A DNA stretch of 64,000 bases from an uncultured Pelagibacteraceae bacterium (GTDB lineage: Bacteria > Pseudomonadota > Alphaproteobacteria > Pelagibacterales > Pelagibacteraceae), in NCBI GenBank assembly GCA_902529105.1, contig CABZUW010000002.1, positions 1 through 64,000 of the forward strand. The letters run 5' to 3'. Positions 1 through 64,000 of this stretch are shown one piece after another. The notes below the pieces were generated by a model. The model saw nothing but the letters and a program-made list of their open reading frames with translations, searched no databases and was not told where the DNA came from. The first letter of the stretch is position 1; each line of letters starts with the position of its first letter. The position numbers and the translations under genes were made by a program.

Positions 1-408
1 TATATTACTTTTAAAGTATTGTATTTGTTATATATTTTAAATATATTTAAATTAAGATAATATTTTAATAATCAAAGATAAAAAATTAATTTCTTAATAA
101 TTGTTTAAATATGCTTATATTTACTAAAAAATTAAATTAGTAACTAAAATATAGTGTTTTAGACCTTTAAAATTATAGAATTTATCAAAAAATAGGGTAG
201 TAAAAAAGCGTTGAAACTGTTGGTTAGTAGAGCAATGCATTAATTGAATATAGCGTTTAAACGATCATAGAGGGGTCTATTTTAAGTGTTTGCCTAATAA
301 AGGTACAACTAAAGGGCGAAGTACGATATTTTAAAAAAAAAAATATAAAAATAGCCAAAAGCATTGATTTTATTGATTTTTTCAGCTCAAAAAGCTCTAA
401 AAATCCAT

Positions 409-684
409 CTAGATTTTAACTTTTTCCGATCTCAATAATCGGAGTTTCTCCTTAATTCCACCTCTACCTGAATAGCCTCCAAGAGCTCCATCAGATCTAA
501 TCACTCTGTGACAGGGTATTTTTGGGGCATATGGGTTTCTAGCACATGCATTAGCAACTGCACGTGATGATTTAGGGCTTTTTATGCCCAAAGCAACTTG
601 TTTATATGTTTTAACCTTACCTTTAGGAATAGTTTTCAGATATTTCCAAACTTTAATTTGAAATTTAGTTCCTTTAAGTATCAT
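409..684 (-). CDS. Short methylated-DNA--protein cysteine methyltransferase-like protein (MGMT/Ogt catalytic domain)
   Basis: PCHRVIRSDGALGGYSGRGG active-site motif and ARAVANAC-type region; start at 684 (MILKGTKFQIKVW) preferred over 768 because homology begins there. Confidence 0.82.
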   Translation of the reverse strand: MILKGTKFQIKVWKYLKTIPKGKVKTYKQVALGIKSPKSSRAVANACARNPYAPKIPCHRVIRSDGALGGYSGRGGIKEKLRLLRSEKVKI

Positions 685-739
685 GTGTTGGGAAAACCCT
701 GTTTCCTTGTACCTTTTCAGGCACAAAGAACAGTAGTTT

Positions 740-873
740 TGGCACGTCGTTTTAGGCGCTACCGCCATGCCTTGCCACTCCGCTATTTTAGCGCTACTCC
801 GCAGAGCTTTCTGCCCCCTGGGCTTGAACCTCTCGGTTTTTCCCCAGTCGGTCAGTTAAGAGTTGCCTCTTAA
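740..873. other. GC-rich patch of consecutive hairpins; candidate structured RNA, regulatory leader or recombination-associated DNA
   Basis: Perfect stems: GGCG-CTAC-CGCC 755-766 (inside TGGCA 740-744/TGCCA 773-777), CGCTA-TTT-TAGCG 781-793, GCAGA-GCTT-TCTGC 801-814, AACC-TCTC-GGTT 827-838 (inside CTGGG 818-822/CCCAG 843-847), TTAAGAG-TTGC-CTCTTAA 856-873. Confidence 0.5.
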
Positions 874-961
874 GTTAAATTCACTTTATAAGATTATGTT
901 AAATGATGTTATCACTTAATAATTGATTATTTAAGTTACTCACATTGTTAATAAAAATACG

Positions 962-1126
962 TTAATTCATCAATAAAAAGAGTAAAACAAAAATACTTAA
1001 GAAAAAAACCCCAAAAATAAGCATTAATACTCTATTTTTTCCTTGATTAGATAATTTTCCCCAGTAATGCATAGAAACAAACAATACCGCCATTACACCA
1101 AGCCCAATTAATAAATATTTTGGCAT
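962..1126 (-). CDS. Small hydrophobic membrane protein (54 aa), unknown function
   Basis: Manual translation MPKYLLIGLGVMAVLFVSMHYWGKLSNQGKNRVLMLIFGVFFLSIFVLLFLLMN; two hydrophobic segments; below the length cutoff of the ORF track. Confidence 0.5.
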   Translation of the reverse strand: MPKYLLIGLGVMAVLFVSMHYWGKLSNQGKNRVLMLIFGVFFLSIFVLLFLLMN

Positions 1127-1147
1127 TTTTAACTTTAACTTATTAGG

Positions 1148-1176
1148 TTGACATTTAAAATGTGATATATTATAGT
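1148..1176 (+). promoter_or_regulatory. Candidate sigma70-type promoter of the integrase
   Basis: TTGACA (1148-1153), 17-nt spacer, TATAGT (1171-1176), directly upstream of the integrase ATG at 1208. Confidence 0.6.
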
Positions 1177-1202
1177 TTCCGATAATTAATGGTTATCGGA
1201 AA
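1176..1202. repeat. Perfect 10-bp inverted repeat, 7-nt spacer (candidate operator or recombinase core site)
   Basis: TTTCCGATAA-TTAATGG-TTATCGGAAA. Confidence 0.8.
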
Positions 1203-1207
1203 AATAT

Positions 1208-2125
1208 ATGAATGAGTTAATAACTGACGTTAAAAACCTAGAAATTGAAACTTTAAAGAATTTAAAAAATTCTAAGGCTCATAACACATTAAGGGCTTAT
1301 CAAGCTGATTTTAGAGATTTCTCAGCTTTTTGTGCCAAGAATGGACTAAACTCATTACCAAGTGAGCCAAAAATTATAGCAATTTACCTCACTCATCTTA
1401 GCTCATTTTCAAAGTATAGCACTTTAAAAAGGAGATTAGCCTCAATAAAGGTTATTCATAAATTAAAAGGTCATTATATAGATACAAAACATCCAATAAT
1501 TACTGAAAATTTAATGGGTATAAAAAGGAAAATGGGTGTTAAACAAACAGCTAAAAAACCGTTATTAATCAATGATTTAAAATCTATAGTTAAAGTAATT
1601 AATGAGGAAAAAAATAACTTTAAGAGATTACAAAATAAAGCATTATTGCTAATTGGATTTTCCGGTGGATTTAGACGATCGGAACTTGTTTCGATAGAGT
1701 ATGATGATTTAGATTTTGTTACAGAAGGTGTTAAAATAATTGTTAGGCGCTCAAAAACTGATCAAACTGGCCTAGGAATGACAAAAGCTATCCCCTACTT
1801 TGATAATAAAAACTATTGTCCAGTTACGTCTCTTAAAACCTGGATCAATTTTTCAAAAATAAATAATGGGAAAATATTTAATATATCTGACAAAACTGTA
1901 GCTTTAACAATTAAAAAGTACGCTTTATTAGCTGGATTAGACCATAATAGATATGCAGGACACAGTTTAAGATCTGGTTTCGCGACATCAACAGCAGAAA
2001 CTGGAGCTGATGAAAGAAGTATAATGGCAATGACAGGTCATAAAACAACACAAATGGTTAGAAGATATATCCAAGAATCAAATTTATTTAAAAATAACGC
2101 CTTAAATAAAATATCAAATGAGTAG
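1208..2125 (+). CDS. Tyrosine recombinase/phage-type integrase
   Basis: R..H-x-x-R..H..Y catalytic set: GFRRSELV, HSLRSGFAT, GHKTTQMVRRYIQ; N-terminal SAM-like DNA-binding domain (NTLRAYQADFRDF). Confidence 0.93.
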   Translation: MNELITDVKNLEIETLKNLKNSKAHNTLRAYQADFRDFSAFCAKNGLNSLPSEPKIIAIYLTHLSSFSKYSTLKRRLASIKVIHKLKGHYIDTKHPIITENLMGIKRKMGVKQTAKKPLLINDLKSIVKVINEEKNNFKRLQNKALLLIGFSGGFRRSELVSIEYDDLDFVTEGVKIIVRRSKTDQTGLGMTKAIPYFDNKNYCPVTSLKTWINFSKINNGKIFNISDKTVALTIKKYALLAGLDHNRYAGHSLRSGFATSTAETGADERSIMAMTGHKTTQMVRRYIQESNLFKNNALNKISNE

Positions 2126-2651
2126 AACTACAAGATATTTAGAGACTAAGAATTGTAATAGATGCAAATCAAATAAAAATTTTAACGATTTTAGAATGGT
2201 AAAGCCTTTAATGTCAGGTCCAAATAAAGGAAAAAAAATTGGATGGACTGATGTAAAGGGAAAAACTAGGTTTTCAATATGTAAGATTTGCGAAAATTCT
2301 GGGTTCATGAAAAGATACCGGCTTAATCCATATAATCAACTGTTCCATAACTTTAAAAAAAGAGCTTCTTTTGCAAAAGTACCATTTGAGCTTACAAAAG
2401 ATGAAATGAAAATTAAATTTGAGAAAAGTGGAGATAGATGTCCAGTTTTTGGTTTTAAGTTTATCAAAAATGCAACAAAAGATAATCGTGATTACGCTCC
2501 TTCATTAGATAGAATTAATCCAAAAGAAGGCTATACAAAAGAAAATACCATTGTTGTAAGTATGCTTGCAAACAGAATAAAAACTGATGCGAAAATCGAA
2601 GATATTGGAAAAGTTTATAAATTTTATAAATCATTAATAAAAAAAAATTAA
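2118..2651 (+). CDS. HNH-like nuclease with N-terminal four-Cys zinc ribbon
   Basis: CNRC...CKIC ribbon; C-terminal CPVFGFKF...PSLDRINPKEGYTKENTIVVSMLANRIKTDA resembles phage HNH proteins; overlaps the integrase stop by 8 nt. Confidence 0.65.
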   Translation: MSRTTRYLETKNCNRCKSNKNFNDFRMVKPLMSGPNKGKKIGWTDVKGKTRFSICKICENSGFMKRYRLNPYNQLFHNFKKRASFAKVPFELTKDEMKIKFEKSGDRCPVFGFKFIKNATKDNRDYAPSLDRINPKEGYTKENTIVVSMLANRIKTDAKIEDIGKVYKFYKSLIKKN

Positions 2652-2656
2652 TATTT

Positions 2657-3523
2657 ATGTTAAAGAGAAATAAAGAAGTTTCTATTGTTATCATATCTCA
2701 TAAAAGTAAAAAAAAAGTTTTAAATTTGTTAAAAAATATATCTAATGATTTCAAAATAATTATAATTGAGAATTCTTCAGATAAATCAATAGAAAGTGAA
2801 TTATCTAAACATAAGAAAAACTTACAAATAATATTTTCTGAAAATAATGGTTATGGAAGTGCAATAAATTTAGCAAGGACATATGTTGCTACAAAATACT
2901 TTTTTGTTTTAAATCCTGATATGCAAAAAATTGATGATAAATTAATCAGTTTTTTTTATGAATCAGCAAAAGAATTAAATGATAATTTTGGAGCTTTGGG
3001 ACCTAGATTTGAAAATGTAAGTGAGAAATCACATAGACAATCGGATATAAATGAAAAATATGGACAGATAGAATCGATAAGTGGATCTGCTATGTTCTTT
3101 TGCACTACAGTATTTGACAAAAATGGAGGATTTGATGAAAATTTCTTCCTTTATTTTGAAGAAACTGATTATTGTTTTAGATCAAATAAAAATAACTTTA
3201 AGATTTACCAAGTAAACTCTCAAAAAGTATATCATGCAATTGGTACATCGGTTGAAATAACAAGTGAAGAGGATTTAAATAAGCTTAAAAATTTATATGC
3301 ATGGCATTTTATTTGGTCAAAATTTTATTATTTTAAAAAACATTATGGTTTTTTAATTTCGATGCTATATTTTTTGCCGATATTATTTAGGACCAATATA
3401 AAGATTATTTATTTTAGAATTTTATCCGAACACAAAAAGATGAAAAAATACAAGATAAGAAATGATGCATTATTGAGTTCCATAAAAGGTGAAAAATCTT
3501 ATAAAAGAATAAATAATTTTTAA
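2657..3523 (+). CDS. Family 2 glycosyltransferase (rhamnosyltransferase-like)
   Basis: SIVIISHKSK N-terminus, NNGYGSAIN, GGFDENFFLYFEETDYCFR motif. Confidence 0.85.
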   Translation: MLKRNKEVSIVIISHKSKKKVLNLLKNISNDFKIIIIENSSDKSIESELSKHKKNLQIIFSENNGYGSAINLARTYVATKYFFVLNPDMQKIDDKLISFFYESAKELNDNFGALGPRFENVSEKSHRQSDINEKYGQIESISGSAMFFCTTVFDKNGGFDENFFLYFEETDYCFRSNKNNFKIYQVNSQKVYHAIGTSVEITSEEDLNKLKNLYAWHFIWSKFYYFKKHYGFLISMLYFLPILFRTNIKIIYFRILSEHKKMKKYKIRNDALLSSIKGEKSYKRINNF

Positions 3524-4239
3524 GAAATAGTTTTTTTTTTAAATTTACCCATTAATTTTTTTTTAAAAAAGAAAATATTTTGTCTTAAATTTTCACCAAT
3601 AATGATCGTATATATATATGTTAAAATTTTTCTTAATTTCTTTCTTTTAAACAAAATTTCTAGTTTTTGTGGTATATTATTCAAAATATCACTTTTTTGT
3701 TCAAAACCTCTAATTCCTACAAAATAAAGATCATAACTATTGACATTATAAAAGAAAAAATGATTAGAAAAAATTTTTTTTAAATCAAAATTTTTAATAA
3801 AATCTCTTTTAGTCAAATTTAAATAATAATCATCTTTGTTACCTGGTGATTGCCAATTTCCAGATCTTTTAGTCCCATGCTCTACTCGTCCGGTAGAGGC
3901 TACAGAGATTACTATAAAAGAGTTTGCTTTAGATATTTGACACATTTTCTCAAATATAACTTTCCAATCTTTAGCATGCTCAAAACACTCACATGAGATT
4001 ATGATGTCGAAACTTTTGTTGAGTTTATCAATATTTACACCATTAAGGACTAAATCAACATTAGGACCTTTTTCTAGGTCAATTCCAACATATTCCTTAC
4101 TAAAATTAAATAAATTCCTTATATTTCCATTTACATCAAGACTACCAATTTCGAGAACATCTATGTCTTTATTAAAACTATTTTTTATATAAAATTCTTT
4201 AAATTCTTTGATAAAATTTATTTGATCAATATGAGACAT
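3520..4239 (-). CDS. Class I SAM-dependent methyltransferase
   Basis: VLEIGSLDVNGN, YVGIDLEKGPNVD, FDIIISCECFEH motifs. Confidence 0.75.
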   Translation of the reverse strand: MSHIDQINFIKEFKEFYIKNSFNKDIDVLEIGSLDVNGNIRNLFNFSKEYVGIDLEKGPNVDLVLNGVNIDKLNKSFDIIISCECFEHAKDWKVIFEKMCQISKANSFIVISVASTGRVEHGTKRSGNWQSPGNKDDYYLNLTKRDFIKNFDLKKIFSNHFFFYNVNSYDLYFVGIRGFEQKSDILNNIPQKLEILFKRKKLRKILTYIYTIIIGENLRQNIFFFKKKLMGKFKKKTIS

Positions 4240-4278
4240 GAAATAAGATTAGTTTATAACAATTTAATTTAATTTAAT

Positions 4279-5079
4279 ATGAAATTTTTAAACAAAAATT
4301 TTAAGGAATTAGAAACTTTTGCTAAATCTAAAAATAAAGAATATATAAATAGTTCTCCATTCCCTCACATAGTTATTGATAATTTTTTTAATGAAAACAT
4401 GCTTAATGATATATTAAGCGAATTTCCAAAAAATTTAGATAATATTGGATATCAATATAAAACTAAAGTTGAGCAAAAAAAATTTACTTTAAATGATAGT
4501 AAGCTATTATCTGAAAATACTAGTAACTTTATAAATTTTTTAAATTCACAAATTTTTTTAGATTTTTTGCAAACCCTTACAGGTATTAATGAAAAACTTC
4601 AATCTGATCCATATTTACAGGGTGGTGGTTTACATGAACTTAGAAATGATGGTTATTTAAATGTTCACGCTGATTTCAATATACATCCAACTTTAAAATT
4701 GGATCGAAGATTAAATATTTTAATTTATTTAAATAAAAATTGGGAAGATGAATTTGGCGGTAATTTACAGCTTTGGAATCAGGACATGACAAAGTGTGAA
4801 AAAAAAATTATTCCTATTTTTAATAGAATGGTTATTTTTTCTACTACAGATTTTTCTTATCATGGTAATCCTGACAAGATTAATTGCCCCAAGGATCAGA
4901 GTAGAAAATCAATTGCGATGTATTACTATTCAAATGGAAGACCTGCACATGAAAGAAAACTTGGTGCTCATTCAACTATTTTTAGAAAAAGGCCCGAATC
5001 TGATGATCCAGACGGCAATATTGAGTTTAAGAAATTATTTGGAAAAATTTATTATCGAAGTAAAAAAAAAATAAATTAA
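4279..5079 (+). CDS. 2OG-Fe(II) oxygenase (prolyl-4-hydroxylase-like)
   Basis: HADFNIHP...RRLNILIYLNKNWEDEFGGNLQLW...FSYHGNPD; H-x-D plus distal H pattern. Confidence 0.75.
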   Translation: MKFLNKNFKELETFAKSKNKEYINSSPFPHIVIDNFFNENMLNDILSEFPKNLDNIGYQYKTKVEQKKFTLNDSKLLSENTSNFINFLNSQIFLDFLQTLTGINEKLQSDPYLQGGGLHELRNDGYLNVHADFNIHPTLKLDRRLNILIYLNKNWEDEFGGNLQLWNQDMTKCEKKIIPIFNRMVIFSTTDFSYHGNPDKINCPKDQSRKSIAMYYYSNGRPAHERKLGAHSTIFRKRPESDDPDGNIEFKKLFGKIYYRSKKKIN

Positions 5080-5090
5080 GTATCATCTAT

Positions 5091-5963
5091 TTACTTATAC
5101 AATTTTGAATTAAATATTTTTAGGTAAATAAAATTTAATTTACATATTATTAACTCTAAATAGAATTGAATATTTTTTTTAGGATTTGATAGTTCTCCAT
5201 CATATATACTATCAGACCTTAAATAATGTTTTTTAAAGAATTTAAATGTTATACCCCATTTCAATAAAAAAATTTTTCCACCTTTACTACCAGACTCTGT
5301 TTTAATTGTAGGGTGATTTTTATATTTTCGTGTAACTACAGATCCAAAATGATAAACTTTACATTTACTAAGACCTTTAAATATTCTAACCCCTTCTCTC
5401 CAAAGTTTCATATTTAAATCAGGGTCTGAGCCAGTTCCTGGATAAAATTCTTCACTAAAACCTCCTACTTTATTCCATATTTCTTTATGTATAAGGTGTG
5501 GAGCCCAGGTTGATCCTTGAAAATCGTAATGGTTAATTTTTTCATAATTTTCTAATAATTTTTTTTCATCAAACGTTTCAAAATCAGATCCAGCATCAAA
5601 CTTTAATGGACCATTGTTCATCATTATACCTGATAGATAAAATCTATTATGTCCAATTTTATTTATTTCTTCATTTAAAATTTGATCCCAATTCGGGCAA
5701 AAATAGAAATCATCATGAGAGTAAAGAATGAAATCAAAGTTGGCTTTTTTCGTTGCTTTATTCATTCCTTCACAAATTCCAGCGTTATAATTAGTAAACG
5801 TATATTCTATATTTTCTTTATCTAAATATTCTTTTGTACCATCTTCGCCTAAATTAACATGGGCTATAATTTCATGGTTAAAAATTGAATTCTTTTTAAT
5901 ACTCTCAATACATAGTTTTAGGTAATTAATGTTATTAAATGTCGGAATAATGATAGAGAACAT
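5091..5963 (-). CDS. Family 2 glycosyltransferase
   Basis: FSIIIPTFNNINYLKLCIESI, NAGICEGMNKA, GGFSEEFYPGTGSDPDLNMKLWREG. Confidence 0.85.
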   Translation of the reverse strand: MFSIIIPTFNNINYLKLCIESIKKNSIFNHEIIAHVNLGEDGTKEYLDKENIEYTFTNYNAGICEGMNKATKKANFDFILYSHDDFYFCPNWDQILNEEINKIGHNRFYLSGIMMNNGPLKFDAGSDFETFDEKKLLENYEKINHYDFQGSTWAPHLIHKEIWNKVGGFSEEFYPGTGSDPDLNMKLWREGVRIFKGLSKCKVYHFGSVVTRKYKNHPTIKTESGSKGGKIFLLKWGITFKFFKKHYLRSDSIYDGELSNPKKNIQFYLELIICKLNFIYLKIFNSKLYK

Positions 5964-5968
5964 TTATA

Positions 5969-8080
5969 TTATTCCCAAAGATACTTATTTTTGTATTTTA
6001 AATTAAATGTTTTTTGAATTATAAAATTTGCTACATTCTTTGAGTTAAAGTATTTTAAATATTTATTTTTACCATTTTTAGCAATTTTTATTCTAAGTTT
6101 ATCATTTTCATTATACTTATTAATTTTCTTACTTAAATCTTTTATAGAATTGTAAAATACCACTTCATTTTTGTTAAAAAATTTGTTTAGCATTGTTTTT
6201 TTATCAATAAATGTCATTAGCCCGTTCCCAATCAGTTGTGTTATTCTATCACTTGAATAATATTTTGTAGATGGTCCTTGACTTAAATTAATTCCCATTT
6301 TTGAGTTTAGCAAAGCGTTTTTAAAATTATCAGCCCACACAGGTTGCTTATTTTTATATCCATAAAAATCATATTTAATATTAGGGGTAATCTTAATTAA
6401 TTTATCTAAAAAGTGTTCTCTTTTGTCTACTTTACCTTTTTTAAGTATACCTCGATGAACTCCATGCGACATAGCAAAAAAAACATCACTTTTTGGATTT
6501 TTGTTGTTATAAACTTCAAGATTTTCAAATGATTGATCAGCGGGATTAGGAATATAAAAAATTTTATTATTTTTAGGGAATTTTAGAATATCTGGAGAAG
6601 TTGTACAGAAACTACAATCAACAAAGTCAATTTTATCCAAAAATCTCTTTTTATTACTTTTCCAATCATTATCCATTCTGTCCAAAAACCATTGAGCAAT
6701 TTTTATATGTGGATATGTTTCTCTTATGAATTTTAAGGTTTCTTTTTTAATTAAATCAGCATGTCCTAAAACTATAAGATCAGGTAAATAATTAGATATT
6801 ACCTCTAACAATTTTTTATTTAACGTTTTTGATCCATCAAAGTCTCTAATTGATCTATAATAGCTTACAATATCTCTGTCACTTAGTGTTAATACACTAT
6901 GATTTAATCTCACAAAACCATTATTTATTCTTCTTCCAGTGTTATAGAAAAGTCTACCATTATGTCTTTCATTAAAATTTGTAATATGAAGAATTTTAAA
7001 TTTTGTTTTTTTTGTTTTTACACTCTCAATTTTTTTTTGAATTATCAAAGACCTATATAAGTCAATCTGTCTACATACAAATTTATTCGTTAAATAAAAG
7101 TTTTCTAAAGAACTTTTTTGTAATTTTAATCTTTTTTTATTGTTTTCAATTAAATTGGATAATTCTTTGTAAAGAGCATTTTGATTAAGTTTTTTAAGTA
7201 TAATTGCATTTGTTACTGTCTCGGGTAAGCCTCCACGATTACTAATTATCACTGCACATCCCCTACTTGATGCCTCTAAACTCGTACGTCCGAAAGGTTC
7301 CTGCCATCTCGAACATACGACAGTAACACTTGATTTCTTGAAATTATTTAAAACAACTTCATGTGGCTTAAATCCCATTAATTTTAAATTTTTATGTTTA
7401 TAAAAAAGTTTCTCTCTAGGCTCATCTCCAAAAACATTTGATTTCCAGTCTGGGTATTTATCTAGTATTTTTACTATTGCTTCACCAAATATATCGTATC
7501 CTTTTGCTCTATTTAGCTTACCCACGAATGTTATTAATTTATCTTTTTTTTTTAAATTTATTTTTACTTTGTTGGTTGATTGATAAATAACTAATAATTT
7601 TTTTGATTTAAAATATATTTTATTCATTCCAGTTAAAAATCTTTTTTTTGACCATTCACTATTGAAAATAATTCTTTCAACTTTAGATAATATATTTAAT
7701 CTATCCATTATTTTTTTTGATCCATTCATTTCAAGTGGATCATTATGAAAGTAAAGTACTAATTTGGATTTAACATTATTAAAAATAGTATTAATATATG
7801 AGGGTCTATTATGTATTTCAATTATATCTGAATTTCTTTTTCTTTCCTCTCTTAGGAAATTATCAACGTATATTTTACTAGAACTTTGAAATAACTCTTT
7901 ATTAAATGGTAAATTAATATAATTTTTTAATAATTTTCTTTTATAATTTGTGCTTCCGTAAATAAAAATTTTATTTTTAAATTTGCTTGCTTTTGTTGTA
8001 TCTTTTACGTAAATCGAAACTGCACCTGGATAATCAGGTGAAAAATTTTCTTTATATGGTAAAAGTATTGCAATTTTCAA
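5969..8080 (-). CDS. Two-domain glycosyltransferase: N-terminal GT4 domain plus C-terminal CgeB-like GT domain
   Basis: N-terminal VGKLNRAKGYDIF...EPFGRTSLEASSRGCAVIISNRGGLPE; C-terminal second Rossmann-type half with INLSQGPSTKYYSSDRITQLIGNGLMTFID. Confidence 0.75.
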   Translation of the reverse strand: MKIAILLPYKENFSPDYPGAVSIYVKDTTKASKFKNKIFIYGSTNYKRKLLKNYINLPFNKELFQSSSKIYVDNFLREERKRNSDIIEIHNRPSYINTIFNNVKSKLVLYFHNDPLEMNGSKKIMDRLNILSKVERIIFNSEWSKKRFLTGMNKIYFKSKKLLVIYQSTNKVKINLKKKDKLITFVGKLNRAKGYDIFGEAIVKILDKYPDWKSNVFGDEPREKLFYKHKNLKLMGFKPHEVVLNNFKKSSVTVVCSRWQEPFGRTSLEASSRGCAVIISNRGGLPETVTNAIILKKLNQNALYKELSNLIENNKKRLKLQKSSLENFYLTNKFVCRQIDLYRSLIIQKKIESVKTKKTKFKILHITNFNERHNGRLFYNTGRRINNGFVRLNHSVLTLSDRDIVSYYRSIRDFDGSKTLNKKLLEVISNYLPDLIVLGHADLIKKETLKFIRETYPHIKIAQWFLDRMDNDWKSNKKRFLDKIDFVDCSFCTTSPDILKFPKNNKIFYIPNPADQSFENLEVYNNKNPKSDVFFAMSHGVHRGILKKGKVDKREHFLDKLIKITPNIKYDFYGYKNKQPVWADNFKNALLNSKMGINLSQGPSTKYYSSDRITQLIGNGLMTFIDKKTMLNKFFNKNEVVFYNSIKDLSKKINKYNENDKLRIKIAKNGKNKYLKYFNSKNVANFIIQKTFNLKYKNKYLWE

Positions 8081-8081
8081 T

Positions 8082-8327
8082 TTAGTCCTTTTTTAAAATA
8101 TTTCTTAATTTGCTATTTTTTTTTAGTTTATATTCTTCTCTCATAGCATCCTTTTTTGAATTGTAAGATTTGAAATATTTTAATTTCCAAATCCTTCCTT
8201 TTGTAAATTTAGCACCTTTTGAGCTATTATGTAATCTTATCCTTTTTTTAACATCATTAGTGTAACCTACGTATGAAATTGTTCTTTTTTTGTCTTTAGA
8301 GGAAATTAAGTATACATAAAATGTCAT
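8082..8327 (-). CDS. GIY-YIG nuclease-like protein
   Basis: FYVYLISS...SYVGYTNDVKKRIRLHNSSKGAKFTKGR. Confidence 0.88.
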   Translation of the reverse strand: MTFYVYLISSKDKKRTISYVGYTNDVKKRIRLHNSSKGAKFTKGRIWKLKYFKSYNSKKDAMREEYKLKKNSKLRNILKKD

Positions 8328-8329
8328 TG

Positions 8330-8404
8330 TGGCGGTCCCTAGGGGAATCGAACCCCTCTTTCATGGATGAAAACCATGTGTCCTAACCGATAGACGAAGG
8401 GACC
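8330..8404 (-). tRNA. tRNA-Glu (TTC), CCA encoded
   Basis: GGTCCCTTCG...CATGG-TTTTCAT-CCATG...GGGGTTCGATTCCCCTAGGGACCGCCA cloverleaf. Confidence 0.95.
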
Positions 8405-8439
8405 AAAAATGCATCTTTTATTGTATAAATTATTAATAA

Positions 8440-9384
8440 TCAAGAGCAAGGTAATTTATTTATTATAATATTATTTGATAAATTCTTATGCGTCACTAAA
8501 GTTTCTGTGTAGTATGTATTATCTTTAATTTTTACACCTTTAACTAAGTCACCGTCCGTTATACCTGTAGCACAAAAAATACTATCTCCTTTAATGATTT
8601 CATTTATTTCGTATTTTTTGTTAAGGTCTTTTATACCCATTTTTCTTGCTCGAGATATATCTTGATCAGTTTTAAATAAAAATCTTCCTTGAAAATGACA
8701 GTTATAAGAGTCTAAGGCACACGCAGCCAAAACACCTTCTGGACCACCTCCTATACCTAAGAAAATATCAACATTATATTTTTTATTTGCAACCAATAGT
8801 GCTCCAGATATGTCACCATCTGAAATAAATTTAATATTTACTTTTAGTCTTCTTAGCTCATCTACAATTTTTTTATGTCTCGGTCTCTGCAATAAACATG
8901 CTGTAAGACCAGAAATATTTGTATTTTTAATTTCTGCCAAATTATTTAAATTCTTTTCTATTGTATTGTCTAAATCTATTGCCTCCTTTGGTATTTCATT
9001 ACCAACTGCAATTTTCTCCATATAAGTTTCAGGAGCATTGAACAAATTACCCCTATCAGCAACTGCTAATACTGATAAACCACCAGGCAAATTATTAGCC
9101 ACAAAATTTGTTCCTTCAACTGGATCCACAGCTATATCTAAACTAGGGCCATTACCAGTTCCCAATTTTTCACCTGTGTAAAGCATTGGAGCATCATCCA
9201 ACTCACCCTCTCCTATTACAATTTTAGCTGCAATATTTAATTTATTTATTTCGCTCCTCATCACATCAACGGCAGCTTTATCAGCTGCTATCTTATTTTT
9301 TTTTCCAATATATTTATATGTTGCTATTGCCGCTAAGGATGTAACATTTATAAATTTATCAATTATATTTTTGTTTAAAGACAT
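8440..9384 (-). CDS. glpX: Fructose-1,6-bisphosphatase class II
   Basis: VIGEGELDDAPMLYTGE, DPVEGTN, GIGGGPEGVLAACAL. Confidence 0.95.
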   Translation of the reverse strand: MSLNKNIIDKFINVTSLAAIATYKYIGKKNKIAADKAAVDVMRSEINKLNIAAKIVIGEGELDDAPMLYTGEKLGTGNGPSLDIAVDPVEGTNFVANNLPGGLSVLAVADRGNLFNAPETYMEKIAVGNEIPKEAIDLDNTIEKNLNNLAEIKNTNISGLTACLLQRPRHKKIVDELRRLKVNIKFISDGDISGALLVANKKYNVDIFLGIGGGPEGVLAACALDSYNCHFQGRFLFKTDQDISRARKMGIKDLNKKYEINEIIKGDSIFCATGITDGDLVKGVKIKDNTYYTETLVTHKNLSNNIIINKLPCS

Positions 9385-9387
9385 ATA

Positions 9388-10383
9388 TTAATCTGTAGTT
9401 CTCTTCTCGTGCTCAACTAACTCTAATTTAGCCTCGAATTCTCTTAACCTTTTATAAACACTAGCAAGCTCAATGATAGTAGGCCATGCTTTTAGTATAT
9501 ACTGCATAGATCCCTCAACTTTACTAAATGCTCTAATAATTTGTTGCATAACTCCTAAAGTTACAACACCTGCGACTATAGCTGGAGCTAAGAATACATA
9601 TGCCGATAAAACGTTAGCCTGCAAATATGCAATTCTTCCAATATTAAAATATAGATATCTTATATAACTCAAAAAATGAATTTTTCTAACATCATCAAAC
9701 AATTCATCTATTCTCTTTGGTCTTATATTTCCATCATCTTCTGCAATGACTAATATTTTTCTATAAGCCGCCTCTTGTTTTTGCAAATCATATTCAACAC
9801 CAACCAATCTTAAAATAATACCTAAACCAACTAAAAAAAGTGTACCTCCAATAGACCAAATTAGGGCTCCTGTAATTAGACCGTATTCCCAATCTCCAAA
9901 AAAGAAAATGGGTATACCAATACTGAGACCAAATAAAATTGGAGTAAATTCTATTAACAACATAACAGCTTCTATTAAACTTGTACCGAGTGTTTCCATT
10001 ATTCTAGAGAATTTAATTGTATCCTCTTGAACTCTTTGAGATGCACCTTCTATTTTTCTAGCCCTATCGTAAACGCTATGGTACCATTCAACCATTGCTG
10101 TTCTCCATCGAAATAGATAATGTGATGTAAAAAATCCAACTACTACAGCAACTCCAACATAAATAGCTGCTAATGTAATAAAGGAAAATAAACTAGCCCA
10201 ATATTCTTCAATAGTAATTGAATTTGGAGCGCTTAATGCTTTCTGTATCATGTCATAAAATTGACCAAACCAATTATTTATTTTAACGTCAATTTGAACT
10301 TGAAACCATAATGAGAAAAGAATAATAAAACTTCCTGCCCATGACCAATATAACCATTTGCCTTGTGTAAAAAACCTAAACAT
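9388..10383 (-). CDS. SbmA/BacA-like membrane transporter
   Basis: FRWRTAMVEWYHSVYDRARKIEGASQRVQEDTIKFSRIMETLGTSLIEAVMLL typical of the SbmA/BacA family. Confidence 0.9.
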   Translation of the reverse strand: MFRFFTQGKWLYWSWAGSFIILFSLWFQVQIDVKINNWFGQFYDMIQKALSAPNSITIEEYWASLFSFITLAAIYVGVAVVVGFFTSHYLFRWRTAMVEWYHSVYDRARKIEGASQRVQEDTIKFSRIMETLGTSLIEAVMLLIEFTPILFGLSIGIPIFFFGDWEYGLITGALIWSIGGTLFLVGLGIILRLVGVEYDLQKQEAAYRKILVIAEDDGNIRPKRIDELFDDVRKIHFLSYIRYLYFNIGRIAYLQANVLSAYVFLAPAIVAGVVTLGVMQQIIRAFSKVEGSMQYILKAWPTIIELASVYKRLREFEAKLELVEHEKRTTD

Positions 10384-10386
10384 TTA

Positions 10387-10668
10387 TTATTTTATAAAAT
10401 TATCTGTATAGGATTTTTTAGTAACTTTTCTTTTTTTGGGTTCAATGACCTCATAATCTATTTTATTTTTTTTTGCATATTCTATTGCTAAATCTCTTGA
10501 TGAAAATTCTAAGTTTATTTCTGAATATGTGTCATCTGAACTTTCCCAACCCATTAAAGGATTTATAGATGTATCGTTTGTTATAAATTCAATTATCCAT
10601 TTATCAAATTTTTTCAAACCTGATTGCATAGCTGTCTTCGTAGGTTTATAAATTTTTGCTTTTTTCAT
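10387..10668 (-). CDS. ETC complex I subunit conserved-region protein (NDUFS4-like)
   Basis: Start corrected to MKKAKIYKPTKTAMQSG; PLMGWESSDDTYSEINLEFSSRDLAIEYAKKN. Confidence 0.85.
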   Translation of the reverse strand: MKKAKIYKPTKTAMQSGLKKFDKWIIEFITNDTSINPLMGWESSDDTYSEINLEFSSRDLAIEYAKKNKIDYEVIEPKKRKVTKKSYTDNFIK

Positions 10669-10675
10669 AAATATG

Positions 10676-10752
<77 letters not shown>

Positions 10753-10846
10753 AGCAAATAACTAATACATCAGTTATGGTTAATTTCAATGCATAATCAG
10801 TCGCAAAAACAACGTAATTTTTAAAGAATCTGTTATAAACGTAATT

Positions 10847-11347
10847 ATGATTATTGATTGTCCTTGTGGTGAAAAGAAGTTTAAAATTAATGCAAGCCTT
10901 ATACCTAAAGAAGGAAGAAATCTACAATGTGGATCATGTAATAAAAAATGGTTTTTTGTACCTGAAATTAAAGACATTCATAAAGATGTTTCTGTCAAAA
11001 AATATAATAATGATATAATCGATAATAACCAAATAAAAGAAAAAAAAATTGAAAAATCAATTATTAAAATAGACAATAATAATTTAAATCCAAAAAAAAA
11101 TACAGAGATAAATGAAGAAGTTGAAACAAAACCTATAAGTAAAAACGACAAAAACATTAAAATTACTAAAACAAACTACGTAAAATTAATATTAGTTATA
11201 ATAATATCATTGGTTGCTTTAATATTAGTTTTAGATACCTTTAAACATGCCTTAATACCCTTATTTCCGAACATAAAATTCTTATTGAATAATTTATACG
11301 AAACATTAAAAGATCTATTCTTATTTTTTAATGATCTGGCAAGCTAA
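10847..11347 (+). CDS. Zinc-ribbon (MJ0042-type) protein with C-terminal TM helix
   Basis: DCPCGEKKFKINASLIPKEGRNLQCGSCNKKW; hydrophobic LILVIIISLVALILVL. Confidence 0.7.
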   Translation: MIIDCPCGEKKFKINASLIPKEGRNLQCGSCNKKWFFVPEIKDIHKDVSVKKYNNDIIDNNQIKEKKIEKSIIKIDNNNLNPKKNTEINEEVETKPISKNDKNIKITKTNYVKLILVIIISLVALILVLDTFKHALIPLFPNIKFLLNNLYETLKDLFLFFNDLAS

Positions 11348-12523
11348 ATGATAAATTATATTTCATCACCGTTTAAATGGTTTTTTAAACTTGAGGCAGC
11401 AAGTGGAATACTTTTATTAATAAGCGCAATCGCTGCTTTAATTGTAAGTAACTCTGAACTTTCTGTATATTATTTTGAAACATTAAATAAATATTTATTT
11501 ATAGGTATAAATAATTTTGGATTAAAACTAAGTGTATTACATTGGATTAATGATGCATTAATGGCGATATTTTTCTTTTTTGTAACATTAGAGATAAAAA
11601 GAGAATTTTTACAAGGAGAGCTTTCGTCTATAAAGCAGGCAATGTTGCCAATTATAGGCGCTGTTGGGGGGATGTTAATTCCTGCACTAATATATATTTA
11701 CATAAATATAGATAATCCAAATACTTTAAATGGATGGGCAATTCCGTCAGCAACAGATATTGCATTTTCAATAGGTATCTTATCATTGCTAGGATCACGA
11801 GTACCTATATCATTAAAAGTATTTTTAACTGCATTAGCTATTATAGATGATTTAGGTGCAATTGTTATCATCGCATTTTTTTATACTGGTGATTTAAACA
11901 TTCAATATTTATTGTTAATGTTAGTAACATTCATACTTTTGTTGGTACTTAATAAATTTTCTATTAAAAAGTTCACACCATATCTTATTTTAGGATTATT
12001 CCTTTGGTTTTTCACTCATGAATCTGGAGTTCACGCAACAATAGCCGGAGTACTTCTTGCTTCTGTTATACCACATAGAAAAAAGGATCATGATTTCTCT
12101 TTATTGATAAAGATCGAACATGCAATTAGTCCATATGTGGCTTATATGATAATGCCTCTCTTTGCTTTTGCAAATGCTGGTGTTTCATTAGAAGGTTTAA
12201 GTTTATCATCCTTAATGTTGCCAGTTCCTTTAGGAATATTATTAGGACTATTTGTAGGTAAACAGTTAGGTGTGTTTGTTTTTTCATATGCTTCAATTAA
12301 ATTTGGACTTGCAACCCTACCAAGTAATTCTAATTGGGTAAGTTTTTATGCAGTAGGTGTTTTGACAGGAATTGGTTTTACTATGAGTTTATTTGTTGGA
12401 AACTTAGCATTTGTCAATAATATGGAATATATGGATGGTGTTAAAATTGGGGTATTAAGTGGGTCACTATTATCAACTGTTGTAGGTTTTGTTTTACTGT
12501 ATTTATCTTCAAAAAAAAAATAA
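11348..12523 (+). CDS. nhaA: Na+/H+ antiporter NhaA
   Basis: WAIPSATDIAFSIGIL, ALAIIDDLGAIVIIA, GVLTGIGFTMSLF. Confidence 0.95.
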   Translation: MINYISSPFKWFFKLEAASGILLLISAIAALIVSNSELSVYYFETLNKYLFIGINNFGLKLSVLHWINDALMAIFFFFVTLEIKREFLQGELSSIKQAMLPIIGAVGGMLIPALIYIYINIDNPNTLNGWAIPSATDIAFSIGILSLLGSRVPISLKVFLTALAIIDDLGAIVIIAFFYTGDLNIQYLLLMLVTFILLLVLNKFSIKKFTPYLILGLFLWFFTHESGVHATIAGVLLASVIPHRKKDHDFSLLIKIEHAISPYVAYMIMPLFAFANAGVSLEGLSLSSLMLPVPLGILLGLFVGKQLGVFVFSYASIKFGLATLPSNSNWVSFYAVGVLTGIGFTMSLFVGNLAFVNNMEYMDGVKIGVLSGSLLSTVVGFVLLYLSSKKK

Positions 12524-13075
12524 ATGTTTAAAATAAACTGTAAGATATTATTTATTATTTTTATGATTTTATTTTCATCTAGTGCAAATGCAAAATACGA
12601 AAAAGTATTTTATGATTTTAGTATTAAATCAATTAATGGTGAGATGATAAATTTAAGTAAATTTAAAAATAATGTTATTTTATTAGTTAATGTAGCGAGC
12701 TATTGCGGTTTTACAAACCAATATTCAGACCTACAAAAATTATGGGATGAATATAAAGATAAAAATTTCGTAGTTATAGGAGTTCCTTCGAACTCGTTTA
12801 ATCAAGAAAAAGACAATGAAAAAGAAGTTAAAGAATTCTGTGAAGTAAATTTTAATATATCTTTTCCAATGACATCAATTTACCAAGTTAAAGGTGATAA
12901 TGCTCATGAAATATATAAATGGGCAAAAGAAAATCATGGTAAATCAGCAATACCTAAATGGAATTTTTATAAAATATTAATTAATAAAGACGGTAAAGTG
13001 GAGGATACTTACTCATCTCTTACAAATCCAAATTCAAATAAGATACGTAAAAAAATTAATATGTTAATTGAATAA
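12524..13075 (+). CDS. Glutathione peroxidase (BtuE/GPx-like), Cys type
   Basis: NVASYCGFTNQYSDLQKL, KWNFYKILINKDG; N-terminal signal. Confidence 0.9.
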   Translation: MFKINCKILFIIFMILFSSSANAKYEKVFYDFSIKSINGEMINLSKFKNNVILLVNVASYCGFTNQYSDLQKLWDEYKDKNFVVIGVPSNSFNQEKDNEKEVKEFCEVNFNISFPMTSIYQVKGDNAHEIYKWAKENHGKSAIPKWNFYKILINKDGKVEDTYSSLTNPNSNKIRKKINMLIE

Positions 13076-13840
13076 AATTTTCATTCCATCATATGCTGGT
13101 ATTACATTTTTTGGTAAAATTTTTTTGAGTTTAGTATAATCGACACTGCTGTGTAAATTAGTTAAAATTGTTTTTTTTGGTTTTATAATTTTAATTAAAT
13201 TTAATACCTCCTCCAAATTATAATGAGATGGATGGTATTCATATCTTAAACAATCAATAATAAAAAAGTCAAGTTTATGTAGCTTTTTTAAGTCTTTGTC
13301 ATAAATTTTACTTACATCGCTTCCATAATATAATTTTTTATTTATTAAATAACTAGCAGCTTCTATATAACCGTGTTGTGTGATTATTGGTTCGATAATT
13401 AGATTTTTCATTTTTGATTTAAAATATAATTTTTTTTTTAATAAATTCATTTTTAATATAGCGGGATAACCAGGTTTATTTTTAAAACAATAACCAAATG
13501 ATGACATTAGATGTTTTTTCGTTAATCTATCAGCATAAACATTTAATCTTTTTTTATACTTAATATAAAAAGCCCTAAGATCATTTATACCATGTGTTTG
13601 ATCGGCATGTGCGTGTGTGTATAAAACACAATCCAAATCTTTAATCTTGTTTTTTATCATTTGGGACCTTAAATCAGGTGATGTATCAATTAAAATACTA
13701 ATTTCATGAAATTTTAAATGTGCACAACATCTTGTCCTATAATTTTTTTTTTCTTTAGGATTACACTTGCCAAAATTACCATCTATTCTTGGCACACCTA
13801 GAGAACTTCCGGATCCTAATATTGTAAATTTATTGGTCAT
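13064..13840 (-). CDS. MBL-fold metal-dependent hydrolase (PhnP-like)
   Basis: YTHAHADQTHGINDLR, ITQHGYIEAASYLI. Confidence 0.88.
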   Translation of the reverse strand: MTNKFTILGSGSSLGVPRIDGNFGKCNPKEKKNYRTRCCAHLKFHEISILIDTSPDLRSQMIKNKIKDLDCVLYTHAHADQTHGINDLRAFYIKYKKRLNVYADRLTKKHLMSSFGYCFKNKPGYPAILKMNLLKKKLYFKSKMKNLIIEPIITQHGYIEAASYLINKKLYYGSDVSKIYDKDLKKLHKLDFFIIDCLRYEYHPSHYNLEEVLNLIKIIKPKKTILTNLHSSVDYTKLKKILPKNVIPAYDGMKILFN

Positions 13841-14739
13841 TAAGCAAAATATTTTAAAGCTAAAAATACTACTATTGGTACAGTAATAAAAGATAATACT
13901 GTGCTAACTACTATCATGCTAGCAATATTATCTACTATCCTTTTTGGCGAATATATGGATCCAACTAAGTAATTTAAAATTGCACTTGGCATAGAACATT
14001 GAATTAATAAAACACCTGCTGCTACACCTTCTAAATTAAAAAACTTTATTATAAAAAAACCGATTAATGGACCAATCAAGACTCTTGCAACAGAAGAAAT
14101 TAAAGCTTTATTAAATGAAAATACTTTAAGCCTAGTCAATGCTATACCTAGAGACATTAAAATTAAAAATATTGTTGCATATGTTAATAACATAGTTGTA
14201 TTAACAATAAAATTTGGAACCTCTATTTTAAAATAAATAAATATAACTGAAATTATAATTGAATAAAAAGCAGGACTTTTTACAATAACTTCTAAAGTAA
14301 ATTTTTTACTTGCTAAAAATACACCTAGTGTAAAGTGAAATAAAATAATTATCGAAGCAATTGATCCAGCTATACCAAGACCTTGAGTGCCGTATGCGAA
14401 TAAACATATTGGCAGTCCCATATTACCCGTATTAGGTAATATAAATGGTGGAAGTTCCATTATTATATCTTTTTTTAAAAATTTTAAAAAAATTATTCCT
14501 ACAAGTGAAAATCCAATAATAGCTAAAAAATAGTATAGAAAATAACTTGCAAAAATTTCAAATGTTAGACCAGTTGTTGTAACAGAATAAAAAACAATTG
14601 CAGGTGAACCTATATTGGCACCAAAATTAGCTATAAATGTAGTGTCTAATTTCGGGTTTTTTTTTCCAATAAAATATCCAATACCAACAACAAAAAAAAC
14701 TGGAAATAAAACTTCAAAAAGTTTGAAATATATTTCCAT
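13840..14739 (-). CDS. AEC family transporter
   Basis: Ten-TM pattern; LPNTGNMGLPICLFAYG, QCSMPSAILNYLVG. Confidence 0.88.
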   Translation of the reverse strand: MEIYFKLFEVLFPVFFVVGIGYFIGKKNPKLDTTFIANFGANIGSPAIVFYSVTTTGLTFEIFASYFLYYFLAIIGFSLVGIIFLKFLKKDIIMELPPFILPNTGNMGLPICLFAYGTQGLGIAGSIASIIILFHFTLGVFLASKKFTLEVIVKSPAFYSIIISVIFIYFKIEVPNFIVNTTMLLTYATIFLILMSLGIALTRLKVFSFNKALISSVARVLIGPLIGFFIIKFFNLEGVAAGVLLIQCSMPSAILNYLVGSIYSPKRIVDNIASMIVVSTVLSFITVPIVVFLALKYFA

Positions 14740-14742
14740 TTT

Positions 14743-16029
14743 TTAAAGTAATCTAATTAAAGTAGGATATTTTAGAATATTTTTACTTTTAGAAATTGCT
14801 TTTATACAATGTTGAGCATCTAATTCTTTAGATTTATGGGTAATTATAACTATAGAGGCAGTTTTATTTTTATAATTTGGAATTTGTATAAGTCTTTCTA
14901 CAGATATATTTTTCAAAGCTAAACGATTTGTAATTTGTGCTAATACACCAGGTTTATCTTTTACTTCGAATCTTAAATACAAAGAATTAATATAATTATC
15001 ATAATTGAAAACTTTAATTGACTTTCTTTTGATATTTGGAATTCCAAAAGGAAATTTAATATTACCTCTTAATATTGACAATAAATCAGACATGAGAGCA
15101 GATGATGTAGGACCTGGCCCAGCACCCTCACCTTGTAACACGCTTTCACCGACCGGTTCACCCTCAGTTATAACAGCATTCATAACACCACTAACATTAC
15201 CTATATAAGAATCTTTATTAACTAAACACGGGTGTACTCTTTCAAACAATTTACCATCTACGATTTCTGATATACCTAATAACTTTATTCTAAAATTTAA
15301 TTTATTTGATACCTCGACATCTTTGAGTGAAATATTTTCAATCCCTTCCATTAGACATTTTTTTTTTGAAATTTTGTTATTAAAAGCTAATGCAGATAAT
15401 ATTCTTACTTTTGCAAAAGCATCATAACCATTAAGATCAAGTTTAGGGTTACCCGGTTCAGCATAACCTAATTTTTGAGCTTTTTTTAAAACTTCTTTAA
15501 ATTGATTATTTGATTTTTCCATTTGAGAAAGAATATAATTGCATGTTCCATTCAGTATTCCATAAACTTTAAATATTTTATTAGTAGCTAAACCTTCTTT
15601 GATAGTTCTAAGTATTGGAATGCCTCCCGCAACAGATGCTTCAAATTCTAAATTTACCTTATGTATTTCAGCTAATTCTGATAAATAATCACCATGTTTT
15701 GAAATTAGTGCCTTATTAGGTGTTATAACGTGAACTTTATTTATTATAGCTTTTTCGACAACCTTTTTAGAAATACCTCCTGACAAACCAATAGACTCGA
15801 ATAAAATATCAATTTTTTCATGTTTAAATATATCTAATGGATTTTTATAAAATAATTTTTTATTAATTTTATATCTTCTTTTTTTATTTATATTTTTAGC
15901 CGATATAGCGACAACGTTAATAAGTTTACCAGTTTTAATCTCAATATCCTTTTTTTTGGAATTAAGTTCGTGAAGAAGGTAATTTCCAATTTGTCCCAAT
16001 CCTACTACTGCAATATTTATTTTTCTCAT
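14743..16029 (-). CDS. hom: Homoserine dehydrogenase with C-terminal ACT domain
   Basis: VGLGQIGNYLL, GILNGTCNYILSQM, LQGEGAGPGPTSSALMSDL. Confidence 0.95.
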   Translation of the reverse strand: MRKINIAVVGLGQIGNYLLHELNSKKKDIEIKTGKLINVVAISAKNINKKRRYKINKKLFYKNPLDIFKHEKIDILFESIGLSGGISKKVVEKAIINKVHVITPNKALISKHGDYLSELAEIHKVNLEFEASVAGGIPILRTIKEGLATNKIFKVYGILNGTCNYILSQMEKSNNQFKEVLKKAQKLGYAEPGNPKLDLNGYDAFAKVRILSALAFNNKISKKKCLMEGIENISLKDVEVSNKLNFRIKLLGISEIVDGKLFERVHPCLVNKDSYIGNVSGVMNAVITEGEPVGESVLQGEGAGPGPTSSALMSDLLSILRGNIKFPFGIPNIKRKSIKVFNYDNYINSLYLRFEVKDKPGVLAQITNRLALKNISVERLIQIPNYKNKTASIVIITHKSKELDAQHCIKAISKSKNILKYPTLIRLL

Positions 16030-16238
16030 TTATTTATGTTTGGAAATTTATTATTTTTTGAGTAATTTAAAAGCTTATTTTTATATACCTCGAAGCTATC
16101 ATTCTCTGAAACATTTAAATTAATAACATTTGACACAGGTTTTTCTTTCGTTTTTTGACGAAATATATTAGATGAATAGTCAATTGAGCAATTTACAATT
16201 ATCAAAAATAAAAAAAAATAGTAAACTACTTTAATCAT
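16026..16238 (-). CDS. Small putative lipoprotein
   Basis: Hydrophobic N-terminus followed by lipobox-like IVNC. Confidence 0.55.
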   Translation of the reverse strand: MIKVVYYFFLFLIIVNCSIDYSSNIFRQKTKEKPVSNVINLNVSENDSFEVYKNKLLNYSKNNKFPNINK

Positions 16239-17257
16239 TTAAAACCTTCATAAGATTTAAAATTATACAATAAATTCAAGTTTTGAACAGCTTGACCTGC
16301 TCCGCCCTTAATTAAATTATCGATAACACATACTATAATAGCTTTATTTTTTTTTTTTGATTTGCATACAGATATTTCACAAAAGTTTGTGTTTATAACT
16401 GAATTAGTACTTAATAGTGTATTTTTTTTTTTAATTTTAATAAACCTATTTAACTTATAAAATCTTTTTAATTCGTTAAAAACTACTGATAGGTTTATTT
16501 TCTTATTTAAATCAAAATATATATTAGTAATTATTCCCCTAAACATTGGAGAAATACTTGGTGTAAAAGTAAAATCAACTTTACCTTTGGATACTAAATT
16601 TAATTCTTGTTGTATTTCAGCATTATGTTTGTGATTAGGAATTCCATAAACACTCATCGACTTTAGTAAATTTATATTTTTATATTTTTTAAATACACCT
16701 CTACCACCTCCAGAATATCCAGATTTTGAATCTATTATAATATTTTTATTACTAATTAAATTTTTTTTTAATAATGGTATTAGTGGTAATAGCACAGAAG
16801 TAGGATAACACCCTGGACAAGATATAATATTATAATTTTTTATTTTAGGGCCTTTGATTTCTGGAAGGGCATAAATACTATCTTTAATTTTTTTTGGTGC
16901 CTTGTGTATAGTTTTGTACCACTTTTTGTAATCGCTATGATTTAAAAGTCTAAAATCACCAGATAAATCAATTAATTTTTGTTTATCATTCAAAAATTTT
17001 GAAATCTTTTGTGCATCTCCATTCGGTAAAGCGCTAAAAACTATATCTATTTTATTTAAATACTTTTTATTAAATTTAGATATTTTTGGTAACTTGTATT
17101 TTTTAAAATACTTATCAAATGTTGAAAGCTTTTTACCTACACTTGTAAAACCGCACAAATATTTGATCTTGACTTTACTATGATTTAAAAGAAGCTTAAC
17201 TAATTCTAAACCAATGTAGCCATTAGAACCAAGAATTAAAACATTAATATTATTCAT
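16235..17257 (-). CDS. argC: N-acetyl-gamma-glutamyl-phosphate reductase
   Basis: LGSNGYIGLELVKLL, SCPGCYPTSVLLPLIPL, PNHKHNAEIQQEL. Confidence 0.95.
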   Translation of the reverse strand: MNNINVLILGSNGYIGLELVKLLLNHSKVKIKYLCGFTSVGKKLSTFDKYFKKYKLPKISKFNKKYLNKIDIVFSALPNGDAQKISKFLNDKQKLIDLSGDFRLLNHSDYKKWYKTIHKAPKKIKDSIYALPEIKGPKIKNYNIISCPGCYPTSVLLPLIPLLKKNLISNKNIIIDSKSGYSGGGRGVFKKYKNINLLKSMSVYGIPNHKHNAEIQQELNLVSKGKVDFTFTPSISPMFRGIITNIYFDLNKKINLSVVFNELKRFYKLNRFIKIKKKNTLLSTNSVINTNFCEISVCKSKKKNKAIIVCVIDNLIKGGAGQAVQNLNLLYNFKSYEGFK

Positions 17258-17290
17258 TATAATAGATATAAAAGAAATTTAATAAAAAAA

Positions 17291-17680
17291 CTATCTTTTA
17301 GAAAATTGAAAACTTCTTCTTGCTTTTCTGTGACCATATTTTTTTCTTTCAACAGATCTTGAATCTCTTGTGGTCAGTTTTTCTTTCTTTAATGTAGATT
17401 TTAAATTTTCATCATACAATAGTATAGCTTTAGATATACCGTGCACCATTGCTCCTGCTTGACCAGTCATACCTCCCCCAATAACTTTACAAATCACGTC
17501 ATAATCTGTAATTTGATTAATTATTTCAAAAGGTCTTATGATTTGCATTTGATGATTTGGTCTTTTAAAATATTCTTTAAAGTCTTTTCCATTAACTGAT
17601 ATCTTGCCCGATCCTTTAGATAGCCAAACTTTTGCTATAGATGTTTTTCTTCTACCAGTTGCGTATTTTGAGTTTTCCAT
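17291..17680 (-). CDS. rpsI: 30S ribosomal protein S9
   Basis: YATGRRKTSIAKVWL...RDSRSVERKKYGHRKARRSFQFSKR. Confidence 0.98.
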   Translation of the reverse strand: MENSKYATGRRKTSIAKVWLSKGSGKISVNGKDFKEYFKRPNHQMQIIRPFEIINQITDYDVICKVIGGGMTGQAGAMVHGISKAILLYDENLKSTLKKEKLTTRDSRSVERKKYGHRKARRSFQFSKR

Positions 17681-17682
17681 TT

Positions 17683-18141
17683 TTAGTTTTTAATTAGGTT
17701 TTTTTTATTAAGTGATAAAATATCTAATACTTTTGGATTTTGAGCTGAGTGTGGATGATTATCTCCAACATACATTTTAAGTTTTGTTAGTTGTTTTTTA
17801 GCCAAAGGTCCCCCAGGCAACATTCTTTTAACTGCTAGTCTTAAAATTTCATCAGGTTTCTTTTTTGTCAATCTTGATGGGGTAGTTTCTTTAATTCCAC
17901 CAGGATAACCTGTGTGTCTATAGTATTTTTTGTTCTCAAATTTATTACCAGTGAACTTTAAATTTTCAATATTCTTTACTACAACAAAATCTCCATTATC
18001 CATATGAGGTGTAAAATTAGTTTTGTTTTTACCTCTTATTATTTTTGAAATAACTGTAGCTAATCTTCCAACAATCGCGTTTGAAGCATCAATTTCGTAC
18101 CACTCACTTTTTAAATCACTTTTTTTTAAAAATTTTGACAT
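17683..18141 (-). CDS. rplM: 50S ribosomal protein L13
   Basis: WYEIDASNAIVGRLATVISKIIRGKNK, GDFVVVKN, KMYVGDNHPHSAQNP. Confidence 0.98.
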   Translation of the reverse strand: MSKFLKKSDLKSEWYEIDASNAIVGRLATVISKIIRGKNKTNFTPHMDNGDFVVVKNIENLKFTGNKFENKKYYRHTGYPGGIKETTPSRLTKKKPDEILRLAVKRMLPGGPLAKKQLTKLKMYVGDNHPHSAQNPKVLDILSLNKKNLIKN

Positions 18142-18286
18142 AAATGCGGGATTAATACTTGATCTATTAATAAAGTCAATTGTTGGTTTAACTAAAAATA
18201 CCTCATTTTAAAGGACTTTTTTTACCTTGAACCTAGTATAAAATATATAATAGAATTATCATTTAACAAAGCCAAAGGAGATCATA

Positions 18287-19612
18287 ATGTCTAAATCAAA
18301 AAACCCAGAAACTATAGCTTTGCATGGAGGTGAGTATAGAAGCGATCCTTCAACAACAGCTGTAGCTGTTCCTATATACAGAACTACATCTTATCAATTC
18401 AATAATACAGATCATGCTGCAAATTTATTTGGTCTAAAAGAATTCGGTAATATTTATACTCGTATCATGAACCCAACAAACGATGTTCTTGAAAAAAGAG
18501 TAGCAGCTCTAGAAAATGGACTAGCATGTGTAACTGTTGGTTCTGGTCAAGCTGCATCAACATTTGCAATAATGAATTTATGCCAATCTGGAGATAATTT
18601 TATTAGTTCAACAGATCTTTACGGTGGTACTGTAAACTTATTTACGCATACTCTAAAAAAACTAGGTATTGAATGTAGATATGCAGATCCCTCAGATCCA
18701 AAAAACTTTGAAAAACTTGTAGATGAAAAAACTAGATGTTTTTATGCAGAAACATTGCCTAATCCATATTTAAGAGTTTTTCCAATAAAAGAAGTATCAG
18801 ATATAGGTAGAAAACATAATATACCTCTTATAATGGACAACACTGCTTCTCCGGTAATTTGTAAACCGTTAGATCATGGTGCTGCCGTAGTTGTACATTC
18901 ACTCACTAAATTCATTGGAGGTCATGGTACAGTTATAGGGGGATGTTTAGTCGATGGTGGAAATTTTGACTGGACAGCTGATCCAAAGAGACAACCACTT
19001 TTCAATGAACCTGACGCAAGTTATGGAGGCGCAGTTTGGGGTGAAGTTGTACCACAATTAACCGGAGCCAATGTAGCATTTGCAGTAAGAGCTCGTGTAT
19101 GCTTGCTTAGGGATCTTGGAGCACCACTAGCTCCTGATAATGCATGGGGTATTATTCAAGGCTTAGAAACTGCTCCATTAAGAATGAAACAACATTGTTC
19201 TAATGCTGAAAAAGTTGTTGATTTTTTAACAAAACATAAAAGTGTAACTAGAGTTATATATCCTACACTCCATAAAGGTACTGTAGGTGATAGAGCTAAA
19301 AAATATTTTAAAGGTGGAAATGGAGCTCTTGTAGGTATCGAAGTAAAAGGAGGTGTTGAGGCTGGTAAGAAATTTATAGAAGCTCTTAAAATGTTCTATC
19401 ATGTTGCAAATATTGGTGATGCAAGAAGTTTAGCTATACACCCAGCTACTACTACACATAGTCAATTGACTGAGGAAGAGTTATTAGCTGCTGGAGTTAC
19501 TCCTGGATATGTAAGATTATCAATAGGCATAGAACACCCAGACGACATTATTGCTGATTTGAAACAAGCTTTAGATGCATCTGGTAAACCGGGTTTAAAA
19601 GCAGTTAGTTAG
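18287..19612 (+). CDS. O-acetylhomoserine sulfhydrylase-like PLP enzyme (Cys/Met metabolism family)
   Basis: PIYRTTSYQFNNTDHAANLF, VVHSLTKFIGGHG, IGDARSLAIHPATTTHSQLTEEE; Shine-Dalgarno AAAGGAG upstream. Confidence 0.92.
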   Translation: MSKSKNPETIALHGGEYRSDPSTTAVAVPIYRTTSYQFNNTDHAANLFGLKEFGNIYTRIMNPTNDVLEKRVAALENGLACVTVGSGQAASTFAIMNLCQSGDNFISSTDLYGGTVNLFTHTLKKLGIECRYADPSDPKNFEKLVDEKTRCFYAETLPNPYLRVFPIKEVSDIGRKHNIPLIMDNTASPVICKPLDHGAAVVVHSLTKFIGGHGTVIGGCLVDGGNFDWTADPKRQPLFNEPDASYGGAVWGEVVPQLTGANVAFAVRARVCLLRDLGAPLAPDNAWGIIQGLETAPLRMKQHCSNAEKVVDFLTKHKSVTRVIYPTLHKGTVGDRAKKYFKGGNGALVGIEVKGGVEAGKKFIEALKMFYHVANIGDARSLAIHPATTTHSQLTEEELLAAGVTPGYVRLSIGIEHPDDIIADLKQALDASGKPGLKAVS

Positions 19613-20627
19613 TTTTTAAATTTTTATAAAATAAATAAATACTTGAACTAACTAAAAATATAGAACTTATTTGGTGCATAGATGCAAATCCAATCTGTGC
19701 ACCATAAAGCAACGTCATGATCCCAAGGACAATTTGAACTAATAACAAAACACCAAGCAAATAAATAACTTTTGTTAGACCAAAAATTTTATTTTTAAGA
19801 ATTTTATAAAGAATTATTATATAAAAAATTGTGATTACATATGCAAGGTTTCTATGCATAAACTGAACTAATGATGGATCGTTGAAAGCTGAAATTTTAA
19901 ATATATTTAATATAGCATTATCGTCAGGAAAATAAGAATTACCCATAAGTGGCCATGAATTATATATAGTGCCAGCATCCATCCCAGACACGAAAGCTCC
20001 TATTGAAATTTGTCCAAATATAAGAACTAAAAAAATAAAAGGTATAAAAAAGTTCAAACGTTTTTCAGGAATTTCAATTTCCTTTAATTTAAGATAATTC
20101 CAGAAAATCATAGAAAGTATTAAAAATGCTATAAATAAATGCAATGAAAGTCTATAATGACTCACATCAACTCTATCAACAAGGCCGCTTGATACCATGT
20201 ACCATCCTATAAAACCCTGAAAACAAATTAAAATAAATATTAAATATAAATTAATTAGATATTTAAATTTTATTTTAAAAGAAAAATAAATTAATGGAAT
20301 TAAATAAGCTAAACCTATTAATCTTCCTAAAAATCTATGTATCCACTCCCACCAAAAAATAATTTTAAATTCATTCATGGTCATAGAATAATTTTGTAAC
20401 TTAAATTCAGGTATTTCTTTGTACAAATTAAAATATTGAACCCAATCATTCTCATTTAATGGTGGTAAAATACCAGAAAATAATTGCCATTTAGTAATGG
20501 AAAGACCAGAGTCTGTTAGCCTCGTAAGTCCACCCACAATAATCATAATTGATATGAGCCAAAACATCGAGCATAACCATAAAGAAATATGGACTTTTAA
20601 TTTTGAATTATCTATGTACATAATCAT
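19605..20627 (-). CDS. ctaA: Heme A synthase (COX15/CtaA)
   Basis: GGLTRLTDSGLSITKWQ, WEWIHRFLGRLIG, FMHRNLAYV. Confidence 0.92.
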   Translation of the reverse strand: MIMYIDNSKLKVHISLWLCSMFWLISIMIIVGGLTRLTDSGLSITKWQLFSGILPPLNENDWVQYFNLYKEIPEFKLQNYSMTMNEFKIIFWWEWIHRFLGRLIGLAYLIPLIYFSFKIKFKYLINLYLIFILICFQGFIGWYMVSSGLVDRVDVSHYRLSLHLFIAFLILSMIFWNYLKLKEIEIPEKRLNFFIPFIFLVLIFGQISIGAFVSGMDAGTIYNSWPLMGNSYFPDDNAILNIFKISAFNDPSLVQFMHRNLAYVITIFYIIILYKILKNKIFGLTKVIYLLGVLLLVQIVLGIMTLLYGAQIGFASMHQISSIFLVSSSIYLFYKNLKTN

Positions 20628-20664
20628 CCTGATATAATAAATTTATATAATTCCAATTGAATAA

Positions 20665-20955
20665 ATGTCGCCTATTAAAAAAAAAAAATTAAATAAATTG
20701 AGGAATGAGCTTGATTCACTAGATAATTCATTATTAAAATTAATTAAAAAAAGAACAGCAATTGTTAAAAAGGTCTTAAAACTTAAAGACTATAAATATC
20801 AAATAGTTGATAAAAAAAGAATAAAAATAATCTTGAACAGAATAAAAAAAAAATCAATTAAAAGTAAAATCGATCCGAAAATAACTAATCATATTTGGAA
20901 AAATATGATTAAATCATACATTGATTATGAAAGAAGAAATTTCAAAATTAAGTAA
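20665..20955 (+). CDS. AroQ-type chorismate mutase-like protein
   Basis: LRNELDSLDNSLLKLIKKRTAIVKKVLKLK. Confidence 0.72.
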   Translation: MSPIKKKKLNKLRNELDSLDNSLLKLIKKRTAIVKKVLKLKDYKYQIVDKKRIKIILNRIKKKSIKSKIDPKITNHIWKNMIKSYIDYERRNFKIK

Positions 20956-21147
20956 TTATTTACTGTGAGGAGGCAATTTTTTTTCCACAAACATCTCATG
21001 TTTCCTAGTACTTGGATTATACTTTTTAGCTTTTAACTTAACTTTTGCCTTTTCTCCACCAGCGGGTTTTTTTACATAGTAAAAAAAAGGGCTGTCTGGT
21101 TTTGTTTCAGGAACCAATCTGACTTTAATGTGTGTTTTTTTTGCCAT
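20956..21147 (-). CDS. rpmG: 50S ribosomal protein L33
   Basis: HIKVRLVPETKPDSPFFYYVKK...KKYNPSTRKHEMFVEKKL. Confidence 0.93.
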   Translation of the reverse strand: MAKKTHIKVRLVPETKPDSPFFYYVKKPAGGEKAKVKLKAKKYNPSTRKHEMFVEKKLPPHSK

Positions 21148-21507
21148 CTAATTGTTTTTTAATTCTTTAATTAATTTAGATATTTTGTCTAGTTTTATTC
21201 TTATATCTTGAGTTTTCTTTATATTCATAAATTCCTTTACGTCAACTAAACTTTGATCTTTATTAATTAGATTTTTAACACCCTTAATAGTCATACCTTT
21301 TTCTTTTAAAAGGTATTTTATATTTTTTAAAATATCGATATTTTCTAACGAATAATATCTTCTTGAATTAATAATTTTTGGTTTAATGACTTTAAATTCT
21401 TGTTCCCAAAACCTAATTGTATGAGTATTAGGTTTTCCTTTGCTATTTTTTAAACCTAATAAAACGGCAACCTTACCTATAGTTTTGTATTTTTGATTAT
21501 AACTCAC
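21148..21507 (-). CDS. MerR-family transcriptional regulator
   Basis: KTIGKVAVLLG...HTIRFWEQEFKVIKPKIINSRRYYSLENI. Confidence 0.9.
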   Translation of the reverse strand: MSYNQKYKTIGKVAVLLGLKNSKGKPNTHTIRFWEQEFKVIKPKIINSRRYYSLENIDILKNIKYLLKEKGMTIKGVKNLINKDQSLVDVKEFMNIKKTQDIRIKLDKISKLIKELKNN

Positions 21508-21790
21508 TATTTATATACTTCTTTAGTTCTTTAGACGCTTTAAAAGTAATTACATTTCTTTTATTAATAATAGCCTCTTCATTTGTTTTAGGATTTCTGC
21601 CAATTCTCTCTTGTTTTATTCTTAAATAAAAGGTGCCAAAACCAGATATTTTTACTTTATTATTTTGAATTAATTGTTCTAGTAATATATCAAAAAAATC
21701 ATCTAATAAAGTTTCACATATTTTTTTTGAGTAACCTAATTGCATATAAATCGAATTTATAATCTCTTTTTTTGTTAAATTAGTTCTCAT
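21497..21790 (-). CDS. ihfA: Integration host factor alpha subunit
   Basis: KVKISGFGTFYLRIKQERIGRNPKTNEEAIINKRNVITFKASKELK. Confidence 0.88.
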   Translation of the reverse strand: MRTNLTKKEIINSIYMQLGYSKKICETLLDDFFDILLEQLIQNNKVKISGFGTFYLRIKQERIGRNPKTNEEAIINKRNVITFKASKELKKYINSEL

Positions 21791-21791
21791 T

Positions 21792-22796
21792 TTATAAAAT
21801 ATTATTTTTAATCTTTTCTATCAATTTACCTTCAATAATTTTTTCACATACACCTAAAGAGTTTGCAAATCCAATATAATCAGTTCCTCCATGGCTTTTA
21901 ATAACTGGTGAATTAAGACCAAGAAGTATTGCCCCATTATATAACCTAGGATCTAGTTTTTCTTTAAACTTTTTTAAATTTTGAATATTCAGAAAAGAGG
22001 AAATTTTTCCTATTATATTTCCACTTAATGCATTTTTTAATTCATTTGTTATAAAATTTGCTGTACCCTCAGCAGTTTTTAAAGCTACATTGCCAGTAAA
22101 TCCATCAGTAACAATAACGTTAACATTGCCATCCATAATTTGATTACCTTCTATATAGCCACAAAAATCATATATAGGATTTTTTTTTTTTGAAAGTTCT
22201 TTGTATGTATTTTTAATAGTTGAATTTCCTTTTAACTCCTCTGAACCTATATTTAATAATGAAACTTTAGAATTCTCATGTGGGAATAAAGATTTGTGTA
22301 ATGCTGCACCCATCAAACTAAAATCAATTAAATTTTTTTCATTACATTCTACATTTGCTCCTAAATCTAGAACAACATTCATACCAGATTTATTTGGCCA
22401 TAATGCTGATAGGGCTGGTTTATCAATGTTTTCGATCATTGGTATATTTAATTTAGCAATGACGAAGAGTGCTCCTGTATTTCCTGCTGACACCACAACA
22501 TCAGACTCTTTAGATTTAACACTATCTATAGCTTTCCACATACTAGTATTCTTTCCTTTTTTTGCAGCTGTAAGAGCGGTATCTTCATTAGATATTTTTT
22601 CTTTAGTATCAAATAGTTTATAATTTTGTTTTATTGGATATTTTTTTATAAATTCAGAGATTTTATCTACATCACCAAAAATGTTATATAAAATTGAATT
22701 TTTCTTTTTAGAATGTAAAGAAATGCCTTTGATAACTTTTCCAGGTGAATTATCACCACCCATTGCATCTACTGCAATTCTAATTGGAGTTGACAT
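21792..22796 (-). CDS. plsX: Phosphate acyltransferase PlsX
   Basis: IAVDAMGGDNSPGKVIKGI, VVSAGNTGALFVIAK, VIVTDGFTGNVALKT. Confidence 0.96.
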   Translation of the reverse strand: MSTPIRIAVDAMGGDNSPGKVIKGISLHSKKKNSILYNIFGDVDKISEFIKKYPIKQNYKLFDTKEKISNEDTALTAAKKGKNTSMWKAIDSVKSKESDVVVSAGNTGALFVIAKLNIPMIENIDKPALSALWPNKSGMNVVLDLGANVECNEKNLIDFSLMGAALHKSLFPHENSKVSLLNIGSEELKGNSTIKNTYKELSKKKNPIYDFCGYIEGNQIMDGNVNVIVTDGFTGNVALKTAEGTANFITNELKNALSGNIIGKISSFLNIQNLKKFKEKLDPRLYNGAILLGLNSPVIKSHGGTDYIGFANSLGVCEKIIEGKLIEKIKNNIL

Positions 22797-22798
22797 AT

Positions 22799-22978
22799 TT
22801 ACTCTTTTGGGTCTAAAACTTGTCTACCTTTATAAAAACCAGTTTTTAAATCCATATGATGAGATAGTCTATATTCACCACTTTTTTTATCTTCAATAAT
22901 ATTTTTTGGAGAATGTCGTATATGAGATCTTCTCTTACCAGCTCTAGATTTTGTTGTTTTTCTTTTTGGTACAGCCAT
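22799..22978 (-). CDS. rpmF: 50S ribosomal protein L32
   Basis: Manual translation [59 protein letters not shown]; shorter than the ORF-track cutoff. Confidence 0.96.
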
Positions 22979-22980
22979 AA

Positions 22981-23451
22981 TTAAATTTCCGATTTTATTA
23001 TATTGTTTGAGAATGAATTTAAAGGGTTTTTTTTTAGCAAATTTATATATTTGTCAAAATAATCAACAAAAAAGGCTGTATTTGAGTTCATATCAACATA
23101 ATTTAAAAAAAATTCTTTTTTTTTGTTATTATCTTTCTCTTCCCAATTCTCTATTTCTAATATTATTTTATGAAATAAGTTTAGGTAATCCTTCATTTTT
23201 TTATTAATTGACACATCGCCATAACCGATTTCCCTAATAGAAATTTCTAATTGCCTAAAATTAAAATCATATATTTTTTGTAATAACTTTTTTTCCTCGC
23301 TCTTATATATTTTAAGAAAAAAAGCAAAATGAATAAGATAAAATGTTAATCTTATTGAAAAAGTTTCTTCCCTATTGAGATTTTTATATAATAATTTATT
23401 TCTAGTTAAATTAATTAAATTATTGTAAATATTAAGGTAATTATCACTCAT
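22981..23451 (-). CDS. Ubiquinol-cytochrome c chaperone-domain protein (CBP3-like)
   Basis: [14 protein letters not shown]...[34 protein letters not shown]; position between rpmF and a BamE-like gene. Confidence 0.72.
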
Positions 23452-23913
23452 ATGAAAATTATTTTATTTATTATATTTATACTTATATCAAGTTGCAGCA
23501 CTAATAAAGTAGTTAAAAATCACGGCATTAGTTTTATAAAAAATAAATCAAAGGATTTAGTTGTTAATAAATCTAATAAAAATGATGTTTTAGAAATCTT
23601 AGGACCTCCATCTACAAAAAGCTCCTTTGATGATAATATATGGGTATACATAGAAACAAAAAAAACTAGTACATCTATTTTTAAATTAGGCAAAAGAAAT
23701 ACTGAAAAGAATAACATTTTAATACTACAACTAAATGATTTAGGTTTAATTAAAAAAAAAAATTTTTATGATTTAGCTAAAATGAATGAGATTGAATTTA
23801 GTGAAAAGATTACATCAAGCGGTTATCAAAAAAATTCATATGTCTACAACCTATTAACAAGTTTAAGGCATAAAATTAATTCCCCTATAGAAAGAACAAA
23901 ATCAAAAAAATAA
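23452..23913 (+). CDS. BamE/SmpA/OmlA-like lipoprotein
   Basis: Lipobox ISSCS; NKNDVLEILGPPSTKSSFDDNIWVYIE. Confidence 0.85.
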   Translation: MKIILFIIFILISSCSTNKVVKNHGISFIKNKSKDLVVNKSNKNDVLEILGPPSTKSSFDDNIWVYIETKKTSTSIFKLGKRNTEKNNILILQLNDLGLIKKKNFYDLAKMNEIEFSEKITSSGYQKNSYVYNLLTSLRHKINSPIERTKSKK

Positions 23914-23915
23914 TT

Positions 23916-26021
23916 TTAAGAAGCAATGACTGCAAGCAATAATAACGCAACGATATTAGTAATTTTGATCATAGGATTAACTGCAGGACCTGCGGTATCT
24001 TTATAGGGGTCTCCTACAGTATCACCAGTAACAGCGGCTTTATGTGCTTCTGATCCTTTTCCACCAAAGTTACCATCCTCAATATATTTCTTTGCATTAT
24101 CCCATGCACCACCACCGGCTGTCATTGACACAGCAACAAACAATCCAGTTATTATAACACCTAATAACATTGCACCAACTGAGGCTAATGCTGCAACCTG
24201 TCCACCAATTGAAAATATTACAAAGTATAAAACTATCGGAGATAAAACTGGCAATAACGAAGGTATGATCATTTCTTTAATTGCTGCTATTGTTAAAAGA
24301 TCAACTAATTTTGCATAATCAGGCTTTTGGGTTTTTTTCATAATACCAGGAAATTTTTTAAACTGTCTTCTTACCTCAACAACTACTGCTCCACCTGCTC
24401 TTCCAACAGCTTGCATACCCATTGAACCAAATAAATATGGTAACATTCCACCTATTAATAAACCAACTACAACATATGGATTTGACAAATCAAAGGTAAC
24501 GACTACACCCTCAAGTTTCGATCCTGCAATTTTAGAAAAATGTTTTATATCCTCTGTGTAAGCAGCAAAAAGAACTAATGCGCCTAAACCTGCTGACCCA
24601 ATAGCATATCCCTTAGTTACGGCTTTTGTTGTGTTTCCTACAGCATCTAAAGCATCTGTAGTTTTTCTTACGTTATTTGGTAATTTAGACATTTCAGCTA
24701 TTCCACCAGCATTATCAGTGACAGGTCCATAAGCATCTAAAGCAACAACCATTCCAGCTAAAGCCAACATAGTTGTAACAGCAATGGCTATACCATATAA
24801 TCCTGCAATTGAATTTGTTAGCAAGATACCAGCAACTATAATTAAAGCTGGTATTGCTGTTGCCTCCATTGATACTGCTAGACCTTGAATAACATTTGTT
24901 CCGTGTCCAGTTGTGGATGATTTAGCAACACTTTTTACAGGTCTGTAATTTGTGCCAGTATAGTATTCGGTAATCCATATAATTAAACCAGTTATTACAA
25001 GACCAATAACACCACAATAATACAAACTTGTTCCATTAAATGATTTATTTCCTACTGAATAAATATTATCAAAACCAATTACATAATCTGTTAATGGATA
25101 TAAAACAACTAGAGATGAAATAGCTGTCACTATAAAACCTTTATACAAGGCACCCATAACATTTTTACTTTTACCTAGCCTTACAAAATATGTACCCAAA
25201 ATAGATGTAATGATACAAGCACCACCAATTGTTAAGGGATATAACATCATGCTCATGTCATTTTGAAAAAAAATAGATGCTAATACCATAGTTGCAACTA
25301 TCGTAACAGCATAAGTCTCAAATAAATCTGCAGCCATTCCTGCACAGTCACCAACATTATCTCCAACATTATCCGCAATCACAGCAGGGTTTCTAGGGTC
25401 GTCCTCTGGTATACCTGCTTCAACTTTTCCTACAAGATCTGCCCCAACATCAGCACCTTTAGTAAAAATTCCTCCACCCAATCGTGCAAAAATTGATATT
25501 AAGGATGCACCAAAACCTAAGGCAACTAATGCATTAACTATTTCTCTTTCATCAATATTGAATTTTAATAAAATGTAATAATAAACTGAAATCGAAAGTA
25601 ACGCTAAACCAGCCACTAACATTCCTGTCACTGCTCCTGATTTGAAAGCAACATTTAATCCATGTGTTAATCCTCTTCTAGATGCTTCAGCAGTTCGAAC
25701 ATTTGCCTGAACCGAAACAAGCATTCCAATGTAACCTGCGATACCTGATAAGGCTGCACCAATTAAATAACCTAAACCAACTAAAGGACTGAAAGCTATG
25801 CTAATAATTATCAGCACAACAACACCAACGATTGCAATGGTCTTGTATTGTCTATTTAAATATGCTTTAGCACCAACTTGAATTGCAGATGCTATTTCTT
25901 GCATTTTAGAATTACCCGAACTTGAATTAAGAATATTTTTACCTGTAAAAAAACCGTAAACAATTGATAAAATTCCTGCAAATATAGTATAGAGAAGAAT
26001 TGATTCGCTTATAGTATCCAT
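23916..26021 (-). CDS. hppA: Membrane-bound H+-translocating pyrophosphatase
   Basis: [59 protein letters not shown]. Confidence 0.98.
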
Positions 26022-26088
26022 ATGATTTGATCCTTTATATAAAAATCGGACATTACAAAAAAATTAATAAAAGGCAATAATTAACTTT

Positions 26089-27048
26089 TTAAAAAGTATG
26101 CCTATAACCTTTAAAATTAGTCATTTTAAGGGGTCTTCCATCTTTTAATAAAATATTTCCTGAATTATTTTTAATTATTTGGCCAATTATAGTTATCTTT
26201 TGATTCAATTTTTCTGCATATTTTTTTATCTTTTTTCTATTTTTTTTTGAAGCAGTGAAAATAACTTGGTAATCATCTCCATTAAATAAATTTTTTTGTA
26301 TTGTGAGGTTATTTTTCTTAATAATAGATTTAAACTCCTTTGATACAGGTATTAGGTCTATATTAACTTTATATTTATATTTCTGCTTATTTATCATATT
26401 TCGTAAATCTTCAATAATTCCATCAGATATATCAACCGAAGAGTTGGCAAACTTTTTTAACAATTCACAGATTTTTATGGGGATATCGGGCAAATAATAT
26501 TTTTTTAAAAAAAAATTTTTCTCAAATAATGAAAATTTTTTAATTTTTTTTTTTATAAATTTGAGACCTAAATAACTGTCACCTATATTTCCCGAAATAT
26601 ATATATCGTCATTAAGCTTTACGTGATTTCTTTTAATAATTTTAGAAGCATATCCTAATGAGATAATCGTGAATGATAAAAAATTTCCGTTTGTTGAGTC
26701 TCCACCTGATATCTTCATTTTATATTTTTTTTGCTCGTCTTTAAGTGAATTAATTAATTTTAAAATCTTACTCCTATTCAAATATTTTTTGGGAGATGTA
26801 AAAGATATAAAATAATATTTAGGACTCACACCTTTACAAATCAAATCTGAGATAGATGAACGAATGATTTTTTTAATTAATAAACCTAATTCAGGAGATT
26901 TTGGAAAATGAGTGCCTTCGTTATAAGTATCTACTGAAATAGCAATTTTTTTTTTTTTATCAAAAAAAATATCATCATTTAATTGTAATGCTGAAGGATT
27001 ATTTTTAGCTAATTTACTCAAATAGTTAATTATATCTTTTTCGTCCAT
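26089..27048 (-). CDS. thiL: Thiamine-monophosphate kinase
   Basis: AISVDTYNEGTHFP, SGGDSTNG, VDISDGIIEDL, NGDDYQVIFT. Confidence 0.9.
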   Translation of the reverse strand: MDEKDIINYLSKLAKNNPSALQLNDDIFFDKKKKIAISVDTYNEGTHFPKSPELGLLIKKIIRSSISDLICKGVSPKYYFISFTSPKKYLNRSKILKLINSLKDEQKKYKMKISGGDSTNGNFLSFTIISLGYASKIIKRNHVKLNDDIYISGNIGDSYLGLKFIKKKIKKFSLFEKNFFLKKYYLPDIPIKICELLKKFANSSVDISDGIIEDLRNMINKQKYKYKVNIDLIPVSKEFKSIIKKNNLTIQKNLFNGDDYQVIFTASKKNRKKIKKYAEKLNQKITIIGQIIKNNSGNILLKDGRPLKMTNFKGYRHTF

Positions 27049-27437
27049 TAGCTTCTGATTTTTTTTGATAACTTGTCTAAAACAACATTTAAGAATTTTG
27101 TTTGTGATAAATCTATAAAAAAATTTGATGCGTTTAGATATTCTTTTATAATTATATTTGTAGATGTTGTTGGTTTATATAGTAATTCAAATATTGCACT
27201 TTTCAATATTACTTCAAAAACTTTGTCTATTCGTCTTACATTTATATCATCCTTAAGATGTAGATTGATCTCGTTGTCGATAACTTCATTTCTCTCAAGT
27301 GTTCCGTTAACAACATCTTTAATAAATTTTTTATATCTGTGTTTGGGAAAATTTAAATCTAAATCATTATTTATTAATTTACTGTATATTTTTTGAATTA
27401 TTATTACTCTTGGGTTATTTTTTCCATTATATTTCAT
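27048..27437 (-). CDS. nusB: Transcription antitermination protein NusB
   Basis: VFEVILKSAIFELLYKPTTSTNIIIKEYLNASNFF; synteny with ribH. Confidence 0.88.
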   Translation of the reverse strand: MKYNGKNNPRVIIIQKIYSKLINNDLDLNFPKHRYKKFIKDVVNGTLERNEVIDNEINLHLKDDINVRRIDKVFEVILKSAIFELLYKPTTSTNIIIKEYLNASNFFIDLSQTKFLNVVLDKLSKKIRS

Positions 27438-27446
27438 TTTAGAATA

Positions 27447-27833
27447 CTATTGAGACAAAACTGAAAGCATTGCATTTGCAGCTTCAGAGCCCTTTTTACT
27501 ACGTGCAATTGCCTGTTTTTTATTTAAACATGTAATTATACCATTGCCTATAGGTTTTTTATTTTTAACTGACATATTTAGAATGTTATCTGTTACAGAG
27601 CTTGATATGAATTCGAAGTGAGGTGTTTGACCTTTTATCACACATCCTAAAACAATAAATCCATCATATTTTTTAATATTTTTTGAGATTGTAATTGGAA
27701 TTTCAAATACACCAGGAACATAAATAATCTTAAAAGATAACTTGTTTTTTAAAGATTTTAATGCACTTTGTAAAAGATTGTTTGATATGTTCTCATAATA
27801 ATTAGCAACAACTATTAAGCATTTTTTATTCAT
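27447..27833 (-). CDS. ribH: 6,7-dimethyl-8-ribityllumazine synthase
   Basis: YVPGVFEIPITISKN, FIVLGCVIKGQTPHFEFIS. Confidence 0.93.
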   Translation of the reverse strand: MNKKCLIVVANYYENISNNLLQSALKSLKNKLSFKIIYVPGVFEIPITISKNIKKYDGFIVLGCVIKGQTPHFEFISSSVTDNILNMSVKNKKPIGNGIITCLNKKQAIARSKKGSEAANAMLSVLSQ

Positions 27834-28933
27834 TTTAAAATTTCCTGTTTTACAATTTTTATATTATATCCATCTAACCCAATAACTTTTTTTGGTGAAC
27901 TAGTTATAAGTATCATTTTTTTAATTTTCAAATCTTTAATTATTTGGGCACCAATTCCGTAGTTTCTGATTAAATTATCTTTTGTTTTATTCTTTAAAGG
28001 TTTATCTTTGTAGTCCTTTAAAGTTTCAGACACAGATTTTAAATTAGTATCATTAATAAAAACTAGTACACAATTGTTAAATTTTTTAAAATAATTTAAT
28101 GTTTTATTAAATGAATTTGGAAGTTTTTGGTTAATTAAATAATTTTTAATTACATTTGAGGAAATTACTCTTACACGAGGAACAGCATTTATTTTAATTT
28201 GTCCTTTAAGAAGTACAAAATGTTCTGAGCCATCAAGCAGATTTTCATAAATTTTAATTTTATATTTTATATTTTTTAAATTTATTTCAGAATTTTTTTT
28301 TAATTTAACAAATTTTTCGCTTTTTAATCTAAAAGCAATTAAATCCTCTATTTTACCGATTTTAAGATTATGTTTTGATGCAAAATTAATTAGACTTTGT
28401 CCTTTAGCCATAGTGCCATCATCATTCAAAATTTCACATATTACAGCTGAACTCTTTTTTTTTGCTAATTTTGATATATCGACAGATGCTTCTGTGTGTC
28501 CAGCTCTAACTAAAACACCTCCATCTCGTGCAATTATAGGAAACACATGTCCAGGAGAAACTATTTCTTTTTTTTTAACATTTGTTCTTGTTGCTATTTT
28601 AATAGTCCTAGATCTATCTTGAGCTGATATCCCAGTTGTTATTCCACTTTTAGCTTCTATAGATACTGTAAAAGCTGTTTGGTGTCTCGATTTGTTTACC
28701 GGAGACATATAATTCAAATTTAATTTTTTTGCCTGCGATGAATTTATAGCTAAACAAATAAGTCCTCTTCCATATTTAGCCATGAAATTAATTTTTTTAG
28801 GAGTTACATCAGATGCACAAAATACTAAATCTCCCTCGTTTTCCCTATTTTCATCATCTACCAATATATACATGCCGCCATTTCTAGCTGTTTTTATAAT
28901 TTCTCTTATTTTACTAAATTTTTTTTTTGGCAT
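27830..28933 (-). CDS. ribB: 3,4-dihydroxy-2-butanone-4-phosphate synthase with degenerate C-terminal GTP cyclohydrolase II-like domain
   Basis: Intact DHBP synthase half (DDENRENEGDL, GHTEASVDISKLA); C-terminal half retains RNYGIGAQIIKDLKIKKM but lacks the GCHII Cys motif. Confidence 0.92.
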   Translation of the reverse strand: MPKKKFSKIREIIKTARNGGMYILVDDENRENEGDLVFCASDVTPKKINFMAKYGRGLICLAINSSQAKKLNLNYMSPVNKSRHQTAFTVSIEAKSGITTGISAQDRSRTIKIATRTNVKKKEIVSPGHVFPIIARDGGVLVRAGHTEASVDISKLAKKKSSAVICEILNDDGTMAKGQSLINFASKHNLKIGKIEDLIAFRLKSEKFVKLKKNSEINLKNIKYKIKIYENLLDGSEHFVLLKGQIKINAVPRVRVISSNVIKNYLINQKLPNSFNKTLNYFKKFNNCVLVFINDTNLKSVSETLKDYKDKPLKNKTKDNLIRNYGIGAQIIKDLKIKKMILITSSPKKVIGLDGYNIKIVKQEILK

Positions 28934-29516
28934 TTAAAAATTTTTTTACATATTTGGAAAGAATGTCAATTTCAATATTTACAAAATCATTTATTTTTAA
29001 ATGAGATAAATTTGTGAGTTTTAGCGTGTGAGGTATTACCCAGATTTTAAAAGTATTTTTATAAATATTTGATATTGTAAGAGATATGCCATTAATCAAA
29101 ATTGATGCTTTATCAACTAGATAGATTTCAAATTTATTCATGATCCTAAAAGTAAAAATTAGTGCTTTATCTGATTTTTTTATATTCATTACTTTAGCAG
29201 TTGTATCAACATGGCCTTGACATATATGTCCAGAAATATCTTGTCCTTTTCTTAAGGGCTGTTCTAAGTTGATTTTATCACCAATTTTAATTGTCTTAAA
29301 CTTTGATCTAATCAAAGTTTCATTTGAAAGAAAAAATTCTAGTATATTTTTTTTCTTTGAAATTAAAGTTAAACATACACCATCACAGGATATTGACATT
29401 CCTATAGTTTTTTTTTTATATAATTTTAAATTTGATTTTAGAAATAAATTTATACCTTTAGATCTTTTATCTATTCTTACTACTTTTCCTACATTATATA
29501 TAATTCCATTAAACAT
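28914..29516 (-). CDS. ribE: Riboflavin synthase alpha chain
   Basis: [53 protein letters not shown]. Confidence 0.94.
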   Translation of the reverse strand: MFNGIIYNVGKVVRIDKRSKGINLFLKSNLKLYKKKTIGMSISCDGVCLTLISKKKNILEFFLSNETLIRSKFKTIKIGDKINLEQPLRKGQDISGHICQGHVDTTAKVMNIKKSDKALIFTFRIMNKFEIYLVDKASILINGISLTISNIYKNTFKIWVIPHTLKLTNLSHLKINDFVNIEIDILSKYVKKFLNAKKKI

Positions 29517-30607
29517 CAGAAATATTTTATAATCTTATCTTTATCAAGATAAGTGTTAATTGTTTCTTTTTTAGAAAAAATTTTTAAAATACGACTTTTA
29601 AATTTGTATTTAGTAAATCTTTTTTTATTATTTATATTATTATCAGATTTAAGCAAAAAAAATTCATTAAAAAGGTTATTTAATATAAAATAGTTAGTTA
29701 ATTTTATTCCTCCTTCAACTAATAAATAATATACATTTAATTTTTTAATTTTTTTCAATACATATATTAAATCTAAATTGTCATTTTGGTTTAATTGTAT
29801 TTGAATAAGTTTTATTCCCATTTTTTTTAACTTTTTTAATTTATAATTACTTTTATTGTAAAAAATATAAGTCTTAATTTTTTTTGAGGTTTGCACTAAT
29901 TTAGTTGTAAGACTTATATCTAAATTTTTATCTAAAACAAATCTTGTTGGAGAATATTTTAGTAGTCCATTAAGTCTACAATTTAATTGTGGGTTATCAG
30001 AATTTACAGTTTTACTTGAAACTAATATTCCCTGATTTTTATATCTTAATAAATGGGAGAAATTCAAGCTGTGTGAATTGGAAATATATTTTTTATTAGT
30101 TTTGATATAATAATCTTTAGTACAAGCAATTTTCCCTGTTATAAAGGGATAATCTTGTTTCTTTAAAAAAAAATACGATCTATAAAGATTTAAATTTTTT
30201 TTAATATGTAAGTTATTTTTTACTTTTATATTAAAGTTATTAAGAATTTTTTTGGTTTTTCCTGAAGTTCTAGTATCTATATCATTAACTCCAAAAAAAA
30301 CTTTGTCAATTTTATGTTTTATTATTTGTTTTGTACAAGGTGGTGTTCTGCCATAATGATTACAAGGTTCTAAAGTTACATACATGGTCGATCCTTTTAA
30401 TTTTTCTTTTTTTGCATTTTTTATGGCTACAGTTTCAGCATGGGGGGTGCCACCTAAGCCTGTCTGTCCAACTGAAATAATTTGATTTTTATTAACAATT
30501 ACACATCCTACAGAGGGATTGGTACCTGTAAGACCTACCCTATCATCTGCAAGAGATATAGCTAAATCCATGTATCTCTTATCAGATTTACTTATTTTTA
30601 ATGACAT
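29516..30607 (-). CDS. ribD: Riboflavin biosynthesis deaminase/reductase RibD
   Basis: [43 protein letters not shown]. Confidence 0.95.
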
Positions 30608-31046
30608 TTAGTTTGTCTACAAATTGGACAAAATCTTTTTCTTCTCTGAAATTTCTATAAACAGATGCAAATCTAACATAAGCTACAGGATCTAATTCTT
30701 TCAATCCATCCATTACCATTGTTCCGACTGTATTTGAAGTGATTTCACTTTGTCCTAATTCCTCTAAAGATCTTGAAATTTTTGTTATAAATTTTTCAAT
30801 TGTGTCAGTATCAATTGGTCTTTTCTTTAAAGCAATATAAATAGATTTAGAAAGTTTATCCCTATCAAAAGCAGATTTTCTTCCATTTTTTTTAACAATT
30901 ACAAGTTCTCGAAACTGTACACGTTCAAATGTGGTAAATCTCTCCCCACACTCGCAAAGTCTTCTTCTTCTTATAGCGGTTCCATCTTCGGTAGGTCTTG
31001 AATCAACAACAGATGTCTCACCTTTTTTTTCGCACGGGCAAATCAT
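30588..31046 (-). CDS. nrdR: Transcriptional repressor NrdR
   Basis: [34 protein letters not shown]-cone domain, [13 protein letters not shown]. Confidence 0.96.
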
Positions 31047-31061
31047 TACTATGATTTATAT

Positions 31062-32372
31062 TTATCTTAGGTGTTTGTAAATCGGGAATTTAGAGCACAA
31101 TTCAACAACTTCTTTTCTCACTTCAGCTTCAATTGTACTATTATCATTTGGATTTTTGGATAATCCATTAATTGTTTTGGTTATTAACTCACCAACTTTT
31201 TCAAATTCCTTTAATCCAAAGCCTCTTGTAGTAGCTGCTTGAGATCCTAATCTTATACCTGAAGTTATCATCGGGCTTTCAGTATCAAAAGGAATACCGT
31301 TTTTATTACATGTTATGTTTGCTCTTGATAAACTATCAGATGCGATATTTCCTTTTACACCGAAAGGTCTTAAATCAACTAACATTAAGTGAGTATCAGT
31401 GCCACCTGAGTATATTTTAAATCCATTATTTTTAAGAGTTTCAGCAAGCAACTTAGCATTTGCTAAAACTGTACTAATATATTCTCTAAACTCAGGTTTT
31501 AATGCCTCTAAAAAACCTACAGCTTTAGCTGCTATTATGTGCATTAATGGACCACCTTGGTATCCAGGAAAAACTGCAGAATTAAACTTTTTTGCTAAAT
31601 CTTCTCTATTAGTCAAAATTATCCCACCCCTAGCACTTCTAAAAACTTTATGAGTGGTTGAGGTAACTACGTCTGCATGATCACATGGATTTGGATATCC
31701 TTTACCAGCAACCAATCCAGAAAAATGCGCCATATCTACCATAAAAAAAGCACCAACTTTATCTGCTATTTCTCTAAATTTTTTAAAATCTATAATTCTA
31801 GAATACGCACTACCACCTGCAATTAACATTTTTGGTTTATGTTCTAACGCTAATTTTTCAATTTCATCGTAATTTAACAATTCGGTTTCTTTGTCAACTT
31901 CATAAGCTATTGCATTAAACCATTTACCGGATACTGCTGCTTTTGAACCGTGTGTTAAATGTCCTCCTGAATTTAAACTTAGTCCCATAATTGTATCACC
32001 TGGTTTAAGAAGTGCTAAAAAAACTGCACCATTAGCTTGAGCACCTGAGTGCGGCTGTGCATTTGCAAACTTGCAATTAAATAATTTTTTTAGTCTGTCT
32101 ATTGCTAAACTCTCGGCTACATCTACATGCTCACAACCATTGTAGTATCTTTTACCTGGATACCCTTCAGCGTATTTGTTTGTAAGCACAGATCCCTGTG
32201 CCTCTAAAACTGCTTGTGAGACTATGTTTTCTGAAGCAATAAGCTCTATATGATTTTGTTGTCTAATTAGTTCATCATCTATGGCTTTTGATATTTCTGG
32301 ATCAATCTCAGAAAGTTTTTTTTCAAAAAAATTTTGATATTCCGGATTTAAATATTTACCTTCACTAGACAT
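31062..32372 (-). CDS. glyA: Serine hydroxymethyltransferase
   Basis: [59 protein letters not shown]. Confidence 0.98.
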
Positions 32373-32373
32373 T

Positions 32374-32799
32374 TTAAATTCTCCTTATTCTACTAAGGTG
32401 TCTTCCACCTTCAAAGTTAGTATTTAAAAAAAGATTTACAAAACTACAAGCCTTTTTTTTACTTAATAATCTTGATCCCAATGTAATGACATTTGCATCA
32501 TTATGCAATCTAGATAATTTAGTAGATTTTGTGCTAAAACACTGAGCAGCCCTTATATTCTTATGTTTATTTGCAGTTATGCACATGCCTGTGCCAGATC
32601 CACACACCAGTATTCCAAAGTTTTTTTTACTTGTTTTTACCTTTTTTGCTAATTTGTGGGCATAAATTGGATAATCAACCTTTTTGTTAGATGAGGGACC
32701 CAAATCAAAACAAATTATGTTTTTTATTTTTAAGTATTTTTTTATTTGTTCTTTTAATTTATATCCAGCGTGGTCAGATGAAATGAAAATCTTTTTCAA
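32374..32799 (-). CDS. rpiB: Ribose-5-phosphate isomerase B
   Basis: [42 protein letters not shown]. Confidence 0.96.
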
Positions 32800-32800
32800 A

Positions 32801-33430
32801 TTAATTAAAATTATAGTCTAAAACGCAAGCAACTAGATGAACTCTGTTTTCTTCTCCACCATTAAATGCATTATGATATTTAACATTATTTGTAACCCAA
32901 ACCCCTCCATCAGCAGGCATATGTTGTGCTGAATTGTCTATAACCATTAAACATCCAGGGTTAGTAATGATAGGAATGTGAAGTCTTGGCTCTGGATCTC
33001 TGTGCCAACTCAATGTAGATCTTGGTTCTTTTAATAACAACCTTACTCTTCCCAGCTTGTAGTGTTTCTTAAGCTCATCAAATACTTCTTTAAAATAAGT
33101 GTGTTCAAAATCTTTTATAAATTCCGAATATTTACTTTCATCAATTTTTACATCTCGAGAAACCTCGACACCTGTAGAGTCTGGCTTTGTCCAATAAACG
33201 CCTCTAGCCTTATTACCTTTTATCGAGTCTGGATCACCAGGTATTTGTGTTAAGGGTATAGCGGCAAAATGAGGTATGCCCAAACTAGTGTCAAAACCTC
33301 TTATTTTTAACACCTCATTCAAAGCATTCTTTAACTTATTTAAATCAAAATTTAATTTTTGTTTTTGAAAATCACCTAAAACTTTTTGGGTTTTAACCTC
33401 GTTTAATGATGTTACATTGCTCATATTCAA
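32801..33430 (-). CDS. Aspartyl/asparaginyl beta-hydroxylase-like protein
   Basis: LSWHRDPEPRLHIPIITNPGC...VKYHNAFNGGEENRVHLVACV. Confidence 0.82.
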   Translation of the reverse strand: MNMSNVTSLNEVKTQKVLGDFQKQKLNFDLNKLKNALNEVLKIRGFDTSLGIPHFAAIPLTQIPGDPDSIKGNKARGVYWTKPDSTGVEVSRDVKIDESKYSEFIKDFEHTYFKEVFDELKKHYKLGRVRLLLKEPRSTLSWHRDPEPRLHIPIITNPGCLMVIDNSAQHMPADGGVWVTNNVKYHNAFNGGEENRVHLVACVLDYNFN

Positions 33431-33488
33431 TAAATACTTTATTTATGACTATAATACATATAAATATTGCCGCATATTAAAAAATTAA

Positions 33489-34484
33489 TTGAGAATGATT
33501 ATCACTGGAAAATATCCAAATTTGAGAATGAGAAGAAATAGACGAACTGATTGGGTAAGACGATTGGTTGAGGAAAATAATATCACCTCTAGTGATTTAA
33601 TATTACCTATTTTTTTAGTTGAGGGAAAAAATAAAAAACAGGAAATAACAAATATGCCAGGAGTCTATAGATATTCTTTAAATAAGTTACATACGATACT
33701 TGATAAAGCTATTAAATTAAAAATTCCAACAGTAGCTTTGTTCCCTTACACAGAAAAAAAATTAAAAAATACTAAGGGTTCTGAGGCATTAAATGAAAAC
33801 AATTTAGTTTGTAAAGCTATAAGATACATTAAGAAAAAATATAAAGATCAAGTTGGGATAATGTGCGATGTTGCTCTAGATCCATATACAAATCATGGAC
33901 ATGATGGAATATTAAAAAATGATAAAATTTTAAATGATGAAACAAATGAAATATTAATAAAACAATCCTTACTACAAGCCTCAATGGGATGTGATATTAT
34001 AGCTCCTTCAGATATGATGGATGGTAGAATCGGTTTGATTAGAAAAAATCTTGATAAACATAGGTATCAAGATGTTCAGATACTTTCGTATGCAGTAAAA
34101 TATGCTTCAAGTTTTTATGGACCATTTAGAAATGCTGTGGGCACAAAAGGGATACTTAGAGGAGACAAAAAAACTTATCAAATGGATTTTAAAAATAAAA
34201 ATGAGGCTTTAAGAGAAGTATCGATAGACATCAAAGAAGGTGCAGATATGATTATGGTTAAACCTGGAATGCCTTATCTTGATATTATAAGCCTAATTAA
34301 AGAACAGTTCAAAATTCCAATAATCGCCTATCAAGTATCTGGTGAATACAGCCTTATTATGAATGGAATAGAAAGAAATATTATTAATGAAAAAGCAATA
34401 ATTGAGAGCTTAATATCGTTTAAACGAGCAGGTGCAAATGCAATCGTAACATATTTTGCAGATAGGATTTTAAAATATTTATAG
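33489..34484 (+). CDS. hemB: Delta-aminolevulinic acid dehydratase (Asp-type metal site)
   Basis: MCDVALDPYTNHGHDGIL, IAPSDMMDGRIG, MVKPGMPYLDII. Confidence 0.96.
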   Translation: MRMIITGKYPNLRMRRNRRTDWVRRLVEENNITSSDLILPIFLVEGKNKKQEITNMPGVYRYSLNKLHTILDKAIKLKIPTVALFPYTEKKLKNTKGSEALNENNLVCKAIRYIKKKYKDQVGIMCDVALDPYTNHGHDGILKNDKILNDETNEILIKQSLLQASMGCDIIAPSDMMDGRIGLIRKNLDKHRYQDVQILSYAVKYASSFYGPFRNAVGTKGILRGDKKTYQMDFKNKNEALREVSIDIKEGADMIMVKPGMPYLDIISLIKEQFKIPIIAYQVSGEYSLIMNGIERNIINEKAIIESLISFKRAGANAIVTYFADRILKYL

Positions 34485-35159
34485 TTTTCTTACAAGATTT
34501 ACAAAACTAATTCTAGTTTCAGGTAAAGCTAGATTGTTTTTACTCAAAATTGACTTTTCTAAAAAGTTACCAATTATATCAATACCAGCTATTAAATCTT
34601 CTTTGGAAACATTTTCTATACTATTTTCTACTAAAAAATTAGGAACTTTTTTTTCATCTGAGAGTGAAAAGTATTTATGTGTTCCATTTAGTTTAATTTT
34701 TTTAGTATAATTGTTTAAATTTAACTCGTACCCTAGATTTTTATATAAATCTAATTCCCAAAATATATATGATGTTAACCAATTTTCTTTTGCAAGAAAT
34801 TCAAAAAAAATACTGATTAATTCAAATATTTTATCATTTTTTTGATTTTCAACAGTAAGCAATTTTATCAAATTAAATATATTAACTATACAAGAAAGTT
34901 TAATTTGGTTTTCTAAAAATATTGGTGTATTAACTTTATCTATCTCTAATTTAAAGTTACCAATTAAATTTTCATTTTTAGAGGAAAAGTTAATGTGAAA
35001 GCAATTTCCAACAAATAAATAATTTTTTATTTTTTTTGAGGTTGCACCAAATAATATACCTTTAACCTTGCCTCTTTCTTGAGTAAAAAGTTCAATAATG
35101 GAGGAATTTTCGTTATATCTATTAGAAGAGATTAAATAACCCTTATCTTGCCAATTCAT
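34479..35159 (-). CDS. recO: DNA repair protein RecO
   Basis: DKGYLISSNRYNENSSIIELFTQERGKVKGILFGA; synteny with rnc. Confidence 0.88.
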   Translation of the reverse strand: MNWQDKGYLISSNRYNENSSIIELFTQERGKVKGILFGATSKKIKNYLFVGNCFHINFSSKNENLIGNFKLEIDKVNTPIFLENQIKLSCIVNIFNLIKLLTVENQKNDKIFELISIFFEFLAKENWLTSYIFWELDLYKNLGYELNLNNYTKKIKLNGTHKYFSLSDEKKVPNFLVENSIENVSKEDLIAGIDIIGNFLEKSILSKNNLALPETRISFVNLVRKL

Positions 35160-35820
35160 TTTTAGTGTATGAATTTAAAAATTTTTCTGCTGCGTTTTGT
35201 TCAGCATTTTTTTTTGATGAACCTTTACCGTGCACAAATTTGGAACCTTTTAGTTTAACAGCTACAGTAAAGCTAGGACTGTGTCTAGGTCCTGTGTTAG
35301 ATATTAGTTTGTAATTAGGTAATAACTTATATTTTTTAAGTGATAATTCTTGTAGTTTAGTTTTAGCATCTATTTCTGTATTTTTTGATAATAAGATAAA
35401 TTTATCCCATTCCTTGAGAATAAATTTTTCTACAACATTTAACCCTTGATCTAAATAAATTGCACCAATAATTGCCTCAATACAATCTGATATTATTTTT
35501 TTTTGAATCAAATCAGAATTTTTTTTGTTATTTGCAACGAGAATGAAATTTTTTAAATTTAAATTTTTACCAACCTCATAACATTTGTTTCTATTAACTA
35601 ATGATGCAAACTTTTTATCTAAAATACCCTCCTTTTCATTAGGATAAATTTCAAGTAACTTTTTCGATATCACTAAACCTAATACACGATCGCCTAAAAA
35701 TTCAAGTTTTTCGTAATTTAATTTTGAATTATAGCTTTTATGTGTAATAGCTCTTTTCAATAAACTTTCGTTCTTAAAATTAATATTAAGTATTTTTTGA
35801 ATATTATCTATTTTTTTCAT
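35143..35820 (-). CDS. rnc: Ribonuclease III
   Basis: ITHKSYNSKLNYEKLEFLGDRVLGLVIS, DCIEAIIGAIYLD, C-terminal dsRBD. Confidence 0.96.
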   Translation of the reverse strand: MKKIDNIQKILNINFKNESLLKRAITHKSYNSKLNYEKLEFLGDRVLGLVISKKLLEIYPNEKEGILDKKFASLVNRNKCYEVGKNLNLKNFILVANNKKNSDLIQKKIISDCIEAIIGAIYLDQGLNVVEKFILKEWDKFILLSKNTEIDAKTKLQELSLKKYKLLPNYKLISNTGPRHSPSFTVAVKLKGSKFVHGKGSSKKNAEQNAAEKFLNSYTKNELAR

Positions 35821-36545
35821 TAAATTAATTTCTTAAAGAATCTTTTAAATCTTATTGAATTTTTCCACTTTGTAAAATTAAAGATGCTCGCAACCCTCGG
35901 GTCAGAAGAAAAAAATAAGATTTGTGCTTTTCCTACGAGATTATTTTCATGAACATATCCTACCTCATCTAAAAATCTACTATCCTTTGAACAATCTCTG
36001 TTATCTCCTAAGAAAAAAAAATGATTTTCTGGAACTATATATTTTTCTGAGTTCATAAATGTGTAATCTTTTCTATAAGAAGCTAAATAATTTTTTCCAT
36101 TAGGTAACTTTTCCTCATAGGTAATAACTTCAATTTTCTGTGGACCACAATACAGTTCTTCAGATTTGCTTGTCACAGTTCTCAAAATTTGATTATTATT
36201 TAAATATATTTCGCCATCAATAAATTGGATTACGTCACCAGGTAATCCTACTAATCTTTTAATGTAATCAGTCCTATTATCTGCAGGCGTTTTAAAAACT
36301 ATTATATCACCCCTACTCGGTTTTGAATTGAGAATTCTGCCATCAAATATAGGTGGACTAAACGGAAATGAGTGTCTGCTATATCCGTAAGATAGTTTTG
36401 TAACAAATAATCGATCACCAACTAATAAATTTGGTTCCATTGATGATGAAGGTATATAAAAAGGTTGAATTAATAATGAGCGAATTATCACTGCAATAAT
36501 TAGCGCATAAAATAATGTTTTTAAATTTTCAATAATCCATTTCAT
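35820..36545 (-). CDS. lepB: Signal peptidase I
   Basis: FYIPSSSMEPNLLVGDRLFVTK, DYIKRLVGLPGD, FFLGDNRDCSKDSRF. Confidence 0.96.
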   Translation of the reverse strand: MKWIIENLKTLFYALIIAVIIRSLLIQPFYIPSSSMEPNLLVGDRLFVTKLSYGYSRHSFPFSPPIFDGRILNSKPSRGDIIVFKTPADNRTDYIKRLVGLPGDVIQFIDGEIYLNNNQILRTVTSKSEELYCGPQKIEVITYEEKLPNGKNYLASYRKDYTFMNSEKYIVPENHFFFLGDNRDCSKDSRFLDEVGYVHENNLVGKAQILFFSSDPRVASIFNFTKWKNSIRFKRFFKKLI

Positions 36546-36937
36546 TTTAGCCTTTCATTAAGTATTACGTAAGCAATCGAGTATCTCTTTTCATCAGATA
36601 TAGATAGGTGGATTTGATATTTTTTTATTTTAAATTTTTTCTTTATAAATAATTGAATTTTTTTCTCTAACTCGATAAATGGCTGGCCTTTGCTATTATT
36701 AATTATTGTAATATCGTTGAATTTTAAGCCTTTTGATAAACCAGTTCCAATTGCTTTTAAAAAAGCCTCTTTAGCGGCAAACCTTTTGGCAAAATAATTA
36801 GTTTTATTTACTCGTTTGTTTTTTGCGATATCTTTTTCTTTACTAGAAAATATTTTATTAACAAAATTTTTATTTTTTATAGCTTTTTCTATTCTCCTGT
36901 TTTCAACAATATCAACTCCGTTGCCCAATATTCTCAT
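36542..36937 (-). CDS. acpS: Holo-[acyl-carrier-protein] synthase
   Basis: GNGVDIVENRRIEKAI, FAAKEAFLKAIGTGLSKG. Confidence 0.95.
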   Translation of the reverse strand: MRILGNGVDIVENRRIEKAIKNKNFVNKIFSSKEKDIAKNKRVNKTNYFAKRFAAKEAFLKAIGTGLSKGLKFNDITIINNSKGQPFIELEKKIQLFIKKKFKIKKYQIHLSISDEKRYSIAYVILNERLK

Positions 36938-36939
36938 TT

Positions 36940-37656
36940 TTATCTACAAATACTCTTAAATACTTTAATAGTTTTCTTTAAACCAAAAAAAACTGACTCA
37001 CCTATTATAAAATGTCCAATATTAAATTCTTTTATTCCTTTTATTTTAGAAAGAATTTTAGCTGTTTTATAATCCATCCCATGACCAGCATGAACCTCAA
37101 TACCTAAATTATTAGCATACCTGACTACTTTAATAATTTTCCTCAGTTCGCTTTTATAAAATTTATTTTTTTTTATTAAATTTGAAATTCGACCTGTATG
37201 TATTTCAATACAATCAGCATTTAAATCTTTTGACAATCTTACATCTTTAGTTGATGGATTTATAAATAAACTTGTTCGTATTTTATTATTATTTAGAACA
37301 TTAATAATTTTTTTTATTTTTATATTATTATTATTTAAATTTAATCCACCCTCTGTAGTGATTTCATTTCTTTTTTCTGGCACCAAACAAATAAAATTTG
37401 GTTTATTTTTTAAAGCTATTTTTAATATTTTCAAATCAGCTGCCATTTCTAAATTTAAGGGGATTTTTTTATTAGAAGATATTTTTTTTAGATCAAAATC
37501 TTTAATATGTCTTCTATCTTCTCTTAAATGAATAGTGATAGAGTCTGCCCCACATTTCATTGCATATATAGCTGCTTTATAAGGGTCTGGGTGATCTTCA
37601 CCTCTTGCATTTCGAATAGTAGCGATATGGTCAATATTAACTCCCAATCTAATCAT
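36940..37656 (-). CDS. pdxJ: Pyridoxine 5-phosphate synthase
   Basis: LGVNIDHIATIRNARGEDHPDPYKAAI, ITIHLREDRRHI, VHAGHGMDY. Confidence 0.97.
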   Translation of the reverse strand: MIRLGVNIDHIATIRNARGEDHPDPYKAAIYAMKCGADSITIHLREDRRHIKDFDLKKISSNKKIPLNLEMAADLKILKIALKNKPNFICLVPEKRNEITTEGGLNLNNNNIKIKKIINVLNNNKIRTSLFINPSTKDVRLSKDLNADCIEIHTGRISNLIKKNKFYKSELRKIIKVVRYANNLGIEVHAGHGMDYKTAKILSKIKGIKEFNIGHFIIGESVFFGLKKTIKVFKSICR

Positions 37657-38243
37657 TTTAAGAACCTACTCCCTGGTGAAGTAATCGGAATTTGTTTAAG
37701 AGTATGAGGAATATTTTTTTTTTTAAAAACTGGTACTTTAATCTTCAATTGAGATATAATTGGTTTACTTTTTATTTTAAGATTTTTTTTTTCCGATCTG
37801 TTAATTAATGAAGCAAATCCTAATAATTTTGCTTCAGACTTTTTTACTAATTCTGAACATTCTAGACTAGATCCACCAGTTGTTATCACATCCTCAATAA
37901 TTAAAACTTTAGAGTTTCTTTTAATATTAAACCCCCTTCTTAATTTAAATTTACCTTTGACCCTTTCAGCAAAGATTGTTTCTATTTTTAAAATCCTACC
38001 TATTTCATATCCAATTACGATACCACCAATTGCTGGTGCTAAAATTAAATCAATTTTTTTAAATTTTTTTTTAATTTTTTTACTTAAAGATAAACAAAGT
38101 TTGGATGCTAGGTGAGGATGACTCAAAACTTTCGCGCATTGAATATAAATTGGAGAATGCAAACCTGATGATAAAACAAAGTGTCCTTCTAATAATGCAT
38201 TAGTTTTTTTTAAAACTTTCAAGGAGTTTTTTAAAGAAAGCAT
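37653..38243 (-). CDS. pyrE: Orotate phosphoribosyltransferase
   Basis: GHFVLSSGLHSPIYIQCAKVL, VLIIEDVITTGGSS. Confidence 0.94.
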   Translation of the reverse strand: MLSLKNSLKVLKKTNALLEGHFVLSSGLHSPIYIQCAKVLSHPHLASKLCLSLSKKIKKKFKKIDLILAPAIGGIVIGYEIGRILKIETIFAERVKGKFKLRRGFNIKRNSKVLIIEDVITTGGSSLECSELVKKSEAKLLGFASLINRSEKKNLKIKSKPIISQLKIKVPVFKKKNIPHTLKQIPITSPGSRFLK

Positions 38244-39945
38244 ATTTACTATTTTTATGTCTAATTATTTTAAAGCTATGTTCTTTTTGTTTTAGCTGAC
38301 TAATTAAATTTGTAAAGTTTTTCAAATCATTAATAAGTAGATTAAAATGAAAATTTATCGTACTTTTAGTCTTTTCGACCATTTCTACACTTGTTATATT
38401 TACATTATGACTACCTATAAGAGTAGTAACCTCTCCTAAAACACCTGGTTTATCAAAAAGAGATATCCATAGTGTCGTATTATATTTTTTATTCCTAGCT
38501 GTTCCATTGGTTTCTCTATATTGCCAATATCGTCTGATTGCAGCTCTTGCTTTACCAGTTTTAGCAGTGCTTACCCAATGCAAAGATGGGGATACCTTTT
38601 TGGATGTTATAATTTTTACAACATCTCCATTAATTAAAACTGATTGCATATCACTTTCTTTCCCATTTATTTCACATCCAACTGCCTTATCACCGATTTT
38701 TGTATGAACAGCATAAGCAAAATCTATTGGTGTAGCATTTTTAGGCAATTTAATTACAGATCCTTTTGGAGTAAAACAAAAAACGTTTTCTTGAAACATT
38801 TGAAGTTTTGTAAATTCATAAGAATCCTCAGGGTTTTCATTCTTATCAATAATTTCTACCAAATCTGCTAACCAATCATATTCTTTCCATGTTAAAGAAT
38901 TAAATTTTTCCGATGACTTATATTTCCAGTGAGATGCAATACCTCTTTGTGCATATTCATGCATTTGCATAGTTCTGAGTTGTATTTCTATTGGTCTCTT
39001 GTTTGGTCCAATTACAGCTGTATGTAGAGACTGATAATTATTTATTTTTGGTGAAGAAATATAATCTTTAAACCTACCTGGTATGCAGTTCCAATTACTA
39101 TGAAATACACCTAGCGCTTTGTAGCACTCGTCCACATCATCTAATATAATTCTAAATCCAATTATATCTGTCATTTGCTCTAGAGATGTTCTTTTTTTTT
39201 GAACTTTTTTCCATAAAGAAAAAGGGGTTTTTTCTCTACCAAAAATTTTACAATTTATATTCTTTTTTGTAAGAAGATTTTTTAATTCATCGGATACTGT
39301 ATTGAAATTTATCTTATTGGTTTCTTTTATATTACTTAATCTATCATTGATTAATTTTCTAGCCTCAGGATTTAATACTTCAAAACATAAATCTTCTAAT
39401 TCGTCTTTAATTCTATTCATCCCCATTCTATCAGCTAATGGTGCATAAATTTCCATTGTTTCTTTTGCTTTTCTTATTTGCTTATCTTTATTTGAAACAA
39501 ATTGAATTGTTCTCATATTATGAAGTCTGTCAGCAAGTTTGACCAATAAAACTCTTATATCCTTTGAGGTAGCAAGGATTAATTTTCTAAAATTCTCAGC
39601 CTTAGAATTTGCTACAGCCTGGTTTTCAAAAACAGAAATTTTAGTAACTCCATCAACTAAATCGGCAACCTCTTTTCCAAATTCTTTTTCTATAGTTTTG
39701 TAAGTGGCATGAGTATCCTCTATGGTATCATGTAGCAAACCAGTAGCAATTGTTGCACTATCTAATTTTAATTCTGTCAATATATTCGCAACAGCCACTG
39801 GATGAATTATGTATGGTGAACCTTCATCTCTTTTTTGCTTCTCGTGTGCTTTTAATGCGAAATCATATGCTTTGGATAAAGTCTCTGGATTTAAAAACCT
39901 ATTGTAGGATTTCACCTTATTTATTAAATCATCTGGCTTAAGCAT
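38200..39945 (-). CDS. RelA/SpoT-family (p)ppGpp synthetase/hydrolase, lacking zinc-finger/RIS region
   Basis: HD LLHDTIEDT, synthetase PGRFKDYISSPKINNYQSLHT, TGS ENVFCFTPKGSVIKLP, C-terminal ACT. Confidence 0.95.
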   Translation of the reverse strand: MLKPDDLINKVKSYNRFLNPETLSKAYDFALKAHEKQKRDEGSPYIIHPVAVANILTELKLDSATIATGLLHDTIEDTHATYKTIEKEFGKEVADLVDGVTKISVFENQAVANSKAENFRKLILATSKDIRVLLVKLADRLHNMRTIQFVSNKDKQIRKAKETMEIYAPLADRMGMNRIKDELEDLCFEVLNPEARKLINDRLSNIKETNKINFNTVSDELKNLLTKKNINCKIFGREKTPFSLWKKVQKKRTSLEQMTDIIGFRIILDDVDECYKALGVFHSNWNCIPGRFKDYISSPKINNYQSLHTAVIGPNKRPIEIQLRTMQMHEYAQRGIASHWKYKSSEKFNSLTWKEYDWLADLVEIIDKNENPEDSYEFTKLQMFQENVFCFTPKGSVIKLPKNATPIDFAYAVHTKIGDKAVGCEINGKESDMQSVLINGDVVKIITSKKVSPSLHWVSTAKTGKARAAIRRYWQYRETNGTARNKKYNTTLWISLFDKPGVLGEVTTLIGSHNVNITSVEMVEKTKSTINFHFNLLINDLKNFTNLISQLKQKEHSFKIIRHKNSKYAFFKKLLESFKKN

Positions 39946-39964
39946 AATTACTTATACCATTAAA

Positions 39965-40531
39965 TCACATAACTTTAATAGCTGTTATGCTACTTAATGG
40001 TAATTTTGACATTAATTCTGTTATTTTTTGCTTAGTTTTAGGATGCTTCCAATTATTACAAATTTCAAAAAGTGGCAATAATACAAAATTTCTTACTGAC
40101 ATTCTTGGGTGAGGTACTATCAAAAAGTCTTTTTTAATCTTAATCGAATAATTTTTTTGATTGTAGTCTATTATATCTATATCACAGACTCTAGGTGAAT
40201 TTCTTGGGCTTGGAGTTCTTCCAATTAACTTTTCAATATTTTTTAAATTTAAAAAAAGACTTGGAAGGGATAAATCCGTATTAATTTTTAGAACAATATT
40301 TAAATATTTTGGAAACTTTGTGTTTGGCCATGATGGAGTTTCATAAAATGAAGAACTTTTTAAAATATTCATTTTATGAAATAGTATTAAATTTTTTGTC
40401 TTCTCAATATTTATGATACGATCACCCAAATTAGATCCTATGGATAAATATGCTGTATTAACTACTTTTTCTAAAATATCTTGCCTTTTCTCTATTCCAG
40501 TCTCTGGTTTTTTTAGTTTGTCTTTTATCAT
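39965..40531 (-). CDS. folK: HPPK, 2-amino-4-hydroxy-6-hydroxymethyldihydropteridine pyrophosphokinase (start uncertain)
   Basis: [51 protein letters not shown]. Confidence 0.93.
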
Positions 40532-40928
40532 GCATTTTTTTTCCTTTAGCTACTGCAATTTCAACTTTTGCTTTACCTTTCTTAAAATACATTTTGGTAG
40601 GAACCAATGTAAATCCATCTTCATTCATTTTTCCAATAAGCTTATTAATTTCCTTTTTATTAAATAATAATTTTCTCTCAGCATATGGATTATGGTTAAT
40701 GTAACTAGCAGCTTTATATAATGGAATATGTGAATTGATTAGATAAATCTCTCCTTTTTTTTCTACCGCATAGGACTCGGCAATATTAACTTTTCCTTGT
40801 CTGACAGATTTTATCTCAGACCCTTTTAAGACTATTCCTGCTTCAATCAGATCGTTAAAGAAGTAATTGAAACTAGCTTTTCTATTATATGAAATTATCT
40901 TTAAACCATTATTGGTTTTTTTTTTCAT
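40458..40928 (-). CDS. smpB: SsrA-binding protein SmpB
   Basis: [56 protein letters not shown]. Confidence 0.97.
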
Positions 40929-41809
40929 TATATTAATTCTGCAGACTTTAATGCTTTCTTTACCACTTCCTCTGTATCTTTTTTAATATTTACTAGTGGT
41001 AATCTTATTTCGTCACTACACAAACCTAAAAGTTTTGCCGCATACTTAACGGGTGCGGGATTACTTTCAATGAAAAGTGATTTATGTACAGGTTGTAAAA
41101 TTTTATCAATTTTTTGAGCCTCTTCTAACTCATTATCTAAACTTGATTTAGAAAATTTTTGCATATCAGAACATAACTTTGGCGCAATATTTGCTGTAAC
41201 AGAAATAACACCCACACCACCTCTTTTATTAAAATCTAAAGCTAAACCATCCTCACCAGTTAGCTGAATAAATTCATTTCCTAATTTTTTTATTGTTTGA
41301 TCTAATCTATCTAAGTCACCTGTAGCATCTTTAACTCCAGCAATATTTTTTAATTCAAATAATCTTGCCATAGTGTCAACGGACATATCTATTACACATC
41401 GGCTAGGTATATTATAAATTATGATTGGTAGATTGGTATTATCATTAATTTTTTTATAATGTTGATATAAACCTTCCTGAGTAGGCTTGTTGTAATATGG
41501 CGTTACTACAAGCACTCCGTCAGCACCTGCTTTTTCAGCGTGTTTAGTTAAGGCAACAGCTTCTTCGGTTGAATTTGAGCCTGTCCCAGCAATTACAGGA
41601 ATTTTTCCATTTGACTCTTTAATACAAATTTCAATGACTTTCTCGTGTTCATCATGACTTAAAGTTGGAGACTCACCGGTTGTCCCAGCTGGAACTAAAC
41701 CATTTGTTCCATTTTCTAAATGAAAATTAATTAGTTTTAAATAAGCTTCTTCATCTAGCTTATTATTCTTAAATGGGGTAATAATAGCAACATTTGATCC
41801 TTTAAACAT
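40928..41809 (-). CDS. dapA: 4-hydroxy-tetrahydrodipicolinate synthase
   Basis: [47 protein letters not shown]. Confidence 0.97.
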
Positions 41810-41849
41810 AAATATTTATAACATAATTTGTGGAATCGTTTGATATTTT

Positions 41850-44075
41850 ATGAAAGATAAATCTAAGAAAATATTGTTAATAATCCTTATTTTTTTAATT
41901 ATACCTCATACATCGACTTCAGCAGACTTAATTATTCCAAAGAAAAAACCTGATATATCTAATGAAAATTTAAAAAAAAATAAAATTAGCAATTTTTTAA
42001 TACCCTTAAAAAAACCATCACAAAAACAAATAGATAAAGACATTTTAATTACAAAACCAGAAAAAAAAGAGCAAAAAAAAATTGTAGGTGGGATAATTTT
42101 ACCAAAATCCAAACCCTTAGTTGTTAAGAAAGATAAAGCAGTAGTACAAAAAAAATCAAAATATTTTTCCGAAAAAGATTTTAATTATGCAAGACAGGCT
42201 TTAAAACTTATGGAAAAAAGAAATTGGGTTGAGGCTGAAAAAATAGCAAAGAAAGCAAAAAATAAATCAATATATAATTTTATACAATGGAGACACTTGA
42301 TCACAACAGGAAATACTGCCACGTTTTTTGATTACAAAAATTTTATAGAAAGAAATGGTGATTATCCAAGAATGGGAAGAATAAAATATCTTTCAGAACA
42401 CAAATTATCAACAAAGATAATGTCACCAAAAAAAATAATTAAATATTTCGAAACAGAAACGCCTTTGAGTGGCTTCGGAGAAATTATTCTTGGTGAGAGC
42501 TATATTTCTGTTGGAGAAACAAATAAAGGTACTGAGTTGATTAAAAAAGGCTGGATTACTGCAGATCTTTCAAAAACAGAATTTAGATCTTTTAGAAAAA
42601 AATATAAAAAATATTTAACTAAGGAAGATTATATTAAGCGAGCTGATTACCTCGCATGGGAAAATAAATATTGGGATCTTAAGAGAATGTTAAGATATTT
42701 ACCCAAAGATGAACAATTATTATATACGGCAAGACAACTTTTAATGAGTAAATCTTACGGTGTTGATAATGCAATTAATAATGTACCAAAACATTTAAAA
42801 AATGATGCTGGTTTGAATTATGATAGATTAAAATGGAGACGTAAAAGAGGAAGAGTTGACAGTTCTTTAGAAATTTTAACAAAAATTAAAAATACTAAAG
42901 AGTATATGGTTAGACCTGACAAATGGTGGAAGGAAAGATCAATAATAGCAAGATCACTTATTTATAAAAAAAAATTTACAACTGCTTACAAATTAACAAG
43001 CAAACATGGATTAACTGAGGGTCCTGAATTTGCCGATGCTGAATGGATGAGTGGGTGGATAGCATTAAGTTTTTTAAATGATCCATTGCTTGCAATCGAT
43101 CATTTCACAAAATTTTATGAAAATGTGGGATATCCTATAAGTTTATCAAGAGGAGCTTATTGGTTAGGGAGATCAAATGAAATTTTAGGAAATGATAATG
43201 ATGCAAATATATGGTATAAAGAAAGTTCTAAATTTTTAACCACATATTATGGACAATTGTCTCACTTAAAAATTTCTCCAAATAAACCTTTCGTTTTAAA
43301 TGAATTAATGGAAGTAGATAAAAATTTAGCAGAAAATTTTTACAAAAAAGATTTGGTAAAAATAGTATATTTGCTAGATGAATTAAATAAAGAAAAATAC
43401 ACAAAACATATATTAAGATTTCTTGCAAATGAAAATATTGAATTAGGTAGCGAGGTGTTAGCAGCCAAACTAGCTACTGATATATCGAGATTTGATTTTG
43501 CAATTCAAGTTTCAAAAATTGCTTCTTATCAAAAAAGATTTCATAATAAATATAATTATCCAATTATAAGCACTCCTAAATACATAAATAAGAGAAAAAT
43601 TCCTGAGGCTGCTTTTATTTTATCAATTATTAGGCAAGAAAGCGAATTTGATACTTCAGCAAACAGCTCAGCAGGTGCGAAAGGGTTAATGCAATTGATG
43701 ACTTACACTGCTAAAACTGTAGCTAAGCAAGCAAACATGACTTACTCTAAATCTAGATTAACAAAGGACCCAGAGTACAATATAAATCTTGGTTCACATT
43801 ATATAGCGGGCCTAATACTTGAATATGAAGGAGCATATCCATTTGCAATAGCAGCTTACAATGCTGGGCCTAAGAGAGTTAGGTATTGGAAAAAAATAAA
43901 TAAAAACCCTCAAAAGGGAGAAATAGATTATGTTGATTGGATAGAGTTAATTAAGTTTAAAGAAACTAGAAATTATGTCCAAAGAGTATTAGAGAATTAT
44001 AATGTTTATAGATACATTTTGGAACAAAAACCAATATTAGTTAAAAACTTCTTTAAAAGCGAGCCTTTGTACTAA
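41850..44075 (+). CDS. Soluble lytic murein transglycosylase
   Basis: RQESEFDTSANSSAGAKGLMQLM...AIAAYNAGPKRV. Confidence 0.93.
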   Translation: MKDKSKKILLIILIFLIIPHTSTSADLIIPKKKPDISNENLKKNKISNFLIPLKKPSQKQIDKDILITKPEKKEQKKIVGGIILPKSKPLVVKKDKAVVQKKSKYFSEKDFNYARQALKLMEKRNWVEAEKIAKKAKNKSIYNFIQWRHLITTGNTATFFDYKNFIERNGDYPRMGRIKYLSEHKLSTKIMSPKKIIKYFETETPLSGFGEIILGESYISVGETNKGTELIKKGWITADLSKTEFRSFRKKYKKYLTKEDYIKRADYLAWENKYWDLKRMLRYLPKDEQLLYTARQLLMSKSYGVDNAINNVPKHLKNDAGLNYDRLKWRRKRGRVDSSLEILTKIKNTKEYMVRPDKWWKERSIIARSLIYKKKFTTAYKLTSKHGLTEGPEFADAEWMSGWIALSFLNDPLLAIDHFTKFYENVGYPISLSRGAYWLGRSNEILGNDNDANIWYKESSKFLTTYYGQLSHLKISPNKPFVLNELMEVDKNLAENFYKKDLVKIVYLLDELNKEKYTKHILRFLANENIELGSEVLAAKLATDISRFDFAIQVSKIASYQKRFHNKYNYPIISTPKYINKRKIPEAAFILSIIRQESEFDTSANSSAGAKGLMQLMTYTAKTVAKQANMTYSKSRLTKDPEYNINLGSHYIAGLILEYEGAYPFAIAAYNAGPKRVRYWKKINKNPQKGEIDYVDWIELIKFKETRNYVQRVLENYNVYRYILEQKPILVKNFFKSEPLY

Positions 44076-44170
44076 TGGCGGAAGGAGAGGGATTCGAACC
44101 CTCGGTACACCTTTTCAAGCGTACGACGGTTTAGCAAACCGTTGGTTTAAACCAGCTCACCCATCCTTCC
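44076..44170 (-). tRNA. tRNA-Ser (GCT), CCA encoded
   Basis: GGAAGGATGGGTGAGCTGG...ACGGT-TTGCTAA-ACCGT, long variable arm, GGGTTCGAATCCC, CCTTCCGCCA. Confidence 0.95.
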
Positions 44171-44193
44171 TACATAATGTGTAACTTGAAACC

Positions 44194-44207
44194 ATTGAAT
44201 ATTCAAT
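44194..44207. promoter_or_regulatory. Perfect 14-bp palindrome in the candidate sox promoter
   Basis: ATTGAATATTCAAT between TTGAAA (44186-44191) and TATAAA (44211-44216), upstream of soxB ATG 44234. Confidence 0.45.
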
Positions 44208-44233
44208 ATTTATAAAGTATTTATGGGCAAAAT

Positions 44234-45487
44234 ATGAAAAATAAATACTCAATATTTTCGTTAATAAAAAACGCTTTAAGTGGACACGAAAATTGGCAAA
44301 GAGCTTGGAGAGATCCAGAGCCAAAAAAAGAATATGATGCAATAATCATTGGGGGTGGTGGTCATGGATTAGCAACATCTTATTATTTAGCAAAAAAGCA
44401 CAAATTGACAAATATTGCAGTTGTTGAAAAAGGATGGATCGGTGGTGGAAACACCGGTAGAAACACGACTATCATAAGATCAAATTATTTGTGGGATGCT
44501 AGTGCAGGACTTTACGATCATGCTTTAAAAATTTGGGAAGGTTTATCTCAAGAACTTAATTACAATGTAATGTTTAGTAAGAGAGGAGTTATGAACCTTG
44601 CACACAATCTTCAAGACGTAAGAGATTTAAAAAGAAGGACACATGCAAATAGATTAAATGGAATTGATGCGGTATGGTTAAATACAGAAGAAGTTAAAAA
44701 GTTTTGTCCAATTATTAATACTTCACCCGATATAAGATATCCAGTTTTAGGTGGAACATTACAAAAAAGAGCTGGGACTGCTAGACACGACGCAGTCGCA
44801 TGGGGATATGCTAGAGGTGCTGATGCCATGGGAGTTGACATTATCCAAAATTGTGAAGTAAACGGAATTAGAAGAAATGGCGATCAAGTAGAAGGAATAG
44901 AAACAACAAAAGGTTTTATCAAGTCAAAAAAAATTGGAGTAGTTGCAGCAGGTCACTCAAGTGTATTAGCGAACATGGCTGGCATAAGGTTACCTTTAGA
45001 AAGTAAGCCACTTCAAGCCTTAGTATCTGAGCCTGTAAAACCAATTATTGATACGGTTGTTATGTCTAATGCTGTACATGCTTACGTAAGTCAATCAGAT
45101 AAAGGTGAATTGGTAATTGGTGCTGGTACAGACTCTTATGTTTCGTATACTCAAAAAGGAAGTCACAATATTGTAGAGGAGACCTTAAGAGCAATTTTGG
45201 AATTATATCCAATATTTAGTAGAATGAAAATGTTGAGACAATGGGGAGGAATTGTTGATATTTGTCCTGATGCAAGTCCGATCATTAGTAAAACTCAAAT
45301 TAAAGGTCTATATTTTAATTGTGGATGGGGTACCGGAGGATTTAAAGCAACACCAGGCTCAGGCGATTTATTTGCTCACACAATTGCAAACGATGAACCA
45401 CATAAATTGAATGCAGCTTTCAATCTAAACAGATTTGTAAGTGGAGATCTTGTTGATGAACATGGTGCCGCTGCAGTTGCACACTAA
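44234..45487 (+). CDS. soxB: Sarcosine oxidase subunit beta
   Basis: [43 protein letters not shown]; in soxBDAG order. Confidence 0.95.
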
Positions 45488-45762
45488 TGTTTATAATTAA
45501 TTGTCCTTATTGTGGTGAAAGAGATCAAACAGAATTTTCGTGCGGAGGTGAAGCTCATATAGAAAGACCTAAACAGCCAACTGAGTTAAGCGACGATCAA
45601 TGGGCTGAATATCTATTTATGAGGAAAAATATTAAAGGTGTGCAGTTTGAAAGATGGAACCATGCTCACGGATGTAGAAAGTGGTTTAATATGGTTAGAG
45701 ATACTTCTAATGACAAAATTCAAGCGGTTTATAAGATGGGGGAAAAACCTCCAGTTAAATAA
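45487..45762 (+). CDS. soxD: Sarcosine oxidase subunit delta
   Basis: CPYCGERDQTEFSCGGEAHIERP...WNHAHGCRKWFN. Confidence 0.95.
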   Translation: MFIINCPYCGERDQTEFSCGGEAHIERPKQPTELSDDQWAEYLFMRKNIKGVQFERWNHAHGCRKWFNMVRDTSNDKIQAVYKMGEKPPVK

Positions 45763-45764
45763 TT

Positions 45765-48700
45765 ATGTCAAGAAATTTAAGAATAAATAAAAATAATTTT
45801 ATAGATCAAACAACAAGAATTTCATTTAAATTTAATGGGCAAAAACTCTTTGGATATAAAGGTGATACATTGGCATCAGCATTGTTAGCTAATAATATTC
45901 ATTTGGTTGGGAGAAGTTTCAAATACCATCGTCCAAGAGGAATAATGACATGTGGATCTGAAGAACCTAATGGAATAGTACAAATCGGAAATGATCCTTC
46001 ATTAACAGATCCTAACGTTAGAGCAACTGAAATTGAACTATATGAAGGTTTAGATGCATCAAGTCAAAACTGTTGGCCAAGTGTAAATTTCGACATTGGA
46101 GGAATAAATAATTTTCTATCCCCTCTGCTGCCTGCTGGATTTTACTATAAAACTTTTATGTGGCCTGCAAGTTTTTGGGAAAAATATGAGTATTTTATTA
46201 GGCACTCTGCTGGTCTTGGTAAAGCACCTACAAAATCCGATCCAGATATTTATGATCATCAGTATTCACACTGTGATGTATTAGTTGTTGGTGGGGGGAT
46301 TTCAGGTATTATATCAGCGAAATTGTCTGCAGAAAAAGGTTTAGATACAATCTTAATCGATGACAAAAGTTTCTTAGGTGGTTCAACGATATATCAAGAA
46401 AATGAATGCTATAAAATTAATAGTGTTAATTCAAATAAATGGTTATCTAATGAAATAGAAAGTTTAAAAAACTATCCAAATTTGCTTATTAAGAATAGAA
46501 CTAGTCTTGCTGCGTTTCATGGATACAATTATTTATTAGCTAGAGAAAATTTAACTGATCATTTAAGTATTAATGAGAGAAAAGGCAAAATAAGACAAAG
46601 GTTGTGGAAAATCAGAGCTAAAAAAGTAATTATAGCATCAGGATCTATTGAAAGACCATTAATATTTAGCAACAATGATAGGCCTGGAATTATTCTTTCA
46701 TCGTCAATTAAAAAATATATCGATTATTATGGTGTTAAAACTGGAGAAAATATTTCTCTGTTTACTAACAATGATAGTGCATATGAAACCGCAATTTCTC
46801 TGAACAAAAGTGGAGTTAAAGTGAATGTAATTGTAGATATTCGTAAAAATTCAGAATCAAAAATTGTAAAAGAAGTATTAGACTTAGGATTAAAAGTACT
46901 ATGGGAGTCAACTGTTATAGAAACTCAAGGATATAAGCGAATTAAATCATTTGAGGTAATGAAACTCTCTGATGATGGTAATAATGTTGTAGGAAACAAA
47001 TCTAAATATAATGCTGATTGCCTAGGTATTTCGGGGGGTTGGACACCTATGGTTCACCTGTTTACTCAATCTGGCGGAAAATTAAAATTTAGAAATGACG
47101 ATAATGTATTTATCCCAGATCAAGATAAAACGCCATCAAATCAAATCAGCGTTGGATCATGTAACGGCGAATTTAAATTAGATGAAATAGTAACTAAAAC
47201 TATTGAAAATTTAAAAAGTTTTTTAGATTTAAGTAAGACATGCTACGATGAGATGAAAATTAATTGTCCTGATGAAAAATCAAAAAGAAATATTTGGCTA
47301 CTTCCATCAGATAAACCTATTGGAAAAACAAAACCATTTTTAGATTTTCAAAACGATTCTACTGCTAAAGATGTTAAACTTGCGTTGCGTGAAGGATTTA
47401 AATCTATTGAACATGTAAAAAGATATACAACTACTGGAATGGGAACTGATCAAGGTAAATTATCTAATATGCATGCATTGGGCATCATTGCAGATACTAC
47501 GGGAACTAATATGGGCAAGCTTGGTACTACAACATTCAGACCACCCTACACTCCTCTAACATTTGGAGCAATCGTGGGAAGAAATGTCGGAGAATTTTTT
47601 GATCACACAAGAAAAACTGCAATCCACAACTGGCATGTTAAAAATAATGCTGAGTTTGAAAATGTAGGTCAATGGAAACGACCCTGGTATTTTCCAAAAA
47701 ATGGTGAAAATATGTACCAAGCTGTTCAAAGAGAAAGTAAAGCAGCAAGAGATAGTGCAGGTATATTAGATGCATCTACATTAGGAAAAATTGATATCCA
47801 AGGGACAGATGCCTCAGAATTTTTAAATAGAGTTTATACCAATGCATGGTCAAAACTTGAGATAGGCAAATGTAGGTATGGATTAATGCTTAATGAGGAT
47901 GGTATGGTTTATGATGATGGTGTAACAACAAGACTAGGTGAAAATCATTATATTATGACAACCACAACTGGGGGAGCAGCAAATGTTTTATCTAAGTTGG
48001 AAGATTACCTACAAACTGAGTGGCCAGAATTAGATGTTTATTTGACTACAGTAACCGATCAATACTCAACAATTAGTATTTGTGGTCCTAATTCTAAAAA
48101 TATAATTGCTAAAATTGTTCCAAGTCTTGATTTATCAGACAGTAATTTTCCACATATGTCATTTAAAAATACTAAAATAAGCAATGTGAATTGCAGATTA
48201 ATGAGAATAAGTTTTACAGGAGAACACAGTTACGAGATAAATATTCAATCAAATTATGCTGAAGATTTATGGATTAAATGTATGGAAGCAGGAAAAGAAT
48301 TTAATTTAACACCTTACGGTACTGAAACAATGCACCTTTTAAGAGCTGAAAAAGGATTTATAATTACTGGTCAAGATACAGATGGGACATTAACTCCTTC
48401 AGATTTGCAAATGGATTGGATTATAGGAAAAAAGAAATTTGATTTTATTGGCAAAAGATCACTTTATAGAAGTGATACAATTAGAGAAGATAGGAAACAA
48501 TTAGTTGGTCTTTTAACAGACGATCCGAAAGAAGTTTTAGAAGAAGGAGCACAATTAGTTGAAAATATCAACACAAAACCTGTTGAAATGTTAGGACATG
48601 TCACTTCTAGTTATTTCAGCCCTAATTTGAATAAGTCAATAGCCCTTGCTGTTGTAAAGAGTGGAAAAAAACTTAAAGGTAAAAAACTTATAGTGCCAAT

Positions 48701-48776
48701 GGAAAATAAAAATATAAATGTAACAATAACTGACACCGTATTTTATGATAAAGAAAATAAGAGGCTAAATGCTTAG
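45765..48776 (+). CDS. soxA: Sarcosine oxidase subunit alpha
   Basis: 2Fe2S-like N-terminus, SFKYHRPRGIMTCGSEEPN, VLVVGGGISGI, C-terminal GcvT fold. Confidence 0.96.
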   Translation: MSRNLRINKNNFIDQTTRISFKFNGQKLFGYKGDTLASALLANNIHLVGRSFKYHRPRGIMTCGSEEPNGIVQIGNDPSLTDPNVRATEIELYEGLDASSQNCWPSVNFDIGGINNFLSPLLPAGFYYKTFMWPASFWEKYEYFIRHSAGLGKAPTKSDPDIYDHQYSHCDVLVVGGGISGIISAKLSAEKGLDTILIDDKSFLGGSTIYQENECYKINSVNSNKWLSNEIESLKNYPNLLIKNRTSLAAFHGYNYLLARENLTDHLSINERKGKIRQRLWKIRAKKVIIASGSIERPLIFSNNDRPGIILSSSIKKYIDYYGVKTGENISLFTNNDSAYETAISLNKSGVKVNVIVDIRKNSESKIVKEVLDLGLKVLWESTVIETQGYKRIKSFEVMKLSDDGNNVVGNKSKYNADCLGISGGWTPMVHLFTQSGGKLKFRNDDNVFIPDQDKTPSNQISVGSCNGEFKLDEIVTKTIENLKSFLDLSKTCYDEMKINCPDEKSKRNIWLLPSDKPIGKTKPFLDFQNDSTAKDVKLALREGFKSIEHVKRYTTTGMGTDQGKLSNMHALGIIADTTGTNMGKLGTTTFRPPYTPLTFGAIVGRNVGEFFDHTRKTAIHNWHVKNNAEFENVGQWKRPWYFPKNGENMYQAVQRESKAARDSAGILDASTLGKIDIQGTDASEFLNRVYTNAWSKLEIGKCRYGLMLNEDGMVYDDGVTTRLGENHYIMTTTTGGAANVLSKLEDYLQTEWPELDVYLTTVTDQYSTISICGPNSKNIIAKIVPSLDLSDSNFPHMSFKNTKISNVNCRLMRISFTGEHSYEINIQSNYAEDLWIKCMEAGKEFNLTPYGTETMHLLRAEKGFIITGQDTDGTLTPSDLQMDWIIGKKKFDFIGKRSLYRSDTIREDRKQLVGLLTDDPKEVLEEGAQLVENINTKPVEMLGHVTSSYFSPNLNKSIALAVVKSGKKLKGKKLIVPMENKNINVTITDTVFYDKENKRLNA

Positions 48777-49332
48777 TTTTAATCCGCCAATTAAAGAAGA
48801 AAAAAACTACAATGATTTAAAAATTGTAGAAATTGAGCCAACTATAAAAATTAATTTGAGAAGTAATAAAAGAGAATTTTCAACAAAAATTGGAAAAATT
48901 TTGTCAATTTTACCACCTAACGAAGCAAATACTTCATCAGGTAACGAAAGTTATAGTTTGTTATGGTTAAGCCCTGATGAATGGCTTATATATTCAAACA
49001 ATGTCAATAACACATTAGATAATCAAATTGAATTAGAGAATAATTTATTTAAAGAAATATCTAAGCTAAATCAAGGAGCTGTTACTAATGTTTCTGATCA
49101 TTGGGTAATGATTAATTTAAAAGGTAGTAAAATATTTGATTTACTCTCAAAAAGCTGTCCATTTAATTTCAAAGATTTCAAAAAAAAGAAAGGCTCAGTA
49201 GTTCAAACTGTTTTAAACCATGTAGATGTAATAATGCATAACAAAGATCAGAATGAATTAAACCTATTCGTCAGAAGGTCCTTTTCAGAGGATTTATGGT
49301 TGTGGATTAATGATAGCGCTCGTTTTCTCTAA
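48769..49332 (+). CDS. soxG: Sarcosine oxidase subunit gamma
   Basis: LLWLSPDEWLIYS, NVSDHWVMINLKGSKIFDLLSKSCPFNF; operon position. Confidence 0.88.
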   Translation: MLSFNPPIKEEKNYNDLKIVEIEPTIKINLRSNKREFSTKIGKILSILPPNEANTSSGNESYSLLWLSPDEWLIYSNNVNNTLDNQIELENNLFKEISKLNQGAVTNVSDHWVMINLKGSKIFDLLSKSCPFNFKDFKKKKGSVVQTVLNHVDVIMHNKDQNELNLFVRRSFSEDLWLWINDSARFL

Positions 49333-50655
49333 ACGGCTTTTTAAATAAATAATTAGTATACTTAAATAAATTCCTGAAAATATCCAATTTACAGCTGCCC
49401 AAATCCAAAAAAAGATCTCAAAACTTGCATCTATGTATTTGGCAAGCACAAAAACCATTACCGGATTAAATCCATTTCTAAATAAATTAGATATCATTGC
49501 ATATTCAGCTTTTTTAATAGCCATAAATAAACCATTAGAGAGAAAAAAAATAGGATAAGCAGGTAAAATAAATGCGCAGATTTTTAAATATCTAGATCCA
49601 AAATCTATGACTGTAATATCAGATGAAAATACACTCATAATTAAATCAGATAATATATACAACATTGAACCTGATATAATCATTATTAAGAATGAATATT
49701 TAATCGATGTGAAATAAGCTTCTTTTACTCTATTAAAATTTTTAGCACCAAAATTTTGTGAAATAATTGATATAATCGCAGTATTTATTCCTAATATTGG
49801 TAAAAGGACTACTTGCTCTATTCTTGTCCCTACCCCATATCCAGCTACTGCGTATTCACCTGAAATACCAATGTAAGTTAAAACAATCGCCGCTGTAATT
49901 GAGTATGCAAAAATTGAAACTACAATCGGCATTGCTGTAAAAAAAATATTAGTAAAATAATAAATTTTTGGAATTAAATGCTCTTTAAGAATTTCTTTTA
50001 TTCTCTCATTTTTTAAAACTTTCAAAAAAATAATTAAAAAAGCAATTAGTTGAGATACTATTGTTGAAATAGCAATACCTTTTAAACCAAACGCAGGAAT
50101 GAAAAATAAACCAAATATTAATATTGGATTTAAAATTAAATTGATAAAGAAAGATAAAATCAATACATTCCTGTACGTTTTTGTATCTCCTTCTGCGTGA
50201 AGTAAAGAATTTAGAGCAACAACTAATATAAATAGTATAGAACCAGCAAATATTATATCAGTATATTCAAGTCCTAATTTAATTACCTCTTGTGTTGTTA
50301 CCATCAATTGAAAGATTTTTTCAGAAAAATTTAAACCTATAAAGCTAATAATGACTGATAAAAGAACTGCAAAGTAAATAATATGTGTGAAATAATTTAA
50401 AATATTCATTTTATTTTTTTCACCGATACTATTTCCTATCAAAGATGTACCGGCGACTGTTACTCCTATAGAGGATGCTACAATTATAAAATAAATTGGA
50501 AATGACTTACTTAAAGCAGCTAAGGCCTCGGGAGATATCATGCCAGCATAAAATGTATCAACTATATTATATAAAGTTTGAAATAACATTCCTACCATTG
50601 CAGGTAATGCAAGCTTACGAACTAATATTGGAATTTTCTCTTTCAGCAAATCCAA
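49294..50655 (-). CDS. MATE family efflux transporter
   Basis: LALPAMVGMLFQTLYNIVDTFYAGMISPEALAALS; multiple TM helices. Confidence 0.92.
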   Translation of the reverse strand: MDLLKEKIPILVRKLALPAMVGMLFQTLYNIVDTFYAGMISPEALAALSKSFPIYFIIVASSIGVTVAGTSLIGNSIGEKNKMNILNYFTHIIYFAVLLSVIISFIGLNFSEKIFQLMVTTQEVIKLGLEYTDIIFAGSILFILVVALNSLLHAEGDTKTYRNVLILSFFINLILNPILIFGLFFIPAFGLKGIAISTIVSQLIAFLIIFLKVLKNERIKEILKEHLIPKIYYFTNIFFTAMPIVVSIFAYSITAAIVLTYIGISGEYAVAGYGVGTRIEQVVLLPILGINTAIISIISQNFGAKNFNRVKEAYFTSIKYSFLIMIISGSMLYILSDLIMSVFSSDITVIDFGSRYLKICAFILPAYPIFFLSNGLFMAIKKAEYAMISNLFRNGFNPVMVFVLAKYIDASFEIFFWIWAAVNWIFSGIYLSILIIYLKSRLEKTSAIINPQP

Positions 50656-50656
50656 A

Positions 50657-51556
50657 TTAAATCTCCCTTTGATAAAAATATTTTTTACCAGATTTTTTTG
50701 CGATTTTTATTTGTTTTTGTCGCATTCTAAATCTTTGTATTTGCTCGTTTGTCAATTTATTATAACAATTTGGACATGATACACCCTCCTCGAAATATTT
50801 AGACTTAGTATCCGTTCTCGTAATTGGCTCTCTACATCCTGCGCAAATACTTAGATTGCCTGGTTTTAGACCATGTTTAATTGAAACTCTATTATCGAAA
50901 ACAAAGCAATCCCCTTTCCAGTAACTATCTGTTCTATTAATTTTATCTAAGTAATTTATTATACCACCCTTTAATTGATAAACGTTTTTAAAACCTTTGT
51001 TTCTCAAATAGTAACTTGCTTTTTCACATCTAATTCCACCTGTACAAAACATGCCAATTTTTTGATTTTTTTTAAGTGTTTTAAAATATTTTGGAAACTC
51101 TCTGAAACTGTTTAATTTTGGATTGATTGAACCTTTAAAAGTACCAACTTTAAACTCAAAGTTTTTTCTAGTATCTATTAATATGGTATCTTTTATTTTA
51201 ATAAATTTATTCCATTCATTTGGTGTTAATTCATTATCTGAAATCTTTTTCTTAATTTTGATACCTAAAGGAACTACTTCTTTTTTTATTTTAATTTTAC
51301 CCTTATAAAATGCTTGAAATTTATATTTAGTTAAGTTTTCGTTATTAAATTTTTTAATATTAAAAATTTTTTTTAATCTTCTAGTAATGTTGTCAAATCT
51401 ATTTGATTTAAAACTTATAGTTCCATTTAATCCTTCGTTTGAAATTATAATTGTTCCTCTAATATCATCTTTTATAAATAAACTATCTAAAGATTTTTTT
51501 TTAGATTTCAAAGATGTTAATTTTTTGAATTTATAAAAACTAAATATGCTATACAT
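50657..51556 (-). CDS. trhO: tRNA uridine(34) hydroxylase, rhodanese domain (TrhO/YceA)
   Basis: GTIIISNEGLNGTIS, IGMFCTGGIRCEKASYYLRNKGF, CAGCREPITRTDTKSKYFEEGVSCPNC. Confidence 0.92.
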   Translation of the reverse strand: MYSIFSFYKFKKLTSLKSKKKSLDSLFIKDDIRGTIIISNEGLNGTISFKSNRFDNITRRLKKIFNIKKFNNENLTKYKFQAFYKGKIKIKKEVVPLGIKIKKKISDNELTPNEWNKFIKIKDTILIDTRKNFEFKVGTFKGSINPKLNSFREFPKYFKTLKKNQKIGMFCTGGIRCEKASYYLRNKGFKNVYQLKGGIINYLDKINRTDSYWKGDCFVFDNRVSIKHGLKPGNLSICAGCREPITRTDTKSKYFEEGVSCPNCYNKLTNEQIQRFRMRQKQIKIAKKSGKKYFYQREI

Positions 51557-52212
51557 TATATTTTTCTACAAACAGATAAACCATCACCAATTGGCAATAT
51601 TAAGCTTTCTACACGATTATCATCATTTATAAATTTATTGAATTCTCTTATTTTAAGTGTCAATCTATCGTTTTTATTTTGGTCAGCAACATCGCCATAC
51701 CACAGAACATTATCAATAATTATAATCCCATTATTATTCAATATATTAAGGGCATTATTAAAATAATTTATATAATTTTCCTTATCTGCATCTATAAATA
51801 TAAAATCAAATTTTTTTTTTTGATTATATAAATCCTTTAAAGATACAATAGCGTTATTTATTAAGAGATTAATTTTATTATCAATTTTTGCTTTTTTAAA
51901 AAAACTAATAGCTACATCTGAAGTTTCTTTATTTTTATCTAAAGCTGTTAACTTACTATTTTCATCCATAGCTAAACCCATTGTTAATGCACTTAAACCA
52001 GTAAATGTTCCGATTTCTAAAATATTTTTTGGTTTAATAATTTTAATAATAAAATGTAAAAAATGGCATTGACTTATAGAAATTTGCATTTTTTTTATTT
52101 CACCAAGGGTTTCATTATATTTAATTATTTCGTATTGAACTGGATGTAATTTGATTGAGTGACTATTAATATATCCTTCGATTTGATCGTTTAGCTTTAG
52201 ATTTGAACCCAT
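51556..52212 (-). CDS. O-methyltransferase (COMT-like, SAM-dependent)
   Basis: NILEIGTFTGLSALTMGLAM, FDFIFIDADKENYINYF, IIIDNVLWYGDV. Confidence 0.92.
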   Translation of the reverse strand: MGSNLKLNDQIEGYINSHSIKLHPVQYEIIKYNETLGEIKKMQISISQCHFLHFIIKIIKPKNILEIGTFTGLSALTMGLAMDENSKLTALDKNKETSDVAISFFKKAKIDNKINLLINNAIVSLKDLYNQKKKFDFIFIDADKENYINYFNNALNILNNNGIIIIDNVLWYGDVADQNKNDRLTLKIREFNKFINDDNRVESLILPIGDGLSVCRKI

Positions 52213-52213
52213 A

Positions 52214-53680
52214 CTAGCTCAGTTTTTTTTTTAAAATTTCGTTAACTAACTGGGGGTTTGCCTTTCCATTAGATTGTTTCATAACTTGACCTACAAAAAA
52301 ACCAAATAATTTATCTTTTCCTGATTTATAGGCTCCAACATTTTTAGGATTATCTAAAACAACTTTATCAATTATTTTCTCTAATTCTTTTGGATCACTT
52401 TGTTGTTTTAACCCTTTTTCCTCAACTATTTTTTCTGGATCTTTATTTCCATCAGCCATTATTTCAAAAACATTCTTTGCAATTTTTCCAGAAATAGTTC
52501 CATCTTTTATTAAATTAATCAGTTTTGCTAAATTTTCTGAGGAGATAGGACACTCTGTAATTTCAATACTTTTATCATTTAATAAAGCAAATAGTTCTCC
52601 AGTAATCCAATTTGTTGCAAGTTTTATATCGGATTTTATTGAAACATCCTCGAAATATTTCGATGTCTCTATATCAGATACAAGAATATTGGCTTCATAC
52701 GGAGATAATTTAAATTTTTCAATAAACCTTTTCTTTTTTTCATCAGGTAATTCTGGGATATCTTTTTTAATATCTTCGATAAACTCATCATTTAATTCCA
52801 ATGGTAAAAGATCTGGATCAGGAAAATATCTATAATCATGTGCATCCTCTTTTGTACGCATTGATCTAGTTTCATTTTTTTTAGTATCAAACAACCTTGT
52901 TTCTTGATCTACTGTACCACCTTCCTCTAATACATCAACTTGTCTATTTGCTTCATAATCTATCGCCATCTGCATAAATTTAATAGAGTTTACATTTTTG
53001 ATTTCACACCTTGTCCCAAGTTCTAAAACTCCTTTTTTTCTAACTGATACATTAACATCGGCTCTTAATGATCCTTCCTGCATATTACCATCACAAGTAC
53101 CAAGATATCTCATAATTGATCTCAATTTTTTTATAAAGGCATTAACTTCATCTAAAGATCTTAGGTCTGGTTTGCTTACTATTTCCATCAAAGCTACACC
53201 CGATCTATTTAAGTCAACTAACGTATTTTTAGGATCGATATCATGTATACTTTTGCCTGCATCTTGCTCTAAATGTAGTCTTTCAATACCTATTTTTTTT
53301 TCACCTTCAGGCATATCAAGTGTGATTGAACCCTCGCCCACTATTGGATTTTTATATTGAGAAATTTGATAACCTTGTGGTAAATCTGCATAAAAGTAAT
53401 TTTTTCTATCAAATATAGATCTATTATTAATTCTTGCATTCAATCCAATCCCAGTTTTAATGGCTTGTTTAATACAAAATTCATTTATTACAGGTAACAT
53501 TCCTGGAAATGCAGCATCTACTAGGCTTACCTGAGTATTTGGCTCTGAGCCAAATTTTGTTGGTGAAGCCGAAAATAATTTAGATTCTGATAATACTTGG
53601 GCATGAACTTCTAAACCAATTACTACTTCATATTCATTATTGTCTCTTTTTATTAAATATTCTTTATTATTTTTACTCAT
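52214..53680 (-). CDS. gatB: Asp/Glu-tRNA amidotransferase subunit B
   Basis: [41 protein letters not shown]. Confidence 0.98.
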
Positions 53681-55134
53681 TTAATCCACCAATCATTGAT
53701 ATTATTTTTATATCCAATATTTTTTTCAATTGAATAAGCAATGTTTAAAATAGTTTGCTCATCAAATGCTTTACCAATAACTTGAAGTCCTAAAGGAAAA
53801 CCATTTTTATCATGGCCAGCCGGAAGTGAGATTGCAGGAAGACCAGCTAAATTTATAGGAACTGTAAAAATATCGTTTAAATACATTGAAACTGGATCGT
53901 TTAATTTTTCCCCAATTTTAAATGCCGAGCTAGGTGTTGATGGAGTTAATATAGCGTCTACTTTTTTATAAGCTTCATCGAAATCATTTTTAATTAATCT
54001 TCTCACCTTTTGAGCTTTAAGATAATAAGCATCGTAATAACCAGAAGATAATACGTAAGTACCAATCATAATTCTTCTTTTTACCTCGTCACCAAACCCC
54101 TCAGATCTAGTTTTTTCATACATATCAATTAAATTTTCACCTTTAGATCTAAAACCATATTTTACTCCATCATATCTGGCTAAATTTGACGAAGCCTCTG
54201 CGGGTGCAACAATATAATAAGCTGGTAGAGCATAATTCGTATTAGGCAATGATATATCAATAACATCACCACCATTATCCTTAATGATTTTTATCCCATT
54301 TTCCCAAAGTTTTTCTATTTCTTTAGGCATTCCATCTACTCTATACTCTTTTGGTATTCCAATTTTTTTACCTTTTATATTATCGCTCAAATCGTTTAGG
54401 TAATTACCCCTAACAAAATCTACAGAGGTGGAGTCTTTTACATCATAAGAACTCATTACTTCTAAAAGTAAGGCACAATCTTTAACATCATGAGTCATCG
54501 GACCAGCTTGATCAAGTGATGAGGCGAAAGCAACTATTCCGTATCTTGAACAACTTCCATAAGTTGGTTTTAAACCTACAGTGCCAGTAAAAGATGCAGG
54601 TTGCCTAATAGAACCACCCGTATCAGTTCCAATTGTAGCAGGAGTTAATTTAGCTGCGAGTGCAGATGATGATCCTCCGGATGACCCTCCAGGAACTAAA
54701 TTTTCTGATATAGGGTTTTGAACATTTCCATAATAGCTTGTTTCGTTTGAAGAACCCATTGCAAATTCATCACAATTTAATTTTCCAATTATTATACCCC
54801 CGTGCTCCAAAATATTTTGTGTTACCGTAGATTCGTATGTTGGTATAAAATTTTCTAAAATTTTACTTCCGGCAGTGGTTCTTAAATTTTTTGTACAAAA
54901 AAGGTCTTTAACAGCCATTGGAATACCAGGTATTTTTTTATTAAGATTAGGTTTTGAGTCAAACTCTTTTGCACGATTTATAGCATCATCAAAATTATCA
55001 GAAATATATGAATTTAATTTAGTAGATTTTTTAGATCTATTTATAAAAGCCTCTGTTATTTCTTTTGAAGATAATTCTTTTTTTTTTACTTTATCTACTA
55101 AATCACACAATTTAAAATTTGTTATTTCTGACAT
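53677..55134 (-). CDS. gatA: Asp/Glu-tRNA amidotransferase subunit A
   Basis: [48 protein letters not shown]. Confidence 0.98.
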
Positions 55135-55421
55135 TATTCAACCACCTTAGGTACTACAAAAAAATCTTTATTTTTATCAGGTGAGTTTTTAAGAATATCT
55201 TCTCTAATATTTTTAGATTCAATTTTATCTTTTCTTAATTTTAAAGTCGTTTCAGCTATTGACGTTAATGGTTCAGTTTTGTTTGTATCTAACTCATTTA
55301 ATTTTTCTATAAATTCAAATATTGAGTTAAGATCATCACTTAGTTTTTTTGCTTTTTCCTCCTCTATGGAGATTCTTGATAATTTTGAAATGTGCTTTAC
55401 TGTTTTAAGATCTATAGTCAT
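55134..55421 (-). CDS. gatC: Asp/Glu-tRNA amidotransferase subunit C
   Basis: TVKHISKLSRISIEEEKAKKLSDDLNSIFEFIEKLNELDT. Confidence 0.95.
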   Translation of the reverse strand: MTIDLKTVKHISKLSRISIEEEKAKKLSDDLNSIFEFIEKLNELDTNKTEPLTSIAETTLKLRKDKIESKNIREDILKNSPDKNKDFFVVPKVVE

Positions 55422-55466
55422 ATGATAAGAATATTAAAAACTATCATTTAATCTAAAAAATACAAT

Positions 55467-55922
55467 ATGGTCACTTTGGATGAACTTAAAGACAAATTAG
55501 CAGATAAGACTAGATTAATAGGATTAGATTTAGGATCTAAACGTATTGGTGTTGCAATTTGTGATGATGAAAGAAAAATTGCTACTCCATTTAAAACAAT
55601 TGAGTATAGAAATATGGATTATTTGTTAAGTCAATTAAAAGTTATTATTAAAGAAAATGATATATTCGCGATTATAGTTGGGAATCCAATAAACATGGAT
55701 GGTTCATTTGGAAAAAGTGCACAATCTATCAATGATAAGGCCAAAATTATTGGTAGAGAGCTTAATGTAATGATTGCTATGTGGGATGAGAGGCTATCAA
55801 CCTCAGGTGCTTTTAATATATCGAGTAATTTGGACATTAAGTTTCCACTTAGAAAAAAAAATATAGATGAAAAAGCAGCTGCATTTATACTTCAAGGAGC
55901 TATCGATTTCCTAAATAATTAA
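55467..55922 (+). CDS. ruvX: Putative pre-16S rRNA nuclease YqgF/RuvX
   Basis: LIGLDLGSKRIGVAICDDERKIATPF, MWDERLSTSGAF. Confidence 0.95.
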   Translation: MVTLDELKDKLADKTRLIGLDLGSKRIGVAICDDERKIATPFKTIEYRNMDYLLSQLKVIIKENDIFAIIVGNPINMDGSFGKSAQSINDKAKIIGRELNVMIAMWDERLSTSGAFNISSNLDIKFPLRKKNIDEKAAAFILQGAIDFLNN

Positions 55923-55964
55923 CTCTTGCACTTAATTCATATTAAAGCTATAGAGTTTGTTTTA

Positions 55965-56903
55965 ATGGCAACTTCAAAAAAAGCTGTTAAAATTTCTCAA
56001 AAACATTTATTAGGAATCCAAGACTTATCGATAAATGATATTAATGTAATATTAGAAGAATCGAAGACATTTATAACTCTTAACAAAAGTAAAAATAAAA
56101 AAATTGATATTTTGAGAGGAAAGACCCAGATTAATTTGTTTTTTGAACCTTCTACAAGAACACAAAGCTCTTTTGAATTAGCAGGTAAAAGACTAGGTGC
56201 AGATGTGATGTCAATGAATATCACAAACTCTGCAATTAAAAAAGGTGAAACACTTATAGATACAGCAATGACACTTAATGCAATGCATCCTGACATAATT
56301 GTAATTAGACATCAAGATTCTGGTGCATGTAATTTATTATCACAAAAAGTAAATTGTGCTGTTTTAAATGCGGGAGATGGACGTAGAGAACACCCTACTC
56401 AAGCACTTTTAGATGCCTTGACTATAATAGACAGAAAGAAAAAAATTCAAGGTTTAAGAATTGCAATTTGTGGTGACATTCTTCATTCTAGGGTAGCTAG
56501 GTCTAATATATATTTACTTAACATGTTAGGTGCAGAGGTAAATATTGTAGCTCCTTCAAATTTGATGCCTAAAGATATAGATAAACTAGGAGTAAATAAA
56601 TTTACTGATATGAAAAAAGGTGTAAAGGATTGTGATATAGTAATGATGCTTAGATTGCAAAATGAGAGAATGACAAGTTCATTTTTATCTTCCAATAGAG
56701 AATATTATGAATACTACGGTCTAACACCAGATAAATTAAGTTTTGCTAAAGAGGATGCTTTAATAATGCATCCAGGACCTATGAATAGAGGAATAGAAAT
56801 TGATACTAAATTAGCGGATGATATCAATAAAAGTGTAATCAAAGAACAAGTAGAACTCGGAGTTGCTGTTAGGATGGCATGTTTAAAACTTTTTTGTGAA
56901 TAA
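55965..56903 (+). CDS. pyrB: Aspartate carbamoyltransferase catalytic subunit
   Basis: [41 protein letters not shown]; start chosen at MATSKKAVK. Confidence 0.96.
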
Positions 56904-58192
56904 TGAAAAAAAAATACTTTTTAAATGCTCATATAATTGACCCTAAAAATTCTATTGATGAATTGGGCGGATTAATAATTAATGAAAATGGCAAAATTGA
57001 AGCTGTTGGTAAAAAAGTAAATAAGAATAATATTCCCTCAAGAGAAAAGTTTATAGATTTATCAGGTAAACATATTTTTCCTGGCTTGGTGGACATGAGA
57101 GTATTTGTTGGAGAACCAGGCCTTGAGTACAAAGAAAATTTTAGAACATTAAGTAACGCAGCATTATCTGGCGGTGTCACATCTGCTATTACAATGCCAA
57201 ATACACAGCCAGTTATAGATAATGTTTCGATAGTAGACTTTCTAAAAAGAAGAGGAAGAGATAAAGCAAAAATTAATATTTATCCTACGGCTACTCTAAC
57301 AAAAAACCTTGAAGGGAAAAATATGACTGAGTTTGGGCTTTTACAAGGTAAAGGCATTGTTGGTTTTACTGATGGTGTAAAAACAATCCAAAATTCTAGG
57401 CTAATGTCTCGAATAATGCGCTCGGCATATGATTTGGGTTCGTTAATAATCCAACACGCTGAAGATTATCATTTAGCAGAGAGCGGGACTGTCAATGACG
57501 GAATAATCGCCACAAAGCTGGGCTTACAAGGTATAACAGACTTAGCGGAAAAAGTCATAATTGAAAGAGATTTATCCTTGTTGGAGGATTTTAATTGTAG
57601 ATATCATATAGCGCAAATATCATCATCCAAATCAGTAGAGGTAATAAAGCACAAAAAAAATGATGTAGATTTTTCAACTGGTGTATCAATAAATAATCTT
57701 TCACTAAATGAAAATGATATTGGAGATTTTAGGACTTTTTTAAAATTATCTCCTCCATTAAGAACTGAAGAAGACAGATTATCTTTAATAGAAGCAATTA
57801 ATAAAAATTTAATAGACGTAATTGTCTCAGATCATAAACCTGAAGATGAAGAGTCCAAAAGACTAACCTTTACGCAGGCAGCAACTGGCGCAAGTGGAAT
57901 AGAAACTTTATTACCGTTATCTTTAGAGCTATTTCATAATGGTTCTGTAAAACTTTATAGAATTATTGAATTACTAACTAGTAATCCTGCAAAAATTTTA
58001 AAGATAAATAAAGGAAATCTGTCAATTGGAAATAATGCAGATTTTTGTATTGTAGATTTGAATAAACCTTGGATTGTAAAAAAGGAAAAAATGATTTCTA
58101 AATCTAAAAATACTTGTATAGAAAACAAAAAACTTCAAGGAAAGGTTATGTGCACTTATATTAATGGAAATGAATTATTTAATTTAAAATGA
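56903..58192 (+). CDS. pyrC: Dihydroorotase-type amidohydrolase
   Basis: GKHIFPGLVDMRVFVGEPGLEYKENF, GGVTSAITMPNTQPVID, VSDHKPEDEESK; follows pyrB. Confidence 0.88.
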   Translation: MKKKYFLNAHIIDPKNSIDELGGLIINENGKIEAVGKKVNKNNIPSREKFIDLSGKHIFPGLVDMRVFVGEPGLEYKENFRTLSNAALSGGVTSAITMPNTQPVIDNVSIVDFLKRRGRDKAKINIYPTATLTKNLEGKNMTEFGLLQGKGIVGFTDGVKTIQNSRLMSRIMRSAYDLGSLIIQHAEDYHLAESGTVNDGIIATKLGLQGITDLAEKVIIERDLSLLEDFNCRYHIAQISSSKSVEVIKHKKNDVDFSTGVSINNLSLNENDIGDFRTFLKLSPPLRTEEDRLSLIEAINKNLIDVIVSDHKPEDEESKRLTFTQAATGASGIETLLPLSLELFHNGSVKLYRIIELLTSNPAKILKINKGNLSIGNNADFCIVDLNKPWIVKKEKMISKSKNTCIENKKLQGKVMCTYINGNELFNLK

Positions 58193-58788
58193 ATTTCTCG
58201 AACGACTTCAGTGAAATATTTGTAATTATAGCAATCTCGTATGCTTTTGGATCTATACCATTTGGATATTTAATTACTAAATTTTTTTTAAAAAAAGATA
58301 TTAGAAAAATCGGATCAGGTAATATTGGGGCAACCAATGTTTTAAGGACAGGAAATAAAATTATAGGATATTCAACTTTATTACTTGATATTTTTAAAGC
58401 AATTTTACCTTTAATAATTATAAAAATTTATATGAATGAATACTTATTTATAGCATCACTAAGTGTTTTTTTGGGGCATGTTTTTCCTATATGGTTAAAA
58501 TTCAAAGGTGGAAAGGGTGTCGCAACATATGTAGGTATACTATGTTGTATAAATTTATATTTGGGTATTGGATTTGGTTTTTTTTGGATAATTACTTTAA
58601 TAATTTTTAAATATTCTTCTCTTTCTTCATTGGTAGCTTCACTATCAATTCCATTTATTGATTATTTTATTTTAAAAAATGAATTAATTTCTTTTTATAT
58701 AATTATGTTTGTATTAATATTTTACACACATCGAGAAAACATAAAAAGACTTGTAAATAAAGAGGAAACTAAAACAAAAATTTATTAA
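58189..58788 (+). CDS. plsY: Glycerol-3-phosphate acyltransferase PlsY
   Basis: YAFGSIPFGYLITKF, IGSGNIGATNVLRTGNK, GHVFPIWLKFKGGKGVAT. Confidence 0.97.
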   Translation: MNFSNDFSEIFVIIAISYAFGSIPFGYLITKFFLKKDIRKIGSGNIGATNVLRTGNKIIGYSTLLLDIFKAILPLIIIKIYMNEYLFIASLSVFLGHVFPIWLKFKGGKGVATYVGILCCINLYLGIGFGFFWIITLIIFKYSSLSSLVASLSIPFIDYFILKNELISFYIIMFVLIFYTHRENIKRLVNKEETKTKIY

Positions 58789-58827
58789 TTTGACTATTCA
58801 TATATATTTTGTGTAGGTTATTTTTTA

Positions 58828-61383
58828 ATGAATCTTGTAATTGTTGAAAGTCCAGCTAAAGCAAAAACTATTAACAAATATTTAGGAGATAAATATACTG
58901 TTTTAGCGAGCTATGGGCATATAAGAGACCTCCCATCCAAAAATGGATCTGTGGACCCAAAAGATAAATTTAAAATGATATGGGAGGTTGATAGTTTTTC
59001 AAAAAAATATCTTAAAGAAATAACTGATGTTGCAAAAAAATCTACTAAAATTATTTTAGCAACAGACCCTGACAGAGAGGGTGAAGCTATAGCGTGGCAT
59101 GTAAAAGAATATCTTGATGAGAAAAAAGTCTTAAAAGATAAAAAAATTGAAAGAGTAGTATTTAATGAAATTACAAAAAAAGCTGTAACAAATGGTATAG
59201 AAAATCCTAGAAATATAGAGTCTAACCTTGTCGATGCTTATATGGCAAGAAGGGCTTTAGATTACTTAGTAGGTTTTAATATATCACCAATACTTTGGAC
59301 AAAATTACCTGGTTCAAAATCTGCTGGACGTGTTCAATCGGTTGCTTTGAGATTATTAACTGAACGAGAACATCAAATTGAACAATTTATTCCAAAAGAA
59401 TTTTGGACACTTCAGATTGATTTTAAAACAGTTAAGGGAGATATTTTAAACTCAAATGTCATTAAGATTAATAATAATAAAATTGATAAATTTTATTTTA
59501 AAAACAAAAACGAAATAAATAGAGCAATAGATGAAATAAAAACAAAAAAATATGAAATAACAGACATTGACTCCAAAATTTACACAAGAAATCCTATGGG
59601 ACCTTTTACAACATCAATGTTACAACAAACAGCATCTAGCAAACTTGGTTTTGGAGCATCCAGAACTATGCAAATAGCCCAGAGATTGTATCAGGGTATT
59701 GATATAGATGGGGATACAGTGGGATTAATAACTTACATGAGAACAGATGGTACCAATATTTCAAAAGATGCTATTGGCAATTTTAGAGAATATATAAAAA
59801 AAAATTATGGTAATGATTACTTGCCTCTTACACCTAACAATTATTCTGGTAAAAAAGCAAAAAATGCTCAAGAGGCACATGAGGCCATTAGGCCAACCGA
59901 TATAAATAGAACACCTGATAAAATGAAAAAGTCTTTAAGCACAGATCAGATTAAATTATATGAATTAATATGGTCTAGAGCTTTATCATCTCAAATGGAA
60001 GCAGCCAAATTTGATAGAAAAACAATAACAATTTCATCCCAAGATAAACTTAATGAATTTAGATGTTCTGGATCTATTATTAAATTTGATGGATATTTAA
60101 AGCTTACAAAAATTGATAATGACGAAGAGGAAAAAATTCTACCTAATGCTAAAAAAGGTTTGGTTGAGGCTTCTAATTTTATTGATGAACAACATTTTAC
60201 TCAGCCACCCCCAAGATATTCAGAGGCAAGCTTAGTTAAAAAACTTGAAGAACTTGGTATTGGTAGACCATCGACTTATGCAAGTATTATTTCTGTTATC
60301 TCAAACAGAGGTTATGCTGATATAATTAATAAAAGATTTTTTCCCACTGACAGAGGTAAATTATTATCTGCTTTTTTAGAAAAGTTGTTTTCAAAATATG
60401 TTGATTATGGTTTTACAGCTGGTTTAGAAGAGCAGCTAGATGACATTACTTCAGGTAAAGAAGAGTGGATTAAGGTTCTTGACAATTTTTGGAGAGATTT
60501 CAATACTAACGTCTTAAATGTTAAGGAAAAAAGAACTAGAGAAGTACTTGATCTTCTTAATGAAAGTTTAGGCGCACTAATATTCGAGTCAGATGAAAAT
60601 GGATCTATTAATAGAAAATGTAAACTGTGTGAAACAGGTGAATTAAGCTTAAAAAATAGCTTTAGAGGTGGTGCATTTATTGGTTGTTCTAACTATCCAG
60701 AGTGTAAATTTACTAGACCTTTATCGAAATCAAAGGCAAATGAACAAATAACCTTAGCAGAACCAAAGCTGATTGGGAAAAATAATAATGGAAAAGATAT
60801 TTATCTTAAAAACGGTAGGTTTGGCCCCTATCTCCAATATGAGCAACTCGAAGAAGAAATCGAAAATAAAAAAAAAACAAAAAGGAGAAAGAAAAGTGAA
60901 GGTGATAATTTTAAAAATGTTTCAATTCCCAAAGGAATTGAAATAAATAATATTGATTTAGACAAAGCATTATTTTTATGTTCTCTACCAAAAATATTAG
61001 GTCAACACCCTGAAAATGGTAAAGATATCACCGTCAATTCCGGTAGATTCGGTCCATATTTAAAGTGCGAGAATAAATCTGCTAGGTTAGAAAACGTAGA
61101 GGAACTTTTTACAATTGGATTAAATAGAGCTGTATCACTTATTGCAGAAGCAAAACCTGGAAGAATTTCATCATCTTTAATAAAGGATATAGGTGAACAC
61201 CCTGAAGATAAAAAACCAGTGCGTGTAATGAAAGGTCAATATGGACCGTATATCAAATATAAATCGTTGAATGCAACAATACCAGAAGAAAAAGATCCTA
61301 CTGAATTAACTATGGAAGAAGCACTAATTCTGATAGAAAAAAGAAGAGAGTACGACAGAAATAAAAAAAAAGGTAAAAAATGA
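58828..61383 (+). CDS. topA: DNA topoisomerase I
   Basis: VIVESPAKAKTINKYLG, ATDPDREGEAIAWHV, ITYMRTDGTNIS, zinc finger CKLCETGE...CSNYPEC. Confidence 0.98.
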   Translation: MNLVIVESPAKAKTINKYLGDKYTVLASYGHIRDLPSKNGSVDPKDKFKMIWEVDSFSKKYLKEITDVAKKSTKIILATDPDREGEAIAWHVKEYLDEKKVLKDKKIERVVFNEITKKAVTNGIENPRNIESNLVDAYMARRALDYLVGFNISPILWTKLPGSKSAGRVQSVALRLLTEREHQIEQFIPKEFWTLQIDFKTVKGDILNSNVIKINNNKIDKFYFKNKNEINRAIDEIKTKKYEITDIDSKIYTRNPMGPFTTSMLQQTASSKLGFGASRTMQIAQRLYQGIDIDGDTVGLITYMRTDGTNISKDAIGNFREYIKKNYGNDYLPLTPNNYSGKKAKNAQEAHEAIRPTDINRTPDKMKKSLSTDQIKLYELIWSRALSSQMEAAKFDRKTITISSQDKLNEFRCSGSIIKFDGYLKLTKIDNDEEEKILPNAKKGLVEASNFIDEQHFTQPPPRYSEASLVKKLEELGIGRPSTYASIISVISNRGYADIINKRFFPTDRGKLLSAFLEKLFSKYVDYGFTAGLEEQLDDITSGKEEWIKVLDNFWRDFNTNVLNVKEKRTREVLDLLNESLGALIFESDENGSINRKCKLCETGELSLKNSFRGGAFIGCSNYPECKFTRPLSKSKANEQITLAEPKLIGKNNNGKDIYLKNGRFGPYLQYEQLEEEIENKKKTKRRKKSEGDNFKNVSIPKGIEINNIDLDKALFLCSLPKILGQHPENGKDITVNSGRFGPYLKCENKSARLENVEELFTIGLNRAVSLIAEAKPGRISSSLIKDIGEHPEDKKPVRVMKGQYGPYIKYKSLNATIPEEKDPTELTMEEALILIEKRREYDRNKKKGKK

Positions 61384-61595
61384 AAAAACTAATATTAATT
61401 GTTATTTTTTCTTTATCATTTCAAACAAATCTTTATAGCGGTACAGATTGCTCTGATTTAAAAAAATTTTCTAAAGAATATTTATCATGTTTAGCAAATA
61501 AAGCTAAAGATAAATCTAATTTTGTATTAGACACTTCTAACATCAAAGAAAAGAAAACAATCTCAGAATGGTTTAAAAAAAAAGATGATTTTTGA
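61380..61595 (+). CDS. Small exported protein, unknown
   Basis: Signal peptide-like N-terminus MKKLILIVIFSLSFQTNLYSG; two Cys in mature part. Confidence 0.6.
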   Translation: MKKLILIVIFSLSFQTNLYSGTDCSDLKKFSKEYLSCLANKAKDKSNFVLDTSNIKEKKTISEWFKKKDDF

Positions 61596-62046
61596 AGATA
61601 ATATAAAAAAAAATAATATTAAACTCCCAACAGCAGCCGATCCTGTTGGTTCATATGCAGCAAGTAAACAAGTTGGTAAGCTACTTTTTATATCTGGTCA
61701 AATTTCTATTGGTCAAGATGGAAAATTGATAAAAGGGAAAATTGGTAAAGATTTAACGACCGAGGATGGTTATAATGCTGCAGTTAGATGTGCGTTAAGT
61801 ATAGTTTCGCAAGCAAAAAAATATCTTGGGAATGACATTTCTAAAATTAAATCATGCATTAAACTTACTGGTTATGTGAATTCAACGGATGATTTTATAG
61901 AACAACCTAAAGTAATAAATGGTGCATCTGATACAATAGTAAAAATTTTTGGTGATATAGGAATTCATGCTAGAGCAGCTGTAAGTACAAATAGTTTACC
62001 TTTAGGAGTTGCAGTTGAGGTTGATGCTATTTTTGAAGTAAATTAA
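61585..62046 (+). CDS. RidA/YjgF family protein
   Basis: VGSYAASKQVGKLLFISGQISIGQDGKL...LGVAVEVDAIFEV. Confidence 0.93.
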   Translation: MIFEDNIKKNNIKLPTAADPVGSYAASKQVGKLLFISGQISIGQDGKLIKGKIGKDLTTEDGYNAAVRCALSIVSQAKKYLGNDISKIKSCIKLTGYVNSTDDFIEQPKVINGASDTIVKIFGDIGIHARAAVSTNSLPLGVAVEVDAIFEVN

Positions 62047-62047
62047 T

Positions 62048-63346
62048 TTATCTTCCAACACCAAAATATTTAATATTTTGTTTTCTCATTTTTTCTGGTG
62101 AATAAATATTACGCATGTCATAAACAATAAAATTTCTTTTTTTAACAATTCTTTTTAAATCTATTAACTTAAATTCATTCCACTCTGTATGAATAATAAT
62201 TAAATCAGAATTAATACAAGCTTCTTTGATATTTGGTTTGTAATTAACATTTTTAAATTTATCAAATTCACTTTTTCTACCTGTGGGATCATAATAACGT
62301 ATTTTAGCTCCTCGTTTATTTAGATATGGTATCATCTTCAAGCTTGAAGACTCCCTCATGTCATCTGTGTTAGCTTTAAATGTTACACCTAAAAAAGTAA
62401 TTTTTTTATTCTTAATTTTTTTATTTAAAATACTATTAATTCTTTTTAATAATAGATCTGACCTTTTATTGTTTGATTTAATAACTGTTTTAATAAGAGA
62501 TAAGTTTGTTTTAGATGCTTTTGAAGTATAAACTAAAGCCCTAGTGTCTTTAGGAAAGCACGAACCACCATAAGCAGGTCCAGCTCTTAAAAATCTACTC
62601 CCTATTCTTTTATCAGAACCAATTCCTATAGAAACATCCTCAATATTTATGTCTAATTTTTCACTCAAATTAGCCAATTCATTTATAAATGTTATTTTTG
62701 TCGCTAAAAATGCATTAGATGCATATTTAATTAATTCAGCGGCTCTACGTGAAGTATTCAAGTATTTTGCGCCCTTAGATATTAGAGGACTATAAAGATT
62801 TTTTAAAATTCTATTAGATCTTTTATCAGATGTACCAATCACAACACGGTCAGGATATATGAAGTCTCTTATAGCTTCGCCCTCCCTTAGGAATTCGGGG
62901 TTAGAAACTACACTGAAAAAATTTTTTTTTGTTTTTTTAGATATAATTTTTTCCAACTTATCACCTGTCATAACAGGAACTGTTGACTTATTAATTATAA
63001 TTTTAAAAGATTTTATATTCTTGCCTATTATATTTGCAACAGAATAAACTTGGGATAAATCTGCCTCATATTTATTTTTTTTTGTAGGAGTGCCTACGCA
63101 AATAAATATGATATCGGATTTTTGTATTGAGGTAGACAAATCTGTAGAGAATTTTAATCTACCCGATTTTGAATTTTTTCTAACAAGTTCTTCTAAACCT
63201 GGTTCATAAATAGGAATAATAGATTTTTGAAGACTATTAATTTTTGATAAATCTTTGTCTACACAAATTACATTATTTCCCAAATCAGCAAAACATACAC
63301 CGCTAACAAGGCCAACATAACCAGTTCCTATCATACATAATTTCAT
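62048..63346 (-). CDS. ugd: UDP-glucose 6-dehydrogenase
   Basis: MIGTGYVGLVSGVCFADLGNNVICVD, FICVGTPT, GPAYGGSCFPKDTRAL. Confidence 0.96.
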   Translation of the reverse strand: MKLCMIGTGYVGLVSGVCFADLGNNVICVDKDLSKINSLQKSIIPIYEPGLEELVRKNSKSGRLKFSTDLSTSIQKSDIIFICVGTPTKKNKYEADLSQVYSVANIIGKNIKSFKIIINKSTVPVMTGDKLEKIISKKTKKNFFSVVSNPEFLREGEAIRDFIYPDRVVIGTSDKRSNRILKNLYSPLISKGAKYLNTSRRAAELIKYASNAFLATKITFINELANLSEKLDINIEDVSIGIGSDKRIGSRFLRAGPAYGGSCFPKDTRALVYTSKASKTNLSLIKTVIKSNNKRSDLLLKRINSILNKKIKNKKITFLGVTFKANTDDMRESSSLKMIPYLNKRGAKIRYYDPTGRKSEFDKFKNVNYKPNIKEACINSDLIIIHTEWNEFKLIDLKRIVKKRNFIVYDMRNIYSPEKMRKQNIKYFGVGR

Positions 63347-64000
63347 AACTTTGATATTTCTAGTCCTGACTTAATATATCCATCCATACTTCCACAATCC
63401 AAATATTTACCCTTAAAGATATGTCCAATAAATACTTCATTTAAAAAAATAAGTTTTCTAAGTGTATCAGTAATATGGACTTCACCTCCTTGACCTTTTT
63501 TTTGTTTTCTTAACAATCCAAATACTTTTTTTGGAAGTATATATCTACCAATGACAGCATTATTTGACGGTGCATCTTTTTTATTTGGTTTTTCTATTAC
63601 GTCATCAATAATAAAATTACTATTATCTATTTTTTTTTTAATTTTATATATGCCCCATCTAGAAACAGTGTCTTTTTTAACCCTCATACTTGCCATAACA
63701 GATGAGTTGAACTTCTTATGTATCTTAATCATTTCTTTGGAGCAATTTTTCTCCATAATTAAATCATCAGGTAATAACATTAAAAAATATTTATCTTTTA
63801 TATATTTTGAGGTTTTTAATACTGCATCTCCAGTTCCTTTAGGGTAATTCTGATAAACAAATTTAATTTTTTTTTTGTATTTAAGAATTTTTTTATAAAT
63901 GTCTTTTATCCTTTTATCTTTTTTCTTTTTTATGATTTTTTTGTAAAATTTATCGTTAAAAAAATATTTTTTAATTACTTCTTTTTTTTTTGAAATGATA
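63343..64000 (-). CDS. galU: UTP-glucose-1-phosphate uridylyltransferase, partial (5' end beyond window)
   Basis: Frame stays open to the window edge; KFVYQNYPKGTGDAVLKTSKYI...LPDDL, GEVHITDTLRKL. Confidence 0.9.
   Translation of the reverse strand, partial: IISKKKEVIKKYFFNDKFYKKIIKKKKDKRIKDIYKKILKYKKKIKFVYQNYPKGTGDAVLKTSKYIKDKYFLMLLPDDLIMEKNCSKEMIKIHKKFNSSVMASMRVKKDTVSRWGIYKIKKKIDNSNFIIDDVIEKPNKKDAPSNNAVIGRYILPKKVFGLLRKQKKGQGGEVHITDTLRKLIFLNEVFIGHIFKGKYLDCGSMDGYIKSGLEISKL

Follow-up and report, generated by a model that had tools for sequence, protein, structure and literature searches.

The GC-rich hairpin patch near the start of the window, as we call the whole 64,000-nucleotide stretch of DNA analysed here, is with virtual certainty a copy of the IMES-2 RNA (Rfam RF02035). 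The copy lies at positions 739-880 on the minus strand and matches the full covariance model (positions 1-141 of 141) with a cmscan score of 151.6 bits (E 1.2e-39), well above the family's gathering threshold of 54.7 bits. With our own model, R1, it scores 154.5 bits. Rfam scans at the curated threshold and at permissive settings give one match at the patch, IMES-2, and no other Rfam match appears in window positions 1-6000 even at E ≤ 1. A preliminary description of this DNA had found no likeness to tmRNA, 6S, SRP or RNase P and had proposed a comparison with Rfam; IMES-2 is indeed the only match. The same description had singled the patch out as GC-rich in an AT-rich region, and this is borne out. 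GC content is 0.53 at 739-880 vs 0.28 across the window and peaks here within the 64 kb; all 142-bp stretches with equal or higher GC start at 682-743, overlapping IMES-2.

IMES-2 is a known and already catalogued family, to which the window copy adds a new member that shares the sequence, the consensus structure over the full model and the marine host, here a SAR11 (Pelagibacter) bacterium. The family was reportedly found in marine environmental DNA by Weinberg et al. in 2009, as an abundant, functionally uncharacterised RNA, and to our knowledge no function has been assigned to it since it was catalogued. Among the papers accessible to our literature search, none was found that discusses IMES-2. 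IMES-1 (RF02034) belongs to the same marine naming series; it has no match in 131 Pelagibacter genomes, and the control genomes gave none either. The Rfam covariance model of IMES-2 has 141 positions, cannot hold a pseudoknot and leaves terminator and promoter elements outside. The contribution of the present analysis is the anatomy of the gene, its host range and the pseudoknot, although a pseudoknot may already have been described in 2009.

The patch had been proposed to encode a structured minus-strand RNA that carries two GNRA loops. Both the strand of the cmscan match and strong covariation agree with this. The minus-strand fold of 720-900 reaches -57.5 kcal/mol (z = -2.9), a value equalled by 1 of 200 shuffles; the plus-strand fold of the same segment has z = -1.4. 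Covariation, which the preliminary description had recommended examining, is pronounced. Across 46 distinct copies and 60 consensus pairs, 94% of cells hold standard pairs, and two-sided changes occur in 30 of the 60 pairs. None of 500 shuffles, which ignore relatedness among copies, reaches the observed pairing, and slid registers are 31-41% paired.

The RF02035 consensus helices are formed and covary in homologs. Helix P1 (856-873, minus strand), capped by a GCAA tetraloop, is paired in all 46 relatives, with a two-sided change in one pair, and the P2/P3 helix with its internal loops and GAGA tetraloop (811-855, minus strand) has eight pairs with such changes. Helix P4 (776-807, minus strand; columns 74-81 and 97-104 of alignment A1) carries a large loop, has 98.1% of its cells paired and covaries on both sides in 8 of 8 pairs. 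Helix P5, also with a large loop (741-771, minus strand; columns 111-119 and 133-141), shows two-sided changes in three pairs and is kept at all loci. What is conserved is the helices and tetraloops, the pseudoknot and the linker GGCAGAAA, which does not vary. At the level of aligned homologs, the comparison demonstrates that IMES-2 is an autonomous RNA structure under selection. A reading of the patch as coding sequence is rejected in view of the strong covariation, and the open reading frame at 598-873 is a mechanical reading only.

The finer structural claims made for the patch fared unevenly. The two GNRA-capped stem-loops, TTAAGAG-GCAA-CTCTTAA and AACC-GAGA-GGTT, are present, as is the direct repeat ACTCCGC at 777 and 796. 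These two stem-loops are what stands of the five perfect hairpins reported, whereas the other three (GCAGA..TCTGC, CGCTA..TAGCG and GGCG..CGCC) are particular to the window copy. The complementary pentamers TGGCA (740)/TGCCA (773) and CTGGG (818)/CCCAG (843) can all be found, but the TGGCA/TGCCA closure is again particular to this copy. Relatives break this closure and the three hairpins, all of which clash with the covarying P4 and P5. The patch had been placed at 740-873, but the element is longer, comprising the RNA at 739-880, a terminator that extends to 693 and promoter elements that reach about 954.

Outside the nested helices, the heptamer AGCGCTA in the P4 loop (789-795, minus strand) pairs with TAGCGCCT in the P5 loop (754-761, minus strand), which holds one bulged base. 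The contact consists of 7 bp with one bulge, whose position shifts among copies. In the 16 distinct loop pairs (haplotypes) obtained from 254 copies, 109 of 112 pairs are formed. Re-dealing the partners gives an expectation of 100.8 +/- 1.65 pairs, and 0 of 20,000 permutations are as good, with the bulge register free to vary to the same extent in the data and the permutations. When only the four bulge-free pairs are counted, 11 of 20,000 permutations do as well. Compensated loop pairs include AGTGCTA/TAGCAACT (L039) and AGCACTA/TAGTGCTA (L272). AGTACTA is partnered by TAGTACT, by TAGTACTA in L293 and by TAGTACTT in L275, and ATCGCTG by TAGCGCAT, TAGCTGAT or TAGCGAGT; in g32 the pair is AGCACTT/TAGTGCTT, with the P4-loop 7-mer set by eye. 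Compensation between the two large loops, as read from these haplotypes, demonstrates a 7-bp pseudoknot between P4 and P5.

Judged from sequence, window positions 693-880 on the minus strand are a noncoding RNA gene that stands alone, equipped with a promoter region and a terminator of its own. The intrinsic terminator (693-733, minus strand) lies outside the Rfam model and consists of a 14-bp hairpin followed by GGTTTT (z = -4.1), with two-sided changes in 8 of the 14 pairs. The T-run of the window terminator is short. Nearly all copies at the MGMT locus run on into a hairpin and T-run, and terminators are strong at all three loci at which IMES-2 occurs, with sequences that are unrelated between loci. 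The downstream neighbour is an MGMT-like gene (409-684, minus strand) of 91 aa that encodes the DNA-binding/active-site domain (Pfam PF01035, E 5.7e-32). Its start at 684, right after the terminator, is conserved across loci, and the start at 768 given in the ORF list would overlap the RNA.

On the promoter side, a putative -10-like hexamer, TATAAA (885-890, minus strand), keeps its position in relatives, and the transcript probably starts at about 878-880. A promoter-side block, CAATTATTAAGTGATAAC (908-925, minus strand; consensus CAACTAWAAAGTGATAC), recurs upstream of IMES-2 in 211 of 212 distinct regions; with one exception, its GAT core precedes the model start by 31-34 nt. Two abutting 9-mers, TTATCCMCR and YTATTCACA, are found with a score of at least 14/18 in 204 of the 212 upstream regions. 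The 9-mers resemble the DnaA box, whose established consensus is TTATNCACA, and may be DnaA binding sites. The window copy is degenerate at 11/18 and retains a single, poor DnaA-box-like 9-mer, TTATTAACA (946-954, minus strand). The GTGATA of the promoter block and the DnaA-like boxes are absent from 20 of 20 empty MGMT-locus sites. A search for the promoter pattern in IMES-2-negative genomes gave one exact copy (G082), which stands before a LacI-type regulator with no such RNA.

IMES-2 resides in three neighbourhoods. Locus A, with about 130 of 167 distinct loci, consists of a divergent tyrosine recombinase, in many cases a small ORF, IMES-2 and MGMT, and adjoins a variable island of glycosyltransferase genes. 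Locus B, with 34 loci, some of which may come from the sister genera g35 and g36, consists of mnmA, IMES-2 and then a cystathionine-lyase-like gene or others; all g35 and g36 copies examined for neighbours sit there. Locus C is found in two complete g32 genomes, where IMES-2 lies behind a nuclease-like ORF, and the g32 copies are divergent (62-69 bits, or 46-50 bits with R1). The promoter block is kept in each of the three settings, and loci A and B are intact but empty in relatives without IMES-2. The three neighbourhoods, the kept promoter block and terminator, and the intact empty sites together argue that the IMES-2 unit is its own gene. A tree of the RNA is weakly resolved with respect to the number of locus changes. 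The small gene of locus A is interchangeable among relatives (for instance L015, L041, L072 and L073) and is a DUF2938 protein, a short membrane-like ORF of ~60-70 aa or an ORF that by eye looks GNAT-like; in L017 and two other cases at this locus, the small ORF comes after IMES-2, not before it.

These neighbourhoods bear on the earlier view that the RNA leads toward the MGMT gene. As a cis-acting leader or attenuator, IMES-2 would control MGMT read-through at its terminator, which ends a few to ~20 nt before the MGMT start. The geometry at locus A suits such a role, as nearly all genomes there have the terminator directly against the start of MGMT, with no room for a further promoter. However, the unit ends in its own terminator and elsewhere adjoins mnmA or a nuclease-like gene, so that its downstream gene is not constant across the three neighbourhoods. 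Other genes follow the RNA at mnmA and in g32, frequently in the opposite orientation; another ORF intervenes in L017 and a handful of others, and MGMT also occurs without IMES-2. An MGMT leader or riboswitch is rejected because the same unit sits at other loci, and attenuation of MGMT is a very unlikely role, although a local side effect of IMES-2 on MGMT is possible.

The patch had alternatively been read as folded DNA related to the neighbouring integrase. This tyrosine recombinase gene (1208-2125, plus strand; Pfam PF00589) lies divergently oriented upstream of IMES-2, where it borders the variable island, and is not part of the RNA gene. A conserved inverted repeat at 1176-1202 belongs to the recombinase itself, which occurs without IMES-2 in many genomes. 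IMES-2 at mnmA, in turn, lies away from integrases, and in at least one genome with IMES-2 at that locus, G066, no integrase was found. As the two do not always occur together, an att- or attC-like DNA element is rejected, and an origin of the patch as a foreign fragment is not supported.

Of 131 genomes searched in the genus, 94 contain the recombinase. It is single-copy and in most genomes borders the glycosyltransferase island against conserved genes, namely EamA-like and AEC-like transporters and, farther away, rpsI and rplM (named by eye), and it looks like a resident, maybe domesticated, island recombinase. The inverted repeat, TTTCCGATAA-TTAATGG-TTATCGGAAA, lies just upstream of the gene and overlaps the end of the recombinase promoter (TTGACA-17-TATAGT); the window contains no second copy. 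Of 144 distinct regions upstream of the recombinase, 142 contain the pattern GATAA-N5..9-TTATC at a distance of no more than 80 bp. With arms of ~10 bp and a 7-bp spacer, the repeat would suit a core site for the recombinase or an operator for autoregulation. The ORF at 2118-2651 (177 aa) has no Pfam match, and its cysteine pairs and LDRINPKEGYTKENTIVV stretch appear HNH-nuclease-like by eye.

All true IMES-2 matches in named records fall in the Pelagibacteraceae/Pelagibacterales (SAR11), which are marine hosts. IMES-2 was detected in 62 of 200 relatives, all of the same genus, in 198 of 399 genomes of the genus, with exactly one match each among the matches listed, in 140 of 297 genomes of the order, spread over 4 of 11 genera, and in 3 of 385 genomes of the class, all Pelagibacteraceae. 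The resulting percentages are lower bounds because the genomes are incomplete and the large scans used stricter filters. Roughly half of the Pelagibacter species sampled carry IMES-2, and with about half lacking a copy, it does not serve a core function. An R1 scan of IMES-2-negative genomes yielded weak matches only, and its first filter is insensitive, since the known g32 copies of 46-50 bits were lost as well. Pattern hits in Bradyrhizobium, Streptomyces and other taxa fail the IMES-2 profile and are due to chance. A phage origin is likewise rejected: five pattern hits on viral contigs fail the profile, a stricter pattern has 0 matches on viral contigs, and phage records give nothing.

The clean presence and absence at sites, the transcription unit that moves as a whole and the recombinase beside one locus would also be expected of a small mobile or selfish RNA cassette, maintained by its own spread and not by a host function. 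However, more than one copy per genome was never seen among the matches listed, the unit has no ORF, and ~250 copies occupy just three locations. Given also its absence from the viral contigs and phage records and the strong selection on its structure, a selfish cassette is highly improbable.

On balance, we lean slightly toward IMES-2 being an independent, trans-acting RNA that binds protein. Its transcript, made from a promoter of its own, would be ~190 nt long and act in trans, sequestering or scaffolding a protein rather than pairing with mRNAs with the help of Hfq. A protein partner is favoured by conservation that lies mainly in the fold, the GNRA loops and the linker, not in a free seed, and by the lack of a recognisable Hfq in the hosts (PF17209; 0 of 12 Pelagibacteraceae genomes, with a positive Caulobacter control). 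The tandem DnaA-box-like sites of most relatives suggest that transcription may follow DnaA or growth state. The short T-run and degenerate DnaA-like boxes of the window copy count against this model. A trans-acting sRNA that regulates mRNAs by base pairing without Hfq would likewise have its own promoter and terminator, and a single-copy, optional gene is typical of sRNA regulators. However, the invariant stretches of IMES-2 are nearly all within helices, tetraloops or the pseudoknot, and the failure to detect Hfq in those 12 genomes also speaks against pairing, which we consider rather unlikely.

A protein-binding IMES-2 would resemble 6S RNA (RF00013) in its way of working only, being Hfq-independent and single-copy. 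In structure, IMES-2 differs from 6S RNA: it has no RF00013 match, folds into multiple hairpins with a loop-loop pseudoknot, lacks the long duplex with a central bubble and has unpaired ends. 6S RNA itself was not found in the hosts (0 of 20 genomes of the genus, with a positive Caulobacter control), although a divergent 6S could escape the search. The likeness to CsrB/RsmZ is confined to the proposed mode, a structured RNA that titrates a protein. Unlike those RNAs, IMES-2 is without repeated GGA hairpins, and its two similar loops pair together and are not free binding sites. A more specific scheme for SAR11, in which the tandem DnaA boxes set the transcription of IMES-2 and the pseudoknotted RNA titrates a protein, so that a global regulator is tied to replication or to growth state in cells without Hfq and 6S, is speculative and quite unlikely.

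These results assign IMES-2 to a host family and delimit the whole gene; they also supply a three-dimensional contact and natural presence/absence pairs among related strains. The DnaA-box-like pair provides a first regulatory hypothesis for this RNA. SAR11 is among the most abundant groups in the ocean, and with Hfq and 6S missing from the genomes searched, it would be an unusual setting for RNA regulation.
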